Shown in pieces: positions 1-64,000 of a stretch of DNA of 64,000 nt (position 1 is its first letter; each line of letters begins with the position of its first letter). Both the position numbers and the translations under genes were made by a program. Under the pieces are notes generated by a model. That model did no database searches. It was not told the DNA's origin and worked only from the letters and a program-made list of their open reading frames with translations. Source of the stretch: Nodosilinea nodulosa PCC 7104. GTDB lineage: Bacteria > Cyanobacteriota > Cyanobacteriia > Phormidesmidales > Phormidesmidaceae. The stretch spans positions 1,824,214-1,888,213 of the forward strand of contig NZ_JH976537.1 of the NCBI RefSeq assembly GCF_000309385.1, in the 5' to 3' direction.

Positions 1-973
1 GTGCCCGTGGTACATGCAGGGGCACAACACCATGGCGGCGGCGGTGCAGTCTGCCGATCGCGTCAACACCGTGTCGCCCACCTATGCCCAGCAGATTCAA
101 ACCCCCGACTACGGCGAAGAGCTGGAGGGGCTGCTGTCGTTTATTAGCGGTAAGCTCAGCGGCATTCTCAACGGTATTGATGTGGAGTCCTACGACCCCG
201 CCACCGATCGCTACATTGGCAAAACCTTTACCCCCGACAGCCTGCAAAATCGCCGCACCAACAAGGTGGCGATTCAGGAAGAGCTGGGGCTAGAGGTGAA
301 CTCCAAGGCTTTTTTGGTGGGCCTGGTGGGCCGTCTGGTGGAGCAGAAGGGGCTAGATCTAATTCTGCAAATTTTGGATCGCTTTTTGTCATACACCGAC
401 GCGCAGTTTATTTTGCTGGGCACGGGCGATCGCTACTACGAAACCCAGCTGTGGCAGATGGCCAGCCGCTACCGGGGCCGCATGGCCACCTACCTGCTCT
501 ACAGCGAGGGGCTGGGCCGCCGCATCTACGCCGGAGCCGATGCCTTTTTGATGCCGTCGCGGTTTGAGCCCTGCGGCATCAGCCAGATGATCGCCATGCG
601 CTACGGCTGCATTCCAGTGGTGCGGCGCACGGGCGGCCTGGTGGATACGGTGCAGCACCACGACCCCGAGCACCAGGCGGGCACCGGCTACACCTTTGAC
701 CGCTACGAGCCGCTAGATCTGTTTACCTGCCTGATTCGCGCCTGGGAGGGCTACCGCTTTAAAGATGCCTGGCGGGCTCTGCAGCAGCGGGCCATGGCCC
801 AAGACTTTAGCTGGGACAAATCGGCGGTCGATTACGTCAAGCTCTACAGCGACATGCTGGGGCTTGATTTTAAGGATCAGCTTTCCCCGCCGGAGCTAGC
901 TCCGGTGATAGCAGCTCCAGATCCGGCCCCTCCGGCAGCGGCAGCAATAGATGCCCCATTGCCCAAGTCCTAG
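1..973 (+). CDS. glgA: Glycogen synthase GlgA, C-terminal part (5' end outside window)
   Basis: ADP-glucose:alpha-1,4-glucan glucosyltransferase, which elongates glycogen in the cytoplasm. The reading frame is already open at base 2 ([10 protein letters not shown]...), so the N-terminal domain with the ADP-glucose-binding KxGGL motif lies upstream of the window. Seen here are the interdomain region ([18 protein letters not shown]) and the GT-B C-terminal domain: [11 protein letters not shown], the acceptor/nucleotide-binding [11 protein letters not shown] with its conserved Glu, and GGLVDTV. A low-complexity Pro/Ala tail closes the protein. Glycogen phosphorylase lies about 4.4 kb downstream on the same strand but is separated by the uracil gene set, so the two are not in one operon. 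The family assignment is firm; only completeness is unknown. Confidence 0.97.
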
Positions 974-1118
974 ATACCCCAACAGGCCGAGGCAGCCCAG
1001 CTTGAGATCAAATAACTCGAACGGCCAATGGATGGAGAGCGCCGCTGTCTGTCACTTGTGAGCGGTTTGCGGAACGAAAAGTGTGGCAGATTAGTAGTTC
1101 CTGTTACACGAGGCACCT

Positions 1119-2444
<1,326 letters not shown>

Positions 2445-2446
2445 GG

Positions 2447-3712
2447 ATGGTGTCTTTAGGCAGAGATGGAGTGGTGGGCAGTGCCCGCCCTACGGCGGAG
2501 GTGGCTTACCTGCAAAGTCCGCAGGCGGTTCGCGATCGCAGCCGTGTCCTCTTTACCCTGGCCGAGGCCGATCAGCTCCAGCACTTTCGCTACCATCCCG
2601 AAGCTATGCCTGCGACGGCCGCCTACGTCCTCGACGTGATGGGGCAGCAGTACCCCGACGGCAACGTGCCCTTTCACTCCCGCTGGCGGCATTTTGAGGT
2701 GGAGGGGCGATCGCGCCTCGATCTCCTGGAGCCAGAGTTATTATCACTGGAGCCGCTGGAGCAGGCCAGGCTCAAGGTGGATTTGGCGATCGCCAGCGTG
2801 CTTTTAGATGCGGGGGCCGGCAGCCAGTGGCGGTACGTGGAACCTCATACAGGGCTGGAGTTTCAGCGATCGGAGGGGCTGGCGATCGCCAGCTTCCACA
2901 GCTTTGCATCCGGTCTCTTCTCCAGCCAGTCCGAGCGTCCCTGGCAAGCAGACGCTCACGGACTTACGCAGCTCACCGCCAAACGCCTCGCCCACGCCTT
3001 CCAGGTCCAAAGCGACAACCCGCTGCTAGGACTCGAAGGGCGGGTGGCGCTGCTGCAAAAGCTCGGCCACACCCTGCACCAGCAGCCAAAATGCTTCGGC
3101 ACAGAATGTCCCCGCCCAGGGCACCTGGTCGATTACTGGCTCTCTCAGGCGACAGATAACCGCCTCTCAGCCACCACCATTTTGCAAACAATCCTCCGAG
3201 GCCTGGGGCCAATCTGGCCCGGACGGGTAGAGCTGGTAGGCGTGAACCTGGGCGACGTATGGCCCCACCCTCAACTACCTGATGCTGACCCCGGTAGCAA
3301 TCTGATCCCCTTCCACAAGCTCTCCCAGTGGCTTACCTACTCGCTGCTTGAACCGCTGCAAGACCTGGGCCTGACCATTATCGATTTAGATCAGCTCACC
3401 GGCCTGGCCGAATACCGCAACGGCGGCTTATTCCTCGATCTTGGCGTCCTCAGCCTGAAAGATCCAGCTGTTGCTGACATTGCCCACCCCCCCGGCTCCC
3501 CTCTAATCGTCGAATGGCGCGCCCTCACCCTGTGCCTATTAGATGATCTGGCGACTCACCTGCGCCAAACCCTCAACCTAGACACCGCATCTCTGCCGCT
3601 GGTCAAGATTCTCCAGGGCGGCACCTGGACAGCGGGGCGTCAAATTGCGGCGGAGAAGCGCCCCGGCGGTGGCCCACCGATTCAGCTAGCCAGCGATGGC
3701 ACGGTGTTTTAA
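2447..3712 (+). CDS. DUF1688 protein, URC4 homologue
   Basis: 421 residues of the DUF1688 family; the yeast member, Urc4, is needed to grow on uracil through the URC route. Family landmarks are the N-terminal QAVRDRSRVLFTLAEAD segment, the conserved VPFHSRWRHFEV motif near residue 75, and the C-terminal EYRNGGLFLDLGVL and VEWRALTLCLLDDLA blocks. No signal peptide or membrane span is seen, so it should be cytoplasmic. The start is two bases after the URC1-like stop codon, implying translational coupling in one transcript. The first ~18 residues look poorly conserved, so a later start is possible. The catalytic step performed by this family is not settled. Confidence 0.9.
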   Translation: MVSLGRDGVVGSARPTAEVAYLQSPQAVRDRSRVLFTLAEADQLQHFRYHPEAMPATAAYVLDVMGQQYPDGNVPFHSRWRHFEVEGRSRLDLLEPELLSLEPLEQARLKVDLAIASVLLDAGAGSQWRYVEPHTGLEFQRSEGLAIASFHSFASGLFSSQSERPWQADAHGLTQLTAKRLAHAFQVQSDNPLLGLEGRVALLQKLGHTLHQQPKCFGTECPRPGHLVDYWLSQATDNRLSATTILQTILRGLGPIWPGRVELVGVNLGDVWPHPQLPDADPGSNLIPFHKLSQWLTYSLLEPLQDLGLTIIDLDQLTGLAEYRNGGLFLDLGVLSLKDPAVADIAHPPGSPLIVEWRALTLCLLDDLATHLRQTLNLDTASLPLVKILQGGTWTAGRQIAAEKRPGGGPPIQLASDGTVF

Positions 3713-3831
3713 AGTTCAAAATTCAAAATGGAGAATTCAAAATTTTGAACGTTGCCTTTTGAATTCTCCCCCACCTCCCCCATCCCATCCACCCATCCAC
3801 TCCTCTACCCTCCCACTCCTCCACCCTCCCC
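3713..3831. repeat. Alternative AT-rich hairpins and a C-rich repeat between URC4 and upp
   Basis: Two perfect inverted repeats share sequence. The first pairs 3714-3723 with 3741-3750 (GTTCAAAATT arms); the second pairs 3731-3742 with 3757-3768 (GAGAATTCAAAA arms). Arms 3741-3742 and 3731-3742 overlap, so only one hairpin can form fully at a time. Bases 3769-3831 are a C-rich tract of CCCATCC/CCACTCC-type units running right up to the upp start codon. Similar C- or G-rich tracts occur at 10838-10863, 26993-27072 and 47417-47462 in this window. It may be a terminator region or repeat debris; no function is assigned. Confidence 0.6.
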
Positions 3832-4464
3832 ATGCCTGATCTCCACCTCATCGACCATCCCCTGATTCAGCACAAGCTCACCCTGATGCGGCGGGCCGAA
3901 ACCAGCACGGCCAAATTTCGCACCCTGCTGCGGGAAATTAGCCTGCTGATGGCCTACGAGGTGACGCGGGATCTGCCGCTGAAGCTAGAGACTATTCAAA
4001 CCCCGATGGCCACCATGGAGGCCCCAATTCTGGCGCCGGAGAAAAAGCTGGTGGTGGTCTCGATTATGCGGGCGGGGCAGGGCATTCTTGACGGCATTCT
4101 GGAGCTAATACCCTCGGCGCGGGTGGGGCACATTGGCCTTTACCGCGATCCCCAGACGTTGCGGGTAATTGAGTACTTCTTTAAGGTGCCAGAAGATTTG
4201 AGCGATCGCGACGTCCTGGTCGTTGACCCCATGATCGCCACGGGCAATACGGCGGTGGCGGCGCTGTACCCCCTCAAGCAGGCCCAGCCGCGATCGCTGC
4301 GGTTTCTCTGCCTGCTGGCCGCCCCCGAAGGCATCGCCTACTTTCACAGCGAGCACCCCGATGTGCCCCTCTACGCCGCCGCCGTAGATGAAAAGTTGGA
4401 TGAGCGCGGCTATATTTTGCCGGGTCTGGGGGATGCGGGCGATCGCCTGTTTGGTACCAAGTAG
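3832..4464 (+). CDS. upp: Uracil phosphoribosyltransferase
   Basis: Converts uracil and PRPP to UMP in the cytoplasm. At 210 residues it matches the bacterial family length (E. coli about 208). The PRPP-binding loop [14 protein letters not shown] is near residue 130, the N-terminal [12 protein letters not shown] is typical, and the C-terminal [21 protein letters not shown] matches the uracil-binding end. It follows the URC1-like and URC4 genes on the same strand after a 119-base gap. In the yeast pathway the uracil phosphoribosyltransferase (URC6) feeds the same route, so here it may serve degradation as well as salvage. The ATG is the first codon after the C-rich tract, and no clear Shine-Dalgarno is seen. 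Confidence 0.96.
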
Positions 4465-5340
4465 GCCAGAGTTCCCACCGACGCTAGGCTGCTACCGACA
4501 GCCAGTTAAAAGCTTGGTTACCAGTGCATACTTCCGGCCTATAAAAAAGGGCTTTTTGCCGTAATTTTTAAACAGCCATTATCTTAAATTAATCCGCAGA
4601 TGTTATTTAAGGCCGTCGTTCCAAGCCGCCAGAGTTTCTTAAACCTTAGAATCAACTTGACAATAAATTGTTTAAGATAGACAGAATGTGAAGCCCAGGG
4701 GCAAAGCGCCCAGATTGAGCAACGACGGCCGGTTTATGTAAAGCTCTTCTTAACCATATTGAGAATTCTTCACAAAGTTTTCGTTACATCTCAAACGCAT
4801 TACTTTCAGTGGTTTCGAGAATTTGCCTCAACAAAACCTATTCTCTGACGCACTAATTCACGCAACTTAACAGTTCTAAATCACTCGATCATAATACTTC
4901 TCTTAACATTTTTTTAAGCCTTGCCAAGGCTCTGTGCAGCAACGATTTAGGCAATGGTGGAACTTTTTCTGGGCTATCCTTAGCAATCTTTTAAGGGTTT
5001 TCGGAGGTCGATTTGAGGCGGTTTCTACGGTGCGGTACTTCCTCGTGTTGTTTTGGTAACAGTGTTTTATTCGCGGCCAGTTAAAATGGGTCCATCGCAC
5101 CAAGCGCTGCGCTCAGCGTTCTTGATACAGTCTTGTTCTGACACAATCTTGTCTGACACAGCTTTGGTCGATAAACAATCCGTGTTGGGGTTTGTTGGTG
5201 TAAAGGTCTTGAGTAATTGAGATCGCATTGTCAAAGTAAATGACCCAAGTTTGCCCCTAGCCGGGCGCTTGCGGCCTCTGCTTCGAGCCTACGGGCTGCC
5301 AGCGAATTCTTGTGTGACCATTAGAGTATTAAGGGTTCTT
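4465..5340. other. Long AT-rich intergenic region upstream of glgP
   Basis: This stretch is much richer in A+T than its neighbours and holds no convincing gene. Near its start is a weak hairpin (around 4540-4565, with an A-run facing a T-run) that could end the uracil operon transcript. A perfect 10-base inverted repeat (GGCCGTCGTT at 4611-4620 and its complement at 4721-4730) spans 100 bases. Near the glgP end is an imperfect tandem repeat of TCTTGT(T)CTGACACA around 5131-5160. The region probably carries the glgP promoter and a long leader; regulatory sites cannot be assigned from sequence alone. Confidence 0.5.
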
Positions 5341-7869
<2,529 letters not shown>

Positions 7870-7875
7870 GTGCGT

Positions 7876-7939
7876 GGATGCGTAGGCGCGTAGTGCATAG
7901 GTAATCTCTACGCACTACGCACCTGCGCATTACGCATCC
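7876..7939. terminator. Bidirectional hairpin terminator between glgP and lspA
   Basis: An extended inverted repeat lies between convergent genes. Its inner stem is GCGTAGTGC (7888-7896) with its exact complement at 7912-7920; the outer stem is GGATGCGTA (7876-7884) with its complement at 7931-7939. A roughly 7-base bulge lies between the two on the right arm. There is no long T-run, so a stable-hairpin or bidirectional stop is inferred rather than a classic intrinsic terminator. Confidence 0.65.
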
Positions 7940-7943
7940 CTCC

Positions 7944-8414
7944 CTATTTAGGTGGAGGGGTTTTGAGCGCCGCAATCAGCAGGCAGGCGATGCCAATGTT
8001 GATGCACACATCGGCCAGATTAAAGATAGGAAAGCGAATCAGCCGAAAATCTAGGAAGTCGATGACTTCTCCGGCCAGCAGGCGATCGATACCGTTGCCC
8101 AGCGCTCCGCTGAGAATAAACCCGTAGCCCACCTGCTCCCAGCGGTTGGGCAATCGCGCCGTCAGCCCCAGGGCAATCAGCCCCAGGCTAACGGCCATTG
8201 ACAACCACTTGAGCCACTCGCCGTTGCTGCTAAACAGGCTAAAGGCAGCCCCGCTGTTGGTCACGTAGGTGACATAAAACACCCCCGACCAGATTGGCAA
8301 AGAGTCGGGGGGGTTGGTGAGCTCAAAGGTTTGAGCTACCCAGGCCTTAGTCAGCTGATCGAGAGCAAGCCCCACCCCAGCGGCTATCCAAAACCATCGA
8401 TTGCGCACTCTCAT
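7944..8414 (-). CDS. lspA: Lipoprotein signal peptidase (signal peptidase II)
   Basis: Aspartyl protease of the inner membrane that removes signal peptides from diacylglyceryl-prolipoproteins. The 156-residue protein has four hydrophobic segments. The two catalytic Asp motifs are visible: GALGNGIDRLLAGEVIDF and FPIFNLADVCINIG. The DQLTKAWV segment near the N-terminus is also typical. The ATG at 8414 (MRVRNRWFW) is four bases after the bioY stop; an upstream in-frame start would run into bioY and adds a Cys-rich, unlike-family extension. It is co-transcribed with bioY. Lipoprotein substrates in this window may include the products at 18352 and 55812. Confidence 0.95.
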   Translation of the reverse strand: MRVRNRWFWIAAGVGLALDQLTKAWVAQTFELTNPPDSLPIWSGVFYVTYVTNSGAAFSLFSSNGEWLKWLSMAVSLGLIALGLTARLPNRWEQVGYGFILSGALGNGIDRLLAGEVIDFLDFRLIRFPIFNLADVCINIGIACLLIAALKTPPPK

Positions 8415-8418
8415 GGGC

Positions 8419-9033
8419 CTAATAAAATAACAGCTGCCGCAGCACCAGCGACAGCACCGCCACAGCACACACTACCACCAGCTGCCCCGGTAGAGGTAAC
8501 ACAGAGTAGCTCAGCAGCAGCCCCCAGTAGGAGGTCGATACGGTCTGCAACCAGCCTAGCAGGGAGGCGAGAGTCAGGTAAACAATGCCGAGTCCGTGAA
8601 TAATGCCCAGCCCGCTCAGACAGCTGAGGGCAAGGGTTTCGAGTTTGGGCGGATTTCGAAAGGCCAGGTAGCCGCACACCCAACCCGCCGGTACAAAGCC
8701 AATCAGATAGCCAAAACCCGGCTCGCGCACGTAGCTCAGCCCGCCCCCCTGGGTAAATACCGGAAACTCAAATACTCGAAATAGCGCTAGCCCCAGCACC
8801 AGATAGGCAATCTGCGACAGGGCGGCCGCATTTTTGCCGCCGACGCAGCCAGTCAGCAGCACGGCCCCCACTTGGAAACTCACCCCCAGCGACACAATGG
8901 CCATGCCAGACTGCCCCCAGGTCCAGGGGGCGTTGAGAATAAAAGCCTCCATCCAGGTGGCCACAATGGTAAGAACCAACCCGATTAAGGCCCACAGTAG
9001 TTCAAATGGTGCTAGCACCGACGATGTCTTCAC
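8419..9033 (-). CDS. bioY: BioY-family biotin transporter (ECF S component)
   Basis: Integral membrane substrate-binding component for biotin uptake. The 204 residues form about six hydrophobic segments. The family signature is present around GVSFQVGAVLLTGCVGGKNAAALSQ and the later GFGYLIGFVPAGWVCGYLA, including the conserved Gly-rich turns. No EcfA/EcfT genes lie in the window, so it either works alone or with a shared energizing module elsewhere. It is the upstream gene of a two-gene unit with lspA (four-base gap). Confidence 0.93.
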   Translation of the reverse strand: MKTSSVLAPFELLWALIGLVLTIVATWMEAFILNAPWTWGQSGMAIVSLGVSFQVGAVLLTGCVGGKNAAALSQIAYLVLGLALFRVFEFPVFTQGGGLSYVREPGFGYLIGFVPAGWVCGYLAFRNPPKLETLALSCLSGLGIIHGLGIVYLTLASLLGWLQTVSTSYWGLLLSYSVLPLPGQLVVVCAVAVLSLVLRQLLFY

Positions 9034-9182
9034 CCAGTAGCGGCAGCGGAGAATTAGACATTCACATTAGCAGGGTTTGTCAGAGTGGGAACGGGTTGGC
9101 CAAAAGATTTTCGCTCCATTGCAAAGGGGATTTTTCAAAGGCTTCTAGGGCTTCTGGGTGCTGCAATGCGGCCAGAAAGCGG

Positions 9183-9446
9183 CTACTCACCGCGATCGCC
9201 CCAGATATCCCGCTTCATCCAAAGCCAGAGGTAGATTAGGCCGAGTACCAGGCTCAGCAGCAGCAAGGTTAAGGCCCAGGAAACCTCCCCTGGCCACAGC
9301 CGCTCCAGCAGCAGCCCGAGCAGGTAGCCGCCGAGGGGCAATGCCCCAATCGACAGCGCTATGCGGCCTAAAAACGTGCTCAGGTCACTGTTTCTGGCCT
9401 TGGCCGACAGGTTAGAAAGCTCAGGTTCGTCGGTTGAATGGTTCAT
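9183..9446 (-). CDS. Small two-helix membrane protein
   Basis: 87 residues: a polar N-terminus (to about residue 22), then two hydrophobic helices (about residues 27-47 and 56-77), and a charged end (MKRDIWGDRGE). Size and topology resemble the AtpZ/AtpI-like small membrane proteins, but no ATP-synthase genes are nearby, so that name is not assigned. It lies about 40 bases downstream of the 9485-9835 gene on the same strand and could be co-transcribed with it. The ATG at 9446 is the only plausible start. Confidence 0.6.
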   Translation of the reverse strand: MNHSTDEPELSNLSAKARNSDLSTFLGRIALSIGALPLGGYLLGLLLERLWPGEVSWALTLLLLSLVLGLIYLWLWMKRDIWGDRGE

Positions 9447-9484
9447 GGATCGTTGGATGGTTCGTAGATCAAACAGTTGTAGAC

Positions 9485-9835
9485 CTAGTTCCAGGTGCGC
9501 TCGCCCGATTCGTCAACGCGCGCCTGACGGATGACGTCGGAAATTTCTTCGGCGTCTTTGACGTGGTGCAGAGCCTTTTGGCCTTCTTCCGGGTCATCGA
9601 CCACGAAATAGGTGGGCACCACAATGCGATCGCCCGTAATATCTCCGGTATCAACGGCCACCTGCTTGGACTTCTCCTCCAGGGACTTTTCTTCTTCTAC
9701 CCGATCGCCCGGATTGAGCGCGGGGCTGCCCTCTTCCATAGCTTTTTTGTGGGCGGCCTTCTGCTCGGGAGACACTTCCTCGGGGGTGAGCGGCTGGCTA
9801 ATGGGCTGCCGCTGTTCAGAATTTTGAGTACTCAT
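9485..9835 (-). CDS. Conserved hypothetical soluble protein, acidic
   Basis: 116 residues, highly charged, with no signal peptide or membrane segment. The N-terminal half is Glu/Lys/Gln-rich and probably disordered (TPEEVSPEQKAAHKKAMEEG). The C-terminal half is more ordered, with GDRIVVPTYFVVDDPEEGQ and a helix KDAEEISDVIRQARV. I do not recognise a named domain. It precedes the two-helix membrane protein on the same strand. Confidence 0.7.
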   Translation of the reverse strand: MSTQNSEQRQPISQPLTPEEVSPEQKAAHKKAMEEGSPALNPGDRVEEEKSLEEKSKQVAVDTGDITGDRIVVPTYFVVDDPEEGQKALHHVKDAEEISDVIRQARVDESGERTWN

Positions 9836-10029
9836 AGGTCGTTCCAGGTTTACAACTGGCCTTACCTTAGCGATCGCGCCGGGGCGGCAACATCGCTCTA
9901 AGGTGACAAACCCTTCTGCCGGGAGCGGATCTCCTCCCAGGTCTGCCTGCCGCCCAAGCGCCTGGCAAAATCTGCCGCAATTCCGCCAAAATAGGGATTG
10001 CCAACGGTTCTCTGCCAGGCTGCGATTTC

Positions 10030-10818
10030 ATGCTCATTGCCCTGATCACCGATTTTGGCCTCCAGGACAGCTACGCGGGCGTGATGAAGGGGGTGATCGC
10101 TACCCTGTGCCCCAGGGCACAGCTGATCGACCTCACCCACGACCTGCCGCCGCAGGACCTCTATGCGGCTCGCTTTACGCTGCTGAGCGCCTACCCCTAC
10201 CTGCCACCGGGCACGGTTTATCTGGTCGTGGTCGATCCGGGGGTGGGCACCGGCCGCCGAGCGATCGCGGTGCAGACCGCCATGGGATACCTGGTGGGGC
10301 CAGACAACGGCGTGCTCAGCGGCCTTTACGACCGCGAACCCGTGGTTGCCGCCGTAGAATTGCTCAATGCTGACTACTGGCGAGTTCCCCAGCCCAGCGC
10401 CACCTTCCACGGACGCGACATTTTTGCCCCGGCGGCGGCCCATCTGGCCAACGGGGTGCCCATCACTCGCCTGGGGCCAGCGATCGCTCCCGAGTCTCTC
10501 TCAAAGCTGCCGCTGATGCCTGCCGTTGCCACCGCAACCGGCTGGGAGGGCGCAGTGCAGTACATCGATCGCTTCGGCAATGCCGCCACCACCATTCCCG
10601 CCAGCGCGGCGGAATGTGCCCGCTGGACCCTAACTGTCGGCAAAACAACCATGCCAGGCGGCAAAACCTACGGCGCAGTCTCCCCCGGCGACGGCTTGGC
10701 CCTGGCGGGCAGCCACGGGTTTATCGAAGTTGCGATCAACCAGGGCAGCGCCCAGCAGCGGTTTGGGCTAGCGGTAGGCGATCGCGTCATCGTCACCCCA
10801 TCCCCGCATCAACCGTGA
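10030..10818 (+). CDS. SAM hydrolase, DUF62 (SAM hydroxide adenosyltransferase) family
   Basis: 262 residues of the DUF62 family, whose characterised members hydrolyse S-adenosylmethionine to adenosine and methionine; fluorinase and chlorinase are specialised relatives. Family motifs are ITDFGLQDSYAGVMKG at the N-terminus, VVDPGVGTGRRAIAV near residue 70, GPDNGVLSGLYD, and FHGRDIFAPAAAHLANG. The C-terminal beta domain continues to the end (YIDRFGNAATTI). It is a single gene flanked by opposing genes. The halogenase-specific insert cannot be judged by eye, so SAM hydrolysis is the default role. Its physiological use in cyanobacteria is unclear. Confidence 0.9.
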   Translation: MLIALITDFGLQDSYAGVMKGVIATLCPRAQLIDLTHDLPPQDLYAARFTLLSAYPYLPPGTVYLVVVDPGVGTGRRAIAVQTAMGYLVGPDNGVLSGLYDREPVVAAVELLNADYWRVPQPSATFHGRDIFAPAAAHLANGVPITRLGPAIAPESLSKLPLMPAVATATGWEGAVQYIDRFGNAATTIPASAAECARWTLTVGKTTMPGGKTYGAVSPGDGLALAGSHGFIEVAINQGSAQQRFGLAVGDRVIVTPSPHQP

Positions 10819-10857
10819 TGGAGACAAGTGGCCTACCCCATCCACTCATCCACCCAT

Positions 10858-11445
10858 CTACCCTTCCACAACCCGCCCGCGCAGCGCCCCACTGGTGCGA
10901 GGCTGCGCGTGGGTTGCCGCCACCCAGGCCCGGTAGTCCTCGACTAGCTGGCGCTCAATGCGGTGCTTAATGGTGCTCAAAATGCCGCTCAGGAAGGTTT
11001 TACCGGCGCGATCGAGCATCGGAGCTGGCATAAAGCTGATCGGCGGCGGCAGCTCGATGTGAATTTGCAGATCGGCCCGGCCCTGGAGTTCGGTGTAGTG
11101 ATCCTGGCGCAGGGGAGTGAGGGTGCCCTGGAGGGTCATGCCAAAGGAATCGTTGACAAAACTGAGGTAGTCAGGCCCTTTGACCTGGCAGTCTATCGAC
11201 TCCAGGTGCAGGGTGCCGTCGGGCTGCGATCGCACCCGCAGATCGGCCCTCGGTTCAATGCTAATGCCCAAAAATTGCAGCGGCCTCAGGCTCAGGCGAT
11301 ACACTCCATCGCCCAGCACCTCAATGCGGCGCGGGTCGGTAATCGCCTGCACCAGGCGCTGGGGCTGCCGCAGGTAGTGCTCGATAGGTATAGCCTCATT
11401 GGGCACCCGCAGGCGCAAATTTTGGCTGGCGAAAAATTCTTGCAT
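10858..11445 (-). CDS. DUF1997 family protein
   Basis: 195 residues of a family shared by cyanobacteria and plants. It has an N-terminal FFASQNLRLRVPNE, a central beta-rich segment (GVYRLSLRPLQFLGISIEP) and the conserved PPISFMPAPMLDRAGKTFLSGIL followed by an Arg-rich helix IKHRIERQLVEDYRAWV. No signal peptide is seen. Function is not established; the fold looks like lipid- or START-like beta barrels (inference). It converges with the DUF62 gene, with a short C-rich tract (10838-10863) between them. Confidence 0.88.
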   Translation of the reverse strand: MQEFFASQNLRLRVPNEAIPIEHYLRQPQRLVQAITDPRRIEVLGDGVYRLSLRPLQFLGISIEPRADLRVRSQPDGTLHLESIDCQVKGPDYLSFVNDSFGMTLQGTLTPLRQDHYTELQGRADLQIHIELPPPISFMPAPMLDRAGKTFLSGILSTIKHRIERQLVEDYRAWVAATHAQPRTSGALRGRVVEG

Positions 11446-11698
11446 AGAAAAACGCTACCTGAAAACGGCGTACGACCCTGGGTAGATGAAGTTTTGTAAC
11501 CCGTGTTTAACAATTTAGTACGCTTTTCAGAGTTCGTGGGGTTCGCCAGGCACCGTTGGGCACCCGAATCAGCCCTGCGGTCTCAGAGATAGGGAGATCC
11601 TCCCCACGCAGATTCGGCTCCTACGATTTCAGCTTTTTCTGAGAAGCCGTTACATAGAGTTACTGCTTACTAAGGGGCTTGCACCCCAGGAGACTGCA

Positions 11699-11944
11699 AT
11701 GACGTTTACCCCTACCCATGTATTAATTTCTCGCACCAAAGAAACCCCGGTGCAGCTGGTGGCTGGGCCAAAGGGCTACTGGCTCTACACCGAAACCGAG
11801 GCGCAGAAAGGCAATACCCCCGCCTTTGAAGTGCGCCCCAAACTGGGCTTCTACTGCCGAGGCCAGCAGGTGGTGGGCTTCAGTCTACAGCCGCTGACGG
11901 CTCAAACCACGGCCCCTGCCGAAGCCACCCAGCTAGCCAAATAG
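11699..11944 (+). CDS. Conserved small cyanobacterial protein
   Basis: 81 residues with a good ribosome-binding site (CAGGAGACTGCA then ATG). The sequence is mostly beta-like (THVLISRTKETPVQLV, GYWLYTE, EVRPKLGFYCRGQQVVGF) and ends in a Thr/Ala-rich tail. It is soluble, with no recognised domain. The codon pattern and strong ribosome-binding site make it a real gene. About 250 bases upstream lie between it and the divergent DUF1997 gene, enough for its own promoter. Confidence 0.75.
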   Translation: MTFTPTHVLISRTKETPVQLVAGPKGYWLYTETEAQKGNTPAFEVRPKLGFYCRGQQVVGFSLQPLTAQTTAPAEATQLAK

Positions 11945-12185
11945 CTCCCTGCCGAGGTCTCTACGCCAAGCCTGATCCAGACCAGCCTTAGCCATCGGCT
12001 GGTCTTCACCTGCCGAAAAAGCCTCAGGCCAGTAATCGAAGGCTGAAACATGCCCGCTCCCCCGCTCCCCCGCAGACAATAGTCGCCACGCTTTGTGTCG
12101 CGGTCTACTAGGGCAGGGGCTGAGTCCTTAGACTGAGCTCAAACAAGCATCCACTGGGCTTTTTTCCCTCCTTCGAGGTAAGACA

Positions 12186-12638
12186 ATGGCTAGCCATAGC
12201 TGGCACTATTGGCCTATGAATACCGCCAACACCGCTGCCCAACTCAGAAACCTAGACCGCATCCGTCGCATCAGCCGATTGATGGACACGGCCTTCAAAA
12301 TCCCCGTTTTGGGGCTAAAGATCGGTTGGGACCCGGTGCTGGGGCTAGTGCCCGGACTGGGCGATTTGATCGCTACCGCTGTGTCGGCGTACGTCATCGT
12401 GCTAGCGGCCCGATTTCGTCTGCCCAGGGGCATCTTGGCGCAGATGGTCTTCAATATTGGCCTGGAGGCCGTGGTGGGGACCGTGCCGCTGCTGGGGGAT
12501 GTGTTTGACGCCTTCTACAAGTCGAACGTGCGGAACCTGAAGCTGTTAGAAGCCCACCTGCAGTGCAAGTCAACTGCGCTTGAAGAGGCAGATGGCCTCA
12601 ACCTGAACAGCGTTCAGAACGGCGAAGTCTACACGTGA
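12186..12638 (+). CDS. DUF4112 domain protein
   Basis: 150 residues. DUF4112 is recognised by RISRLMDTAFKIPVLGLKIG, then WDPVLGLVPGLGDLIATAVSAYVI (a hydrophobic, glycine-rich segment) and NIGLEAVVGTVPLLGDVFDAFYKSN. Two hydrophobic stretches suggest membrane association. The N-terminal 11 residues before MNTANTAAQL may be extra; both ATGs are plausible, and the first has GAGG upstream. A clear terminator follows. The family has no assigned function. Confidence 0.85.
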   Translation: MASHSWHYWPMNTANTAAQLRNLDRIRRISRLMDTAFKIPVLGLKIGWDPVLGLVPGLGDLIATAVSAYVIVLAARFRLPRGILAQMVFNIGLEAVVGTVPLLGDVFDAFYKSNVRNLKLLEAHLQCKSTALEEADGLNLNSVQNGEVYT

Positions 12639-12657
12639 TTTTAAAAACGTAATTTGG

Positions 12658-12698
12658 AAGGGCGATCACAAGTTCACATCCGATCGCCCTTCGTTTTG
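12658..12698 (+). terminator. Intrinsic terminator after the DUF4112 gene
   Basis: A perfect 10-base stem AAGGGCGATC (12658-12667) pairs with its complement at 12682-12691, followed by CGTTTTGTC. The loop is 14 bases. It lies 20 bases after the DUF4112 stop codon. Confidence 0.8.
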
Positions 12699-12780
12699 TC
12701 TATCAATCTGCCCCGGGGAGGTAACAGCGCCCGTCATCCTTTCATAGACTGCTGTCAGACGCTGTTAAAACCGATGAATT

Positions 12781-13362
12781 ATGTCAATGCCTATTCCGTC
12801 TCGCCCCAGCGGGTTTCGTTTGGGGTCCGGCGATGCCCCTGTGCAGATAGAGGTCTTTGTCGATCTGGAATGCCCTTTCTCTAAAAAAGCCTGGCCCACG
12901 GTGCTGGCGATCGCGAACCACTACGAAGGCAACGGCGTTGGCATAACCGCTCACCCCATTGTGCTCTGCGATCATCGCCAGAGCTGGGATTTGACTAAGG
13001 CCGTAGTGGCGATCGCCGCAGACGATCCCCTGCGGGCCTAGACGTTTATTGGCCTTCTGTACCAGCATCAGGCCGACTACGCCCAAGCCGCCTTCGACGA
13101 CAAAACCCGTCACGACCTGCGCCAGCTGATCGCAGATCTGGCTGCCAAATTTGACCCGGCCCTGTCCAACGGCGATCTGGCCCCGCAACTCAGCGATGAG
13201 GAGAGTTCGGTGGCGAGTCGAGCTAAAGCCTCTGTGCGCTACGCGATCGCGCGCGGGGTCTGGTCCACGCCGACGGTTTTCATCAACGGCAGCCCGGTGC
13301 CAAAGCTGGAGTCAGGCTCTACAATCGGCGATTGGCAGGCGGTTATCGATCCATTGCTGTAG
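12781..13362 (+). pseudogene. DsbA/thioredoxin-like protein interrupted by one amber codon
   Basis: The frame opens with MSMPIPSRPSGFRLGSGDAP and the thioredoxin-fold motif FVDLECPFSKKAW, a single-Cys CPFS instead of CxxC, as in plant and cyanobacterial DsbA-like proteins. It reaches DDPLRA and then meets TAG at 13039-13041 (codon 87). The same frame continues without any shift for another 106 codons (TFIGLLYQHQADYAQAAF..., GVWSTPTVFINGSPVP with the cis-Pro of the fold) to a TAG at 13360-13362. A single G-to-A change from TGG would explain the stop. Alternatives are a sequencing error or readthrough. It ends seven bases from the convergent pyrC. Confidence 0.85.
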
Positions 13363-13369
13363 GGACGCG

Positions 13370-14398
13370 CTAGGTCATTTGCCAACTCATGTCTTCCCCG
13401 GCTCGCAACGGCACCAAGCCAGACTCGCCAAAGGGCAGTTCGTCGGGAATGCGCCAGGTAGTTTTGGTCAGCGTAACCTGCGTCGTGTTGCGGGGGAGTC
13501 GATAAAAATCAGGCCCGTGGAAGCTGGCAAAGGCTTCCAGTTTGTCCAGCGCGCCCGCGCTTTCAAAGGCTTCCGCATACAGCTCCAGGGCGTGCAGGGC
13601 CGAGAAGCAGCCCGCGCAGCCGCAGTCCGTTTCTTTGCCGCTGCGGGGGTGGGGCGCACTGTCGGTGCCCAAAAAGAATTTCGGGTTCCCGGAGGTGGCG
13701 GCCTGCAAAAGAGCCTGGCGGTGGGTTTCCCGCTTCAAAATGGGCAGGCAGTAGTAGTGGGGACGCAGCCCCCCTTGAAATAGAATATTTCGGCTAAACA
13801 GGAGATGCTGCGGCGTGATGGTAGCGGCGATGTTGTCGGTTGACTGCACAAAAGCCACCGCATCCAAGGTGGTAACGTGCTCCAGAACCATCCGCAGTTG
13901 GGGAAAGCGCCGCCTCAGCGGCATCAGGTGTTTTTCGATAAACACTTTTTCGCGGTCGAACATATCGACGTCGCCGTCGGTCACTTCGCCGTGCAGCAGA
14001 AGCGGCATATCGACCTGCTCCATAGCCGCAAAGACGCGATCGCACTGGCGAATATCGGTGACCCCCGAATCTGAGTTGGTGGTGGCCCCGGCGGGGTAAT
14101 ACTTGACGGCTTTGACAAACTCAGCCGCCTTGGCCGCCGCAATCTCGTCGGGGCTGGTGTTGTCGGTGAGGTAGAGGGTCATCAATGGCTCGAACCGCTG
14201 ACCAGTCGGCACTGCGGCCAGAATGCGATCGCGGTAGGCCGCCGCATCGGCCACCGTGCGCACGGGAGGCTTCAGGTTTGGCATGACGATGGCGCGGGCA
14301 AACTGGCGCACCGTATGGGGCAAGACAGCCCTTAGCGCGGCGCCATCCCGCAGGTGCAGGTGCCAGTCGTCGGGTCGAGTGATGGTCAGCGTGTTCAT
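13370..14398 (-). CDS. pyrC: Dihydroorotase (PyrC type)
   Basis: Zinc amidohydrolase catalysing the third step of de novo pyrimidine synthesis. The 342 residues match the E. coli PyrC class in length. Visible are the metal-binding HxH in [10 protein letters not shown], the carboxylated-lysine segment [25 protein letters not shown], the metal His in LEHVTT, and GTDSAPHP with the catalytic Asp. The ATG at 14398 ([11 protein letters not shown]) matches family N-termini. It stands alone; the neighbour downstream is the interrupted DsbA-like gene on the other strand. Confidence 0.96.
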
Positions 14399-14610
14399 AA
14401 CGTTTGCCGCCCAAGACTACGGCGTTTTTAGAAGAGAATTCCAGGGAAGAAAAACCAGCAGAGCCGCAGGGTCTATGCCCCGGGAAAGTACTCATACGAT
14501 AGAGAGGGCTTTGTTTCGAGCGATCGCCTTAAGTCGCCAATGATTTCTGGGTTTGCTTTAACCAACGGATCGCTTTTCCTGTGGGAGCCTATCGCCGCAG
14601 TGGGAACAGC

Positions 14611-15723
14611 CTAACGGTTCAGCACAACCTGCTGAATCAAATCGGCTAGTTTTGTGGCGCTGTCGGCGGTGGCCAGACTCCCCGCAGCGGCGGCCATCGC
14701 CTCTAAGCGCTGGGGTTCTGCCAGCAGCTCAAGCACCAGGGCCTGAAATTCTGAGGCAGCGATTTGGCTTTGGTTCAGCATCAGAGCGGCATGGGCATCC
14801 TCAAAGGCTCTGGCATTCACCGTCTGGTGATCTTCTGCCGCAAACGGATAGGGAATCAGAATTGAGGGGGTGCGCGAGATGGCCAGCTCCGTCAGGGTGC
14901 CCGCTCCGGAGCGACCGATGGCCAAAGTCGCCCGGTGCATCAACGCCGCCATGGAGCCAAAGAAGGGGCGGTGAATATAGTGGGGATGGCTGAAGCTATC
15001 GGCGTCGGGGTCGCTGCTGCCGGTTTGGTGAACGATCCAGGCTCCGGCTTCGATCCAGGCTGGGGCGGCGGCACGCACCATTTGGTTGACGGCTACCGCG
15101 CCCTGGCTGCCGCCCACGACCACGATCAGCGGCACTCCGTCGGGAATGGCGGGATCGGTTAAAACGGGTGGTTCTGGGGTCAAAAACTCGTCGCGAACCG
15201 GGGTGCCGACTACGACGGTGTTGGCCTTGGGCAAATACTGACGGGCGGCCTCAAACCCCAGCGCCACGACGGTGCAGCGGGGGCTGAGCCAGCGAGTAAC
15301 TTTGCCCGGCAGGGCGTTTGACTCGTGCAGCACAGCGGGCAGACCCAGCGATCGCGCCGCCAGAATTGCCGGAGCCGCAATGTAGCCCCCGGTGGTAAAC
15401 ACGCCGTCAAAATTCCCCTGTTTGAGCAGTCGCCGCGCCTGCACCGTAGCCTGACCAAACTTCGCCAGGGTTTTGACTGTCCCCAGCCCTGGTCGGCCCT
15501 GGAACCCGGCCATGCGCACGGTATGCAGCGGAAAATGCTCGGGCACCAGGGTGGTTTCGAGGCGATCGGGCACCCCCAGCCACTCAATGGCGTAGCCGTC
15601 TGCCCGCAGCGCTTCGGCAGTGGCGATCGCCGGAAAGAGGTGTCCACCCGTACCGCTGGCGGCCACCAGCAGCCGGGGCGCTGTCGCCTGGGAATTGGCC
15701 ACGGGGGTAGATGCTTGGGACAA
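14611..15723 (-). CDS. murG: UDP-N-acetylglucosamine transferase MurG
   Basis: Adds GlcNAc to lipid I to make lipid II at the inner face of the membrane. Motifs: LLVAASGTGGHLFPAIA (G-loop 1), VFTTGGYIAAPAILAA, LHESNALPGKVTRWL, VVVGGSQGAVAVNQ and GRSGAGTLTELAI. The start is uncertain. An ATG at 15807 would give 44 residues before the first motif, unlike the family. I chose the TTG at 15723, preceded by GAGGGTG at good spacing. It diverges from the gene at 15821, so the two share a short promoter region. Confidence 0.9.
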   Translation of the reverse strand: MSQASTPVANSQATAPRLLVAASGTGGHLFPAIATAEALRADGYAIEWLGVPDRLETTLVPEHFPLHTVRMAGFQGRPGLGTVKTLAKFGQATVQARRLLKQGNFDGVFTTGGYIAAPAILAARSLGLPAVLHESNALPGKVTRWLSPRCTVVALGFEAARQYLPKANTVVVGTPVRDEFLTPEPPVLTDPAIPDGVPLIVVVGGSQGAVAVNQMVRAAAPAWIEAGAWIVHQTGSSDPDADSFSHPHYIHRPFFGSMAALMHRATLAIGRSGAGTLTELAISRTPSILIPYPFAAEDHQTVNARAFEDAHAALMLNQSQIAASEFQALVLELLAEPQRLEAMAAAAGSLATADSATKLADLIQQVVLNR

Positions 15724-15820
15724 GGGAACACCCTCGACGCTAAAAACGCCTCTAACTATACCAACTCCCTGCCAGTTGATATAAGGTAGACGGAGTATTC
15801 CTGGCATAGAGGCGGTTAGC

Positions 15821-16633
15821 GTGGCTAAATTTTCGGCAAGGCAGTGGGGTCTGGGGTTGATGTCGATGGCGGCCCTGGGGTTTGGCGCTGGAGCGATCGC
15901 ACCCCCCGCCCGCTCCAGCCCGCCCGTGCTGGCCCAGGCTGCCCCCGCCGAGGTGCAGCAGATGCTGACCAGTCTGGAGGCGGCCGCCAGCGCCCACGAC
16001 CTGGATGCCGTGATGGCCTTTTACAGCGAGTCCTTTTCGAGTGACACCGGCTTCGACTATGGCAAACTGCGCCAAACCCTCGAAACCCTGTGGCAGAAGT
16101 ATCCCGACATCGCTTACAAAATCGAGCTGCTGAGCTGGCAGGCCGATGGCCCAGGCCGCTACACCCTTGAAACCCGCACTACCGTCACCGGTCAGCAGAC
16201 CCTCCCCGATCGCGTGCTGGCCCTCAACGCCGACGTCACCTCGCGCCAGCAGCTGGAAGATGGCAAAATTGCCCACCAGGAAACCCTCACCGAAACCAGC
16301 CGATTGGCCTCGGGCAGCAACCCGCCCACGCTGCAAGTGCAGCTTCCCGAAACCCTCACCCCAGGACAGTCCTACAGCTTTGACACGATTGTTGTAGAGC
16401 CCCTAGATGGGCGATCGCTGATGGGAGCCGCCGTAGATGAAGGCGTTACCGCCGAAGACTTCTTTGAACCCCGCCCGGTCGTGTTTGACCTCCTGAGCTC
16501 TGGGGGGCTGTTCAAGGTGGGCACCGCCCCCACCGAGCCCGACAGCCGCTGGGTATCTAGCGTGGTCATTCGGGAAGACGGCATGGTCGTCGAAACTCGC
16601 CGGGTACGGGTGAGCAGTGATAGCCAACCATAG
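15821..16633 (+). CDS. Secreted NTF2/SnoaL-like protein
   Basis: 270 residues from a GTG preceded by AGAGGCGG. There is a signal peptide (basic MAKFSARQW, then LGLMSMAALGFGAGA, cleavage likely near LAQA, residues 36-39). Residues about 40-130 look like an NTF2/SnoaL domain (MLTSLEAAASAHDLDAVMAF, YSESFSSDTGFDYGKLRQTL). The C-terminal part is beta-rich with a conserved-looking PETLTPGQSYSFDTIVVEPL. It is probably periplasmic. No catalytic motif is evident. The stop codon overlaps the start of a decayed cupin sequence. Confidence 0.78.
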   Translation: MAKFSARQWGLGLMSMAALGFGAGAIAPPARSSPPVLAQAAPAEVQQMLTSLEAAASAHDLDAVMAFYSESFSSDTGFDYGKLRQTLETLWQKYPDIAYKIELLSWQADGPGRYTLETRTTVTGQQTLPDRVLALNADVTSRQQLEDGKIAHQETLTETSRLASGSNPPTLQVQLPETLTPGQSYSFDTIVVEPLDGRSLMGAAVDEGVTAEDFFEPRPVVFDLLSSGGLFKVGTAPTEPDSRWVSSVVIREDGMVVETRRVRVSSDSQP

Positions 16634-16911
16634 CTGGCTAATTACCGACGACGGCAGACACCGCCACCATGGCACCTGGGGTATTGTGGCCCTGGTGACG
16701 GCCAGGAGCCCAACCGCCTCTGGCAGCGCTTTCCCCCGCCCCCCAGCCCGGCCATCGGGAGTTGGTAGAGGATATTTCTCAACCCCGGTGACCCGGTGGC
16801 GCTAGCCGCCAACGCCATCCACAGCCTAGAGGCCCTGGGCAACGAGCCGACAGTATCGTTTAATCTTTACGGCCTATTGATCTGGACGCCCAAACCGCTC
16901 AGCTGTTCTAA
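16632..16911 (+). pseudogene. Remnant of a metal-dependent cupin (cysteine-dioxygenase-like)
   Basis: Translated in shifting frames, this stretch gives pieces of one cupin: SWLITDDGRHRHHGTWGIVA, then after a frameshift near 16698 GQEPNRLWQRFPPPP, then RELVEDIS, then NPGDPVALAANAIHSLEAL and EPTVSFNLYG, and finally DAQTAQLF followed by TAA at 16909-16911. These match the C-terminal half of cyanobacterial cupins with the metal-binding HxH and the IHSLEAL His. At least three frameshifts and loss of the N-terminal half show decay. It begins at the stop codon of the preceding gene, suggesting a deletion that joined them. The rest of the gap to 17199 shows nothing. Confidence 0.8.
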
Positions 16912-17199
16912 TCCCAGGTTGAGCGACATCAAACCGATCCCACCATCGCTCCAGAATGCGGAATTGGCCCACCCTGAGCAGGATTACCCGCACAGAATTC
17001 ATTGATGGCATAGAAAATTGTTGGGGTTTTGGGCCTGAGAGATGAAAGATTCGGCAACTTGGGGTAAACTTCAGCAGACCATTGGGGAAATGCTCTTCAG
17101 AGGCCTATTCAGCCCTGAGCTAGCTTTGCTTTAGCGCGTTCTACAGGGCCACTCAGGCCAGCTTAAAATCTCCCTTTGCCAACGCCAGGATAATTACCC

Positions 17200-18210
17200 A
17201 TGAGCCAGGAAGAAGCCTACAGCACCGCCACCTTGACGCCCGAGGAGCCTACCCCGGTCGATCCAGACGCTCTGGTTACCACCTACGCCGACAGCTTAAT
17301 CACTGAGCTATTTGACGACGTAGACAAAATTTTAGACGGTGACGAAGCTGCCCTGGCGGCGGTAGAAGCCTCGCCTGAACCCGCATCCACGGCGATCGCA
17401 CCGATTGTCGATATTCCGGCTGAAGCGGCGGCACCTGTGGCGCCCCCTGAACCCCTGGCCCCCCTGGGCAGCGCCCTTGACTTCTTCCACGACGGCGACA
17501 ACAAGGGTGCCCCCGCTCCAGCTAAAACCCGGATGGGTAAGCTGCTTGACCGCATGCTGCTGGCTATTACGGCCCTATCGCTGCTGGGGATGGGCGGTCT
17601 GCTGTGGTTTAGCCAGCAGAGCAATCGTTTTCCCCTGGGGCGATCGCCCGTAACAGACGCGGCCGCACACCAGTCAGATCAAGAGTTTTTGGCCTATCTT
17701 CAGCGCTCCCTAGAGGTAATTTCCGGCAAGGTTGAACGCGGCGAGCTGGGCAGCAACGCAGCCACAAGCCAGACCACCGCCGGAGCCGCCGTGGCGGCCA
17801 TGCCGATGCTGCCTCCCCTGGCAACGGGGGGGCCGCCGGGGGGCCTGGGGTCTGGCCCCGTCAACGTCATTGAGCGGGTTTACATTCCTTACCAAACGGC
17901 GGCGCAGCAACCTGCAGCGGGTGCCCCGGCCCTGGTGCCACAGCCCGCAGCCGGTGCTCCCTCGCCGGTAGCCCCCGCCACCCCACCCCAGAGCACCGCC
18001 GCCGCCGCTCCTATGCATTCCCTGGTCGGAATCCTGGAGCTGGGCGATCGCTCGGCCGCCCTGTTTGAAATTAGCGGCGTTTCCCAGCGGGTCTACATCG
18101 GTGAGCAGATTGGCAGCAGCGGTTGGAGCCTGGTTTCAGTCTCCAACGAAGAAGCCGTCATCCGCCGCAACGGGGAAGTGCGATCGATCTTCATTGGCCA
18201 GCGGTTTTAG
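17200..18210 (+). CDS. Single-pass membrane protein with GspC/PilP-like C-terminal domain
   Basis: 336 residues. An acidic, Ala/Pro-rich cytoplasmic region (1-108) is followed by one membrane span (LLAITALSLLGMGGLLWFS, about 120-140), a periplasmic Pro/Ala/Gly-rich linker (210-265) and a compact C-terminal domain. That domain (HSLVGILELGDRSAALFEIS, YIGEQIGSSGWSLVSV, EAVIRRNGEVRSIFIGQRF) resembles the homology region of type II secretion GspC and type IV pilus PilP proteins. A role in pilus or secretion machinery is inferred; no other pilus genes are in the window. Confidence 0.75.
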   Translation: MSQEEAYSTATLTPEEPTPVDPDALVTTYADSLITELFDDVDKILDGDEAALAAVEASPEPASTAIAPIVDIPAEAAAPVAPPEPLAPLGSALDFFHDGDNKGAPAPAKTRMGKLLDRMLLAITALSLLGMGGLLWFSQQSNRFPLGRSPVTDAAAHQSDQEFLAYLQRSLEVISGKVERGELGSNAATSQTTAGAAVAAMPMLPPLATGGPPGGLGSGPVNVIERVYIPYQTAAQQPAAGAPALVPQPAAGAPSPVAPATPPQSTAAAAPMHSLVGILELGDRSAALFEISGVSQRVYIGEQIGSSGWSLVSVSNEEAVIRRNGEVRSIFIGQRF

Positions 18211-18351
18211 GCCCCATAGCCTGGCTGAGCTGCCTCTGCCAAACCATATTTCCCCTGCCGCCAAAGCTTTACGGAGGGATCGTTGGCGCTGGGTCCCGGT
18301 GCATCTGTTGTGCTAGCCGCGATCGCGCTGTTGGTGAGGAGGAGTCAACCG

Positions 18352-18930
18352 ATGTCGCCTACTTTACGCTCAACTAGATTTTTCCGCCCTCCCCTGCAAC
18401 GGAGGGCAACCGTGACGCTGGCTTTTTTGCTGACGGCTGCCCTGGTCGCCTGTACGTCAGGAATCGATCAGCCTGCGCCGGAGGCGTCCAGCCCCTCGTC
18501 AGATGCGGGCGATTCGGCCCCTGCCGCCCCGCCCGAAGAACTCAGCGTTGAGACCTTTACCAGTGACGACCTGTTTGCCCAGGGCGGCGGCGGTTGCGGC
18601 ATGACCCTCTGGGAGCAGGAGAATAGCCAGCGATCGCAGGGATATTTGTTTTTTAACGGTCTGCCTGAGTCTCCAGACCCAGGCTTCGCCCTGATGAAAC
18701 TCAACGGTGAGTTTGTTCGCTTTCGTCGCACGGCGGCAGCGGGCGAAGAGTTCTATGGGCAGCGAACCTCCCAGACCTTTATCAGCCAGGACGAGGCGAC
18801 TCAGCTCCAGGTCAACACCAGCCTCGGTCAGCCGGGAGAAATTGAATCAGTGGCCGTCGAAGGCACCCTGCAACTACAGCGCAGCGGAAATACGCTGAAG
18901 ATTCCTGTGCAGGGCGACGCTGGCTGCTAG
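18352..18930 (+). CDS. Putative lipoprotein
   Basis: 192 residues starting at ATG 18352, preceded by GGAGGAG. Basic N-terminus, hydrophobic LAFLLTAALVACTSG with a lipobox (LVAC), then a Pro/Ser/Ala-rich spacer and a beta-rich domain holding CGMTLWEQ, GFALMKLNGEFVRFRR and a final GDAGC. The two remaining cysteines could form a disulfide. An upstream in-frame ATG at 18283 would bury the signal peptide, so it is rejected. Membrane anchoring through LspA processing is expected. Function unknown. Confidence 0.8.
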   Translation: MSPTLRSTRFFRPPLQRRATVTLAFLLTAALVACTSGIDQPAPEASSPSSDAGDSAPAAPPEELSVETFTSDDLFAQGGGGCGMTLWEQENSQRSQGYLFFNGLPESPDPGFALMKLNGEFVRFRRTAAAGEEFYGQRTSQTFISQDEATQLQVNTSLGQPGEIESVAVEGTLQLQRSGNTLKIPVQGDAGC

Positions 18931-18973
18931 GTCAGCATCATGCTCAAAAATTTGGGTTCTTATATCTTTAGCC

Positions 18974-19103
18974 CTAGGGCGTGCCATCAATGCTGGCTAA
19001 AATCCTGATTCCACCAGCATTGCCACGCCCCATCCAACAAACAGACTGGGGCTGTCACCGTTGATTCTTGCGCCATCAGCCGCTAATTGATGACAGCCGC
19101 TAG
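18974..19103. repeat. CTAG-bounded short inverted-repeat element, copy 1
   Basis: 130 bases beginning CTAGGGCGTGCCATCAA and ending TTGATGACAGCCGCTAG. The two ends are imperfect inverted repeats, and CTAG at both ends looks like a target duplication. A related 131-base copy lies at 22234-22364, alike by eye over its whole length (shared AATCC-ATTCCA, GCCACGCCC/GCCGCGCCC and GCTAATTG/GATTAATTG blocks). No coding capacity. It is probably a MITE derived from an IS-type transposon. Its right CTAG supplies the stop codon of the minus-strand gene at 19100-19441. Confidence 0.75.
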
Positions 19104-19441
19104 TAAAAAGAACGGCCCCTGGCCGTCAGCATTTTGTAGCCAAATCCCATGGCCGTCAGTGAAACGAAGAACTGCCACAGGCTGGTGGGGTTCAAAATAG
19201 CGCGGCTGCTAGCAAACACGCAGACAATGCCGAAGGCTACCGCCACCCAGCCCACAGGCTTCATTGGGGCAGGCAAAAATACCAGGGAAAAGACGCCAAT
19301 GCAGAGCGAAATAACCGACAGATCCGCCGCAATGCCCCGCCACCAAGGGTAGGCATGGGTGGTAAACACAATGTTCTTGCCCAAAAAATAGATCCCCAGC
19401 AAAATTAGCGCGATACCAAAGATATGAGAGAAAAATCGCAT
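19100..19441 (-). CDS. Small membrane protein, four hydrophobic segments
   Basis: 113 residues from ATG 19441 (MRFFSHIFGIALILLGIYFL). There are four hydrophobic stretches: residues 1-20, about 40-58, 62-80 and 88-105. The frame is open further upstream to 19645, but that overlaps the next gene and has no membrane-protein character. No domain is recognised. The stop codon (TAG) lies in the terminal CTAG of the repeat at 18974-19103, so the original C-terminus may have been altered by the insertion. Confidence 0.65.
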   Translation of the reverse strand: MRFFSHIFGIALILLGIYFLGKNIVFTTHAYPWWRGIAADLSVISLCIGVFSLVFLPAPMKPVGWVAVAFGIVCVFASSRAILNPTSLWQFFVSLTAMGFGYKMLTARGRSFY

Positions 19442-19481
19442 GATGCCTCGCAATGTTGATAGCTGTAGCTTTGCAGCCTGA

Positions 19482-20081
19482 TTAACGGTCGGAAGAGTGA
19501 ATCTGCCCGGCGGGGCGCATACTCCAGGCGATGAGCAACGGAACACCAAGGCCCAGGCCCAGGTTGACGAACAACCAGAGATAAGAGGCCCCTCCACTAA
19601 ATCCTTTGATGTAGAATCCCCGTCGAGTCGAGGAGAGCAGCGCATCCCAAATTAGGTGAGCGCTGACGCCAACCGATAGCCCCATGGCCCCATCGCGCAC
19701 CCAGCCCGCCAGGTCTTTTTGCCAAGCAGCCAGACGAGGGTGTTGCATAAACCACAGCCAGCCAGCCAGCGCCGCCATGGGCATGAGCACCGAGTGAAAC
19801 AGCCAGCTGCGATGGAGTAAGAGCCTCAGCCCCGTCCCTTGGTAGAGAGGAATATCCCAGTCGGGAAAGGCCATGTAGAAAAATGTGTTGCTCAGGAGGG
19901 GAACATCTAGCTGGCGAAAGAAAAATAACCCGCTTGCGCCCCAAATCAGCATGATGAGGAAGCAAATCGGATTGATGGTTCTGGCCGCATCGCGGGTGTA
20001 GCGCTCTAGCACCCACCAGAAGGCCATGCCGACGGCGAGGCCAACGCCAAAGTGAAGCAGCTTGTCCCAAAGAGCAGGCAT
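19482..20081 (-). CDS. Multi-pass membrane protein, YdjM-like
   Basis: 199 residues with about five membrane segments. The conserved polar residues sit in a pattern like the YdjM family of membrane-bound putative metal-dependent hydrolases: FPDWDIPLYQG, LLLHRSWLFHSVLMP and SVGVSAHLIWDALLSSTRRG (His and Asp clusters). The family has no firmly established activity. The downstream gene at 19100-19441 starts 40 bases after it on the same strand, so a two-gene unit is likely. The ATG gives MPALWDKLLHFGVG. Confidence 0.65.
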   Translation of the reverse strand: MPALWDKLLHFGVGLAVGMAFWWVLERYTRDAARTINPICFLIMLIWGASGLFFFRQLDVPLLSNTFFYMAFPDWDIPLYQGTGLRLLLHRSWLFHSVLMPMAALAGWLWFMQHPRLAAWQKDLAGWVRDGAMGLSVGVSAHLIWDALLSSTRRGFYIKGFSGGASYLWLFVNLGLGLGVPLLIAWSMRPAGQIHSSDR

Positions 20082-20255
20082 GACAAAAGGGGGCTGACGA
20101 AGGAATCCATTAACCGTTATACAAACCTCTGCCTAAAGATTCCCGAATGTCTCTCCTCTCTTGGCATAGATTTCACCAACGCCTAACCTTGCAAAAAATC
20201 GCTTCGCGTCTGCATCACCTGAGCGAAACTAACCTTCTTATCTAGAGCAATTCTT

Positions 20256-21530
20256 TCACGGCCTCAGGGCGGCGGCGATCGCGTTTCCGGCCAGCCAGCC
20301 CGTCGTCCAGGCATTTTGAAAGTTAAACCCGCCCGTCACCCCGTCGATATTGAGAATTTCGCCTGCCAGGTGCAGCCCTGGGCAGCGGCGGCTCTCCATC
20401 GTTTTGAAGTTGACCTCGGGCAGTGGAATGCCGCCGCAGGTGACAAATTCGTCCTTGAAGACGCCCTTGCCTGCGATCGCGTATTCCCCCCGCGTCAGCG
20501 CCGTCACCAGCGCTTGCAGCTGCGCCTTAGACAGGTCGGCCCAGTTCACCTTATTGCCCAACCCGGCCCGGTGCTGAGCCAGGTACTGCCAAAGCCGCCG
20601 CGACAGTTCTGGAAACGGCGAAAATGCTGCCACCTGTCGCCTGCCCTGGTCTTGCTTAAGGGCCAGCAGCTTTTGCCGCATGGAATCCTGGGATCGCTCC
20701 GGTAGCCAGTTCACCGTCAGCGTCGCCCGGTAGCGCTGGCGGTGCAGCCCCACCGCCCCGTAGGCCGAGAGCTTGAGCACCGCCGGGCCGCTCATGCCCC
20801 AGTGGGTAATTAGCAGCGGGCCGCGCTGGGTTAGCTCAGGCGCATGCTCCAGGGCGAGGTGCAGCTGAACGGTTTCGACCGAAACCCCCGCCAGCTCGCG
20901 CAGGGCCGGATCGGGGATATTGAAGGTGAATAGCGAGGGCACTGGCGGCACCAGGTCGTGGCCCAGCTTGAGGGCCATGCGATAGCCACCGGGGCTGCTG
21001 CCCGTGGCCAGCAGCAGGCGATCGCAGCGCCAATCAACTCCGGCGCGGGTGGTGAGCCAAAAGCCATTGTCGTCGGGCTGAACTTGGGCGATTGCCTGAC
21101 TGGTGTGGATCTGAATGCCCAGCCGCCGGGCCTCCCCCAGCAGGCAGTCAACGATGGTGCCCGAGTCGTCGGTGGTGGGAAACATGCGGCCATCGGCCTC
21201 GGTTTTGAGCGGCACCCCCCGCTGCTCGAACCAGTTCACCGTGTCCTGGGGCTGAAAGCGACTGAAGGGGCCGCGCAGGGCATTGCTGCCGCGCGGGTAG
21301 TGGGTCACCAGCACGGCCGGGTCAAAGCAGTGGTGGGTAACGTTGCAGCGGCCGCCGCCGGAGATTCTCACCTTGGCCAGGGCCTCGCGCCCGGCCTCGA
21401 AGATGTGGATAGAAGCCTCGGGATTGGCTTCGGCGCAGGCGATCGCCCCAAACAGCCCCGCCGCCCCGGCCCCGGCGACAATCACCGAGGCGCGGTTGGG
21501 TAAGCCCTGACCTGGAGATCCATCCCTCAC
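20256..21530 (-). CDS. BaiN/HI0933-family FAD-dependent oxidoreductase
   Basis: 424 residues. N-terminal FAD-binding Rossmann motif VIVAGAGAAGLFGAIACAE, the family signature KVRISGGGRCNVTHHCFDP, VPLKTEADGRMFPTTDDSG, LLLATGSSPGGYRMA, and the C-terminal FAD contact GEILNIDGVTGGFNFQNAW. Family substrates are uncertain. The GTG start overlaps the stop of the upstream ExbB-like gene (GTGA), implying translational coupling. Confidence 0.92.
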   Translation of the reverse strand: MRDGSPGQGLPNRASVIVAGAGAAGLFGAIACAEANPEASIHIFEAGREALAKVRISGGGRCNVTHHCFDPAVLVTHYPRGSNALRGPFSRFQPQDTVNWFEQRGVPLKTEADGRMFPTTDDSGTIVDCLLGEARRLGIQIHTSQAIAQVQPDDNGFWLTTRAGVDWRCDRLLLATGSSPGGYRMALKLGHDLVPPVPSLFTFNIPDPALRELAGVSVETVQLHLALEHAPELTQRGPLLITHWGMSGPAVLKLSAYGAVGLHRQRYRATLTVNWLPERSQDSMRQKLLALKQDQGRRQVAAFSPFPELSRRLWQYLAQHRAGLGNKVNWADLSKAQLQALVTALTRGEYAIAGKGVFKDEFVTCGGIPLPEVNFKTMESRRCPGLHLAGEILNIDGVTGGFNFQNAWTTGWLAGNAIAAALRP

Positions 21531-22186
21531 GAAATTTGCCCCGGCAAGAAGACCGAAGAGCTGATCGTGCCCTGACGTTGGGCGCGGCGGTAAAGAATCT
21601 CTAGCTTGCCCCCCGCCGCTAGAATGAAAGCCCGCTGGCGGCGATAAAGGCCCTGAAATAGGTTGGCCAGCAGCAGGGCCGCCAGCGCTACTACCAGCCC
21701 CGCCGCCGTGGAGATCAGCGCTTCGCTCACCCCCGCTGTAACCCCTGTGGCGGCGGGGCCACCCGTATCGCCCAGGCGCAGGGTCGAAAACGTCTGCATC
21801 AGCCCCAGCACAGTGCCCAACAGCCCCAGCAGCGGGGCGATCCCCACCACAGTTTCAAACAGGGTTTGGAACCGCTTGAGCACGGGTAGCTCGGCCTGGG
21901 CAGCGCTTTCCAGGGCCAGACGAAATTCTTCGGGGGTGGCGTCGCCCAGGGTGAGGGCAGCCAGAAAAATACGGGCAATGGGCAGCTCCTGGTACTGCTT
22001 GAGCTTTGCGATCGCCCGCTGGGGATTTTGGCTAAAGGTATTTAGCACCTGGGGCACTAGCCCCTGCTGCTGGCGGCCAATCTGTAGCCAGAACCAGCCT
22101 CGCTCCACGGCCAGGGTCAGGGTCATCAGCGAACACAGCAGCAGGGGCCACATGACAACGCCCCCCGCCGCAAACCAGTTACCCAT
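21527..22186 (-). CDS. MotA/TolQ/ExbB-family proton channel
   Basis: 219 residues with three membrane segments. The characteristic channel segment is LFETVVGIAPLLGLLGTVLG followed by the VTAGVSEALISTAAGLVVAL helix. The ATG gives MGNWFAAGGVVMWPLLLCSL. Normally this protein pairs with ExbD/TolR, but the next gene is a flavoprotein and no ExbD or TonB is in the window. It lies downstream of the repeat at 22234-22364 on the minus strand. Confidence 0.92.
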   Translation of the reverse strand: MGNWFAAGGVVMWPLLLCSLMTLTLAVERGWFWLQIGRQQQGLVPQVLNTFSQNPQRAIAKLKQYQELPIARIFLAALTLGDATPEEFRLALESAAQAELPVLKRFQTLFETVVGIAPLLGLLGTVLGLMQTFSTLRLGDTGGPAATGVTAGVSEALISTAAGLVVALAALLLANLFQGLYRRQRAFILAAGGKLEILYRRAQRQGTISSSVFLPGQIS

Positions 22187-22233
22187 AGCGCAGATGCCTA
22201 ACCCAAGGACCCAATTATGATACTTGCCCAGCC

Positions 22234-22364
22234 CTAGGGCGCGTCATCAAGTTTCGCTGCAATCCTTATTCCATAGGAGTTGCCGCGCCCAACCCAAAAC
22301 CCAGGCAAGGGGCTATAATCACTAACTCTTGGGCCATTGACGATTAATTGGCGACCGCCCCTAG
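22234..22364. repeat. CTAG-bounded short inverted-repeat element, copy 2
   Basis: 131 bases beginning CTAGGGCGCGTCATCAA and ending GACCGCCCCTAG. Related to 18974-19103 along its length, and preceded by the same AGCC. Non-coding. It lies six bases beyond the stop codon of the minus-strand gene at 22371, the same position relative to a minus-strand 3' end as copy 1. Its right terminal repeat has drifted more than copy 1's. Confidence 0.72.
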
Positions 22365-22370
22365 AGCCGC

Positions 22371-23165
22371 TCACATGGTGCCGGGGAAATGCTCAATCTG
22401 AGCGTAGCCGCTAAATACCAGCTGGTTGCCCTTGGTTTCGAGGCGGTTGACCCGCAGCAGAACGCCGTCTAGGTTAAAGCGCTCTAAATCGACCATGCGA
22501 TTGAGCACTTCGGCAAACCCCTTAGTCAGCGTGGCCGAGATCGATAACACATCATCGGGAATGCCCTCGGGCAGAAATTCGGCGTCAGCAAAAATAATCC
22601 GCCGCCGCTTCTCGACCGACACCCTGGCCGACAGCTGGATGGGCACATCTTCGCGATTGGGCAAGTCGGTTTTAGCCGAAATTTTTACCTTCTGGTCGGG
22701 CATCAGGGTGATGTGGATATCGCGAAAGGTGACCGGATCGCCCCCCGACAGGGTGGTGACCGCTTCATCGGTTACCCCCTCCAGGTGCTGACGCACTAGC
22801 TCGGCCTCGAAGGCGCGATTAATGGCGTCTTCGTTCAGGGTCACCTGGGCCACCGCCTGGGTGGGCTGGCGCAGACGAATTTTGCCGCTGATGGCTGAGC
22901 CGACGTCGATAGACACCGCATCGGTCTCAAACATCATCTCGGCGGCCTCGAACTCTTTGCGAATTACGAGGCCGCGTCCTTCCATCCGAAAACTGTCAAT
23001 AGTGCCCTGAAGGAGCTTGCTGGAGGGAGAGCAGCGAACCGCTACTTCCACAGCATCGCTGCTGCTGAACAGGTGCCGCAGCGACTGGGTAGCTACAGAG
23101 TTGATCATCCGTTCACCAAAGTCATTGGACCCTTTGGATTGAAACCCGGTAAAGCCACCGAACAT
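22371..23165 (-). CDS. DUF2993 family protein (LmeA-like)
   Basis: 264 residues from ATG 23165 (MFGGFTGFQSKGSNDFGERM). The DUF2993 pattern is seen in LRHLFSSSDAVEVAVRCSPS, LQGTIDSFRMEGRGLVIRK and INRAFEAELVRQHLEG, with a beta-rich C-terminus ending EHFPGTM. Members are lipid-binding-like proteins, and the cyanobacterial ones are uncharacterised. There is no clear signal peptide from this start; an in-frame ATG at 23219 adds a hydrophobic 18-residue lead (MGFIFCYNIGGISLVL) that could be one, so the start is uncertain. Confidence 0.85.
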   Translation of the reverse strand: MFGGFTGFQSKGSNDFGERMINSVATQSLRHLFSSSDAVEVAVRCSPSSKLLQGTIDSFRMEGRGLVIRKEFEAAEMMFETDAVSIDVGSAISGKIRLRQPTQAVAQVTLNEDAINRAFEAELVRQHLEGVTDEAVTTLSGGDPVTFRDIHITLMPDQKVKISAKTDLPNREDVPIQLSARVSVEKRRRIIFADAEFLPEGIPDDVLSISATLTKGFAEVLNRMVDLERFNLDGVLLRVNRLETKGNQLVFSGYAQIEHFPGTM

Positions 23166-23268
23166 AGAGGTTAGTACCAAGCTAATTCCCCCTATGTTGT
23201 AACAAAATATGAAGCCCAATGACAGCGGACATGGCTAATGCCTCCCATTGGATATGCTGATGAGACTG

Positions 23269-24165
23269 TCAGGCAGCCAGGGCGATCGCCCCTAAAACCC
23301 TCTCTGGCTCTGGCCTATAGCCTTCACCGCTGGCCTCCGACCGGCCCAGGCGCCGCCCCAGTGCCGCCGCGATGGGATCGAGGCTGCGGGCCAAATTAGC
23401 CATCTCCTCCAGGGTAAGGGCCTGGCGCGCATCTGACACAGACTGCTCGGGAACGGGGTGACATTCGACCATTATCCCATCGGCCCCGGCGGCGATCGCG
23501 GCCCGAGCCAGGGCCGGTACCAGTTCGCGCTTGCCAGCGGCATGGCTGGGGTCCACCATCACCGGCAGGTGGGTAATTTGCTTCAGCGCCACCACCGCCC
23601 CCAGGTCGAGGACGTTGCGGGTGTAGGTATCAAAGCTGCGAATGCCTCGCTCGCAGAGAATCACGCTGGGGTTGCCGTGGCTGAGAATGTATTCCGCCGC
23701 CATCACAAACTCTTCGATGGTGGCGGCCAGCCCGCGCTTCAGCAGCACCGGCTTGTCGATGCGGCCCAGGGCCTTGAGCAGGTCGAAATTCTGCATGTTG
23801 CGGCTGCCCACCTGCAACACGTCCACATAGTCGGCCATCAGCTCAATCTGGTCAATGGCCATCACCTCAGAGATGACCGGCATCTGAAACCGCTGGCGCA
23901 GGTCGTCGAGGATGCGCAGTCCGGCCTCTCCCATGCCCTGGAAGGCGTAGGGGGATGTGCGGGGCTTGAACACCCCGCCCCGCAGCGCCTGAACGGGCGC
24001 CTGGAGCAGTTGGTGGCCCACCTGCTCCATTTGCTCGGCACTTTCCACGGCGCAGGGGCCGCCCACAACTAGCAGGGTGTCGCCGCCCACGGCGACGGCA
24101 TCGGTGAGGGCAACCACCGAGCGGTGGGAGGGATCAGATTTACGGGTCAACGTAGCGTCTTTCAT
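23269..24165 (-). CDS. aroF: 3-deoxy-7-phosphoheptulonate (DAHP) synthase
   Basis: First enzyme of the shikimate pathway: phosphoenolpyruvate plus erythrose-4-phosphate gives DAHP. The 298 residues belong to the short AroF class (B. subtilis/Thermotoga type) without a fused chorismate mutase or ACT domain. Motifs: VVGGPCAVESAEQME, GGVFKPRTSPYAFQGMG, DVLQVGSRNMQNFDLL, VLLKRGLAATIEE, ILCERGIRSFDTYTRN and MVDPSHAAGKRELV. ATG 24165 (MKDATLTRKSD) is chosen; an upstream ATG at 24234 would put coding sequence just past the second attenuator terminator. Absence of a regulatory domain fits control at the leader (24231-24575). Confidence 0.95.
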   Translation of the reverse strand: MKDATLTRKSDPSHRSVVALTDAVAVGGDTLLVVGGPCAVESAEQMEQVGHQLLQAPVQALRGGVFKPRTSPYAFQGMGEAGLRILDDLRQRFQMPVISEVMAIDQIELMADYVDVLQVGSRNMQNFDLLKALGRIDKPVLLKRGLAATIEEFVMAAEYILSHGNPSVILCERGIRSFDTYTRNVLDLGAVVALKQITHLPVMVDPSHAAGKRELVPALARAAIAAGADGIMVECHPVPEQSVSDARQALTLEEMANLARSLDPIAAALGRRLGRSEASGEGYRPEPERVLGAIALAA

Positions 24166-24230
24166 GGGTTGAGAACTCAGAGTAAAGAATGGTGGACAGG
24201 TAAGCCGGGGGCGATCGCGCCCAAAAACAA

Positions 24231-24312
24231 CCAAAAACTAAAAAACCCGAAGCTGGTGGCTCCGGGTCAGGTAAGGGGCATAGGAAGACCTATCACCAAG
24301 CGCCTGACCCGG
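24231..24312 (-). promoter_or_regulatory. Attenuator 2 of the aroF leader: antiterminator/terminator pair
   Basis: On the minus strand the terminator is a nine-base stem ACCCGGAGC (24267-24259) with GCTTCGGGT (24253-24245), loop CACCA, then TTTTTAGTTTTT. The competing antiterminator is a perfect 10-base pairing: CCGGGTCAGG (24312-24303), inside the leader peptide 2 codons, with CCTGACCCGG (24271-24262), which contains part of the terminator's 5' arm. The two structures exclude each other. A ribosome held at the aromatic codons just upstream leaves 24312-24303 free and favours readthrough. A ribosome reaching the stop codon at 24295-24293 covers that arm and favours termination, about 65 bases before aroF. 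Confidence 0.88.
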
Positions 24313-24370
24313 TGGGGTAAAAAAAGTCGTAGTACCAGTTAGACAAAGGGCAGGGGATGAAAAATTGCAT
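24293..24370 (-). CDS. Aromatic leader peptide 2 of aroF
   Basis: A 25-codon frame ATG to TGA encoding MQFFIPCPL, then SNWYYDFFYP, then TGSGAW. Nine of 25 residues are Phe, Tyr or Trp, with WYY and FFY close together at residues 12-18. The antiterminator arm of attenuator 2 begins four bases after the Tyr18 codon. No Shine-Dalgarno is seen, as often in cyanobacteria. The residue bias, position before a mutually exclusive terminator and downstream DAHP synthase identify it as an attenuation leader peptide. Confidence 0.85.
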   Translation of the reverse strand: MQFFIPCPLSNWYYDFFYPTGSGAW

Positions 24371-24392
24371 GGCTAGACGCAGGGAAAGGGGT

Positions 24393-24473
24393 TTAAAGAA
24401 ACAAAACCGCAGAGGGTAAGCTCTGCGGTTCACAAGGGTTTCAGCACAAAAGATGCTCACGACCTGTGAACCG
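24393..24473 (-). promoter_or_regulatory. Attenuator 1 of the aroF leader: antiterminator/terminator pair
   Basis: Minus-strand terminator: perfect 10-base stem AACCGCAGAG (24430-24421) with CTCTGCGGTT (24414-24405), six-base loop, then TTTTGTTTCTTT. Competing antiterminator: CGGTTCACA (24473-24465), in the last codons of leader peptide 1, pairs perfectly with TGTGAACCG (24434-24426), which overlaps the terminator's 5' arm by AACCG. The geometry repeats that of attenuator 2. It lies about 35 bases upstream of leader peptide 2. Confidence 0.85.
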
Positions 24474-24516
24474 ACGGCTGCCACCAAAAATAAAATGCTT
24501 GGACTGATGCGATCAT
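24457..24516 (-). CDS. Aromatic leader peptide 1 of aroF
   Basis: A 20-codon frame ATG to TGA encoding MIASVQAFYFWWQPSVHRS. Residues 8-12 are five consecutive aromatic residues (Phe-Tyr-Phe-Trp-Trp). The antiterminator arm of attenuator 1 starts seven bases after the last Trp codon, and the stop codon is five bases beyond the arm, so a terminating ribosome would mask it. The start lies about 24 bases after the predicted transcription start. No Shine-Dalgarno is evident. Confidence 0.85.
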   Translation of the reverse strand: MIASVQAFYFWWQPSVHRS

Positions 24517-24546
24517 GGGTGCAAAATCGAAACAAAACGTATCTGC

Positions 24547-24575
24547 AATCTAGCAGGGCTTTTGGGGAGCGTCAA
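24547..24575 (-). promoter_or_regulatory. Predicted sigma70-type promoter of the aroF leader
   Basis: On the minus strand TTGACG (24575-24570) and TAGATT (24552-24547) are separated by exactly 17 bases, a close match to the vegetative promoter. Transcription would start near 24540, giving a leader of about 375 bases that contains both leader peptides and both attenuators before the aroF start at 24165. Confidence 0.7.
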
Positions 24576-24741
24576 CCGCGCCCGGACAAAGCACCCCCAA
24601 GAATCTACGGAAGGTCCAAGTTCATGGATTTCTCGGAGTACATCCCCGGCGGTTAAACCTAGGATGAAAGCATCTGGTCGGCCATAAAGCAGCCATGAAG
24701 TTAGGCCCTCCGTGTTTCGGGTGCAGCCCTAGGAGATCGCG

Positions 24742-24900
24742 ATGGTTTGGGAACTTTGCGTGCGCTACGCCAACGGGACAGAGACCGTTTTAGATGTATT
24801 CCACAGCCTGGAAATGGCCCAAAATCGGGTGGACAAACTCTACGCCGAGGGCTACCCCATGCATTTCGCCTATTTTGTCAGGCCTGGGTGTGCGGCGTAG
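24742..24900 (+). CDS. Small conserved-looking protein of 52 residues
   Basis: Begins MVWELCVRYANGTETVLDVF and ends YFVRPGCAA, preceded by TAGGAGATCGCG, a good ribosome-binding site. The pattern (beta strand, a helix SLEMAQNRVDKLYAEG, beta strand) looks like a small folded alpha/beta protein. Its frame and codon use are coherent, and it fills the gap between the divergent aroF leader and convergent frr. No named family recalled. Confidence 0.65.
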   Translation: MVWELCVRYANGTETVLDVFHSLEMAQNRVDKLYAEGYPMHFAYFVRPGCAA

Positions 24901-24964
24901 GGAGGAGGCTGCGAGCCAGCTTCTGGCCCCAAAGCCGCGATCGCCGCTGCTTTCCGGCGGGAGA

Positions 24965-25525
24965 TCAGACGGTCATAATGTCCTTCTCTTTGGCGGCTAG
25001 AGCTTCGTCAAGCCTGGCGATGTATTTGTCGGTCAGCTTCTGAATCTCGTCCTGGGCATCCCGCGACTCGTCCTCGGAGATGTCGCTGGCTTTCTCTAGC
25101 TTTTTCACGGCATCAATGCCGTTGCGGCGCTGGTTGCGAATCGAAACGCGCCCTTCCTCAGCCACTTTGCCCGCCGTTTTAACGAACTCTTTGCGGCGCT
25201 CGCTGGTCAAAGGCGGAATATTGAGGCGAATCACGCGGCCATCGTTGTTGGGGGTGAGGCCCACATCTGACATCGAAATAGCCTTTTCAATGGTGGTCAG
25301 GCTGCTGGCATCGTAGGGCTGAATCATCAGCGTGGTGGAGTCGGGAATAGAGATGTTGGCCATCTGCTTGAGGGGTGTCTGGGCACCGTAGTAGTCGATC
25401 TCGATGCGATCGAGCAGAGAGGAATTGGCCCGCCCGGTGCGAATGGTGTTGAAGTTGCGCTGGGTGGCCTCAATGGACTTCTGCATCTGGTCTTCGGTTT
25501 CGAGCAAAATATCGTCAACTGACAT
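24965..25525 (-). CDS. frr: Ribosome recycling factor
   Basis: Splits post-termination ribosomes together with EF-G. 186 residues from ATG 25525 ([14 protein letters not shown]), the family's usual size. Signatures: AIEATQ-like helix [18 protein letters not shown], the hinge region [18 protein letters not shown], and [25 protein letters not shown] lies 9-13 bases upstream of the ATG. The start overlaps the end of pyrH by 11 bases, the common pyrH-frr arrangement. Confidence 0.96.
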
Positions 25526-26243
25526 CACAATCCTCTCCTACAATTGTGCCGATAGATTCACCCATCAGCGCCCGCTTGATGTTTCCAGGTACCGATAGGT
25601 CAAATACCATGATAGGGATCTTGTTGTCCTTACAGAGGGCGATCGCGGTACTGTCCATCACCTTTAAGTCGTTCTGAAGCACGTGGGTGTAGCTCAACGT
25701 GCGAAAGCGCCGGGCATTAGGATTGATTTTAGGATCAGAGTCGTAGACGCCGTCAACCTTAGTAGCCTTAAACACCACTTCGGCATTGATCTCAGCGGCC
25801 CGCAGGGCGGCGGTGGTATCGGTGGTAAAAAACGGATTGCCGGAGCCAGCCCCAAAAATAACCACCCGGTTTTTTTCCAGGTGGCGAATGGCGCGGCGGC
25901 GAATGTAGGGCTCGGCGACCTCCTGCATGGCGATCGCGGTTTGGACCCGGGTCGGCACCCCCATGCGCTCGAGGGAGTCTTGCAGGGTCATGGCGTTCAT
26001 TACGGTGGCAATCATGCCGATGTAGTCGGCGGTGGCCCGATCCATGCCGGAGGCCGAGCCTTTAATGCCCCGAAAGATGTTCCCGGCACCGACCACAATC
26101 GCGATCTCAATCCCTTCCTTCAGCACCTCAGCGATCTCCGTAGTAATTGCTTCTACTACGTTTTGATCGATACCGTAGTCCATGTCGCCCATCAGGGCTT
26201 CACCGCTGAGTTTTAGCAATACTCGCTTATAAGGTTTATCCAT
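25515..26243 (-). CDS. pyrH: UMP kinase
   Basis: Phosphorylates UMP to UDP; bacterial hexameric type of the amino-acid-kinase fold. From ATG 26243 ([20 protein letters not shown]) it has 242 residues, the family's length. Motifs: [52 protein letters not shown] and [15 protein letters not shown]. An ATG at 26258 would add five residues. It overlaps frr. It can use the UMP made by upp and the PyrC-dependent pathway. Confidence 0.96.
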
Positions 26244-26316
26244 ATAGGGCGTATCCATAGGAGGCTGGTGTAGTAAGGTCTAAAAGTCCCACCCCACTAT
26301 ACTTGCTTCCCCCGCC

Positions 26317-26994
26317 ATGATGGCCACTGCGCTTGTGCAAATTGGACTGGTTGCCGCCTGGCTGGCGGTGGTGGGGGGAGTGGCCGAGGGGCTGCGGCGC
26401 ACCACCCCCATTGATAATGAAATTACCCGCAAAATCGTCCACATTGGGGCAGGACAGGTAATTTTGCTGGCCTGGTGGCTCCAGACCCCGGCCTGGATGG
26501 GGATTGCGGCGGCGATCGCGTTTAGCGGCGTGGCTCTGCTGTCCTATCGGCTGCCCATTCTGCCGGGGATTAACGGAGTTGGGCGACACAGTCTAGGTAC
26601 CTTTTTTTACGCTGTAAGTATTGGCGTACTGACGGCGGCGTTTTGGCCCCCAGGGCTGCCCGAGTATGCCGTTTTAGGGATTTTGGTGATGACCTGGGGC
26701 GACGGCATGGCGGCCCTGATTGGGCAAAATTTTGGCCGCCACCCCTACAAAATTTTGGGCAACCAGAAAAGCTGGGAGGGCAGCTTAACCATGGCCCTGG
26801 CCAGCTTTTTAGTGTGCCTGCTGGTGCTGGTGCTAACGGTGGGGTTCACCACAGCGGTTTGGGGCACGGCGCTGGTAGTGGCGATCGCGGCCACCCTGCT
26901 GGAGACCCTATCGTTCTACGGCCTCGACAACCTGACCGTGCCGCTGGGCAGTGCGGTGCTGGCCTATGGGTTGATGGGGGTTGTGGGAGGGTGA
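26317..26994 (+). CDS. Phytol/dolichol kinase family membrane protein (VTE5/VTE6-like)
   Basis: 225 residues, six or seven membrane segments. Family motifs: ITRKIVHIGAGQVILLAWW, a typical start of the CTP-dependent polyprenol kinase group, VMTWGDGMAALIGQNFG and LGNQKSWEGSLTMALAS. In cyanobacteria and plants these phosphorylate phytol (VTE5) or phytyl phosphate (VTE6) to recycle chlorophyll's side chain for tocopherol; which step this one does cannot be told by eye. It diverges from pyrH. A G-rich tract follows its stop. Confidence 0.88.
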   Translation: MMATALVQIGLVAAWLAVVGGVAEGLRRTTPIDNEITRKIVHIGAGQVILLAWWLQTPAWMGIAAAIAFSGVALLSYRLPILPGINGVGRHSLGTFFYAVSIGVLTAAFWPPGLPEYAVLGILVMTWGDGMAALIGQNFGRHPYKILGNQKSWEGSLTMALASFLVCLLVLVLTVGFTTAVWGTALVVAIAATLLETLSFYGLDNLTVPLGSAVLAYGLMGVVGG

Positions 26995-27072
26995 GGGATG
27001 GGGGGGATGGGGGAGATGGGGGGGTGAGGAAATGAGGGGATGGGGAAGATGAGGGGAGGGGGAGAGGGGGAT
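26993..27072. repeat. G-rich low-complexity tract
   Basis: About 80 bases of GGGATGGGG/GGGGAGATGGG-type units directly after the phytol kinase gene. It contains many runs of three or more G, enough for G-quadruplex formation on the plus strand. C-rich relatives on the same strand occur at 3769-3831, 10838-10863 and 47417-47462, always next to a gene end. Confidence 0.6.
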
Positions 27073-27080
27073 GCCCGTAG

Positions 27081-27144
27081 GGTGGGTTAGGCCCAAATTC
27101 ACGTCCTAGGTTGGCACTAAATTTCGGGCTGGCCGTAACCCACC
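27081..27144. repeat. GGTGGGTTA palindromic repeat with a spacer
   Basis: GGTGGGTTAGGCC (27081-27093) and GGCCGTAACCCACC (27131-27144) form an inverted repeat with one extra base on the right arm and a 37-base loop. The arms look like the GGTGGGTTA-type hairpins scattered through many bacterial genomes. The rest of the gap to 27328 holds no gene I can support. Confidence 0.55.
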
Positions 27145-27328
27145 GCCCGAGCATGCTTGAAACAAGTGCTTAGGACAAGTCTGGTGGCAAAACACCCAAG
27201 AGTTTTGGTTCTTCTCCAGGGGAGAACGCCATAGGCGGCGAGCATGGCCGCGATAGCCTTCTGACAGATTGGCCTTTGTAGCCTGGGAAATCCGCGTTCG
27301 GATTTTGTGTGGCCGTTGCGGCAAATCG

Positions 27329-28435
27329 CTAACCTGCTTCGGGCGTTTCTGACGCTGGCTTGGCCTTCTGTGAGGTTTTGGATCTGGCAGGCTTCGCCTG
27401 GGTAGTGCTGCGACGCTGCGACTTGGGTGCTGCGGTTGCCGTTGTCGTTGTCGTATCCTCGACCTCTATTTGACCAGGATTGAGCAGCGCCAGGCGCAGC
27501 CGTTGCCGCTGGGCGTTGTCTAAATAATGCTGCTGCTGGCCCTGCCATTGCTTCCAGGCGCGGTGGCGGCGATCGGTTAGCAGGGCGAACAGAGTGGGCA
27601 TTTGGGCCTTGGCATCGGGTAACACGTCACCAATAGAGGCTTCTAATACCGTGCTGTCCTGCAGGTCGCCCAGAATCTCTTGCAGGGTGCTGAGTCGCTG
27701 AATATCGTCATCTAGGGTGTCAGGGTACAGGTCGGCCACCAGTCGCAGCTGGTAGCGCACCCGCTTCACCTGTTTGCGCAGGCTGTGAAGGGTAGTTCCC
27801 TGCTCCAAAATCAATTCGGTGGCGGCGGACTGACTCAGCCGTGAGTTGACCGTCAGCCCGCTGCGGTTGACTTTGGTGCCCACCAGCCAGCCAGGGTGCA
27901 GCCACAGCTGGCTGATTAGAGGCATGACCAGATCGGGCATCACCTGCTGAGCGGGCAGGTCGGCCAGGGCATTGCAGGTCGGGTTAGCGACCCAGTCCGA
28001 TAGGGATTGCTTGAGCTGCCGGTAAGGCTTGCCCTTGAGCAGTTTTTTGACTTGCTTAAAGCTTTTGTGGCGCTGGTTAGCTAGCTGAAGCAGCACCTGG
28101 TCTAAACCCTGCTGCTCACTGTCGGGCAGGTCTGGGGCATAGCGATCGCGCAGCGTGGCCCCCACCACATCGAGGTCGCGCAGCTGACCCAGTTTTTTGC
28201 CCAGGCGAGCGATCTTGGCTTCGCGTCCGGCCTTGGGCAGCTCCAGACCCGCGTCAAAGACCTGGACGGCGGTGCGCAGCCGCCGCAGCCCGACCCGCAT
28301 TTGGTGCAGATTTTCGGGGTCGGTGTCGGCCAGCACGAGCGATTTGTAAGCGGTGGCGTGCTTGAGGTATTTTGCGATCGCTGCGTGGGCCAGCTTGCCT
28401 AAAGTTGCGTTTTGCTGTGCCGTTGCCATAGCCAT
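27329..28435 (-). CDS. CHAD domain protein (polyphosphate-associated)
   Basis: 368 residues. The CHAD domain (conserved histidine alpha-helical, about residues 15-310) is shown by ENLHQMRVGLRRLRTAVQVF in the first repeat and TTLHSLRKQVKRVRYQLRLV in the second, both with the conserved His/Arg face that binds phosphate. The C-terminal ~55 residues are Thr/Lys/Ser-rich and basic. CHAD proteins bind polyphosphate granules; no CYTH domain or polyphosphate kinase is adjacent. Confidence 0.9.
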   Translation of the reverse strand: MAMATAQQNATLGKLAHAAIAKYLKHATAYKSLVLADTDPENLHQMRVGLRRLRTAVQVFDAGLELPKAGREAKIARLGKKLGQLRDLDVVGATLRDRYAPDLPDSEQQGLDQVLLQLANQRHKSFKQVKKLLKGKPYRQLKQSLSDWVANPTCNALADLPAQQVMPDLVMPLISQLWLHPGWLVGTKVNRSGLTVNSRLSQSAATELILEQGTTLHSLRKQVKRVRYQLRLVADLYPDTLDDDIQRLSTLQEILGDLQDSTVLEASIGDVLPDAKAQMPTLFALLTDRRHRAWKQWQGQQQHYLDNAQRQRLRLALLNPGQIEVEDTTTTTATAAPKSQRRSTTQAKPARSKTSQKAKPASETPEAG

Positions 28436-28650
28436 CCTCAGCTAGCGTAGGGTGTGACGCAGGGTCTTACAGCCCATTCCTGAATCAAATTTTAATGAAG
28501 CAGCGGTAAAGACAGGGGTTGTCTTAGCCTCTGCTTAATCCGTATCACAATTCCTTGGGGATGCGTTGGGCGTTGGTTTTTCGTAATATCAGATAGTACA
28601 AAAATTCTGATTGCCCGGTGGACCAGGCTAACCCAGGAGCTGCTAAAGCT

Positions 28651-29133
28651 GTGAACATCCCCTCCTCCTCCCTTGAACTCACCGACCGCGTGCTGACCAT
28701 GGCTAAAACTGGGGTTTACCGCCAGTCGGTGTTTGAAGCCCTGGGGCCGATCGCCACCCGGCGGCAAATTCGCGACGCGATCGCCCAGGCCAAGCAGTTT
28801 GGCCTCTACACCGTTTCGGCCCTGCGCGACGAAAACTTGGGCACCTACTACCAGGTCGAAGCTCCCAGCTACGAGTCGTTTCAGGCGGCGGCCAAAGCTC
28901 TGGCCGCCGTTTCACCGTCGGAGGATTTGGCCGTTCAAATCGTCGCCACCCACGCGGCCCTGCGCACTATGCTGACCACCGTCGCGGGCAGCACAATGGG
29001 GCTGGGCATTCTTGGCGGCTGGTGCCTGCTCGATGGTCAAACCCAGCTGGGAAGAGGGCTGTGGCTGGGGGCAACGGTGGCCGGTGGGCTGTGGGGAGTG
29101 CAGCGGTGGATTGCCCGGCGGGTGTTGGGGTAA
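28651..29133 (+). CDS. Conserved hypothetical protein with two C-terminal membrane segments
   Basis: 160 residues from a GTG at 28651 (VNIPSSSLELTDRVLTMA), preceded by CCAGGAGCTGCTAAAGCT. The N-terminal region looks helical and soluble (YRQSVFEALGPIATRRQIRD, AIAQAKQFGLYTVSAL); two hydrophobic stretches lie at the end (GSTMGLGILGGWCLL and GLWLGATVAGGLWG). No named family recognised. Confidence 0.65.
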   Translation: MNIPSSSLELTDRVLTMAKTGVYRQSVFEALGPIATRRQIRDAIAQAKQFGLYTVSALRDENLGTYYQVEAPSYESFQAAAKALAAVSPSEDLAVQIVATHAALRTMLTTVAGSTMGLGILGGWCLLDGQTQLGRGLWLGATVAGGLWGVQRWIARRVLG

Positions 29134-29179
29134 GGGGGAGCGGGGGAGGGGCACCATTCTCCGGTCATCTGACCACCGT

Positions 29180-30127
29180 CTACAGCCCGACAAACTTATC
29201 AGTGGCCTCAATCAGCGCGTGGGTAATGCCGGGTTCCATGGCCGAATGACCGGCCTCCTGCACCATGACAAACTCGGCTTCGGGCCAGGCGCGATGCAGT
29301 TCCCAGGCGGTAGTGGCGGGGCACACCACGTCGTAGCGACCCTGGACAATCACGCCGGGAATGTGGCGCATGCGATCCACCTGGCGCAGCAGCTGATCGT
29401 CGGTGTCAAAGAAGCCGCGATGGGTGAAGTAGTGGCACTCAATGCGGGCAAAGGCCACCGCAAACTCGTCAGTGCTGAAGTGGTGCAGCAGACTGGGATC
29501 CTGCACCAGTTTGCTGGTGCTGGCCTCCCACACGGCCCAGGCCCGCGCCGCAACCAGGCGCTCTTCGGTATTGTCGCTGGTGAGGCGGCGGTAGTAGGCG
29601 GCGACTAAATCGTCCCGCTCGGCAACGGGAATAGGTGCCAGATAGTGCTCCCAGGCATCGGGGTAGAGATAGCTGGCCCCCTCCTGATAAAACCAGCGAA
29701 TTTCGCGCTGGCGAAGCGTAAAAACGCCGCGCAAAATTAGGCCCCGGCAGCGATCGGGATGGGTTTGAGCGTAGGCCAGCGCCAGGGTGCTGCCCCAGCT
29801 GCCGCCAAACACCGTCCACTGCTCAATGCCCAGGTGAGCGCGAATTTTTTCGATGTCGCTGACCAGAGCCCAGGTGGTGTTGTCCTCTAGCTCGGCGTGG
29901 GGCAAGCTCTTGCCGCAGCCGCGCTGGTCAAACAGCACAATGCGCCAGCGCTGAGGATCAAAAAACTGGCGATAGTTAGGATTGAGGCCGCCCCCCGGAC
30001 CACCGTGCAAAAACACCACGGGCCGCCCGTCGGGGTTGCCCGCCTGCTCTACATAGAGCTTATGCCGGTCTGAGACGGCTAGATATTCGCTGTGGAAGGG
30101 TTCAACGGGCGGATACAGTTGGCGCAT
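29180..30127 (-). CDS. pip: Proline iminopeptidase
   Basis: Alpha/beta-hydrolase peptidase releasing N-terminal proline, cytoplasmic. 315 residues from ATG 30127 (MRQLYPPVEPFHSEYLAV). Motifs: VFLHGGPGGGLNPNYRQFFD (oxyanion region), FDQRGCGKS, the nucleophile elbow VFGGSWGSTLALAYAQ, the acid in VQGRYDVVCP and the His in QEAGHSAMEPG. An ATG at 30169 adds 14 unlike residues and is rejected. Confidence 0.96.
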   Translation of the reverse strand: MRQLYPPVEPFHSEYLAVSDRHKLYVEQAGNPDGRPVVFLHGGPGGGLNPNYRQFFDPQRWRIVLFDQRGCGKSLPHAELEDNTTWALVSDIEKIRAHLGIEQWTVFGGSWGSTLALAYAQTHPDRCRGLILRGVFTLRQREIRWFYQEGASYLYPDAWEHYLAPIPVAERDDLVAAYYRRLTSDNTEERLVAARAWAVWEASTSKLVQDPSLLHHFSTDEFAVAFARIECHYFTHRGFFDTDDQLLRQVDRMRHIPGVIVQGRYDVVCPATTAWELHRAWPEAEFVMVQEAGHSAMEPGITHALIEATDKFVGL

Positions 30128-30702
30128 GTCAGTAGTGTAATGCGTCCAGCCCTGGGCAGTGGGCCACACTATAGCCCACTTGGCTTGGCCCTAATATGAC
30201 TCCCTCAGGGGCAGCCGATCTGCCCTCAACTCTTCCCTTAGCGGCAGTGGCGATCGCCCTGCCGTTCCGTGACCATCGGGGCACAATTCCTTAGATGTGG
30301 CATCCCCAGGAATTATCGCCGACTCCTGGGGAGAGTCTTTACCACCTGCCACTCCCCCGTATGCGGATCGCGCTGGGTGGTAAACGGGTTGCTTTTGAGG
30401 GGTTTGCTGCAGGGGTTAGCCATAGCACTTACTGTTGCAGAGCTGACCCTATGGTAAGAAATGACACATTATCTACGGGTGACTTACAGGTGGCTTTCCG
30501 GTGATGTCACAGGACGTAACCAGTGATTTAGATCACGAAGGTATCCGATGCCCCGGCCAGCCCTCAAGTTTTGGCCAGAACGATGCGGTTTTTGAAATCT
30601 GCGCTAATATCCTCAAGACATATAGAGAGGACGGGCAAATAAGGCGTTAATGCTTGACCGTCTGCCGGTTCACCCTACTAGACGTAATGGGCAGGAGTCG
30701 TG
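30128..30702. other. Intergenic region before the SPOR-like gene
   Basis: A 575-base gap between divergent genes. Short frames here show no protein character. The distinctive content is the CRP-like palindrome at 30521-30538 and a second, tighter palindrome GTGATGTCAC at 30501-30510. The gap presumably holds the promoters of both flanking genes. Confidence 0.5.
30521..30538. promoter_or_regulatory. CRP/SyCRP1-like binding site
   Basis: AGTGATTTAGATCACGA contains GTGA-N6-TCAC, matching the cAMP-receptor-protein core (TGTGA-N6-TCACA) in eight of ten core positions, with perfect dyad symmetry of the inner GTGA/TCAC. It lies about 165 bases upstream of the SPOR-like gene at 30703. In Synechocystis the regulator SyCRP1 uses this type of site. 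Confidence 0.5.
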
Positions 30703-31683
30703 ATGGCAATGCAGGATAATGCACCAGGATTGGGGCGATTAGAGCTTGGTCAAGGCATCAAAAGGCGCACCGCTGGGCCGCGCACCGTGCGAAGGCTATC
30801 GTCTGCCGCACTGCGCAAGGCGATTCCAGTGGGAATTGCGGCGGTTGTAGCGGTTGTAGCGATCGCGCCCCAGGGGTTAACTCAGGGCTACGAGGTGGTG
30901 CCACCCCTGCCCGCTGGAGCGGTGCCCGTGCCGGGGGCTATGCTGCCCCAGGTGCCCAGCAGCAGCGGTCAGCAGTATTTGATCTACGTGACCGACACCA
31001 GCGAGGCCACCCTGAGTCAGGTGCGCTTAGTGGAGCCAACGGCCTTTCGCACTACCTTTCAGGGGCAATCGGTGATTCAGGCCGGGCGATTTAATATGAC
31101 CGGCAACGCCCAACAGCGGGTCACCGATTTGGGTGCCCTGGGAGTGAGGGCGGAGATGGCCCAGGTGGCGGCGGCAGTGCCCTACTACTCGCAAACGGCG
31201 GCCCTACCCAACAATGTCTATGCCTCCAATGGGACTTTGCCACCGCTGCCCGATGCGGCCCTGCCCCCAGTCTCAGGAGGGGCTGAAATGCCGGTACCTG
31301 TTCTGCCCCCCACGGTAGGTCAGGCACCACCCACCGCCGGGAACGTGGAGTTTGGCCAGGAGCTAAACTACGGTACACCTCCGGCCCCCAGCGGCGGCGT
31401 CTCTATCCCCCCGCCGAATGCGGCCCCGCCGTCGAATCAGCCGACCACGGTGTCCAACGCGCCTTACTATGTGGTGATTCCCACCGATGCCAGTAATTTG
31501 GGCAATCTGAGCAATCAGGTGATTCAGCTGGGTACACCGCCCGATCGCGTGCAGCAGCGCACCGCCCCCCGTGGCCCCCACGTAGCCGTCGGTCCCTTTG
31601 CCGACCGGGGCCTGGCCAACCGCTGGAATGACTTTTACCGGGAGGCGGGCATAGGCAACAGCCGGGTGTTCTACCAGCGATAG
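30703..31683 (+). CDS. Pro-rich membrane-anchored protein with two SPOR-like repeats
   Basis: 326 residues; ATG 30703 follows GCAGGAG. A basic N-terminus leads into a hydrophobic segment (AIPVGIAAVVAVVAIAPQG, about 40-58). Two similar beta-alpha units are seen: QQYLIYVTDTSEATLSQVRL near 97-150, and PYYVVIPTDASNLGNLSNQV near the C-terminus, the latter ending GPFADRGLANRWNDFYREAG as in SPOR domains. They are joined by a long Pro/Ala/Gly linker. SPOR domains bind denuded peptidoglycan, so a periplasmic cell-wall role is inferred. Confidence 0.75.
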   Translation: MAMQDNAPGLGRLELGQGIKRRTAGPRTVRRLSSAALRKAIPVGIAAVVAVVAIAPQGLTQGYEVVPPLPAGAVPVPGAMLPQVPSSSGQQYLIYVTDTSEATLSQVRLVEPTAFRTTFQGQSVIQAGRFNMTGNAQQRVTDLGALGVRAEMAQVAAAVPYYSQTAALPNNVYASNGTLPPLPDAALPPVSGGAEMPVPVLPPTVGQAPPTAGNVEFGQELNYGTPPAPSGGVSIPPPNAAPPSNQPTTVSNAPYYVVIPTDASNLGNLSNQVIQLGTPPDRVQQRTAPRGPHVAVGPFADRGLANRWNDFYREAGIGNSRVFYQR

Positions 31684-31798
31684 CGGGGCTGCGCTCAGAA
31701 CATTTTGCCTGCGTGATAGGCCATCGGCCTGAGGGCTGTGGTTTCCCGCAGGCAGTGCTCTAGGTTTAGACTTGGAGTTGGTTTATTGGGCCAGACCT

Positions 31799-33403
31799 AT
31801 GCAACCGGATAATTGGTCCGCCGCCCCTGCTGACAGAGCCTCTGGCGAGGGTTTTGAGCGCTTTCTCGATCGGGTGGTTACGGCTGAGCAGATGCGGGCC
31901 ATTGAAGGGAGCCTGTTTGAGGCCGGTATGCCCGTGGCGGCGCTGATGGAAAAAGTGGCAGGACGCATTGCCGCCTGGGTGGTCGATCGGTTTCCCCGGC
32001 AGCACTACCCGCGGGTGGCCGTGGTGGGGGGGCCGGGGCACAACGGCGGCGACGGCCTGGTAGTCGCGCGTGAGCTGTTTGCCCTGGGCTATAGCGTGCA
32101 GGTGTGCAGCCCGGCCAGCCGCCCCAAGCCGTTGACCGCTGACCACCTGCGGTATGGCGAATACCTGGGCATTCAGACGTTTCAGCGGATTGGCGATCTT
32201 GCCCCCTGCGACCTGCTCATCGACGGGCTGTTTGGCTTTGGCCTGGAGCGCCCCGTGGAGGGGGCCATGGCCGATGTCGTAGCGGCGATCAATGCCCTGG
32301 ATTGCCCGGTTGTCAGCATTGACCTGCCGTCGGGCCTGCACACCGATACGGGAGCGGCGCTGGGGGCGGCGGTGCGGGCGGCCCACACCCTCTGTTTGGG
32401 CCTGTGGAAGCAGGCTTTTTGTCAGGATGAAGCGCTGACCTACAGCGGACAATCCCATCTGATTGGCTTCGACATTCCGGCTCAGGCCGTGGCGGCGGTG
32501 CTGGAGTCTGCGCCTGCGGTGCGGCGGACCACCCCAGCGACGGTTCGAGCGAAGCTTCCCCTACCCCGGCAGCCCGATACCCACAAGTATCGAGTGGGGC
32601 AGCTGCTGCTGGTAGCCGGATCGCGGCCCTACGCCGGGGCAACTCTGCTGTCGGCGCTGGGAGCCAGAGCCAGCGGGGTCGGAATGCTGACTCTGGCGGT
32701 GCCTGAATCCCTGCGGTTAATGGTGCTGGCCCAGATGCCGGAGGCGCTGGTGGTGGGTTGCCCGGAGACAGACCAAGGCGCGATCGCCCGCTTTCCCGAC
32801 GATCTAGACCTGGGCCGCTATGGCGCGATCGCCTGCGGACCGGGCCTCAGCCGCCACGCCATGGCCCCGGTTCAGGCCGTCCTGGACAGCTCTGCGCCCC
32901 TCCTGCTCGATGCCGATGGCCTCAACCTGCTGGCGGAGCTGGGCTGCGGCGATACGCTGCCCTCCAGAGCCGCGCCCACCGTTCTCACTCCCCATCGGGG
33001 TGAGTTTGAGCGCCTGTTTCCCGGTCAGCTAGCCGCGCAGGGCACCGCCGGGGCGGCGGCCCAGGCGGCGGCGGGGCAGACTGGTGCCGTAGTGCTGCTA
33101 AAGGGGGCCTGTACGGCGATCGCCCACCCCCAGGGCCATCTGTGGTACGTACCCGAAAGCACCCCGGCCCTGGCTCGCGGCGGCAGCGGCGATGTGCTCA
33201 CCGGCCTGATTGGCGGCCTGCTGGCCCAAAAGATCGCAGGGGCAGAAAATCCTCTAGCCATGGCTCTAGACGCGGCTTTGGTTGGGGCTTGGTGGCACGG
33301 CCAGGCCGCCCGCGCCGCCGCCGCCGATCGCACCGAACTGGGGGTAGACGGTTTCCATCTGGCCCAGTACCTCAACCCGGTGCTGGCTCAGGTGCTAGCC
33401 TGA
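31799..33403 (+). CDS. nnrD: Bifunctional NAD(P)HX epimerase / ADP-dependent NAD(P)HX dehydratase
   Basis: Repairs hydrated NAD(P)H. 534 residues from ATG 31799. The N-terminal YjeF_N epimerase domain (about 30-230) has VVGGPGHNGGDGLVVARELF and VVSIDLPSGLHTDTG. The C-terminal ribokinase-like dehydratase (about 250-530) has LLVAGSRPYAGATLLSALGA, VLTPHRGEFERLFPG and the catalytic ALARGGSGDVLTGLIGGLL. An in-frame TTG at 31772 adds nine residues. The rhomboid gene follows 24 bases downstream, likely in one transcript. Confidence 0.95.
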   Translation: MQPDNWSAAPADRASGEGFERFLDRVVTAEQMRAIEGSLFEAGMPVAALMEKVAGRIAAWVVDRFPRQHYPRVAVVGGPGHNGGDGLVVARELFALGYSVQVCSPASRPKPLTADHLRYGEYLGIQTFQRIGDLAPCDLLIDGLFGFGLERPVEGAMADVVAAINALDCPVVSIDLPSGLHTDTGAALGAAVRAAHTLCLGLWKQAFCQDEALTYSGQSHLIGFDIPAQAVAAVLESAPAVRRTTPATVRAKLPLPRQPDTHKYRVGQLLLVAGSRPYAGATLLSALGARASGVGMLTLAVPESLRLMVLAQMPEALVVGCPETDQGAIARFPDDLDLGRYGAIACGPGLSRHAMAPVQAVLDSSAPLLLDADGLNLLAELGCGDTLPSRAAPTVLTPHRGEFERLFPGQLAAQGTAGAAAQAAAGQTGAVVLLKGACTAIAHPQGHLWYVPESTPALARGGSGDVLTGLIGGLLAQKIAGAENPLAMALDAALVGAWWHGQAARAAAADRTELGVDGFHLAQYLNPVLAQVLA

Positions 33404-33427
33404 GGGGCGTAATTCTGCGTAGTTCTC

Positions 33428-34048
33428 GTGCTGTCCCTAGCCTTATTTTCCGCTGACCAAATTACGCTGCCCCCAGGCTTTCGCCAGGGCGTTGTGCTGC
33501 TAGCCTACCTGCTGGCGGTAATGTGGGCGCTCGCCATCGTCGATTTCATGACCGGCAGGCGGTTGCTCAACCAGCTCAGCATTCGGCCTCGCAGTCTGGC
33601 GGGGCTGCCGGGCATCGCGGTTGCGCCCCTACTGCACGGCGGGTTTGGGCATCTGGCCGCCAACTCCGGCCCGCTGGCCATTTTAGGCACCGTAATTTTG
33701 CTCCAGGGGCTAGAGGTGCTGGCTCTGGTGACGGTGTTTTGCTGGCTGTTTAGCGGCGTCGGCATTTGGCTCCTGGGCCGCCCCGGTACCCGCCACCTGG
33801 GCGCTAGCGGTGTGGTGTTTGGCTACCTGGGCTACATTTTGCTGCGGGGCTATTTTGAGCGGAGTCCGGCCGCGATCGCCGCTGCGGTTGTTGTAGGTCT
33901 GCTCTACGGCAGCGCCCTGTGGGGTCTGCTACCTCTTCAGCAGGGCAAGTCGTGGGTCGGCCACGGTATGGGGTTTGCGGGCGGCGTGATTGTAGCCCGC
34001 AAGCTGCCGATTATGCTGGAGTGGGTGAGGAATAATTCTGGCTGGTAA
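33428..34048 (+). CDS. Rhomboid family intramembrane serine protease
   Basis: 206 residues with six membrane segments, GTG start. The rhomboid landmarks are HGGFGHLAANSGPLAILG, the catalytic Ser in HLGASGVVFGYLGYILLRGY (GxSG motif) and the catalytic His in WVGHGMGFAGGVIV. Substrates unknown. Twenty-four bases follow the NAD(P)HX repair gene. Confidence 0.93.
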   Translation: MLSLALFSADQITLPPGFRQGVVLLAYLLAVMWALAIVDFMTGRRLLNQLSIRPRSLAGLPGIAVAPLLHGGFGHLAANSGPLAILGTVILLQGLEVLALVTVFCWLFSGVGIWLLGRPGTRHLGASGVVFGYLGYILLRGYFERSPAAIAAAVVVGLLYGSALWGLLPLQQGKSWVGHGMGFAGGVIVARKLPIMLEWVRNNSGW

Positions 34049-34191
34049 GTCTTTGGGAGTCCGGCGTTAGTTCCGCCGTTAAGGATAATTTTTGCCAGCG
34101 TTCCCGCGGTTGGGCCGCTCCTCTGAAGGCGCAGGTCTGCCCTGCCAAATCGCTCATCCAAAATCGCCTATCCAAAAGCCAAAATTGCCCT

Positions 34192-34395
34192 ATGGCCGAC
34201 CCTCCCTCCCACTTCACCCCCGAAGAGCTAGAGCGCTGGCGCTTCGGCCTGGCCCAGGCCAACCTGAACAACATTCTCTGCCACTGCCGCGACTGCGACG
34301 CCACCTGGATGGCCTCTGACGACGAAAATATTGCCTGCGCCTGCGGCAGCCGCCGGGTGGAGCATGTGGCCTGCTGGCAGTTTCCCGACGGGTGA
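34192..34395 (+). CDS. Small zinc-ribbon-like protein
   Basis: 67 residues: an acidic helix (TPEELERWRFGLAQANLN) followed by CHCRDCDATWMASDDE and CACGSRRVEHVACW. The cysteine spacing (CxCxxC ... CxC) suggests one zinc site. The helix-plus-ribbon layout suggests a small adaptor or nucleic-acid-binding protein; no name is assigned. A degenerate repeat follows (34446-34480). Confidence 0.7.
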   Translation: MADPPSHFTPEELERWRFGLAQANLNNILCHCRDCDATWMASDDENIACACGSRRVEHVACWQFPDG

Positions 34396-34445
34396 TGGGT
34401 TCTGCTGACAAGTCCATCACTGGCTGCGCCGCCGCCCAGTTTCTG

Positions 34446-34480
34446 TGAATCGGGGTTTCCCAAATCGGATTTCGTATCGG
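34446..34480 (-). repeat. Fragment of the AATCCGATTTGG/CCCCGATTCA dispersed repeat
   Basis: On the minus strand this reads ATACGAAATCCGATTTGG then GAAACCCCGATTCA, the same opening as the fuller copies at 37368-37474 and 44272-44374. Only the first part is preserved. It lies at the 3' end of trpD. Confidence 0.5.
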
Positions 34481-34486
34481 CCCCTT

Positions 34487-35557
34487 TTAGGCGAGAAATG
34501 CCACCAGGGCCTGAAGCTTCTGCCAGGCGGCCCCGCTGGCGAGAATATCTCTGGCTAAGGCAACCCCTTCAACCATGGCGCTTTCCAGCGATGCGCCCTG
34601 CACTCGTTCCCCCACCTTGAGGGCTAGGGCCGCATTGAGCGCCACCACATCCCGCTGGGCCTGGGTGCCCTTGCCCTGGAGTACGGCGGTCAAAATGGCG
34701 GTGTTTTCATGGACCTCGCCACCGCGCAGGGCGCTTAGGGGCGCCGCCGCCAGGCCTAGAGCCTGGGGATCGATGACGGCGCTGCTGACCTGGCCATTCT
34801 CGACTACCGACAGGTCGGTTTTGTCGCCCAGGCCCGCTTCATCAAGCCGCTCGCGCCCGTGCAGCACGATCGCCTGGGGAATGCCCAACTGATTCAGCGC
34901 CTCAGCCATGGCTGGCACAACTGCCCCATCGTAAACGCCAATCACCTGACCTGTGGGTTGCAGCGGATTGACCAATGGCCCCAGCAGGTTAAATACCGTA
35001 CGCACTTTAAGGGCGCTGCGCAGGGGGGCTACCGCTTTCATGGCCGGGTGCCAGCCCCGGGCGAACAGGAAGGTGATACCCACGCCATCTAGCGCCGCTT
35101 TGACCTGCTCGGGGTCAGCCCCCAGGTTAACGCCCAAAGCTTCTAGGACATCGGCGGACCCGACTTTGCTGGAAGCCGAGCGGTTGCCGTGCTTGGCTAC
35201 CCGCACCCCTGCCGCCGCTGCCACAAAGGCTACGGCAGTGGAAATATTAAAGGTGTGTGCCCCATCGCCGCCCGTGCCGCAGGTGTCGATGCAGGGGGTG
35301 GGGTGGTGAATTTTACCCTCGCCGCCCAGCGACTGGCCCTGGAGCACCCGCGCCATGCCTGCCAGCTCATCGGCGGAAACGCCCTTGGCCTGTAGTGCCG
35401 CCAGCAGCCCGCCCGAAACCACCTCGGGGATGTCTTCGCTGAGCCAGCCGCGCATTAGGGTTTCGGCCTGCTCCTGGCTGAGCGATTCCCCCAGAATGAG
35501 ACGCTGCAAAAGGGCTGACCAGTCTTGGTCGAGGGCAGCAGGCATAGCTTGAGTCAC
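34487..35557 (-). CDS. trpD: Anthranilate phosphoribosyltransferase
   Basis: Second step of the tryptophan branch: anthranilate plus PRPP. 356 residues, family length. Motifs: [19 protein letters not shown] (PRPP/Mg loop), [38 protein letters not shown] and [20 protein letters not shown]. No other trp genes are adjacent, as usual in cyanobacteria. Its upstream region shows no leader peptide like the one of aroF. Confidence 0.97.
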
Positions 35558-35760
35558 AGCTTAGGCTCCTAGGTAAAGGGACAGATCGGGCAGAAACTTT
35601 CCTATTTTCCCGCAGAATGTCTCCCGGAGTGCGCCCGACCTGGGAAGCGCGATCGCCCCCCAGACACACGCCTGTGGCCCTGCCCTAAGGTTTGCTGTAG
35701 CCCTTTTTGCTGGTAGCCCTGGCCCCTTCCCCTGTGCGCACTAGAGAAAGGCCTGATCTG

Positions 35761-35937
35761 GTGAGCTGGGAATGGCAGCGGGGCAGAGAGTTGGCAATAC
35801 GCTACGCCAAACTGCTCTGGATTAAAGGGCTAACGCGATATCAACCCGCTGCCAAAATCGGCGTTTGGGTGGATGACTTTTTCGACTATCTGCCGCTGGG
35901 CGGGAACCTGGTTTTTGTTTGTCCTGTCAAAGGGTAG
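35761..35937 (+). CDS. Possible small protein of unknown function
   Basis: A short frame from GTG 35761 (58 residues): SWEWQRGRELAIRYAKLLW, then a segment with DDFFDYLPLGGNLVFVCP. The composition is protein-like, and AGAAAGG lies upstream. The frame is open further upstream from a TTG at 35707. I cannot match it to a family; it could be spurious. Confidence 0.35.
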   Translation: MSWEWQRGRELAIRYAKLLWIKGLTRYQPAAKIGVWVDDFFDYLPLGGNLVFVCPVKG

Positions 35938-35993
35938 AAGCTTTGACTGGGTTCACTCCGTATCTTTAAACTATCCACCTTGGGAGAATGATC

Positions 35994-36431
35994 ATGCCTA
36001 CACGTATGGCTGACGCAACCCTTGACCTGGCTGCAATTTCCGCCGCCGTCGATCGCTATTTCGCCAATTTTAACGGCGAAGACTACCGTGCCGTGGCGGC
36101 CCTGTTTGAGGACGATGGAGCGCTGCTAGCCCCCTTCGAGGAGCCGATTGTCGGGCCTGAGGCGATCTATGTTTACTTGCAGGCCGAGGCGATAAACATG
36201 CGCGCCACCCCGCTGGAGGTGGAGGTGAGCCCCGACTCCAGGGCATCTCTTCTGGCCTCTTCTGCGGAGCATTTCCACCGGCAGGTGGTGGTCAAGGGCT
36301 ACGTTAAAACCCTGTTGTTTACCGTCAACGTGCGGTGGACCTTTGAGCTAACGACGGACGACACGATTCAGGCCGCCGAGATCAAGCTGCTGGCCTCGCT
36401 CCAAGATCTCATGCAGTTTGAGCGAAATTAA
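35994..36431 (+). CDS. NTF2-like protein related to the C-terminal domain of orange carotenoid protein
   Basis: 145 residues, soluble. It aligns by eye with the OCP C-terminal domain: YFANFNGEDYRAVAALFEDD (OCP YFNTMNANDFDGAAALFAPD), APFEEPIVGPEAIYVYL and AEIKLLASLQDLMQF. The Tyr of the RYFAN segment and the Trp of NVRWTFEL correspond to the OCP residues that hydrogen-bond the keto-carotenoid (Tyr201, Trp288), but the OCP PWFGG segment (Trp277) is replaced by LLFTV. Stand-alone homologues (CTDH) carry carotenoids. No helical carotenoid protein is nearby. ATG 35994 fits the GGGAG spacing; 35988 is an alternative. Confidence 0.72.
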   Translation: MPTRMADATLDLAAISAAVDRYFANFNGEDYRAVAALFEDDGALLAPFEEPIVGPEAIYVYLQAEAINMRATPLEVEVSPDSRASLLASSAEHFHRQVVVKGYVKTLLFTVNVRWTFELTTDDTIQAAEIKLLASLQDLMQFERN

Positions 36432-36611
36432 CCCCTGCCGTGGCCGACGGCGGCGATCGCCAGGCATTGTCAGGGGGGCGGCCACGCTGGCAATGCCTTC
36501 ACTAGCAGTCCTCACCAAAGGTAGCGGAGGGGCAGAGGCTAGCCGCGCTGAAACGGAGGTATTTGCGCGGCTGAGCAGTACTGCTACCAGCAAATACTGG
36601 GAACTGCGGCT

Positions 36612-37058
36612 CTAGGCGGCTTGGGGGGTGGGGGTCTTGCCCCAGGCGGCGGTCAGCAGCGATCGCCCCAGATTGAGGTGCTCGGGGGCACACCGCCAGC
36701 TGGGGTGGGCGGTCAGCAGCAGCGATTCTAGGGATTCGGCATCGAATAAATGCCAGACTTCGGGGCCAGTGGAGCGATCGGCGATCGCGTAGCAGCCCTT
36801 GGCCACACAGTACAGCGTCAGGCGATCGCTCATACCGGCAGAAAGCGTTAGCTCCTGGCCAATGGCAAGGCTTCTAAAGCTCGCCATGGCCTGCTCAAAG
36901 GCCTCCAGGCTGGGGGCCGCCAGCCCCGGCAGCACCCGCATGGCGCGCTGATCGCCGTTGACGCAAATCCAGTAGCGGCGCAGGGGATCGATGCCCTTTA
37001 GCCAGGGAGATACGTCATCGAGGCGGTAGCGGGGTGCCAGGCACAGTTCAGAGAACAT
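36612..37058 (-). CDS. Conserved hypothetical protein
   Basis: 148 residues, no signal peptide or membrane span. Sequence blocks include YRLDDVSPWLKGIDPLRRYW, MRVLPGLAAPSLEAFEQAM, LTLYCVAKGCYAIADR and EVWHLFDAESLESLLLTAHP. The fold looks alpha/beta. I do not recognise a family. It converges with the OCP-CTD-like gene. Confidence 0.65.
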   Translation of the reverse strand: MFSELCLAPRYRLDDVSPWLKGIDPLRRYWICVNGDQRAMRVLPGLAAPSLEAFEQAMASFRSLAIGQELTLSAGMSDRLTLYCVAKGCYAIADRSTGPEVWHLFDAESLESLLLTAHPSWRCAPEHLNLGRSLLTAAWGKTPTPQAA

Positions 37059-37367
37059 GGCTTTACCGAAGTATCGTAAGCGACACTTCTAGCATCGTGT
37101 AACCACCCAGATTTCCTCAACGTGGTGAAATAAAAGTATAGGGAAACTGACAAAAGACTTTAACTTCTGTATCAAAAGCTTCAGTAAATTTGTACCGAAT
37201 TCCGTTTGGCTAAGCCCGGTTTGTCAGGATCATCGCACCGCAATGCCGTTAGGAGCTCCCTGCTCAGCACAAGGATTTCCTAGCGACGGATCTCGTAACA
37301 GAAGACTCTTATACCAATCGCCCATGCCGCTGGCGCGGCACCCCCAACGATAAAAATCTATTTTTTA

Positions 37368-37474
37368 AGCAAATCCGAGTCCCATAACCCCGATTCAAAA
37401 CCGATACCTCGTAGGGAGCATTGCACTGCAATGCCCCTACAAACCAGGGGTATACAGATAGGATTTGGTATTAC
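37368..37474 (+). repeat. Dispersed intergenic repeat, copy B
   Basis: About 107 bases opening AGCAAATCCGAG then CCCATAACCCCGATTCA, continuing ACCTCGTAGGG, a palindromic core GCATTGCACTGCAATGC, CCCTACAAACCAGGGG, and ending AGGATTTGGTATTACAGG. The copy at 44272-44374 follows the same order. The rest of the 37059-37548 gap shows weaker fragments of similar character (around 37225-37260) and no gene. Confidence 0.6.
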
Positions 37475-37548
37475 AGGTCTTCAGCCCAGTTCACGTTGAT
37501 CCCAATAGAACCGCCAAAATTCCCAGGTTCGGTACGTCTTTGGCCGTT

Positions 37549-38886
37549 CTAGAGCAAAAACCGGACCCCGACGTAGACGCTGATCACCACCAGCTGGAGC
37601 GCCATCAGCGGCAGCCCGTAGTTCAAAAACAGCCGAAAGGAAATCGGTTTGCCGTGCTGCTCGGCGATGCCCGCCGCCACAATATTCGACGATGCCCCCA
37701 TCAGGGTGCCGTTGCCGCCCAGGGTAGCGCCAAACATCATGGCCGCAAACAGAGGCAAAATTTCCGGTGGCACCTGGCCCGCAAAGTCGGGGGACAGCAG
37801 CTCCGGCCCCACCAGGTTCACATTCACCAGATATTCCTTTAGCAGGGGCACCATGGCCACCACCAGGGGAATGTTGGGAATCAGGCTGGAGAGAATGCCG
37901 GTCACAAACAGCAGCAGCATCGATCCCAGGGCAATATTTTGGCCGATGACCACCCCGAGCAGCCCCGCGGTCTGGCTAATCACCCCGGTTTCTTGCAGCC
38001 CACCAATCAGGACAAACACGCTCATAAAAAAGACCAGAGTGCTCCAGTCCACGTCGCGCAGAATGTTTTGCACCGTGTCGATGCCGCTGTGGTGGGTGAG
38101 CAGCAGGCAGAGGGCCGCCCCGAGCAGGGCGATCGCCGCCGGGGAGATGGGCACTGGCAGGCTGTCACCGACCACAAATAACCCCAGCACCAGCACCACA
38201 ATTACGCCGCCCAGGGCCAGCATGCGCGGATGGTTGACCTGGGGGCGGGGCAGATGGGCCAGATCGTCGAGTTTCTTGTGCCAGGTGTTGGGAAAGAGAA
38301 TGGGCAGCATGACGACAATGGTGGCGATCGCGATCGCGCCCCCCAGGCTCAGCTTCAGCAGGTAGTCTAAAAAGCTCATGTTGATCGAGCTGCCAACAAT
38401 AAAGGTGGCCGGGTCGCCCACCAGGGTCAGCAGCCCCGCACTGTTGGCCACAAACACCATCAAGATCAGCAGCGGCACAAAGTTGATATTGAGTTCTGCA
38501 GCCATGGGCGGAATCAGCGGGGCCAGCAGCATAACCGTCGTGGCGTTGGGCAGCATGGCGCAGATCGGAGTCGTAATCGCCACAATGCCCAGCAGCAGAC
38601 GCTTGCCCTCACCCCGAGCCATAATCACCATCTGGGTGGCCAGATATTCAAAAATCTTGGTGGGCTCAAAGGCCCGCACCATCACCATCACCCCAAAAAA
38701 GAGGGACAGAGTGGCATAGCTTTTGCCGATGTAGCCAATGGCTTGATCGAGGGTCAGCACATGCAGAAAAATCAGCAGCATGGCGCCCAAAAAGGCCGCA
38801 ATCATCAAATGCAGACGCTCGGTAGCGATCAGGGCCAAAACCCCTAAAAAGACCACCGACGCGGTGATCCCAGACCAGGTTTCCAT
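37549..38886 (-). CDS. ArsB/NhaD-superfamily (SLC13-like) ion or anion permease
   Basis: 445 residues with about 11-12 membrane spans. The ion-transporter superfamily signature is seen in ICAMLPNATTVMLLAPLIPP, FVANSAGLLTLVGDPATFIV (the conserved Asn/Asp-Pro loop), and the pseudo-symmetric second half GATLGGNGTLMGASSNIVAA. Substrate cannot be decided: arsenite, Na+/H+ antiport and carboxylate transporters share this fold. It has an AGGAGACAGGCG ribosome-binding site. Control by a c-di-AMP riboswitch (39145-38989) with a terminator (38946-38917) suggests an osmotic or ion-homeostasis role rather than arsenic resistance. Confidence 0.9.
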   Translation of the reverse strand: METWSGITASVVFLGVLALIATERLHLMIAAFLGAMLLIFLHVLTLDQAIGYIGKSYATLSLFFGVMVMVRAFEPTKIFEYLATQMVIMARGEGKRLLLGIVAITTPICAMLPNATTVMLLAPLIPPMAAELNINFVPLLILMVFVANSAGLLTLVGDPATFIVGSSINMSFLDYLLKLSLGGAIAIATIVVMLPILFPNTWHKKLDDLAHLPRPQVNHPRMLALGGVIVVLVLGLFVVGDSLPVPISPAAIALLGAALCLLLTHHSGIDTVQNILRDVDWSTLVFFMSVFVLIGGLQETGVISQTAGLLGVVIGQNIALGSMLLLFVTGILSSLIPNIPLVVAMVPLLKEYLVNVNLVGPELLSPDFAGQVPPEILPLFAAMMFGATLGGNGTLMGASSNIVAAGIAEQHGKPISFRLFLNYGLPLMALQLVVISVYVGVRFLL

Positions 38887-38916
38887 CGCCTGTCTCCTTA
38901 AATGATGGTGCTATAC

Positions 38917-38946
38917 AAAAACCCGACGACGAGGGGACCTCATCGC
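38917..38946 (-). terminator. Terminator of the riboswitch expression platform
   Basis: On the minus strand CGATGAGG (38945-38938) pairs with CCTCGTCG (38934-38927), three-base loop, followed by TCGGGTTTTTG. One pair is G-U. It sits between the ydaO aptamer and the permease start codon, 30 bases before the ATG. Confidence 0.7.
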
Positions 38947-38988
38947 AGGGGTGACAAACGTAGGAGAACTACGGATAGCGCTAGAAAA

Positions 38989-39145
38989 AGCTTCCAGTAC
39001 GTTCTCTCCCAAGGCCGACGGAGTTAGCTGACGGGCGAGGGGTGAGAGATCCCCTTCTCTGGCGATGCGTTTCGCCCTGAGATAAGCCCCAAAAGGTGGT
39101 TCCTCCGTTTCAGTCCGCTCTTGACGGAAGCTGAATTAGGCAAGC
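38989..39145 (-). ncRNA. c-di-AMP riboswitch (ydaO/yuaA type)
   Basis: The minus strand carries the diagnostic ydaO blocks in order: GAAACGGAGGAACCA, then TTTTGGGGCTTATCTCAGG, a variable hairpin (AGAGAAGGGGATCTCT), and GCCCGTCAGCTAACTCCGTC. A flanking pair AGCTTCC (39132-39126) and GGAAGCT (38995-38989) could close the domain. The ydaO class binds c-di-AMP and usually turns expression off on binding. A terminator lies downstream. The core aptamer is about 39011-39132. The part of the 38887-39422 gap beyond 39146 shows nothing further. Confidence 0.92.
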
Positions 39146-39422
39146 GTAACTATTTGATTAAACGGAAATTTAGCATATCCGCACAGGATCAACAATCGTT
39201 GTCCGGTAAAAGCGGGGCCAATCCCTAGGTTTTATAGACATCGCCAGATCGGTTAGGCCATTCTTCCTCACCGCTTCGGCGCGTTGGCCGTGCCATCTCC
39301 GTTGTCGCCAGTAGCCGTGACCAATGTCCCAAGCCCGTTGCCACTGCAAGATACCGATTTCGCGGCGGGGGTTGGGAATGAGATGCGGCCTTGACAAATC
39401 AGCGGAGCTTTTGCCTTCCTGG

Positions 39423-41087
39423 TCAATCGGTAAACTCGCGGCTAGCCGCTACCGACCAAGAACCAGGCAGCAGGGCGGTCAGGATCAGACCCTGGGCCAG
39501 GGGCATTTGCCCGTAGGTAAACCCCTGCGGTACCTGCTCCACCCAGAGCTGGAGCTGCTCTAAGGCGTAGGGGCTGCCGTAGACCACCACCCCGCGCAGC
39601 AAATCGGCCTGGCGCAGAGCTTCCAGCCAGCTGGCGGCCAGACGCATGAGGTCGGCTGACCCGCGAAAGGGGTTGCCCCGCACAAAGAGCTGCACCAGGC
39701 TGGGGCGCAGGTGATGCGCTAGGGGCTGCTGATCGCAGCCCCGGGTGTCCAGCAGCTTGAGTCGGTAGTGGTGACGGTGGGGAAAGGTCAGGGCTGCCGC
39801 TGAGCGCTGCAAAAAACCGCAGTCTACGGCATCGTCAACGATCACGATGTTGTCGCCGGGGGCCGCAGTGGTGCAGGGGGCGATCTGGCCCTGGACGGTC
39901 ATCGAGGCGGTGAGAATATCGGCGGCCAGCTGGCGGGTGGCGGGCTGAGCCAAAGCCCCCAGCTGCACCGGGGGCGGCGGCAGATGCTCCCAGGCGTGGC
40001 CCGCCCCGTCGGGCAGCAGGGCCGGGGCGGCCTTTTGCTTGGCCCGCCAGAGGCGCTCGACGCTGGCCAAAATTCGCTCTGGGGCCAGGCGGCCCCGGTG
40101 GACGGCCTCTACCACGGCGCCGATCGCCCCCTCCGGGTCACCGGGCATGAGCAGCACATCGGCCCCGGCTTCCACCGCCAGCACCGCCGCCTCGTAGGGA
40201 CCGTAGGCGGTGTCGATCGCCCCCATCACCAGGGCGTCAGTAACAATTAGCCCGTCAAACCCCATCTGCTGGCGCAGCAGCCCCGTCAGGGTAGGTCCAG
40301 ACAGGGTGGCGGGATGCCGCTCATCCAGGGCGGGAATGCGCAGGTGGGCAGTCATCACCGCGTCTGTCCCGGCGGCGATCGCGGCTCTAAAGGGCACTAG
40401 CTCAACGGCGTCCAGGCGATCGCGATCGTGGCTCAGCATTGGCAGCGCCAGGTGCGAATCCACCGCCGTATCGCCGTGGCCGGGAAAATGCTTGGCGGCG
40501 GTGAGCACCGGCTGGGTCTGGGCACCGCGCAGAAAGGCCTGGGTCAGGGCGCAGACCCGCTCTGCGCGATCGCCAAAGGCCCGCACGTTGATCACCGGAT
40601 TTTGCGGATTGTTGTTGATATCGACCACGGGGGCCAGCACCCAGTTCAGGCCGATGGCCAGGGCTTCGGCCGCCGTGGCGGCCCCAAAGGCTGCGGCGTA
40701 GCCCAGGGCGGTAGGGAGGTCGCGATCGGCCACCGCCGCCAGCGCCATCGGCGGCGGAAACCAGGTCGCCCCGCTGAACCGCTGACCCACCCCCTCTTCC
40801 ACATCGGCGGCAATTAGCAGCGGAATGCGGGCCTGGGTCTGGAGCGCCTGGGTCTTGAGGCCCACCTCAGCGGCGCTGCCCCCCAGCAAAATTACGCCGC
40901 CGACCCCAAGCTCCTCAACGTAGCGGGTCAGGGTGGCCTGGTCTGCTTCCCAGGCCGGATAGCGAATTTCGTGGTCGAACAGGTGGCCCGAGGCGCGTAC
41001 CACCACCATCTGGGCCACCTGCTCCGCCAGGGAAAGGCTTTCGGGAGCGGGCAGCCGGGCTGTGGCGATCGCCTTAGTGTGGCTCAC
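39423..41087 (-). CDS. Glycoside hydrolase family 3, NagZ-like beta-N-acetylhexosaminidase
   Basis: 554 residues. GH3 domain about residues 15-345: [39 protein letters not shown], the NagZ-type catalytic dyad motif [20 protein letters not shown], and the nucleophile Asp in [16 protein letters not shown]. The C-terminal ~200 residues go beyond the compact NagZ core and resemble the C-terminal domain of two-domain GH3 enzymes. No signal peptide, so cytoplasmic muropeptide recycling is inferred. The start overlaps the rbfA stop by four bases. Confidence 0.9.
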
Positions 41088-41545
41088 ACCTCATCCTCAA
41101 GCGCCACCGCCTCGGTCTCGGTCGGGCCGCCGCCCTCTAGGTCTGCTTCAGTTTCGGTTTCACCGAACTCGTCGGACAGCCCCTTTTCGGCCCGCTCCTG
41201 GCTGAGCTGGTTGATCAGCGACAGCACCCGCGTGCCCCGCTCCATGCCCAGATCTTCCCGAAAAATGATTTCGGGGGTGCGCCGCAGCCGCAGCCGCTGG
41301 CCCAGCTCGCTGCGCACAAAGCCCGTGGCCGCCTTCAGGCCTTCCATGGTTTCGGCCCTGGCCTCGTCGGTGCCGTAGATGCTGACAAACACCTTGGCGT
41401 GCTGGAGGTCGCCCGAAACATCCACATCGGTAACGCTGACCATACCGGCCCCCACCCGGTCGTCTTTGATGTCTAACATCACCATTTGGCTGATTTCTCG
41501 CTTGATTAGCGAAGCCACTCGCTCAACGCGGCGATTGTTGGCCAT
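41084..41545 (-). CDS. rbfA: Ribosome-binding factor A
   Basis: Late 30S maturation factor. 153 residues: the KH-type domain occupies about 1-110 ([60 protein letters not shown]) and is followed by an acidic Glu-rich tail typical of cyanobacterial and plastid forms. It overlaps the NagZ-like gene downstream. The DUF751 gene just upstream is the usual cyanobacterial neighbour. Confidence 0.95.
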
Positions 41546-41572
41546 AGGTCTATTCTCCTGAACGTAATGGCA

Positions 41573-41770
41573 TTAACCCAGGCCCAGCATCGCTCGCAGG
41601 GTAAAGGTAAGAAACAGGAACCCGGCCACCACAGCCCCCACCAGCGCGACCGCCGTGGTCGGCCGCTGCACCAGAGGGGTCAAGGGTTGCACAACGCTAT
41701 ACAAAATGCCCAGGGTAAACGAAATGAAGTAGCGGGGATAGCGAGAGACGTTGGTAAAAAACTCTTTCAT
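41573..41770 (-). CDS. DUF751 (Ycf33-like) small membrane protein
   Basis: 65 residues from ATG 41770: MKEFFTNVSRYPRYFISFTL, a hydrophobic helix GILYSVVQPLTPLVQ, then ALVGAVVAGFLFLTFTLRAM. The family is found in cyanobacteria and as plastid Ycf33, function unknown. It lies 27 bases before rbfA on the same strand, a commonly seen order. The frame is open upstream to 41803, but MKEFF is the family start. Confidence 0.85.
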   Translation of the reverse strand: MKEFFTNVSRYPRYFISFTLGILYSVVQPLTPLVQRPTTAVALVGAVVAGFLFLTFTLRAMLGLG

Positions 41771-42015
41771 GGCGACAGACCGGGGGTAGGGACCAGGGCG
41801 CATGAGGCCCTAACGCGCTGATCCTAGGTTGCATGTGTTTTCCATCCTAACCCACGATAAAACCCTAACCCCCGATTGCCCCCAAGGGAGAAACGCCTGT
41901 CTGGCAAGTCTGGGGAAAGGAGCGCCCAGAAGGCGTTCCCGCTGGGCTGAGCTTTGCTATAGTTGGGGCATTCTTCAAAGAGTACATTTGATCTTAGATA
42001 GTTTGGGGCAGTTTT

Positions 42016-42855
42016 GTGACAGCGGCACTCTCGGTTTCCACCTCGCTCTACCCCCGGCCCTTTCTCAAGTGGGCGGGGGGCAAGGGGCGTTTGCTCAAGC
42101 AGTACGAGCCGTTTTTGCCCTCGACCATTGACACCTACTACGAGCCGTTTCTGGGCGGCGGGGCCATGTTTTTTCACCTGGCGGGGCGGGCCAAACGGGC
42201 GGTACTGGGAGACATCAACCCAGAGCTGGTCAATGTCTACTGCTGCGTGCGCGACCAGGTTGAAACGCTGATTCGCCATCTATGGGATCACCAGCGTCGC
42301 CACAGCGCCGACTATTACTATGTCGTCCGCCAGCGTCAGGCCCTGCGATCGCCCGTCGAGCGCGCCGCCCGGCTCATTTACCTCAACAAAACCTGCTACA
42401 ACGGCCTCTATAGGGAAAACGCCCAGGGCCATTTCAACGTGCCGGTGGGCAAATACAAAAACCCGGTCATCTGCGATCCATCCCTGCTGCGAGCGGCCTC
42501 GGCGGCGCTGCAAATCGCCGAGATCCAGACCTTTCCCTTTGAAAGGCTGAAGTCGCGATCGCTGGCCCCCCGCGACTTTGTCTATTTTGACCCGCCCTAC
42601 CACCCAATTAGCGCCACCAGCAGCTTTACGGGCTACAGCCGCTACGGCTTTACCAAGGCCGACCAGGAGCGCCTGGCGGCGGTGTTTCGCGCCCTGGCCA
42701 CCGAGGGGCGGCGGGTGGCGCTGTCCAACTCCGACTGCGAGTTCATCCGCGAGCTGTACCAGGGGTTGACGCTGCACCCAATTTTGGCGGCGCGGGCGAT
42801 CAACTCCCGGGCCGGTTGCCGGGGCAAAATCGGCGAACTTTTGATTATCCCCTGA
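42016..42855 (+). CDS. Dam-family DNA adenine methyltransferase
   Basis: N6-adenine methylase, alpha class. 279 residues from GTG 42016. Motifs in Dam order: RPFLKWAGGKGRLLKQYEP (SAM-binding), YYEPFLGGGAMFFHL, YLNKTCYNGLYRENAQGHFN (target recognition region of the GATC-specific group), and the catalytic DFVYFDPPYHPIS. No restriction endonuclease is adjacent, so it is an orphan. GATC specificity is inferred from the Dam-like recognition segment; the HIP1 octamer GCGATCGC contains GATC. Confidence 0.93.
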   Translation: MTAALSVSTSLYPRPFLKWAGGKGRLLKQYEPFLPSTIDTYYEPFLGGGAMFFHLAGRAKRAVLGDINPELVNVYCCVRDQVETLIRHLWDHQRRHSADYYYVVRQRQALRSPVERAARLIYLNKTCYNGLYRENAQGHFNVPVGKYKNPVICDPSLLRAASAALQIAEIQTFPFERLKSRSLAPRDFVYFDPPYHPISATSSFTGYSRYGFTKADQERLAAVFRALATEGRRVALSNSDCEFIRELYQGLTLHPILAARAINSRAGCRGKIGELLIIP

Positions 42856-42900
42856 CCTGACCTGGGGACGGATGCCCTGGGGCTGAGAATCGGGTATGAC

Positions 42901-43668
42901 ATGAATACCAACCCCCGCCACCTAGAGGCTAACGCTGTGACCACGACCCCGCCCCCCCAGCCAGACCCGACTGACCGCGCCCGCCATACCTTTGAGGCGG
43001 TCACCCAGGTAATGCAGGCCGTGGTGGCGGTGCTCGACAACGCCACCGCCACCACGGGCAACGCCGTCTTGTCCAGGTTTCAGCCCTTTTTGGAGCCGAT
43101 CACGGCCACCGTTGGCAGCGTGGTTGGCCCGATCGCCAACCTGCCCTTTATTCAGTACGCCACGGCGCTGCCGGGGATGCGGGTGCTGCTGGCGGCCCTG
43201 GGGCAGGTGAATGTAGAGTCTGTGCGATCGCAGGTGGATGAGCTGCGATCGCAGTACCCCCAGGACGACAAGCGCGCGCTGGCCCAGCGAGTGATGGCCG
43301 AAACCGCCCTCAAGGCCGCTACGGTGGGTCTGGCCACCAACTTTGTGCCCCCGGTGGCCTTTATGCTCACCCTGGTGGATATCGGCGCGATCGCCGCCCT
43401 CCAGGCCAACATGATCTACCGCATCGCCACCATCTACGGCTATTCCCCCACCGACCACGATCGCCGAGGCGAAGTTCTGGCCATCTGGCTGCTGTCGTCC
43501 ACCACGGCCGGTATGGTCAAGTCGGGGCTGAGCATTGCGGAACTCATTCCGGGGCTGGGCGCGGTGCTGGGCGTCGCCACCGATGCGTCGCTGATCTACA
43601 GCGTCGGCTACTTTGCCTGCCGGTATTACGAAACCAAGCGATCGGCCCCCACCGAAATTATGGTGTGA
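42901..43668 (+). CDS. EcsC/DUF697-like membrane-associated protein
   Basis: 255 residues. A disordered, Pro/Thr-rich N-terminus is followed by helices and three glycine-rich hydrophobic segments: NFVPPVAFMLTLVDIGAIAA, SGLSIAELIPGLGAVLGV and DASLIYSVGYFACRYYE. The last two resemble the EcsC or DUF697 pattern (P-G-x-G-A followed by D-A). It is 45 bases downstream of the Dam gene, probably in the same transcript. Its 3' end overlaps the convergent crr6 gene by 11 bases. Function unknown. Confidence 0.7.
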   Translation: MNTNPRHLEANAVTTTPPPQPDPTDRARHTFEAVTQVMQAVVAVLDNATATTGNAVLSRFQPFLEPITATVGSVVGPIANLPFIQYATALPGMRVLLAALGQVNVESVRSQVDELRSQYPQDDKRALAQRVMAETALKAATVGLATNFVPPVAFMLTLVDIGAIAALQANMIYRIATIYGYSPTDHDRRGEVLAIWLLSSTTAGMVKSGLSIAELIPGLGAVLGVATDASLIYSVGYFACRYYETKRSAPTEIMV

Positions 43669-44137
43669 GCAGGTCAAACAGGCCGTCGTCAATTTCGTAA
43701 CCCAACATCTGGGTCATAAACTTGAGCCGGGTGTACTGGGTAATGCCCTGGCTCTGCAACCAGGCAGCAATCACAAAAATCTTGGCCATCATAAAAATTT
43801 CCAGCGCCTCTGGGTTATAGCGAATGCCCTCGGTGGGACTGAACTGGTGGGGCACCAGCATGGCAGCGTAGCGGCCCAGTTCGCCCGCTTCCCAGTCCAG
43901 CACCAGGGGAAGCCAGGGGTAGCAGGTGTCGAGGCGAATAAACCACAGCCGCACCTCCGGCAGTTCTGAGAGTTCCCTGGGGTCGGTGGGGTCGCGGCTA
44001 ATGTCTACCACAAAGCGCAGGCCGATCTCCCCGTGGGGCAGCTTGCCTTCGGCCAGCAGCGGCTCAATCACCGCCTGGGCTGGGGCCAGATCTAGGGTTT
44101 GCAAATGCGACTCGTGCAGGGTAATGGTGTGGGCCAT
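43658..44137 (-). CDS. crr6: CRR6-family NDH-1 assembly factor (DUF1817)
   Basis: 159 residues. CRR6 is required to assemble the hydrophilic arm of the photosynthetic NDH-1 complex in cyanobacteria and chloroplasts. Family blocks: DPTDPRELSELPEVRLWFIR, YPWLPLVLDWEAGELGRYAA and MLVPHQFSPTEGIRYNPEAL. It is cytoplasmic, with no membrane segment. No ndh genes lie in the window. Confidence 0.9.
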   Translation of the reverse strand: MAHTITLHESHLQTLDLAPAQAVIEPLLAEGKLPHGEIGLRFVVDISRDPTDPRELSELPEVRLWFIRLDTCYPWLPLVLDWEAGELGRYAAMLVPHQFSPTEGIRYNPEALEIFMMAKIFVIAAWLQSQGITQYTRLKFMTQMLGYEIDDGLFDLLTP

Positions 44138-44665
44138 GGGGCAATAACGTTCGATAACAGGCGCTATTGCCTATTGTCGCAGAGGGTGGCCTTGGGCTCA
44201 TCGAATTCCTGCTGCCAGACTTTTTGCCTCCCGCCGAGCGGGCGCACCGAGGCCGCTGTATTGCCCAACTCGACATCCGATTTTGGCAACCCCGATTCAG
44301 CCTCAGGCACCTCGCCGGGGCGCAGCCTGCTATGCCCCTACCAACCGGGGTCATGCAGCCAGGATTGTGTTACAAGGCCCCCAGGGCTGGCATGTCATAA
44401 AAATTTGACACCAGGGCGGCAGATCCGATCGGATCGCCAAGGGAGGGGAAATTGCGTCAGTCGTGGAGATGCCATGAACCGCAGGCCCTCAGCCCGTTTG
44501 CGCTGACAATTAGCGGCCCTTAGCTAGGGGCCAAATTTTTGCGCTGTGACGAGCATCACAGGCCAGGTTTGGCAAAATCACGGGATTGCGTTAGAAAATC
44601 TCACACTTCACAAAAACTTGATACAGCTACATTAGAACTTAACCGCTGGTCATCTATCCAGAGAT
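44138..44665. other. Intergenic region upstream of the sigma-like gene
   Basis: A 528-base gap between divergent genes. It holds the dispersed repeat copy at 44272-44374 and otherwise no gene or hairpin that I can support. The last 80 bases before 44666 are AT-richer and may contain the promoter of the sigma-like gene. Confidence 0.45.
44272..44374 (+). repeat. Dispersed intergenic repeat, copy C
   Basis: About 103 bases opening ACATCCGATTTTGGC then AACCCCGATTCA, then ACCTCGCCGGGG, ATGCCCCTACCAACCGGGG, and ending AGGATTGTGTTACAAGG. It follows copy B (37368-37474) block by block with many substitutions. Non-coding. Confidence 0.55.
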
Positions 44666-45949
44666 ATGCCCTCTCACCCCCCGTCAGAAACGCAGGAGTT
44701 CAATCGCGATGTACAGTTTTTGCTCAAACCCAACAACCCCCACGCGCGATCGCTGCTGGCGTTTATTACGCGCACAATTCACCAGTTTGGGCTTCAGGTC
44801 TACATTACCGAAATCGATATTTTTGTCGAAGCCTACCTGCGGGGGGTGAAGTACACCCAGCAAAACCAGGAGCCCATTCGTCAGCCCAAGGCGTGGATGC
44901 GGCGCACCGCCTACAACATCATTCGGGAGTGCAAGCGCGATCGCCTGCGCTACTCGGCGGTCGCCTTTGACGAACTGATGGAGCAGCCGTCTGAGGAGTC
45001 CGCTGGCACCGCCCTGGAGGCGATCGATGACGGCGCCATTGCCAACTCCATCAATGCCGTGATGCAGGCCCTCGATGCCCTTTCGCCGGGCGATCGCAAC
45101 CTGATTCAGTGGAAGGTGGTAGAAGGTCTCACCTGGCAGCAGGTGCAGGCTCGATGCGTAACCGAGGGGGAAGAGCGGGTTTCCCAGGCCACCCTGCGCA
45201 AGCGGGGCCAGCGCGCCCTGGAGCGTCTGCGGCGCGCCTATCACATTTTCAGCGGCGAACCTGGCGCCCCTGAACTGGACGATATTTTATCCGACCATCC
45301 CGACAGCGAGGTGTCTGAGCGCGATCGCGCGATCGCCGCCCCAGCGGTCCCATGGCTGGCCGGGGGCGAAGACAGCCCCTTCAGGGAGCGTCTGTCGTGG
45401 ACCATTACCCTGGAGGGAGATCTCACCAGCACCTCGACCGACAGAGATCTCATCGCCGCCATCGTAGCCGAACTCAAACAGCATTCGGGGGATGGCTCTT
45501 TGATCCCCATCCGGGTTGAGTCGGGCAGCATTGTGATCGAACTCTACGGCACCGCCGAAGGCTACAGCGTTATCGAGGCCCTGATAAATTCCGGCCAGCT
45601 GACCAGCATTCTGGGGCTGCCAGTGAAATCGGTGAACCTGGTCAGCCAACCGCCCCAGGCCCTGCCCCCCGCTGCGGTGCCCCAGGACTGTGGTGAAACC
45701 TCCCCCCCTGGCCCCGGCATCGAGGTGCCCCCCGAACGTGCCGCCCTCTACAACTTGTTGATTAACCTCCCCGCCGCTCAGCTAAGGGCTGTGGTAGTTG
45801 AAGTCAACCTTCCCCGGGGCAACCTACCGCCCTTAGATGCCTCTGCCTGGGAACAGGTGGACTGCCTGTTTGATTGGGCAGAATGCTCTGTCGGCCCAGG
45901 GTTAGCATTTCTCAGAACCTGCGTTGCCAACGTCCTCAATCGCCTGTAG
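44666..45949 (+). CDS. Sigma-70-like (ECF) DNA-binding protein fused to adaptor-like C-terminal domains
   Basis: 427 residues in three parts. Residues about 1-190 look like an ECF sigma factor: a region-2-like segment (YITEIDIFVEAYLRGVKYTQ, QPKAWMRRTAYNIIRECKRD) and a region-4 helix-turn-helix (ALSPGDRNLIQWKVVEGLTW, then SQATLRKRGQRALERLRRAY). Residues about 240-335 form a beta/alpha domain (WTITLEGDLTSTSTDRDLIA, GSIVIELYGTAEGYSVIEAL). The last ~75 residues (LYNLLINLPAAQLRAVVVEV, CLFDWAECSVGPGLAFL) resemble the small helical effector-associated/death-like adaptors often attached to cyanobacterial caspase and NACHT proteins. Partners are unknown; whether it binds RNA polymerase is inference. 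Confidence 0.75.
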   Translation: MPSHPPSETQEFNRDVQFLLKPNNPHARSLLAFITRTIHQFGLQVYITEIDIFVEAYLRGVKYTQQNQEPIRQPKAWMRRTAYNIIRECKRDRLRYSAVAFDELMEQPSEESAGTALEAIDDGAIANSINAVMQALDALSPGDRNLIQWKVVEGLTWQQVQARCVTEGEERVSQATLRKRGQRALERLRRAYHIFSGEPGAPELDDILSDHPDSEVSERDRAIAAPAVPWLAGGEDSPFRERLSWTITLEGDLTSTSTDRDLIAAIVAELKQHSGDGSLIPIRVESGSIVIELYGTAEGYSVIEALINSGQLTSILGLPVKSVNLVSQPPQALPPAAVPQDCGETSPPGPGIEVPPERAALYNLLINLPAAQLRAVVVEVNLPRGNLPPLDASAWEQVDCLFDWAECSVGPGLAFLRTCVANVLNRL

Positions 45950-46383
45950 AGTTTCCTGCCTGCGGCGGGCGGCGGGCTTTGCCCCAGCGGTATAAGACAG
46001 TTCTGCGCCTGGGCGATCGCGCTTCTACCGCCGGACACTATAGCCCTAGTCAATCGGGTTAAGACACTCAAAAGTCTGAGGAACGTTAGAACGTTCTTAA
46101 AAAAACTGTCCTCACCCGACTGGCTACAGCTATAACTCGCCCGCCCACCCAAGGCCCCACCCCCGGCAATGGCCTGGCCTGCTGTTCTAACCCCCCAGTC
46201 GACGGCTCCAATTCTCCAGGTGGGCATACTAAACCAGCTATGGAAGGTAAACTTGACTGAGGCCCTAGGATGGATCCTCCATAGCCCGGATCGCTGATAA
46301 CGTTTGAGTTTGGCCGCAGGGGTGCCCACGGCAAGTAACCGCCGTCTAAACACCGTCTAAACTTGGTGAAACGCTGAACTTTC
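45950..46383. other. Intergenic region before the MBL hydrolase
   Basis: 434 bases between tandem plus-strand genes. It contains the short inverted-repeat element 46039-46134. Elsewhere the only visible character is two near-identical CGTCTAAAC segments about 46345-46365. No gene is supported. Confidence 0.45.
46039..46134. repeat. MITE-like element with TATAGC termini, copy 1
   Basis: 96 bases. The left end (TATAGCCCTAGTCAATCGGG then TTAAGACA) and the reverse complement of the right end (TATAGCTGTAGCCAGTCGGG then TGAGGACA) match at 22 of 28 positions. The terminal TA on both sides suggests a TA target duplication, as in IS630/Tc1-type elements. The interior is AT-rich and non-coding. Copy 2 is at 49477-49579. 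Confidence 0.72.
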
Positions 46384-47298
46384 ATGGCCAATACCGCTAG
46401 CTCTTCTGATGCCCTATTTCCGATGCGCGCTGAGGACGTCGCCCAGCCCCAGCAAAGCACCCCAGGGCAAGCTTTTACGCTGACCTTCTGGGGAGTGCGC
46501 GGCAATATTCCGGCACCGGGGGCAGACACGGTGCGCTACGGCGGCAATACCGCCTGCGTGGAGGTGCTGGTGGGCGGTCAGCACCTCATTTTTGATGGGG
46601 GCACGGGGCTATGGATGCTGGGCCGTCATCTGGTGGCCCAGGGGCAGCCCGTCAATGCCCATCTGTTTTTTACCCATACCCACTGGGATCGCATTCAGGG
46701 CTTTCCGTTCTTTGCCCCCGCCTTTGCCCCCGCTACCCAGCTCAATATTTACGGGGCTCCCGCCCTCAACGGAGCTTCCATCAAGCAGCGCCTGACCGAT
46801 CAAATGCTGCGGCCCAATTTTTTTAAGCCCCTGCAAACCATGGCCGCCACCATGGCCTTTCACAATATCGCCGCTGGGGAGACCCTCACCCTGGGTGAGG
46901 TCACGGTAGAGCCCTGGAGCCTCAACCGCCACACCAGCGCCCTCGGCTACCGGGTGATCTGGCGAGACCACGTGCTAGTCTACGCCACCGACACCGACCC
47001 AACCCAAACCAGCCTCGACCCCAATCTGCTGATGCTGGCCAGTGGAGCCGATGTGCTGATCTTTGACGGCACCTACGCCGATGCCGCCTACTCAGACCCC
47101 AACGGCTGTGGGCTAAAGCCTTGGCACCTGGGCATTGAGGTGGCCCAGGCTAGCCAGGTTAAGCAGCTGGTGCTGTTTCACCACAACCCCTGCCATAGTG
47201 ACGATCACCTCGATCAGCTAGAACGCCAGGTCCGGGCCAGCTTTGCCAATGCCAGCCTGGCCCGCGAAGGCATGACCCTTGACCTGGCTAAGGGCTAG
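46384..47298 (+). CDS. MBL-fold metallo-hydrolase
   Basis: 304 residues. After a variable N-terminus, FTLTFWGVRGNIPAPGADTV begins the metallo-beta-lactamase fold; the metal-binding motif is FFTHTHWDRIQGFPFF (HxHxD with Trp). Later metal ligands are the His of NRHTSALGYRV, the Asp of YATDTDPTQT and the His of LFHHNPCHSDDHLDQ. The order resembles PhnP/RNase-Z-like cyanobacterial hydrolases. No signal peptide. Substrate unknown. Confidence 0.88.
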   Translation: MANTASSSDALFPMRAEDVAQPQQSTPGQAFTLTFWGVRGNIPAPGADTVRYGGNTACVEVLVGGQHLIFDGGTGLWMLGRHLVAQGQPVNAHLFFTHTHWDRIQGFPFFAPAFAPATQLNIYGAPALNGASIKQRLTDQMLRPNFFKPLQTMAATMAFHNIAAGETLTLGEVTVEPWSLNRHTSALGYRVIWRDHVLVYATDTDPTQTSLDPNLLMLASGADVLIFDGTYADAAYSDPNGCGLKPWHLGIEVAQASQVKQLVLFHHNPCHSDDHLDQLERQVRASFANASLAREGMTLDLAKG

Positions 47299-47416
47299 GC
47301 TGGTCGAAGATGTGTCTTGCTCGCGCGGTCCTAATCGGTACAGCCAGATTGAGGTGGCGGTTGCCACAACCTTGAACAGAAAAGCGGCACGCGATGGCGG
47401 AAACAGATCTACCGTT

Positions 47417-47462
47417 CTGTCCCCTTGCTCCCGATCTCCCCTGCTCCCGATTTCCCCTGCCC
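47417..47462 (+). repeat. C-rich CTCCCGAT/CCCCTG low-complexity tract
   Basis: Units of the form TGCTCCCGATCTCCCC repeat imperfectly three times between the MBL hydrolase and the convergent SH3-domain gene. Similar in character to the tracts at 3769-3831 and 26993-27072. Confidence 0.5.
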
Positions 47463-47500
47463 TCTAGCTAAAACCAGTAGGATCCCAACTCGCGCCGCAG

Positions 47501-48178
47501 CTAGGTGGGCTGGAGCAGATCGCCTCGCACCCAGCCGGTGGTGCCCCGGTAGGTGACCTGATACCAGATAAAGCCGTCCTTTGGGTTGCCCACCCGGTCT
47601 AGCACCTCCACGACGGCGCGGCGGGGGGCGCTGCCCACAATGGTGCTGCCCAGTCGTGGGGCCGATCGCAGCCGGGCGGCTTCGGCTGACAGCACCAGAG
47701 CCGGGGTGCCGGGGGCAAAATTGTTGCCGCGAAAGTCGCTGGCGCCAGAGGCTACCCCCACCACGGCGTTAGAGCCGGGTTCCTGGAGCACAACGCGGCC
47801 ATTGGCGACAATTTTTAGCTCAGTTTCACCCTGAACCGTAATACTGGCCGAGCGCTCGGCCTCTCCCCGAGTAGTGACATAGACGGTTCGATCGCGGCTG
47901 CTAGCTGCCAGCTGAGCCGGGGCGCCGCGCACCTCTACCGCATTGGTGGCCCTGTTGTAGAGGTTCATAAATAAATCGCTACCGCTGCGATAAACCCGCA
48001 CCGCCATCGAGCTGGTTTCAAAGTAGAGCACGGTTTCAACAATGCCTTCCTGGGCCAGCAGCGGAACTTGCTCCGGTGCGTTGGGCGCTGGGGCAAGGGA
48101 AACTGCGGCTAGAGCAGGGGCGACCAGCACGCTGAGGCCGGCAAGGGATAGGCAAACGCTTTGGTAAACCCGGTTCAT
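47501..48178 (-). CDS. Secreted bacterial SH3-domain protein
   Basis: 225 residues with a signal peptide (MNRVYQSVCLSLAGLSVLVA, cleavage near ALA at 23-25). The middle is beta-rich (VETVLYFETSSMAVRVYRSG, the pattern of cyanobacterial COG-like envelope proteins). The C-terminal ~65 residues are an SH3b domain (LVLSAEAARLRSAPRLGSTI, VLDRVGNPKDGFIWYQVTY, TTGWVRGDLLQP), which generally binds peptidoglycan. Likely periplasmic. Confidence 0.85.
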   Translation of the reverse strand: MNRVYQSVCLSLAGLSVLVAPALAAVSLAPAPNAPEQVPLLAQEGIVETVLYFETSSMAVRVYRSGSDLFMNLYNRATNAVEVRGAPAQLAASSRDRTVYVTTRGEAERSASITVQGETELKIVANGRVVLQEPGSNAVVGVASGASDFRGNNFAPGTPALVLSAEAARLRSAPRLGSTIVGSAPRRAVVEVLDRVGNPKDGFIWYQVTYRGTTGWVRGDLLQPT

Positions 48179-48287
48179 AGTACAGCGACCTGAAATAACG
48201 AAGGGAAAAGGGGTGGGGGCAGAATCGCCATCTCAGCGCCCCACCGCAACCTTACTGCAAAACGCCAGACCTAAATCGGTCAAAGGG

Positions 48288-49445
48288 CTAACGCACCAGG
48301 GGCGCCGTTGGGTCAGCCGCCGCAGAGCCGGAGGTGTGTTTGCCTGGGGCCGGGTACAGGCGCACTCGCTGGGAGGGCACTGTGATGGCGACTCGACTGC
48401 CCACAGCGATCGCCTTGCCTACGGGCTGTCGGGCGTAGATGAGGGGGCCAGCGGGCGTTTGAAGGCAGTACCTGTATTCCCGGCCCAGGAACTGGCGATC
48501 GCGCACCACCGCTATCCCCGCTTCGTCTTCGCTGAGCGCAAGGTCTTCCTGTCGTATCATCAGATCCGCCTGGGATGGGCGAACTGCCTCGAACTGGCGA
48601 TCGGCCCCAGGGGCAAAGCAGCCGACGTCGGTTTGCCATCCCTGGGGGCCAAGTCGGGCCGGTAAAAAGTTGGCCTGGGTGACAAACTCGGCCACAAAAC
48701 GCGACGCAGGTCGGTCGTAAACCGCCTCGGGGGTGTCAATCTGCTCCAGGTGGCCCTGGTGCATAACGGCGACGCGATCGGCCAGGGCCAGGGCTTCCTC
48801 CTGGTCGTGGGTGACAAATACCGCCGACGTGCCCACCTGCCGCAAAATGTCGCGCACCTCCTGGCGCAGGTAGAGCCGCACCTGCACATCCAGGTTGCTG
48901 AAGGGCTCGTCCAGCAGAATAATGGCGGGACGCGGGGCCAGGGCGCGGGCCAGGGCCACCCGCTGCTGCTGCCCCCCAGACAGCTCGTGGGGGAAACGGT
49001 GCTTCAGCCCCTCTAGCCCCACCAGCGCGATCGCCGCTGCCGTTAGCTTCTCAACCTCAGGCCCGGTCGGCCTTTCCCGCTGCATTCCCTGCCGCCGCCT
49101 GGGCTTTGCCCCACGCCCCTGGAGACCAAAGGCCACATTCTTCTCCACGCTCAGGTGCGGAAACAGCGCGTAGTCCTGAAACACAATGCCCACATCGCGG
49201 TGCTCGGGAGGAAGCCAGGTGGCCCCGCTCACCGGCTGATGGCCCAAATAAACAGTGCCGCCATCGGGGCGCTCAAACCCAGCAATGAGCCGCAGCAGCG
49301 TCGTTTTGCCACATCCTGACGGTCCCAACAGCCCCAAAATTTCGCCCTGCCCCAGGCTCAGGCTCACCTGGTCTACCGCCGGGGGCAGCTGGGGGCTGTA
49401 GCGCTTGCTAACCGCATCTAGGCGAAGAATATCCGTTGGGGGCAT
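48288..49445 (-). CDS. ABC transporter ATP-binding protein, iron(III)/polyamine-type
   Basis: 385 residues. Walker A LLGPSGCGKTTLLRLIAG, Q-loop FQDYALFPHLSVEKNV, signature ELSGGQQQRVALARALAPRP, Walker B IILLDEPFSNLD and the H-loop FVTHDQEEALALADRVAVMH. A TOBE-like C-terminal domain follows (about 270-370). The class matches FutC/PotA importers. A ~20-residue basic insert (RGAKPRRRQGMQRERPTGP) sits between Walker A and the signature. No permease or binding protein is adjacent, so the substrate is inferred at best (iron is the leading guess). Confidence 0.88.
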   Translation of the reverse strand: MPPTDILRLDAVSKRYSPQLPPAVDQVSLSLGQGEILGLLGPSGCGKTTLLRLIAGFERPDGGTVYLGHQPVSGATWLPPEHRDVGIVFQDYALFPHLSVEKNVAFGLQGRGAKPRRRQGMQRERPTGPEVEKLTAAAIALVGLEGLKHRFPHELSGGQQQRVALARALAPRPAIILLDEPFSNLDVQVRLYLRQEVRDILRQVGTSAVFVTHDQEEALALADRVAVMHQGHLEQIDTPEAVYDRPASRFVAEFVTQANFLPARLGPQGWQTDVGCFAPGADRQFEAVRPSQADLMIRQEDLALSEDEAGIAVVRDRQFLGREYRYCLQTPAGPLIYARQPVGKAIAVGSRVAITVPSQRVRLYPAPGKHTSGSAAADPTAPLVR

Positions 49446-49476
49446 AGTCTGACAAACAAAGGGGCGGCAGGGCAGC

Positions 49477-49579
49477 TGTAGCTATAGTCACGGCGGTTAG
49501 AACACCCAGAAACCTTTGGCCGTTCAAACGCTTGAACGGCCAAAGGAGGCATGTCTTAATCAGACTGACTACAGCTATA
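49477..49579. repeat. MITE-like element with TATAGC termini, copy 2
   Basis: 103 bases. The right end (reverse complement TATAGCTGTAGTCAGTCTG then ATTAAGACA) matches copy 1; the left end (TGTAGCTATAGTCA) has diverged. Inside is a perfect 15-base inverted repeat, CCTTTGGCCGTTCAA (49513-49527) with its complement at 49532-49546, loop four bases. Non-coding. It lies just upstream of the ABC ATPase start on the minus strand. Confidence 0.68.
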
Positions 49580-49622
49580 GCTGAAAGGGCAAAGCGCACA
49601 GGCAAGTGCGCAAGAAGAGATC

Positions 49623-49647
49623 GTTAATGAAAATTTTATTCATTAAC
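49623..49647. promoter_or_regulatory. 25-base AT-rich palindrome, possible operator
   Basis: GTTAATGAA, seven-base AT spacer, TTCATTAAC: perfect nine-base arms. It resembles a regulator operator (Fur-like AAT...ATT content, but not a strict Fur box). It stands upstream of the ABC ATPase gene with the MITE copy 2 between. The rest of the 49446-49806 gap shows nothing. Confidence 0.45.
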
Positions 49648-49806
49648 TATACCCTCTGTTGCGCAGTTTTCCCGCCATAGATACCAGGGTCCGGGGCGAT
49701 AAGGCCCCCAAAGAGCTGCAACCCTTTGGCCTCAACCCCCTCTGCCGCCTATCTAAGCTGACGTCTCTATTGATAGCAGCTCTCAACCGTCGCTGGCCAA
49801 GCCCGC

Positions 49807-50409
49807 CTAGGTCAGCTGCAATGCGGTGGCAATCGTCCAGGCGTCGACCAGCAGCAGCAGCAGGGTAAAGCCCAGCAGAATAAAGTACATCCAGGGCTGG
49901 GCCAGGGGCCTTATATCCTGGGTGTCGATGCCGGTGTAGGTTTCAACCAGCCCCACCAGCCGCGCAAACCCCGACACCCGCATGGGCAGCAAATAGGCCC
50001 GCTGGTCGGCTCCGACGAAGTAGTATACGAGGCCCCCCTGGCCCGTGGAGCGAGGCTTTAGCGCCTGAACATCCTCCCACCGCAGGCACCAGCCACTCCG
50101 AAACAACCAGCGAATCCAGCCTGGGTAAAGCACCTGAATGCCCTGGCTGTCGACTTCAACCCGCTGCCCCAGGGCGCCGTAGAGGCCAAGCCCGCCCAGC
50201 CCAATACCCACCGCCAGCAGTGCCGGAGAAACCGCTGCCTGGGTAGCCCTAGCCAGAAAGGGCAGTGGGCCCATCAGCGCCAGGTACAGCAGCAGCAGCG
50301 TTAGCCGTATCAAAGCAGCGATATGAAACACCTGAGGCCCCGGCGGCGGGTCACATGGCCCGCCGGGGATCGAGGTAGCCTGGGTCAGCGGTGAAGGCTC
50401 GGCCATCAT
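49807..50409 (-). CDS. Membrane protein with a PH-like cytosolic segment
   Basis: 200 residues: two hydrophobic segments (ALIRLTLLLLYLALMG near 32-50; LLAVGIGLGGLGLYGAL near 65-82), a soluble beta-rich part (VEVDSQGIQVLYPGWIRWLF, WCLRWEDVQALKPRS) that looks like bacterial PH-type membrane proteins, and a C-terminal span (MYFILLGFTLLLLLVDAW). No named family is certain. Same strand as the DUF4079 gene upstream. Confidence 0.65.
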   Translation of the reverse strand: MMAEPSPLTQATSIPGGPCDPPPGPQVFHIAALIRLTLLLLYLALMGPLPFLARATQAAVSPALLAVGIGLGGLGLYGALGQRVEVDSQGIQVLYPGWIRWLFRSGWCLRWEDVQALKPRSTGQGGLVYYFVGADQRAYLLPMRVSGFARLVGLVETYTGIDTQDIRPLAQPWMYFILLGFTLLLLLVDAWTIATALQLT

Positions 50410-50468
50410 ACTTTCAGGGGTAGTCGTAAGCTAAAAAAGCAAGGGCACTCTAGCCGGAAGCGCCCCCT

Positions 50469-50918
50469 TTAAGGTAAATACTTTTGCACCACCTGCCAAC
50501 CCGAGAGCCCCACCGCCGTGAGCGTTAGACCCAGCACACCGTTGAGGCTGAGGTGCAGCGATCGCGCCCAGGGCCGCTCTGGAGCAATGCGGCTAGCACT
50601 CCAGGCCGATGCCAGCGCCACCGATACCACCGCCAGGCCAAACACCAGATGGACGGAGTGGCCCAGGGTGCCGTACTCGCCCAGGGTCCCCACTATGCCA
50701 ATGGCCAGCAGCCCCAGCACCAGGGTCACCATTGTCGCACCTAGGGCAATGTGCAGGGGCCGCAGCCAGGCCGACTGCTCCTGCCCCTTAGACCGGGTGT
50801 AAAACAACACGCTACCCGTTACAGCCAGCAGCCCGTAGCCCGTGAGCGTCAGCCCCATAGACCAGGCCGCAATGCGCCAAAGCCACAAAAACGAAGGTAG
50901 GTCCACAATTTTCCCCAA
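50469..50918 (-). CDS. DUF4079 family membrane protein
   Basis: 149 residues, four membrane spans with conserved histidines on a cytochrome-b561-like plan: LRPLHIALGATMVTLVLGLL, LGHSVHLVFGLAVVSVALAS and ARSLHLSLNGVLGLTLTAVG. In cyanobacteria DUF4079 proteins are uncharacterised; heme binding is inferred from the His spacing. The start is TTG at 50918 or GTG at 50906. Confidence 0.75.
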   Translation of the reverse strand: MGKIVDLPSFLWLWRIAAWSMGLTLTGYGLLAVTGSVLFYTRSKGQEQSAWLRPLHIALGATMVTLVLGLLAIGIVGTLGEYGTLGHSVHLVFGLAVVSVALASAWSASRIAPERPWARSLHLSLNGVLGLTLTAVGLSGWQVVQKYLP

Positions 50919-51035
50919 ACGCCGCCACTAGCACTGTTCCAGTAGCTCAAGGGGTACGGGAGACCAACCCTCAATCCGCTTGCGTACCGGCAGGCGCATC
51001 CAAGGCAACAGAAGCTAGATCCCCAATGTAGCAGG

Positions 51036-51401
51036 CTAGCTAGCTGGAGACACAGCCACCGCCGCTGACGGACCCTGAACTGGCTCCCCCAGGCGACTCG
51101 CCTGAGGTTCAGCCCCCACGTCTGAGGGAAAAACCGTCGGTTCTGGATCGTCTACGGCCAGGCGATCGCAGGGGATGCTGTCGGACAAAATGGCGCTGGC
51201 CATCATGCCGGTGTGAATTTCTAAAATTGCCCTGGGAACAGTCTCAAACAGCAATCGCTGGCCGGGAAAAACAACGCGCTCAAAGTACCAATCAGACACA
51301 TTTGTGATGCGGGCAACCTGAATTTTACTGGTTGCGTTGATGTAGCAGCAGAGAATCTGGCTCTGGCCATCGGAGGGAAGGGGATCAAGGATTTGTGCCA
51401 T
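51036..51401 (-). CDS. DUF1830 family protein
   Basis: 121 residues from ATG 51401 (MAQILDPLPSDGQSQILCCY). The DUF1830 core is about residues 10-75: ILCCYINATSKIQVARITNV, then NVSDWYFERVVFPGQRLLFE and VPRAILEIHTG. The remaining ~45 residues are Pro/Ala/Ser-rich and probably disordered. Function unknown; family restricted to cyanobacteria. Confidence 0.85.
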   Translation of the reverse strand: MAQILDPLPSDGQSQILCCYINATSKIQVARITNVSDWYFERVVFPGQRLLFETVPRAILEIHTGMMASAILSDSIPCDRLAVDDPEPTVFPSDVGAEPQASRLGEPVQGPSAAVAVSPAS

Positions 51402-51832
51402 TGATGCTTTACGGCAATACTGCAAGAATCACTGCGCAAAGCCTAACACTTCGCGATCCCAGACTGTTGTAAAGGCGACTACCAACCCCTACAGCCCCGT
51501 CATCATTCAGAATATTTGGACACAATCCTTAAAGCTTTGCAATGCCCTAAAGCTGAGAACAGGGGCTGGCTGCCCCGCGATCCCCGGCCTTACCGCTCCG
51601 CTGAAATGGCCGTGCTCACCTCGAGAAAAAGACGAAAAGCTTAACAATATTTTTATACCATGGCTTTACTCTCCCGAGGCCATTCGTCTGCGGTGCTTTT
51701 GGGGCCAGGGGGAGGCGTCTACGCAAGACTTTTCGGCGCAGCCAATAGGCCCTTCGGGAGGGATTTTTGGGTTCCCCCTGCGGAGAGGAATGGACGGTGT
51801 TATCGTGAAGATATGTATCAAGTCTGATCAGC
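51402..51832. other. Intergenic region upstream of the radical SAM gene
   Basis: 431 bases between divergent genes. Around 51750-51790 several GC-rich complementary stretches (GCCCTTCGGGAGGGATTTTT and CCCCCTGCGGAGAGG) suggest local RNA structure, including a hairpin followed by a T-run about 60 bases before the radical SAM start. This could be a leader terminator, but I see no match to a known riboswitch (in particular no cobalamin B12-box). Confidence 0.4.
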
Positions 51833-53428
51833 ATGCCCTTTCCTACCACTGGCCATGCCCGTGTTCTCTATGTGCGGCTGCCCTGCAATCCCATCTTTCC
51901 GATCGGGGTGGTCTACCTGGCTGACCACGTGCACAAGCTGTTGCCCTCGGTAGAACAGCGCATTTTCGATCTGGGTGCCGTACCGCCCCTCGACTACGGC
52001 GCTGCCCTCGATCGCTGCATCGATAACTTTCAGCCCACTCTGCTGGTCTTCTCCTGGCGGGATATTCAAATTTTTGCGCCCGTGGGCGGTCGCGGCGGCA
52101 ACCCGCTGCAAAACGCCTTTGAGTTTTTCTACGCCCGCAACCTCTGGCTCAAGGCGCGGGGCGCCTTCGGCGGGCTGCGCATGGCCACCACCTACCTGGC
52201 GGAGCTGTGGCGCAATCAGGGATTGATCAAGCGAGGCATCAGGCGAGCCCGGCGCTACTGCCAAGACGTCACCACTGTAGTGGGCGGCGGTGCGGTGAGC
52301 GTCTTCTACGAGCAGCTTCACAACCGCCTGCCCAAGGGGACGATCATCTCGGTTGGCGAGGGGGAAATGCTGCTGGAGCGGCTGCTGCGGGGCGAAGATT
52401 TTACCGACCAGCGCTGCTATATCGCGGGAGAGACTGCGCCGCGCGATCGCCTCATCCACGAAGAGCCCGCCCCCCTCGAAAAAACCGCCTGCAACTACGA
52501 CTATATCGAGGCGATTTGGCCCGAGTTTGACTATTACTTGCAAGACCAGGATTTCTACATTGGCGTGCAGACCAAGCGGGGCTGCCCCCACAACTGCTGC
52601 TACTGCATTTACACCGTGGTCGAGGGCAAGCAGGTGCGCATCAACCCCGCCGAGGAGGTGGTGGCCGAAATGCAGCAGCTGTACAGGCGAGGCGTGCGCA
52701 ACTTCTGGTTTACCGATGCCCAGTTCATTCCGGCCCGCCGCTTCATGGACGATGCCGAGGAGCTGCTGCAAAAAATCCTCGACGCCGGGATGACCGACAT
52801 CCACTGGGCCGCCTACATTCGCGCCGACAATCTCACCCCCAAGCTCTGCCAGCTGATGGCCAAGACGGGCATGAACTATTTTGAGATCGGCATCACCAGC
52901 GGCTCTCAGGAGCTGGTCCGCAAGATGCGGATGGGCTACAACCTGCGCACGGTGCTGCAAAACTGCAAAGACCTCAAGGCCGCCGGATTCAACGACCTGG
53001 TATCGGTGAACTACTCCTTCAACGTGATCGATGAACGCCCCGAAACCATTCGCCAGACCCTGGCCTACCACCGGGCGCTGGAGGAGGTGTTTGGCCGCGA
53101 CAAGGTGGAGCCCGCCATTTTCTTCATTGGCCTGCAGCCCCACACTCACCTGGAAGAGTACGCCTTCGACAAAAATATTCTCAGGCGCGACTACAACCCG
53201 CTGGATATTCACCTGCCCTGGGTGTCGAAGAAGCTGCTGTGGAACCCGGAGCCGCTGGGGTCATTCTTGGGCGACGTGTGTTTGGAGGCCTGGCAGCGCA
53301 ACCCCGATGACTTCGGTCGCGAGGTGATGGATATTCTGGAAGAGCGTCTGGGGCGCGCGCCTTTGGAAGAAGCTTTGAGCGCCCCCATCCAGGCTGACCG
53401 CCGCCCTCTGGCTGCGTTATCATCCTGA
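51833..53428 (+). CDS. B12-binding-domain-like radical SAM protein
   Basis: 531 residues. The N-terminal ~200 residues have the Rossmann layout of B12-binding domains (VLYVRLPCNPIFPIGVVYLA, GTIISVGEGEMLLERLL) but no DxHxxG, so cobalamin binding by the canonical His is unlikely. The radical SAM core (about 240-460) has the 4Fe-4S motif KRGCPHNCCYCIYTVVEGKQ (CxxxCxxC) and the SAM site EIGITSGSQELVRKM. Substrate unknown. The DICT/HD gene follows 40 bases later, possibly co-transcribed. Confidence 0.9.
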   Translation: MPFPTTGHARVLYVRLPCNPIFPIGVVYLADHVHKLLPSVEQRIFDLGAVPPLDYGAALDRCIDNFQPTLLVFSWRDIQIFAPVGGRGGNPLQNAFEFFYARNLWLKARGAFGGLRMATTYLAELWRNQGLIKRGIRRARRYCQDVTTVVGGGAVSVFYEQLHNRLPKGTIISVGEGEMLLERLLRGEDFTDQRCYIAGETAPRDRLIHEEPAPLEKTACNYDYIEAIWPEFDYYLQDQDFYIGVQTKRGCPHNCCYCIYTVVEGKQVRINPAEEVVAEMQQLYRRGVRNFWFTDAQFIPARRFMDDAEELLQKILDAGMTDIHWAAYIRADNLTPKLCQLMAKTGMNYFEIGITSGSQELVRKMRMGYNLRTVLQNCKDLKAAGFNDLVSVNYSFNVIDERPETIRQTLAYHRALEEVFGRDKVEPAIFFIGLQPHTHLEEYAFDKNILRRDYNPLDIHLPWVSKKLLWNPEPLGSFLGDVCLEAWQRNPDDFGREVMDILEERLGRAPLEEALSAPIQADRRPLAALSS

Positions 53429-53468
53429 TTACAAGGGTTACAGTCAATTGAAACTATAGGGGATCGCA

Positions 53469-54860
53469 ATGCTGGAGGGGTCGTTATTAAAGCAGCTGGT
53501 GGATGGTCGCGCTGAACCTGACACCACGCCGCTCAACTATGGTGTGTACTACAAAAACACCCTGGTTGCCCTCTGCCACGCCCTGGAAGACTGCATTTTG
53601 ACCTCTGGCTCGGCGCCCCTGGTGATTACGGCCTTTCAGCGGGGCAAATGGTATTTAGAAGAGGCCGATCGCTACAGCGCGATCGCCGACAAGGCCCAGC
53701 AGATTGTGATCATGGCGGCCTCCGAAGCTGGCTTCCACGACCACCCCACCAGCCAGCGTCAGAATGTGGCCCTGGTGGATCTGGCCCCCAGCGATCCGGT
53801 GGCCGAGGAGTGGCACCTGATGATTCTCTCGCCCGACTACACGGCCATGGTGCTGTGTCAGGAGTTGTCGGTAGCCGACTACGGCCCAGGGGGCGTGCCC
53901 GAGCACGACCTGGAGCGCAAGTTCTACGGGTTTTGGACCTTTGACTCGGCCCTGGTGAGCCAAACCGTAGAACTGGCGATCGCCCACGTGGGCCGCTACA
54001 ACTCCGACCTCCAAGCCCAGCTGGCCGATCAGCTGACTACCCTAAAGCAGGAAAACCCCGCGCTGCAGAGCGATGCCCCTGCCACCGTCAGCAACACCGT
54101 GACCCAGGTGGTACACTACCTGCAAAACAGCCGCAACGACCTCAGGGGCAACCTCGCCTTCAGCCTGGTAGAAGACCTGGAGCAGAACCTGGTGTCCAAC
54201 GAGCTTCAGGCTTTTTTGCGCATGGCCCAGCTGGTCGACTTTAGCGACCCAATCAATCCCCTGGCGGCCAGCGAAGTGGTGTCTCTGCTGGAGATGATGG
54301 GCCAGCTGCTCGACCTGCCCGCCTGGCAGCTCCAGCGGCTGCGGCTGGCCGGTATGCTGCACCGGATTGCCCCGGCCCCCGATCTGGCCACCCTGGCCAA
54401 CGACGGTCCCAGCTGTCCGCTGATTCCCGAGGTGCAGGCCCTGCGCCTGATGCCCCGCCTGCGGGCGGTGGCCGCCATTATTGCCCACCAGGGCGAGCGC
54501 TGGGATGGCAGCGGCTATCCGGCCGGGCTAACGGGCGACGCGGTACCGCTGGAGTCGCGCATGCTCAGCCTGGTGGCCGAATTTCAGCGGCGGGTAGCTG
54601 AAGCCCGCCATGGTCAGGATGTCGCCGATGGCAATATGGCCGTGCTGGGAGAGGTCTTGGGCACCTGCCAGGCTGAAGCCGGGGAGCAGTGGGATCCAAA
54701 ACTGGTTGAAATCTTGGGGCTGATGGTGATGGGCCTCCAGCAGGGTATGAGCTTGCCCACAATACCCACTAAAATTACCCTGGGTTCGGGGCTGCTGAAC
54801 CCCGATGTCGCCGATCAAACCTCGGTTTTTCCCGCTGCCTCTGAAATGCTGCCTCGATAG
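53469..54860 (+). CDS. DICT sensory domain fused to a degenerate HD-GYP-like domain
   Basis: 463 residues. The N-terminal ~190 residues match the DICT sensory domain (ALEDCILTSGSAPLVITAFQ, HLMILSPDYTAMVLCQEL). The C-terminal ~170 residues match HD-GYP phosphodiesterases in IIAHQGERWDGSGYPAGLTG and PLESRMLSLVAEFQRR, but the HD pair is changed (LAGMLHRIA: His without Asp), HHE is HQGE, and the later Asp is missing. Loss of the metal ligands argues against c-di-GMP hydrolysis, so a binding or sensing role is more likely. DICT domains usually sit in light- or redox-linked signalling proteins of cyanobacteria. Confidence 0.85.
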   Translation: MLEGSLLKQLVDGRAEPDTTPLNYGVYYKNTLVALCHALEDCILTSGSAPLVITAFQRGKWYLEEADRYSAIADKAQQIVIMAASEAGFHDHPTSQRQNVALVDLAPSDPVAEEWHLMILSPDYTAMVLCQELSVADYGPGGVPEHDLERKFYGFWTFDSALVSQTVELAIAHVGRYNSDLQAQLADQLTTLKQENPALQSDAPATVSNTVTQVVHYLQNSRNDLRGNLAFSLVEDLEQNLVSNELQAFLRMAQLVDFSDPINPLAASEVVSLLEMMGQLLDLPAWQLQRLRLAGMLHRIAPAPDLATLANDGPSCPLIPEVQALRLMPRLRAVAAIIAHQGERWDGSGYPAGLTGDAVPLESRMLSLVAEFQRRVAEARHGQDVADGNMAVLGEVLGTCQAEAGEQWDPKLVEILGLMVMGLQQGMSLPTIPTKITLGSGLLNPDVADQTSVFPAASEMLPR

Positions 54861-54887
54861 TTTTTTCGCCAAGTTTTTTTCGTAACC

Positions 54888-55544
54888 GTGACCCCTGTGC
54901 CCAGCGACTCTATAGATATTGCCGCCCTGCGATCGGGCAAGCTCCGCCACCTGTCCGGGGCCAATTTAGAAGACGAAGACCTCTCTGGTACCGATTTATC
55001 GGGGGTTTACCTGGCTGGGGCCAGCCTGGTAGGAGCCGATCTAAGCCGCGCCACTCTGGCTAAGGCCCACCTCGAAGGTGCCAACTTAATGGGGGCGCAC
55101 CTGGTGGGTACCGACCTGCGGGCCAATCTGTGGGGGGCCAACCTGATGCAGTGCGACCTGACCGGGGCTGACCTGCGCGGCGCCAACCTGCGCGGCGCCA
55201 ATCTGATGGGGGCGCGTCTGGCCGGGGTTAGCCTGGCTGGAGCGTTCCTGAACGGCTGCAACCTGATGGGGGTCAATCTGCAAGGGGTAGACCTGCGCGG
55301 GGCCGACCTGCGCGGGGCCAACCTCAGCGACACCAACTTGAAAGGGGCCGACCTCTCGCAGACTGACTTACAGGGGGGCCGCCTGGACAATGCCAACCTG
55401 GAAGAAGCCGACCTGCGGCAGGCCAACCTGTCGGGGGCATCCCTGGGGGGGGCCAACTTGCTCTGTGCCGACCTGACCGGCACCCAGCTCGACGGGGCCA
55501 GCCTGACCGGAGCCTGCCTGATTGGCACCCGTCTGGATCGCTGA
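54888..55544 (+). CDS. Pentapeptide repeat protein
   Basis: 218 residues, GTG start 28 bases after the DICT/HD gene. From residue 24 nearly the whole sequence is A(D/N)LxG-type repeats (GANLEDEDLSGTDLSGVYLA, GADLRGANLRGANLMGARLA), about 35 five-residue units forming a right-handed quadrilateral beta helix. No other domain or signal peptide. Function of most cyanobacterial members is unknown. Confidence 0.93.
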   Translation: MTPVPSDSIDIAALRSGKLRHLSGANLEDEDLSGTDLSGVYLAGASLVGADLSRATLAKAHLEGANLMGAHLVGTDLRANLWGANLMQCDLTGADLRGANLRGANLMGARLAGVSLAGAFLNGCNLMGVNLQGVDLRGADLRGANLSDTNLKGADLSQTDLQGGRLDNANLEEADLRQANLSGASLGGANLLCADLTGTQLDGASLTGACLIGTRLDR

Positions 55545-55652
55545 GAGCGAGTGTTTGGGCCATTCTGTACCGTCAAGCCTGGCCGATTCGCCCCCTTGGG
55601 CATATCTATGGAAGGGCGAGCGGCTGGGCTGGCGGTCCCTGTTTGATCTGGG

Positions 55653-55722
55653 CCGCCAGCAGCATGGGCTGGCGGCGCGATAGAGTAGGCTCATGGTCCA
55701 GCGGCGCTGGACCATGAGCCTA
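55653..55722. terminator. Two adjacent perfect hairpins after the pentapeptide gene
   Basis: Hairpin one: CCGCCAGC (55653-55660) with GCTGGCGG (55668-55675). Hairpin two: a perfect 17-base stem from 55686-55702 (TAGGCTCATGGTCCAGC) with 55706-55722, loop GGC. No T-run follows, so a simple intrinsic terminator is uncertain. The 17-base stem is unusually long for a terminator. Confidence 0.55.
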
Positions 55723-55811
55723 TCAGAACGCTATAGGCCTTTAGGGCGGCTCACTGCTCTACCAACGCCTTCCCTGGAACCTGCCTGAATACCTCCTCGA
55801 ACGGCACGCCT

Positions 55812-56222
55812 ATGCCCCTCGCTATCTGCATGCGGCGCGCGCTTACCCTTCCCCTAGGGGCAATGGTGATGGCCTGTTCTCTGGCCTGCCAAGCAATTCC
55901 CCCAGCGGATAACTCAAGCGCCCGAGATAAAATCGCCTTTGACCTGAGCCTGCTGGACGAGAACGGCCTCTACGGCCCCCCGGACGGAAAGCGATCGCTC
56001 GACTACGAGTTTTGCATCCCCACTGGCGATGCCTACGCCCAGGCGGTGGGGGCGATCGATCCTTCAGCGCAGTTTTTTCCTCAGAGCCAGGGGCGGATCG
56101 GCTGCGGTGAGGGGCAGGTGCTGGCGATCGGCAATACCCACCAGGCCGACCACGAGGATATTTTGATTGAGCTGGCCAACCTCGACTACATCGATCGCAT
56201 CCAGCCGGTGGACTGGGAGTAG
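55812..56222 (+). CDS. Putative lipoprotein of unknown function
   Basis: 136 residues. N-terminus MPLAICMRRALTLPLGAMVM with a hydrophobic segment and a lipobox at SLAC (Cys26); MRRALTL may be the true start. The mature part includes KIAFDLSLLDENGLYGPPDG, LDYEFCIPTGDAYAQAV and GEGQVLAIGNTHQ. It is a small acidic domain of unknown family. It converges with the Pr6Pr gene, six bases apart. Confidence 0.72.
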   Translation: MPLAICMRRALTLPLGAMVMACSLACQAIPPADNSSARDKIAFDLSLLDENGLYGPPDGKRSLDYEFCIPTGDAYAQAVGAIDPSAQFFPQSQGRIGCGEGQVLAIGNTHQADHEDILIELANLDYIDRIQPVDWE

Positions 56223-56228
56223 ATTGCC

Positions 56229-56894
56229 CTAGCCGAAGCGAGAGAATTGGCGCTGGCGCCGGTCCAGTCGCCCCAGCTGAATCAAACCCAGGCAGAGGAG
56301 CGCAAAGACCGCCAAAATGCCTGCCGCATTGAGCAACACTCGGGGGTAGCCCAGGGCAGTTACATCGATAAACGGGTAGGGGTAGCGGCCCCGAATTGCC
56401 CCCAGCACCAGGGCGTAGACGGCGTAGCCCAGGGGATAGAGCATCCAGCGCAGGATGGCGGCGGGGCGCAGCCTGCCTTTGGGGACACCCCACCACCAGT
56501 AGATCCCAAAGAGCGGCGGCATCACGTAGTGCAGCAGCACATCGGCCAGCTTTTGCAGCCCCTGGGGTTCCCAGATATGGCGCAAGATCAGAAAGTAAAC
56601 GCTGCCCACCACCAGGATGCTGGCCGTAATCGCCGTGATCACTCCCGGCCTGCGAAAGAACGCCAGCAAAGCCGGGGAGGTGCGATCGGGCAGGGCGGCA
56701 GCGGTGAGGGCGATCGCCGCTAGCCCGTTCGTCAAAATTGTGAAATAGCTGAAGTAGGCCACCACGCCGCCCAGGACGCCAGTGCCATTGGCAACCCCCA
56801 GCTGCACCGAGAGGTAAAACTGCGCGGCCAGGGCAAACCAGCCCACCAGGGCCGAGAGGGCAGCAAACCCTCTGAGGCCAGAGGAAAGTAGCAT
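56229..56894 (-). CDS. Pr6Pr (FAR-17a/AIG1-like) membrane protein
   Basis: 221 residues with six membrane segments. The Pr6Pr pattern is seen in AYFSYFTILTNGLAAIALTA, ADVLLHYVMPPLFGIYWWWG (His near the fourth span) and LRWMLYPLGYAVYALVLGAI followed by GRYPYPFIDV. Eukaryotic relatives hydrolyse fatty-acid esters through a Thr-His pair; whether this one does is unknown. Confidence 0.85.
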   Translation of the reverse strand: MLLSSGLRGFAALSALVGWFALAAQFYLSVQLGVANGTGVLGGVVAYFSYFTILTNGLAAIALTAAALPDRTSPALLAFFRRPGVITAITASILVVGSVYFLILRHIWEPQGLQKLADVLLHYVMPPLFGIYWWWGVPKGRLRPAAILRWMLYPLGYAVYALVLGAIRGRYPYPFIDVTALGYPRVLLNAAGILAVFALLCLGLIQLGRLDRRQRQFSRFG

Positions 56895-57236
56895 AGCTGC
56901 GTCGCAAGCGAGATGAAATACGGCCAGAGCAGACTATATCGCCCAAGGCGAGGTCCCAAGCCGCCAAACGGGTAAATCCCCAGAGCTAACTATAGCATTC
57001 GGCCCGGCGCCGCAGGGACAGGTAATGGCTTACGCTGGCCCGCAGAGCTGATTGGATCGGGTCACCGGGGCAAAATCCACCTTTTCCCTAGTCGTGGAAA
57101 AACCTACATTGTTTAATTTCTAAACAGCCCGCTGCCCTCGGAGATGTTACGGGTCGCGCGGAGCCATACACTGGGGGAGAACTGTTGGCGCAGGCCATCG
57201 CGCTGCGGGTGCTGTGGGGTTTTACATGTGAGGTCA
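56895..57236. other. Divergent intergenic region before DUF3352
   Basis: 342 bases between divergent genes. It contains an AT-rich stretch around 57100-57125 that may be a promoter. The frame open upstream of 57237 lacks protein character, so I treat it as non-coding. No hairpin or repeat was recognised. Confidence 0.4.
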
Positions 57237-58946
57237 ATGAAGTTTCGCTCCTTTATTCGTCCCCTCGCCATTGCCGCCGGGCTAGTGCTGGTGCTGGGCC
57301 TGGGTCTGCTCGGCCGCCTGACCCTCAACACGCCGCTGTATCTGATTGAGCGGGGTGGTCAGGCGCAGCCGCTGGCGCTTCAGTTTGTGCCCAAGCAGTC
57401 CACCGCCGTGGCTTCGGTGCTGGTGCGCCCCGATCGCCTCGCCGACCTGTGGGAATATTTGGCGGCCCCCCGCCTGCGCCAGGACGCCCGCCGCGATCAG
57501 GAACTGATTGAACAAGCGCTGCTGGCCAATACCGGCCTCAGCTACAGCCGCGATATTCAGCCCTGGCTGGGGGAAGAGGTAACCGCCGCCCTCGTTACCT
57601 CCGACCTCGACCAGGACCCAACCAATGGCGCAACGCCTGGCTACCTGGTGGCCCTGGCCTGTAACGACAGTGCGGCGGCTCAGGCGGCCCTGGAGCTGTA
57701 CTGGCAAAATCGGGCGATCGCGGGCGATGCCCTCACCTTTGAAGAGTTTTCCGGCAATCGTCTGATCTACGCCCGCCGTCCGGCCCAGCGCTTTGGCGGT
57801 GACGATTCGGCTCAGCTGGCAACGGCTCTGGTCGCCAACCGCTACCTGCTGGCGGCCAACCACCCCGACGTGCTGCGCCAGGCCCTGACCGCCGCCCAGT
57901 CAAACGACCTCAACCTGTGGGCCGATCGCCGCTACAAAACTGCCCTGCGAGAGCTGCCCAGCCAGCGGGTAGGGCTGCTGGCCCTGAATCTGCCAGCCGT
58001 GGGCCAGTGGCTCGACCCCGACCGCCGCCAGCCCCTGAACCTGAGCCAGCTGGGCGCCACCGACGATGCGGTGGGCTGGGGGCTGATGTCGTGGCAGCTC
58101 ACCCGCCAGGGGCTGGTGGGCCACACCGCCCTGCTGGCGGCCCAGGGCCACCGGCTGCATCCCCAGCGACCTGGGGCGGAGGATTGGGGGGCGATCGCCC
58201 CCTACCTACCCCCGGCTTTGGCGGTGACGGCTGTGGGCACCGACCTGGCCGCCCTGAGCCAGCATCTACAGCCGCTGCTGACCCTGGCGGATCCGGCAGG
58301 TGATAAATTTGCTTCTCTGACCAGCCTCATCGACCGGGCGCTGGGATCGGGAGCGGCCCAACTGTTACAGAGCGGGGTGGATCGCGCCTATGGTGCGGGC
58401 CTGGCGGCCTTTGGGTCCAGTGCTCCCGACTGGCTGGTGGTTGCGCCCCAGAGCCAAACCCTCACCGAAACCCTTGAGGCGCTGGGCCAGCTGGCCCGAG
58501 CGCAGGGCTTGGGCGTTGGGGCTTTAGATGTGAGGGGTACGCCAGCGATCGCGTGGACCCGCCTGGCGCTGCCCCAACGTCCGAGCGCCCAGCCCTTACG
58601 GGTGGTGGCAGAGGTGGCTGGCCTGCACGCCCAGGTCGATCGGTACGACGTGCTGGCCACCTCTGCTGCTACCCTAGATGCCGTGTTGCACCCCAGCGGC
58701 GAACCCCGACCCCAGCCCGCCTGGTGGCCGTCCGCGGCCCAGCTGGCTGGCCCGAGCACTGGCTACATCCACATTGACTGGCCGCAGGTGCAGGCCGGTT
58801 TGGCGGCCCAACTGCCCCAGTGGCGGCTGTGGGCGGCGGCGGCCCAGCCCGCGCTCAGGCATCTCCAAGAGATTACGCTGATCAGCGGCGATCGCACTGA
58901 GGCCATGCAGACTGGCAGTATTTTGGTTAAGCTCAGCAATCAATGA
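57237..58946 (+). CDS. DUF3352 membrane-anchored protein
   Basis: 569 residues from ATG 57237 (MKFRSFIRPLAIAAGLVLVL), an N-terminal signal anchor followed by a large periplasmic domain. The DUF3352 pattern appears in ALQFVPKQSTAVASVLVRPD, LANTGLSYSRDIQPWLGEEV and GYLVALACNDSAAAQAALEL. Cyanobacterial members are uncharacterised. An ATG at 57144 would add a Cys/Arg-rich lead and is rejected. The stop overlaps the glycerate kinase start by four bases (ATGA), so the two are coupled. Confidence 0.88.
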   Translation: MKFRSFIRPLAIAAGLVLVLGLGLLGRLTLNTPLYLIERGGQAQPLALQFVPKQSTAVASVLVRPDRLADLWEYLAAPRLRQDARRDQELIEQALLANTGLSYSRDIQPWLGEEVTAALVTSDLDQDPTNGATPGYLVALACNDSAAAQAALELYWQNRAIAGDALTFEEFSGNRLIYARRPAQRFGGDDSAQLATALVANRYLLAANHPDVLRQALTAAQSNDLNLWADRRYKTALRELPSQRVGLLALNLPAVGQWLDPDRRQPLNLSQLGATDDAVGWGLMSWQLTRQGLVGHTALLAAQGHRLHPQRPGAEDWGAIAPYLPPALAVTAVGTDLAALSQHLQPLLTLADPAGDKFASLTSLIDRALGSGAAQLLQSGVDRAYGAGLAAFGSSAPDWLVVAPQSQTLTETLEALGQLARAQGLGVGALDVRGTPAIAWTRLALPQRPSAQPLRVVAEVAGLHAQVDRYDVLATSAATLDAVLHPSGEPRPQPAWWPSAAQLAGPSTGYIHIDWPQVQAGLAAQLPQWRLWAAAAQPALRHLQEITLISGDRTEAMQTGSILVKLSNQ

Positions 58947-60067
58947 CGGCTATGGCAGACCCAGCAATGGATTTCGCGCCCGGCAGCTTTGAGATCGCGC
59001 CCCTGCTGGCGGCCCACCTGGCCGGCACGCCCCTCGACGACGCCCAGCTTCGGCAGCTGCTGGCGTGGGAGTTGGCCGACCCCCAGCGGGCGACCGCCTG
59101 GGGCATTACTGCCGACAGCGGCGCTGCCCAACTGCAAGAGCGCCTGGACTGGCTCCAGGCCCTGAGGCCCCACCACGCGGCTCTGCCCCTGCCACCCGCG
59201 CCGATGGAGCAATACCTGGAGCTGTACTGGCGGCTGTGGCTGCCCCTGGCCCTCTCAATTCGGCAGGCCCGAGCCCAGCTCAATGCCCCGCTAATTCAGG
59301 GGGTGTTGGGGGGGCAGGGCACAGGCAAAACTACCCTGACCCTGATTCTGCGCCACCTGCTGGCGGTGATGGGCTACAAGGCCGTGGGCCTCTCCATCGA
59401 CGACCTCTACAAGACCTACCGCGATCGCCAGCGGCTGGTTCAAACCGATCCGCGCCTCCGGTGGCGCGGGCCGCCGGGCACCCACGACATTGACCTGGGG
59501 CTGGCCACGATCGCCAAAATTCGTTCAGCGGCGGCGGGGGAAGCCGTTGCTCTGCCCCGGTTCGACAAATCACTGCACGGCGGCGAAGGCGATCGCACCG
59601 ACCCCGAATGGGTGCAGGATGTCGATATTTTGCTGTTTGAAGGCTGGTTTTTGGGGGCGCGGCCCATCGATGCGGGCTGCTTTGAGCAGGCTCCCCACCC
59701 CACCGCCGCCGAAATCGCCACCGAGGCTGACTGCCAGTTTGCCCGCGACATGAACGCCCAGCTGGCCACCTACCTGCCCCTGTGGGACTGCCTCGATCGC
59801 CTGATGGTGCTCTGCCCCGCCGACTACCGCATCAGCAAGCAGTGGCGCAAAGATGCCGAGCACCAGATGAAGGCCCAGGGCAAAGACGGCATGAGCGACG
59901 CCACCATCGATGAGTTTGTGGAATACTTCTGGTGTGCCCTGCACCCGGAGCTATTTATCGCTCCCCTCAAGCAGGACGGCGAACACGTTAACCTAGTGGT
60001 GGAAATTGACCGCGATCGCGTTCCCAGGGCCATTTACTCTCCGGCTTTGGCCATTGTTGAGCCGTAG
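58943..60067 (+). CDS. D-glycerate 3-kinase (plant-type photorespiratory GLYK)
   Basis: Phosphorylates glycerate to 3-phosphoglycerate, the last step of photorespiratory carbon recovery. 374 residues of the plant/cyanobacterial class. P-loop in GVLGGQGTGKTTLTLILRHL, GLSIDDLYKTYRDRQRLV, the GPPGTHDIDLGLATI segment, LLFEGWFLGARPI and the C-terminal PELFIAPLKQDGEHVNLVVE. No transit peptide, so cytosolic. The start overlaps the DUF3352 stop; the pairing is physical and has no obvious functional link. Confidence 0.95.
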   Translation: MTAMADPAMDFAPGSFEIAPLLAAHLAGTPLDDAQLRQLLAWELADPQRATAWGITADSGAAQLQERLDWLQALRPHHAALPLPPAPMEQYLELYWRLWLPLALSIRQARAQLNAPLIQGVLGGQGTGKTTLTLILRHLLAVMGYKAVGLSIDDLYKTYRDRQRLVQTDPRLRWRGPPGTHDIDLGLATIAKIRSAAAGEAVALPRFDKSLHGGEGDRTDPEWVQDVDILLFEGWFLGARPIDAGCFEQAPHPTAAEIATEADCQFARDMNAQLATYLPLWDCLDRLMVLCPADYRISKQWRKDAEHQMKAQGKDGMSDATIDEFVEYFWCALHPELFIAPLKQDGEHVNLVVEIDRDRVPRAIYSPALAIVEP

Positions 60068-60202
60068 TTAGTATCGTAAGGCTATACCCAATCCATCCAG
60101 GCGGCGGGAGATTTTCCGCCAGCAGAACTCTGCTGCTGAACTTGGGTAAAGTCTATATACCAAACGAGCCGTTAATTTGATGCGAGGATAGCGATTTTTA
60201 CT

Positions 60203-60529
60203 ATGGATTCTAACGTTCAAGTCGTCGAGCCTGCTGGTATTTTAGACAGCACTAAAGCCGAAGAGTTCCGCCAGTCAGTAGATGAGCTGTTGGAGAACGG
60301 AGCCGAAATTATTTTGGTCGATCTTAAAGATATTACCTTCATTGATAGCTCTGGCCTTGGCACCCTGGTGGTACTGCTCAAAAAAATTCGGGGCCTAAAC
60401 CGCACATTCTGCCTCTGCTCCATCAACGACCAGGTGCGCATGCTGTTCGAACTCACCAGCATGGATCGCGTCTTTGAAATTTATGAAAACCGTCAGGCCT
60501 TTGAGGCAGCTAAGGTCAAAGTGTCCTAA
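60203..60529 (+). CDS. STAS-domain anti-sigma-factor antagonist
   Basis: 108 residues, one STAS domain: VVEPAGILDSTKAEEFRQSV, IILVDLKDITFIDSSGLGTL with the phosphorylatable Ser in DSSGLG, and MLFELTSMDRVFEIYENRQA. Such proteins are switched by a kinase and by PP2C phosphatases. A response-regulator/PP2C protein is encoded convergently 70 bases away, which suggests a partner-switching pair. Confidence 0.93.
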   Translation: MDSNVQVVEPAGILDSTKAEEFRQSVDELLENGAEIILVDLKDITFIDSSGLGTLVVLLKKIRGLNRTFCLCSINDQVRMLFELTSMDRVFEIYENRQAFEAAKVKVS

Positions 60530-60598
60530 CGCCCACCGAGCCGCCGCCGATCGGCCATTGGCCCCGTTCTGCCGCATGCCCTACGCCACCGGCTAGAG

Positions 60599-61732
60599 CT
60601 AGTCCAGGCTCACCATCATCAGCGACATGTCGTCGCTGGCTACCTCGCCCGCCTGCCGCTGAATAATCGAATTTAAAATGTGGTCAACGCTTTTTTCGCG
60701 CTTGGCCACGGCCAGCAGATCGACAAAGGCGTCCAAACCGATGTACTGCTGGTTGTTTTGCAGCACCTCGTAGAGGCCGTCGCTAAATAGGTAAAGGCTG
60801 CTGTTGGGGGGCAGCTGACAGCGCTGCCACTGATATTTGGCGTCGGGCAGCATGCCCACGGGCATGCCGGGAGTGCGCAGCCGGGTGGTTGTTACCTGCT
60901 GGTCGGCGTCGATCGACACCAGCACCGCCGGGGGGTGACCGGCACTGGCGTAGAGCAGCTGGCGGTTGGCGCAGTTGAGCACGCCGTACCAGATGGTGAA
61001 ATATTTTTGATTTTGGTCGCTCATCTGAAAGGTTTCGTTGAGCGCCCGCAGCACCTTCTCGGGGCGGTAGAAGCTGACGTCGGGCAGCGACTGCGATCGC
61101 AGCACGTTCAGCACCGAGGTGGACAGCAGCGCCGACCCCAGCCCGTGGCCCGATACGTCCAGCAGGTACATGACCAGGTAGTCGGGGTCGAGCCAGTAGT
61201 AGTCGTAGCAGTCGCCGCCCAGCTGTTGGGAGGGCAAAAACCGAGACTGAATCGGCACCCGACCCTGTTGATCCCCAGGCAGGAGCGATCGCACGTAGCC
61301 CTCGGCCTCGGCCATTTCGGCCTCCATGCGCTGCTTTTGCTGGCGCAGATCCTGGGTGAGCTGGTAGATGCGCAGTCCCGCCCGCACCCGCGCGTTGAGC
61401 TCGTTGATATCGACGGGTTTAGAGAGCAGGTCGTCGGCCCCCATCTCCAGCCCCTTGACCCGGTCGGCGGTGCTGTAGCGGGCGGTCAGCAGCAGCAGCG
61501 ATGTAATTGACAGGACGGGATGGTGCTTCAGGGCCTGACAGATAGCCAGTCCGCCAATATCTCCCGGAATGTTCCAGTCGCAAATAATCACCCCCGGCAG
61601 CAGTTTCTCAGCCAGGGCCAGCCCTTCGGCCCCGCTGCGGGCAGTGGTTACGCCATAGCCCTGCTGCTTGAGGGCGCTGACCAAAAACTGCTCCGTAGCG
61701 GCATCGTGCTCAATGATGAGGATGTCAATCAT
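60599..61732 (-). CDS. Response regulator with PP2C/SpoIIE-type phosphatase output
   Basis: 377 residues. Receiver domain 1-125: ILIIEHDAATEQFLVSAL, phospho-acceptor Asp in GVIICDWNIPGDIGG, and the conserved Lys of DLLSKPVDINEL. A coiled-coil linker (LTQDLRQQKQRMEAEMAEAE) leads to the SpoIIE/RsbU phosphatase domain: GGDCYDYYWLDPDYLVMYLL, DVSGHGLGSALLS, YASAGHPPAVLVSID and the final ASDDMSLMMVSLD with its metal Asp. It should dephosphorylate an STAS protein, probably the one at 60203. Confidence 0.94.
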   Translation of the reverse strand: MIDILIIEHDAATEQFLVSALKQQGYGVTTARSGAEGLALAEKLLPGVIICDWNIPGDIGGLAICQALKHHPVLSITSLLLLTARYSTADRVKGLEMGADDLLSKPVDINELNARVRAGLRIYQLTQDLRQQKQRMEAEMAEAEGYVRSLLPGDQQGRVPIQSRFLPSQQLGGDCYDYYWLDPDYLVMYLLDVSGHGLGSALLSTSVLNVLRSQSLPDVSFYRPEKVLRALNETFQMSDQNQKYFTIWYGVLNCANRQLLYASAGHPPAVLVSIDADQQVTTTRLRTPGMPVGMLPDAKYQWQRCQLPPNSSLYLFSDGLYEVLQNNQQYIGLDAFVDLLAVAKREKSVDHILNSIIQRQAGEVASDDMSLMMVSLD

Positions 61733-62135
61733 GCTGCACTTGGCATCAAAGGATTACTGGTAAGGGGCAATAGTCAGGCCGTCGGAGGTTAGGCCATCGG
61801 CGCAAGCGGGACAGATGGCCAGAACCGGAACGATCGCGGCACCCTGTCGCTCAACCCGGCTACTGCTAATCAGCCGCCTACACTGGTTTAGCGTAACCCT
61901 AAACCAGATCGTCAAGGGGCTTCATGAAGAACCTACGCGATTGTTCTGAGGGGTTGGAGTTTCCCCTCAGGTGACCCGAGAGGATCGCCAGGGCAATAGG
62001 GGGCTAAAAACTAGAATGCCCCGCCGCCGCTCGAAAAAGCTAGGCAACTTTTTATGAAAGGTGCAGTGAGCTACTGTGATCTGCGTGGCAGTCTGTTTAG
62101 CATAGTGACGCCCATATAAATAGGTCGGCCCGGCT
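61733..62135. other. Intergenic region before the cupin gene, with an inverted repeat
   Basis: 403 bases between divergent genes. The clearest feature is CTGGTTTAG (61883-61891) with CTAAACCAG (61899-61907), a perfect nine-base dyad with a seven-base spacer, possibly an operator. The last 70 bases before 62136 are AT-richer. No gene is supported here. Confidence 0.45.
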
Positions 62136-62645
62136 ATGGACCCTCTGACTATGGATGCTCCGGTTATGGATACGGCGGCCTGCCCGTTGCCCACCAGCTG
62201 CGTGATGCCGGTGTACAAGTCGCCCAAAGACTACCAGGCCTACCGCATTAGCCCCGGCGACAGCAACCGCTTGGCGATCGTATTCGATCCGACCATTGCC
62301 GATATGTCGCTGACCTACTGCGTCGAAATTTTTGACGTGGGCGGCAAAACGCCCCCCAACCGTCACCAGGTCGCCGTCGAAATGTTTTTTGTGCTCAAGG
62401 GGGAGGGCCGCGCCACCTGCGACGGCAAAACGGTCGCCATCTGCGCCGGAGACAGTATTTTGGTGCCCCCCAATGGGGTTCACGTAGTGGAAAACACCGG
62501 CCCCTCTCGGCTCTATACCCTCTGCATTATGGTGCCCAACGAAGACTTTGCCGAGCTGATTCGCAGCGGTACCCCCGTCGAGCTGGACGCCGAAGATCTG
62601 GCGGTCCTGGGGCGCCACGATGCTCTCCATCCTGTCAGCTTGTAA
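62136..62645 (+). CDS. Single-domain cupin
   Basis: 169 residues. The cupin barrel spans about 60-150: TPPNRHQVAVEMFFVLKGEG (metal His and Glu of motif 1) and GDSILVPPNGVHVVENTGPS (motif 2 with the last His). The N-terminal ~25 residues are unlike the core and may be spare. Function is not predictable; cyanobacterial cupins of this kind include sugar isomerases and signalling proteins. ATG 62136 has two nearby in-frame ATGs as alternatives. Confidence 0.82.
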   Translation: MDPLTMDAPVMDTAACPLPTSCVMPVYKSPKDYQAYRISPGDSNRLAIVFDPTIADMSLTYCVEIFDVGGKTPPNRHQVAVEMFFVLKGEGRATCDGKTVAICAGDSILVPPNGVHVVENTGPSRLYTLCIMVPNEDFAELIRSGTPVELDAEDLAVLGRHDALHPVSL

Positions 62646-62728
62646 TCCTCTTGTAATCCTACAAATATTCCCTAGGGCAATGCCCACCGTTTCGTCTAGT
62701 CTTTTCCCCAACGCTACTGCACAGTTCC

Positions 62729-64000
62729 TTGCCTACGCCTTTTTCCCTCGGTTCCTACGCCGTTGCACCGAAGCAGACGCAGACGCTGGAGGTCCCTGCC
62801 TCAGGCTTTCCGGCCAGCCGCGAGGCTGAGGAGTTTCCCCCAGCCGCCGTAGCCCTTGATGCCGACCTGTATTATCCGGTGGGCGAGGGGCCATTTCCGG
62901 TGCTGCTGATGCGGCAGCCCTACGGACGCGCGATCGCCTCTACCGTGGTCTACGCCCACCCCACCTGGTACGCCAGCCACGGCTACATCGTGGTGATTCA
63001 GGACGTGCGGGGGCGGGGCTCCTCCGGGGGCGAGTTTGAGCTATTTCGCCACGAAGCCGACGACGGTGCTGCCACGGTGCAGTGGGCCGCCGCCCTGCCC
63101 CAGAGCAGCGGGGCGGTGGGCATGTACGGCTTTTCCTACCAGGGCATGACCCAGCTCTACGCGGCGGCGAAAAAACCGCCCGCGCTGAGGGCGATCGCCC
63201 CCGCCATGGTGGGCTACGACCTCTACGCCGACTGGGCCTACGAAAACGGTGCCCTGCCCCTGCAAATTGGCCTGGGCTGGGCGCTCCAGCTGGCCGCCGA
63301 AACGGCCCGCCTGAAGCGGGATAGCGCGGCCTACCAGGCCCTCCGCCAGGCGGCCCAGGCCCTACCGCTGGGCGATCCGGTGCCGGCCCGACCCCAGGTG
63401 CTGCGAACCCATGCCCCCGATTCGTTCTTTCATCAGTGGCTCGACCACCCCCTGCCCGACGATTACTGGCGAGAACTCCAGCCCGATCTAACCCAGGTCA
63501 CGCTGCCCATGCTGCACATTGGCGGCTGGTATGACCCCTACCTCCGCGGCGATCTGCGCCTGTATCAGCAAATGGTGGCCCAGAGCGACGCCCCCCAAGC
63601 GCTGTGGATTGGTCCCTGGGGCCACCTGCCCTGGGGGCGCTGGGTGGGGGCCACAGACTTTGGCCCCGAGGCCGATAGCCCCATCGATCGCCTCCAGCTG
63701 CGCTGGTTCGATCGGGTTCTGAAAGGGCAACCTGCCGAGCCTTCCCTAGAGCCGCCGATTCAGCTGTTTGTAATGGGGGATAACCGGTGGCAGGGGCGCG
63801 ATCGCTGGCCCGATGGCCCCGGCCAACCCTTCTACCTCAGCAGCACCGGCCTGGCGGGCATGCGCTGGGACGACGGCCTGCTCAGCCCTCAGCTGGCGTC
63901 CCCAATGCCTCTAGATGCGGCCGATTCTGGCTCAGAACCTGAGGCTGCACCCGCCTCTGAGGATGTGCCCGCCTCTGAGGATGTGATTGTCCATGACCCC
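62729..64000 (+). CDS. CocE/NonD family hydrolase, N-terminal part (3' end outside window)
   Basis: Alpha/beta hydrolase of the X-Pro dipeptidyl-peptidase (S15) group. At least 424 residues: frame open from about 62657 and still open at the end. Motifs: LDADLYYPVGEGPFPVLLMR, the oxyanion region VVIQDVRGRGSSGGEFELF, the nucleophile elbow VGMYGFSYQGMTQLYAAA, the acid region LHIGGWYDPYLRGDLRLYQ and the His of GPWGHLPWGRW. Only the C-terminal jelly-roll-like domain is partly missing. No ATG or GTG lies in the right place; the TTG at 62729 is my choice, without a ribosome-binding site. The last residues are a Glu/Ser/Pro-rich stretch. Confidence 0.9.
   Translation, partial: MPTPFSLGSYAVAPKQTQTLEVPASGFPASREAEEFPPAAVALDADLYYPVGEGPFPVLLMRQPYGRAIASTVVYAHPTWYASHGYIVVIQDVRGRGSSGGEFELFRHEADDGAATVQWAAALPQSSGAVGMYGFSYQGMTQLYAAAKKPPALRAIAPAMVGYDLYADWAYENGALPLQIGLGWALQLAAETARLKRDSAAYQALRQAAQALPLGDPVPARPQVLRTHAPDSFFHQWLDHPLPDDYWRELQPDLTQVTLPMLHIGGWYDPYLRGDLRLYQQMVAQSDAPQALWIGPWGHLPWGRWVGATDFGPEADSPIDRLQLRWFDRVLKGQPAEPSLEPPIQLFVMGDNRWQGRDRWPDGPGQPFYLSSTGLAGMRWDDGLLSPQLASPMPLDAADSGSEPEAAPASEDVPASEDVIVHDP

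What the first reader, a model, noticed from the sequence alone, without database searches (positions are those of the whole stretch)
24231..24575. Tandem translation-coupled attenuators sensing Phe/Tyr/Trp control DAHP synthase
On the minus strand, one sigma70-like promoter (TTGACG-17-TAGATT) is followed by two complete attenuators in series before the aroF start at 24165. Each has a short leader peptide packed with aromatic codons, an antiterminator whose 5' arm starts 4-7 bases after the last aromatic codon, and an intrinsic terminator whose 5' arm is shared with the antiterminator. In both, the peptide's stop codon is placed so that a terminating ribosome would cover the antiterminator arm. 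The reiterated design makes chance unlikely. DAHP synthase makes the precursor of all three amino acids read by the leader codons, so the logic is coherent: two checkpoints, each needing aromatic shortage to pass. Translation attenuation of aromatic genes is classical in enterobacteria, but I know of no described tandem version, nor of one on cyanobacterial aroF.
Basis: partly seen in the sequence, partly recalled or inferred. Interest (0 to 1): 0.95.

Follow-up and report, generated by a model that had tools for sequence, protein, structure and literature searches.

The report
Twin aromatic-sensing switches before aroF
Upstream of aroF, which encodes the first enzyme of aromatic amino-acid synthesis, this cyanobacterium and its relatives carry two leader-peptide attenuators in a row, conserved in sequence and base pairing, that are predicted to stop transcription unless phenylalanine, tyrosine or tryptophan runs short.

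Summary
Two leader-peptide attenuators lie in series between one promoter and aroF (minus strand, 24575-24165). Of 98 non-redundant aroF leaders, 93 hold both units by an automatic rule; by eye three of the other five do too, and two have a displaced stop in leader 2. All four helices covary. The promoter is conserved in 93 of 97. No shuffle of 1000 gave two such units.

Of 386 genomes of the phylum, 38 hold this short AroF: 36 of them have both units, one only the first, one only the second. The window's AroF lacks the N-terminal ferredoxin-like allosteric domain; 20 leaders of the longer form show no such unit (domain confirmed in 10 of 10 scanned).

Most likely mechanism: ribosome-mediated transcription attenuation, twice in series, sensing aromatic aminoacyl-tRNA. 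Leader translation, termination and the starvation response are untested. A 2016 paper saw no reliable data for attenuation in cyanobacteria; the tandem leader-peptide case found, mgtCBR, senses two different signals. New variant of a known kind.

The parts
24547..24575 (-). Promoter-like site: TTGACG (24575-24570), 17 nt, TG then TAGATT (24552-24547)
   Evidence: a TTGAC-type box with a -10 at 17-19 nt in 93 of 97 relatives, 89 of the 93 with TG before the -10
24457..24516 (-). Leader ORF 1, MIASVQAFYFWWQPSVHRS; aromatic run 24495-24481
   Evidence: leader 1 with terminator in 97 of 98 relatives by rule
24427..24472 (-). Antiterminator 1: arms 24472-24463 and 24438-24427
   Evidence: fold z -3.1; covariation on 32 leaders
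24395..24431 (-). Intrinsic terminator 1 (stem 24431-24404) and U-rich tail
   Evidence: covariation
24293..24370 (-). Leader ORF 2, MQFFIPCPLSNWYYDFFYPTGSGAW; main aromatic run 24337-24317
   Evidence: leader 2 with terminator in 94 of 98 relatives by rule
24262..24312 (-). Antiterminator 2: arms 24312-24303 and 24271-24262
   Evidence: fold z -4.9; covariation of the majority register on 41 leaders
24233..24268 (-). Intrinsic terminator 2 (stem 24268-24244) and U-rich tail
   Evidence: covariation
23269..24165 (-). aroF: DAHP synthase of type I-beta, catalytic core without the ferredoxin-like allosteric domain

Best explanation
The aroF leader holds two leader-peptide attenuators in series, each predicted to work by ribosome-mediated transcription attenuation that senses charged Phe-, Tyr- and Trp-tRNA. 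Shown in sequence: one promoter-like site, two aromatic-rich leader ORFs, two antiterminators whose 5' arm overlaps the end of the leader ORF, two terminators that share an arm with them, and covariation in all four helices. Inferred: when aromatic tRNAs are charged, the ribosome reaches each leader's stop codon, covers the 5' antiterminator arm, and the terminator forms; when one is scarce, the ribosome stalls on the aromatic run, the antiterminator forms and RNA polymerase passes. Because polymerase must pass both units, read-through would multiply, giving low basal expression and a steep response. Also inferred: this control stands in for enzyme-level feedback, since this AroF lacks the allosteric domain.
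For: Both units in 93 of 98 leaders by rule. All three aromatic residues in 94 of 97 first leaders and 93 of 94 second leaders; F, Y and W are 33.5% and 38.4% of the residues. Covariation: antiterminator 1 91.6% of cells paired, 7 of 13 pairs changed on both sides; terminator 1 95.5%, 6 of 11; antiterminator 2 91.7%, 3 of 9; terminator 2 92.2%, 6 of 11; in each, 0 of 500 shuffles reach the covariation score. Promoter box in 93 of 97, and a TTGAC box between the units in only 1 of 93. With the ribosome on the first codon of the run the shared arm is sequestered 0.97 and 0.90 on average, on the stop codon 0.33 and 0.18, with shuffled 5' sequence 0.56 and 0.59; stall minus stop exceeds 0.3 in 92 of 94 and 88 of 91. 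Of 38 genomes with the short AroF among 386, 36 have both units and 2 have one. No such unit in 20 leaders of the longer AroF.
Against: No RNA data. Strict folding rules are met by fewer leaders: 30 of 97 and 51 of 94, 17 of 94 and 59 of 91. For antiterminator 2 two measures (pairs changed on both sides, further pair types) do not exceed shuffles. A Shine-Dalgarno core is found before leader 1 in 1 of 97 and before leader 2 in 25 of 94 (before aroF in 70 of the 98 tested), so leader initiation rate is uncertain. Without any ribosome unit 1 is predicted to read through (terminator base 0.15). In L048 and L053 leader 2's stop is displaced and its frame runs on into the terminator region. G164 and G191 keep only one unit, so two are not indispensable.
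Confidence: 0.87

Rival explanations
1. Both units are attenuators in form, but only one regulates under given conditions; the other is a backup or fine-tuner, so there is no true series gate.
For: G164 keeps only unit 1 and G191 only unit 2; in two leaders the stop of leader 2 is displaced; G387 of another class has one leader by eye.
Against: 36 of 38 short-AroF genomes keep both units, and all four helices covary, so both are under selection.
Confidence: 0.08
2. The leader peptides act as arrest peptides in the ribosome tunnel that sense a free aromatic amino acid (TnaC-like, recalled), not as codon counters.
For: The peptides are strongly conserved in class: V-H in leader 1 is near invariant (V in 89 and H in 90 of 90 distinct peptides) and W before it is 83 of 90.
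Against: F, Y and W interchange within the runs, for example Y 52/F 29, F 60/Y 28 and F 61/W 22 of 90. The V-H codons coincide with the invariant or nearly invariant RNA arm GGTTCAC.
Confidence: 0.03
3. The leaders report general translation capacity (light, dark, stress) rather than aromatic amino acids; the aromatic run is only a slow stretch.
For: Unit 1 without a ribosome is predicted to read through (terminator base 0.15), so poor leader translation of any cause would raise aroF there; unit 2 would not (0.91).
Against: All three aromatic residues occur in 94 of 97 and 93 of 94 leaders, in front of the first enzyme of the aromatic pathway; the same kind of scan gave nothing before the own genome's pheA, two trpE-type genes and second DAHP synthase.
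Confidence: 0.02

Closest known systems
Classical leader-peptide attenuators (E. coli trp as type; as described in PMC3641672, section 11)
   Same: Short leader ORF rich in codons of the pathway product; alternative antiterminator and intrinsic terminator; ribosome position would decide.
   Different: Two complete units in series for one signal, on a cyanobacterial DAHP synthase. No stem formed with the codon run itself was needed in the model; the leader's end overlaps the antiterminator arm.
Tandem attenuators of Salmonella mgtCBR (PMC3641672, abstract and section 11)
   Same: Two leader ORFs, two attenuators in one leader, additive action reported there.
   Different: mgtCBR senses ATP and proline-tRNA, and its stem-loops do not resemble intrinsic terminators; here both units carry Phe, Tyr and Trp codons and intrinsic terminators.
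uORFC-13-1 motif before aroF in Acholeplasma (PMC8632094, passages)
   Same: Candidate leader ORF with Phe codon(s) and a terminator before the same kind of gene.
   Different: One unit, Acholeplasma and unidentified environmental sequences only.
Predicted attenuators before DAHP-synthase operons: Vibrio aroA-I-alpha-Y > tyrA, Thermus aroA-I-beta > tyrA; two units in a pneumococcal supraoperon (PMC1173090, passages); aroF attenuator for Tyr-tRNA cited in PMC2659441 (passages)
   Same: Attenuation proposed at the first step of aromatic synthesis; two units in one operon mentioned.
   Different: Database predictions or citations; the passages that I read give no tandem leader peptides, no covariation and no cyanobacterium.

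Membership tests
Ribosome-mediated (leader-peptide) transcription attenuators | Short leader ORF rich in codons for the end product | tested here: met
   97 and 94 of 98 leaders by rule, 33.5% and 38.4% aromatic
Ribosome-mediated (leader-peptide) transcription attenuators | Mutually exclusive antiterminator and terminator sharing an arm, kept by covariation | tested here: met
Ribosome-mediated (leader-peptide) transcription attenuators | Ribosome on the codon run frees, and ribosome on the stop blocks, the antiterminator | tested here: inconclusive
   computed shift in 92 of 94 and 88 of 91, but stricter rules pass fewer; no experiment
Ribosome-mediated (leader-peptide) transcription attenuators | Leader ORF is translated | tested here: inconclusive
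   Shine-Dalgarno core before leader 1 in 1 of 97, before leader 2 in 25 of 94; starts mostly ATG
Ribosome-mediated (leader-peptide) transcription attenuators | Read-through rises when the cognate charged tRNA falls | not testable with these tools
   needs RNA measurement
mgtCBR-type tandem attenuators | Two leader ORFs with alternative stem-loops in one leader | tested here: met
mgtCBR-type tandem attenuators | The two units read different signals | tested here: not met
   both leaders carry F, Y and W codons; by sequence only
mgtCBR-type tandem attenuators | No intrinsic terminators | tested here: not met
   both units have stem plus U-rich tail
T-box or known riboswitch leader | Match to an Rfam family at the gathering score | tested here: not met
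   no match in the leader; the only match in the window is at 38999-39152

The most novel reading that the evidence does not exclude
Feedback on the gateway enzyme was moved from protein to RNA. A cyanobacterial DAHP synthase without its allosteric domain is controlled instead by two same-signal attenuators in series, a multiplicative aromatic-tRNA gate, while the domain-bearing form of the same enzyme lacks them. It would be the first demonstrated ribosome-mediated attenuation in cyanobacteria and the first tandem one for a single signal.
Probability: 0.5. Interest if true: 0.85.

Novelty: new variant of a known kind. Interest (0 to 1): 0.74.

Why it matters
Leader-peptide attenuation is a textbook control, yet a 2016 paper states that there is no reliable data on it in cyanobacteria (PMC4833913, passages). 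This locus gives a conserved, directly testable case in named genera such as Nostoc, Calothrix and Leptolyngbya-like strains (record titles). It raises a clean question: why two checkpoints for the same signal rather than one. The link to an AroF without allosteric domain suggests that RNA control can stand in for enzyme feedback at the entry of a major pathway. If it works as predicted, the leader would also cap flux in cyanobacteria engineered for aromatic products.

Tried and rejected
Rejected: known riboswitch or T-box. Rejected: chance. Rejected as real: two marginal unit-2 model hits in G139 and G377, which lie antisense in other genes. The unit-1 hit of G083, which lacks the short AroF, sits before a decayed aroF remnant, with no terminator found. 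Looked for a similar leader before the own genome's pheA, two trpE-type genes and second DAHP synthase: none by the scan used. The first scan read some unnamed-genome loci in the wrong orientation; corrected. The first equilibrium rule for termination suits unit 1 badly, because the inner half of its terminator stem coexists with the antiterminator; I then used sequestration of the shared arm before the 3' arm is made. All three results are given.

Rows dropped: 110 loci became 100 non-redundant; two had under 200 bases upstream, leaving 98. Five loci were left out before alignment, and L030 was then left out of A2; after thinning of similar rows 32 of 92 (unit 1) and 41 of 89 (unit 2) were aligned. 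L044, L055 and L104 (unit 1) and L021, L105 and L030 (unit 2) were left out. The 98 loci are close relatives of the query and not independent; the sample of 386 genomes, drawn evenly from the phylum, is the fairer count. Limits: the phylum model searches used stricter filters and scored 10 candidates a genome, so further copies could be missed; the scan also missed the single units of G191 (L161) and G387 (L163), so its 0 of 20 is not proof of absence; G093 and G215 show a stop inside the aroF match, not looked into.

Full report
Observation. The minus strand between 24575 and 24165 holds, in order, a promoter-like site, leader ORF 1, an antiterminator, a terminator, leader ORF 2, a second antiterminator, a second terminator and the aroF start. 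The arm starts 8 and 4 nt after the aromatic runs rather than 4-7, and leader 2 ends in an extra Trp codon past the antiterminator arm. In single-strand folds the antiterminators reach z -3.1 and -4.9 and the terminators -6.3 and -4.0. Of 1000 dinucleotide shuffles, none gave two leader-plus-terminator units and three gave one.

Conservation. The closest named relatives are Nodosilinea and allied strains. From 57 genomes of relatives and one scan of genome contigs (best 80 kept of a capped list) came 110 aroF loci, 100 non-redundant, 98 with at least 200 bases upstream. By an automatic rule leader 1 with its terminator is in 97 of 98, leader 2 with its terminator in 94, both in 93. Of the five exceptions, L018, L019 and L084 show the missing unit by eye; in L048 and L053 the run and a terminator-like stem are there, but leader 2's stop is displaced and the frame runs into the stem. 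Leader 1 typically reads YFYFWF..VHRE and leader 2 WFYGFYFWPR.SSG. Titles include Nostoc, Calothrix, Scytonema, Brasilonema, Leptolyngbya, Microcoleus and Oscillatoria.

Base pairing. On 32 distinct leaders antiterminator 1 has 91.6% of cells paired and 7 of 13 pairs changed on both sides; terminator 1 95.5% and 6 of 11. On 41 leaders antiterminator 2 has 91.7% and 3 of 9; terminator 2 92.2% and 6 of 11. In all four none of 500 column shuffles reached the covariation score. For antiterminator 2 the number of pairs changed on both sides (204 of 500 shuffles as high) and the further pair types (433 of 500) do not stand out; the window pairs there in a shifted register (compare). In unit 2 the shared arm covaries with both of its partners.

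Promoter. A TTGAC-type box (one is TTGAAA) with a -10 at 17-19 nt lies upstream of leader 1 in 93 of 97 loci, 89 of these with TG before the -10; between the units a TTGAC box was found in 1 of 93; a control stretch held a bare box in 11 of 94. One promoter upstream of both units is therefore the conserved design; transcription starts were not measured.

Ribosome model. The ribosome was taken to cover 13 nt from the first base of the A-site codon (a recalled footprint). With the ribosome on the first codon of the run and RNA made up to the terminator loop, the shared arm is sequestered 0.97 (unit 1) and 0.90 (unit 2) on average; on the stop codon 0.33 and 0.18; with shuffled 5' sequence 0.56 and 0.59. 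The difference exceeds 0.3 in 92 of 94 and 88 of 91. Stricter rules passed fewer: 30 of 97 and 51 of 94, 17 of 94 and 59 of 91. With no ribosome, unit 1 is predicted to read through and unit 2 to terminate (terminator base 0.15 and 0.91). In unit 1 24% of Trp codons in the run release the arm (above 0.6) against 79% of Phe and 96% of Tyr; in unit 2 the values are 92%, 91% and 85%. This hints that unit 1 reads mainly Phe and Tyr and unit 2 all three, but it hangs on the assumed footprint.

Codon reading or arrest peptide. Over 90 distinct leader-1 peptides the five core run positions are 90-99% aromatic while F, Y and partly W interchange. Over 84 distinct leader-2 peptides the run positions are 77-99% aromatic, with one G/S gap at 23%. 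The near-invariant V-H of leader 1 coincides with the conserved RNA arm GGTTCAC. This favours codon reading.

Initiation. A Shine-Dalgarno core is found before leader 1 in 1 of 97, before leader 2 in 25 of 94 and before aroF in 70 of 98 tested. The leaders would have to start without it or weakly; this is the softest point of the model.

Phylum survey. Covariance models of unit 1 and unit 2 were run on 386 genomes of the phylum: 38 and 39 genomes hit. The protein search gives 38 genomes with the short AroF, at 65% identity or more, G426 with a split gene included. Of these 38, 36 have both units, G164 only unit 1, G191 only unit 2 (recounted). Among the other 348, unit 1 hits only G083, before an aroF remnant, and unit 2 gives two marginal hits antisense in other genes. 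G387, outside the window's class, has an AroF at 60% identity with one aromatic leader, MMKRFYYFSFYPNALRC, and a terminator by eye; the scan did not list it.

Enzyme. P0001 is a type I-beta DAHP synthase core: Pfam PF00793 without PF18152, NCBIfam PRK08673 from model position 72, aligned to chain 1rzm from residue 80. In Thermotoga the N-terminal ferredoxin-like domain binds Phe or Tyr and restricts the active site (PMC5526877, passages). Twenty stretches of the longer AroF, chosen by me from the list, carry 72-100 residues before the matched core; the ten scanned all have the ferredoxin-like domain, and 0 of 20 show a leader-plus-terminator unit. Ten short forms scanned from their match start show the core and no such domain; that stretch could not show an upstream domain. 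The own genome holds a second PF00793 enzyme without such a leader and no PF01474 enzyme. The swap from enzyme feedback to RNA control is an inference from this pattern; that the short AroF is insensitive to aromatic amino acids is untested.

Literature. Ten paper searches of an open-licence library listed no report of this element; subscription papers were not searchable. PMC4833913 (passages): no reliable data on attenuation in cyanobacteria. PMC3641672 (abstract and section 11): tandem attenuators of mgtCBR, two different signals, no intrinsic terminators. PMC8632094 (passages): one candidate leader ORF before aroF in Acholeplasma. PMC1173090 (passages): predicted attenuators before DAHP-synthase operons in Vibrio and Thermus, two units in a pneumococcal supraoperon. 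PMC2659441 (passages): cites an aroF attenuator for Tyr-tRNA. PMC2965389 and PMC1242208 (passages): nothing on cyanobacterial aroF in what I saw.

Verdict. The structure is secure; its action is a strong inference by analogy with classical attenuation. A tandem, same-signal design on a DAHP synthase without allosteric domain, in cyanobacteria, is a new variant of a known kind.

Noticed in passing
L160 (G426:C1:3949500-3957900), about 1465-7316: aroF of this genome is split by an insert of about 5.8 kb flanked by 16-bp direct repeats and encoding a Phage_integrase-family recombinase; both attenuators remain upstream. It may be an excisable element like those known from heterocyst formers (recalled).
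   Followed up: partly
L157 (G083:C48:72000-74700): A unit-1 leader without a recognisable terminator stands before a short decayed aroF remnant, as if enzyme gene and attenuators decay together.
   Followed up: partly
L163 (G387:C1:1425500-1427600): Outside the window's class, an AroF at 60% identity has one aromatic leader ORF and one terminator by eye, a possible single-unit forerunner.
   Followed up: partly
window 38999-39152, minus strand: c-di-AMP riboswitch (RF00379, 67.1 bits) upstream of a 445-aa ORF at 38886-37549 that looks like a membrane transporter by eye (not scanned).
   Followed up: no
Leader 1 of the aroF relatives; window 24516: A Shine-Dalgarno core is found before leader 1 in 1 of 97 loci but before aroF in 70 of 98 tested; how leader 1 starts is open.
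   Followed up: partly
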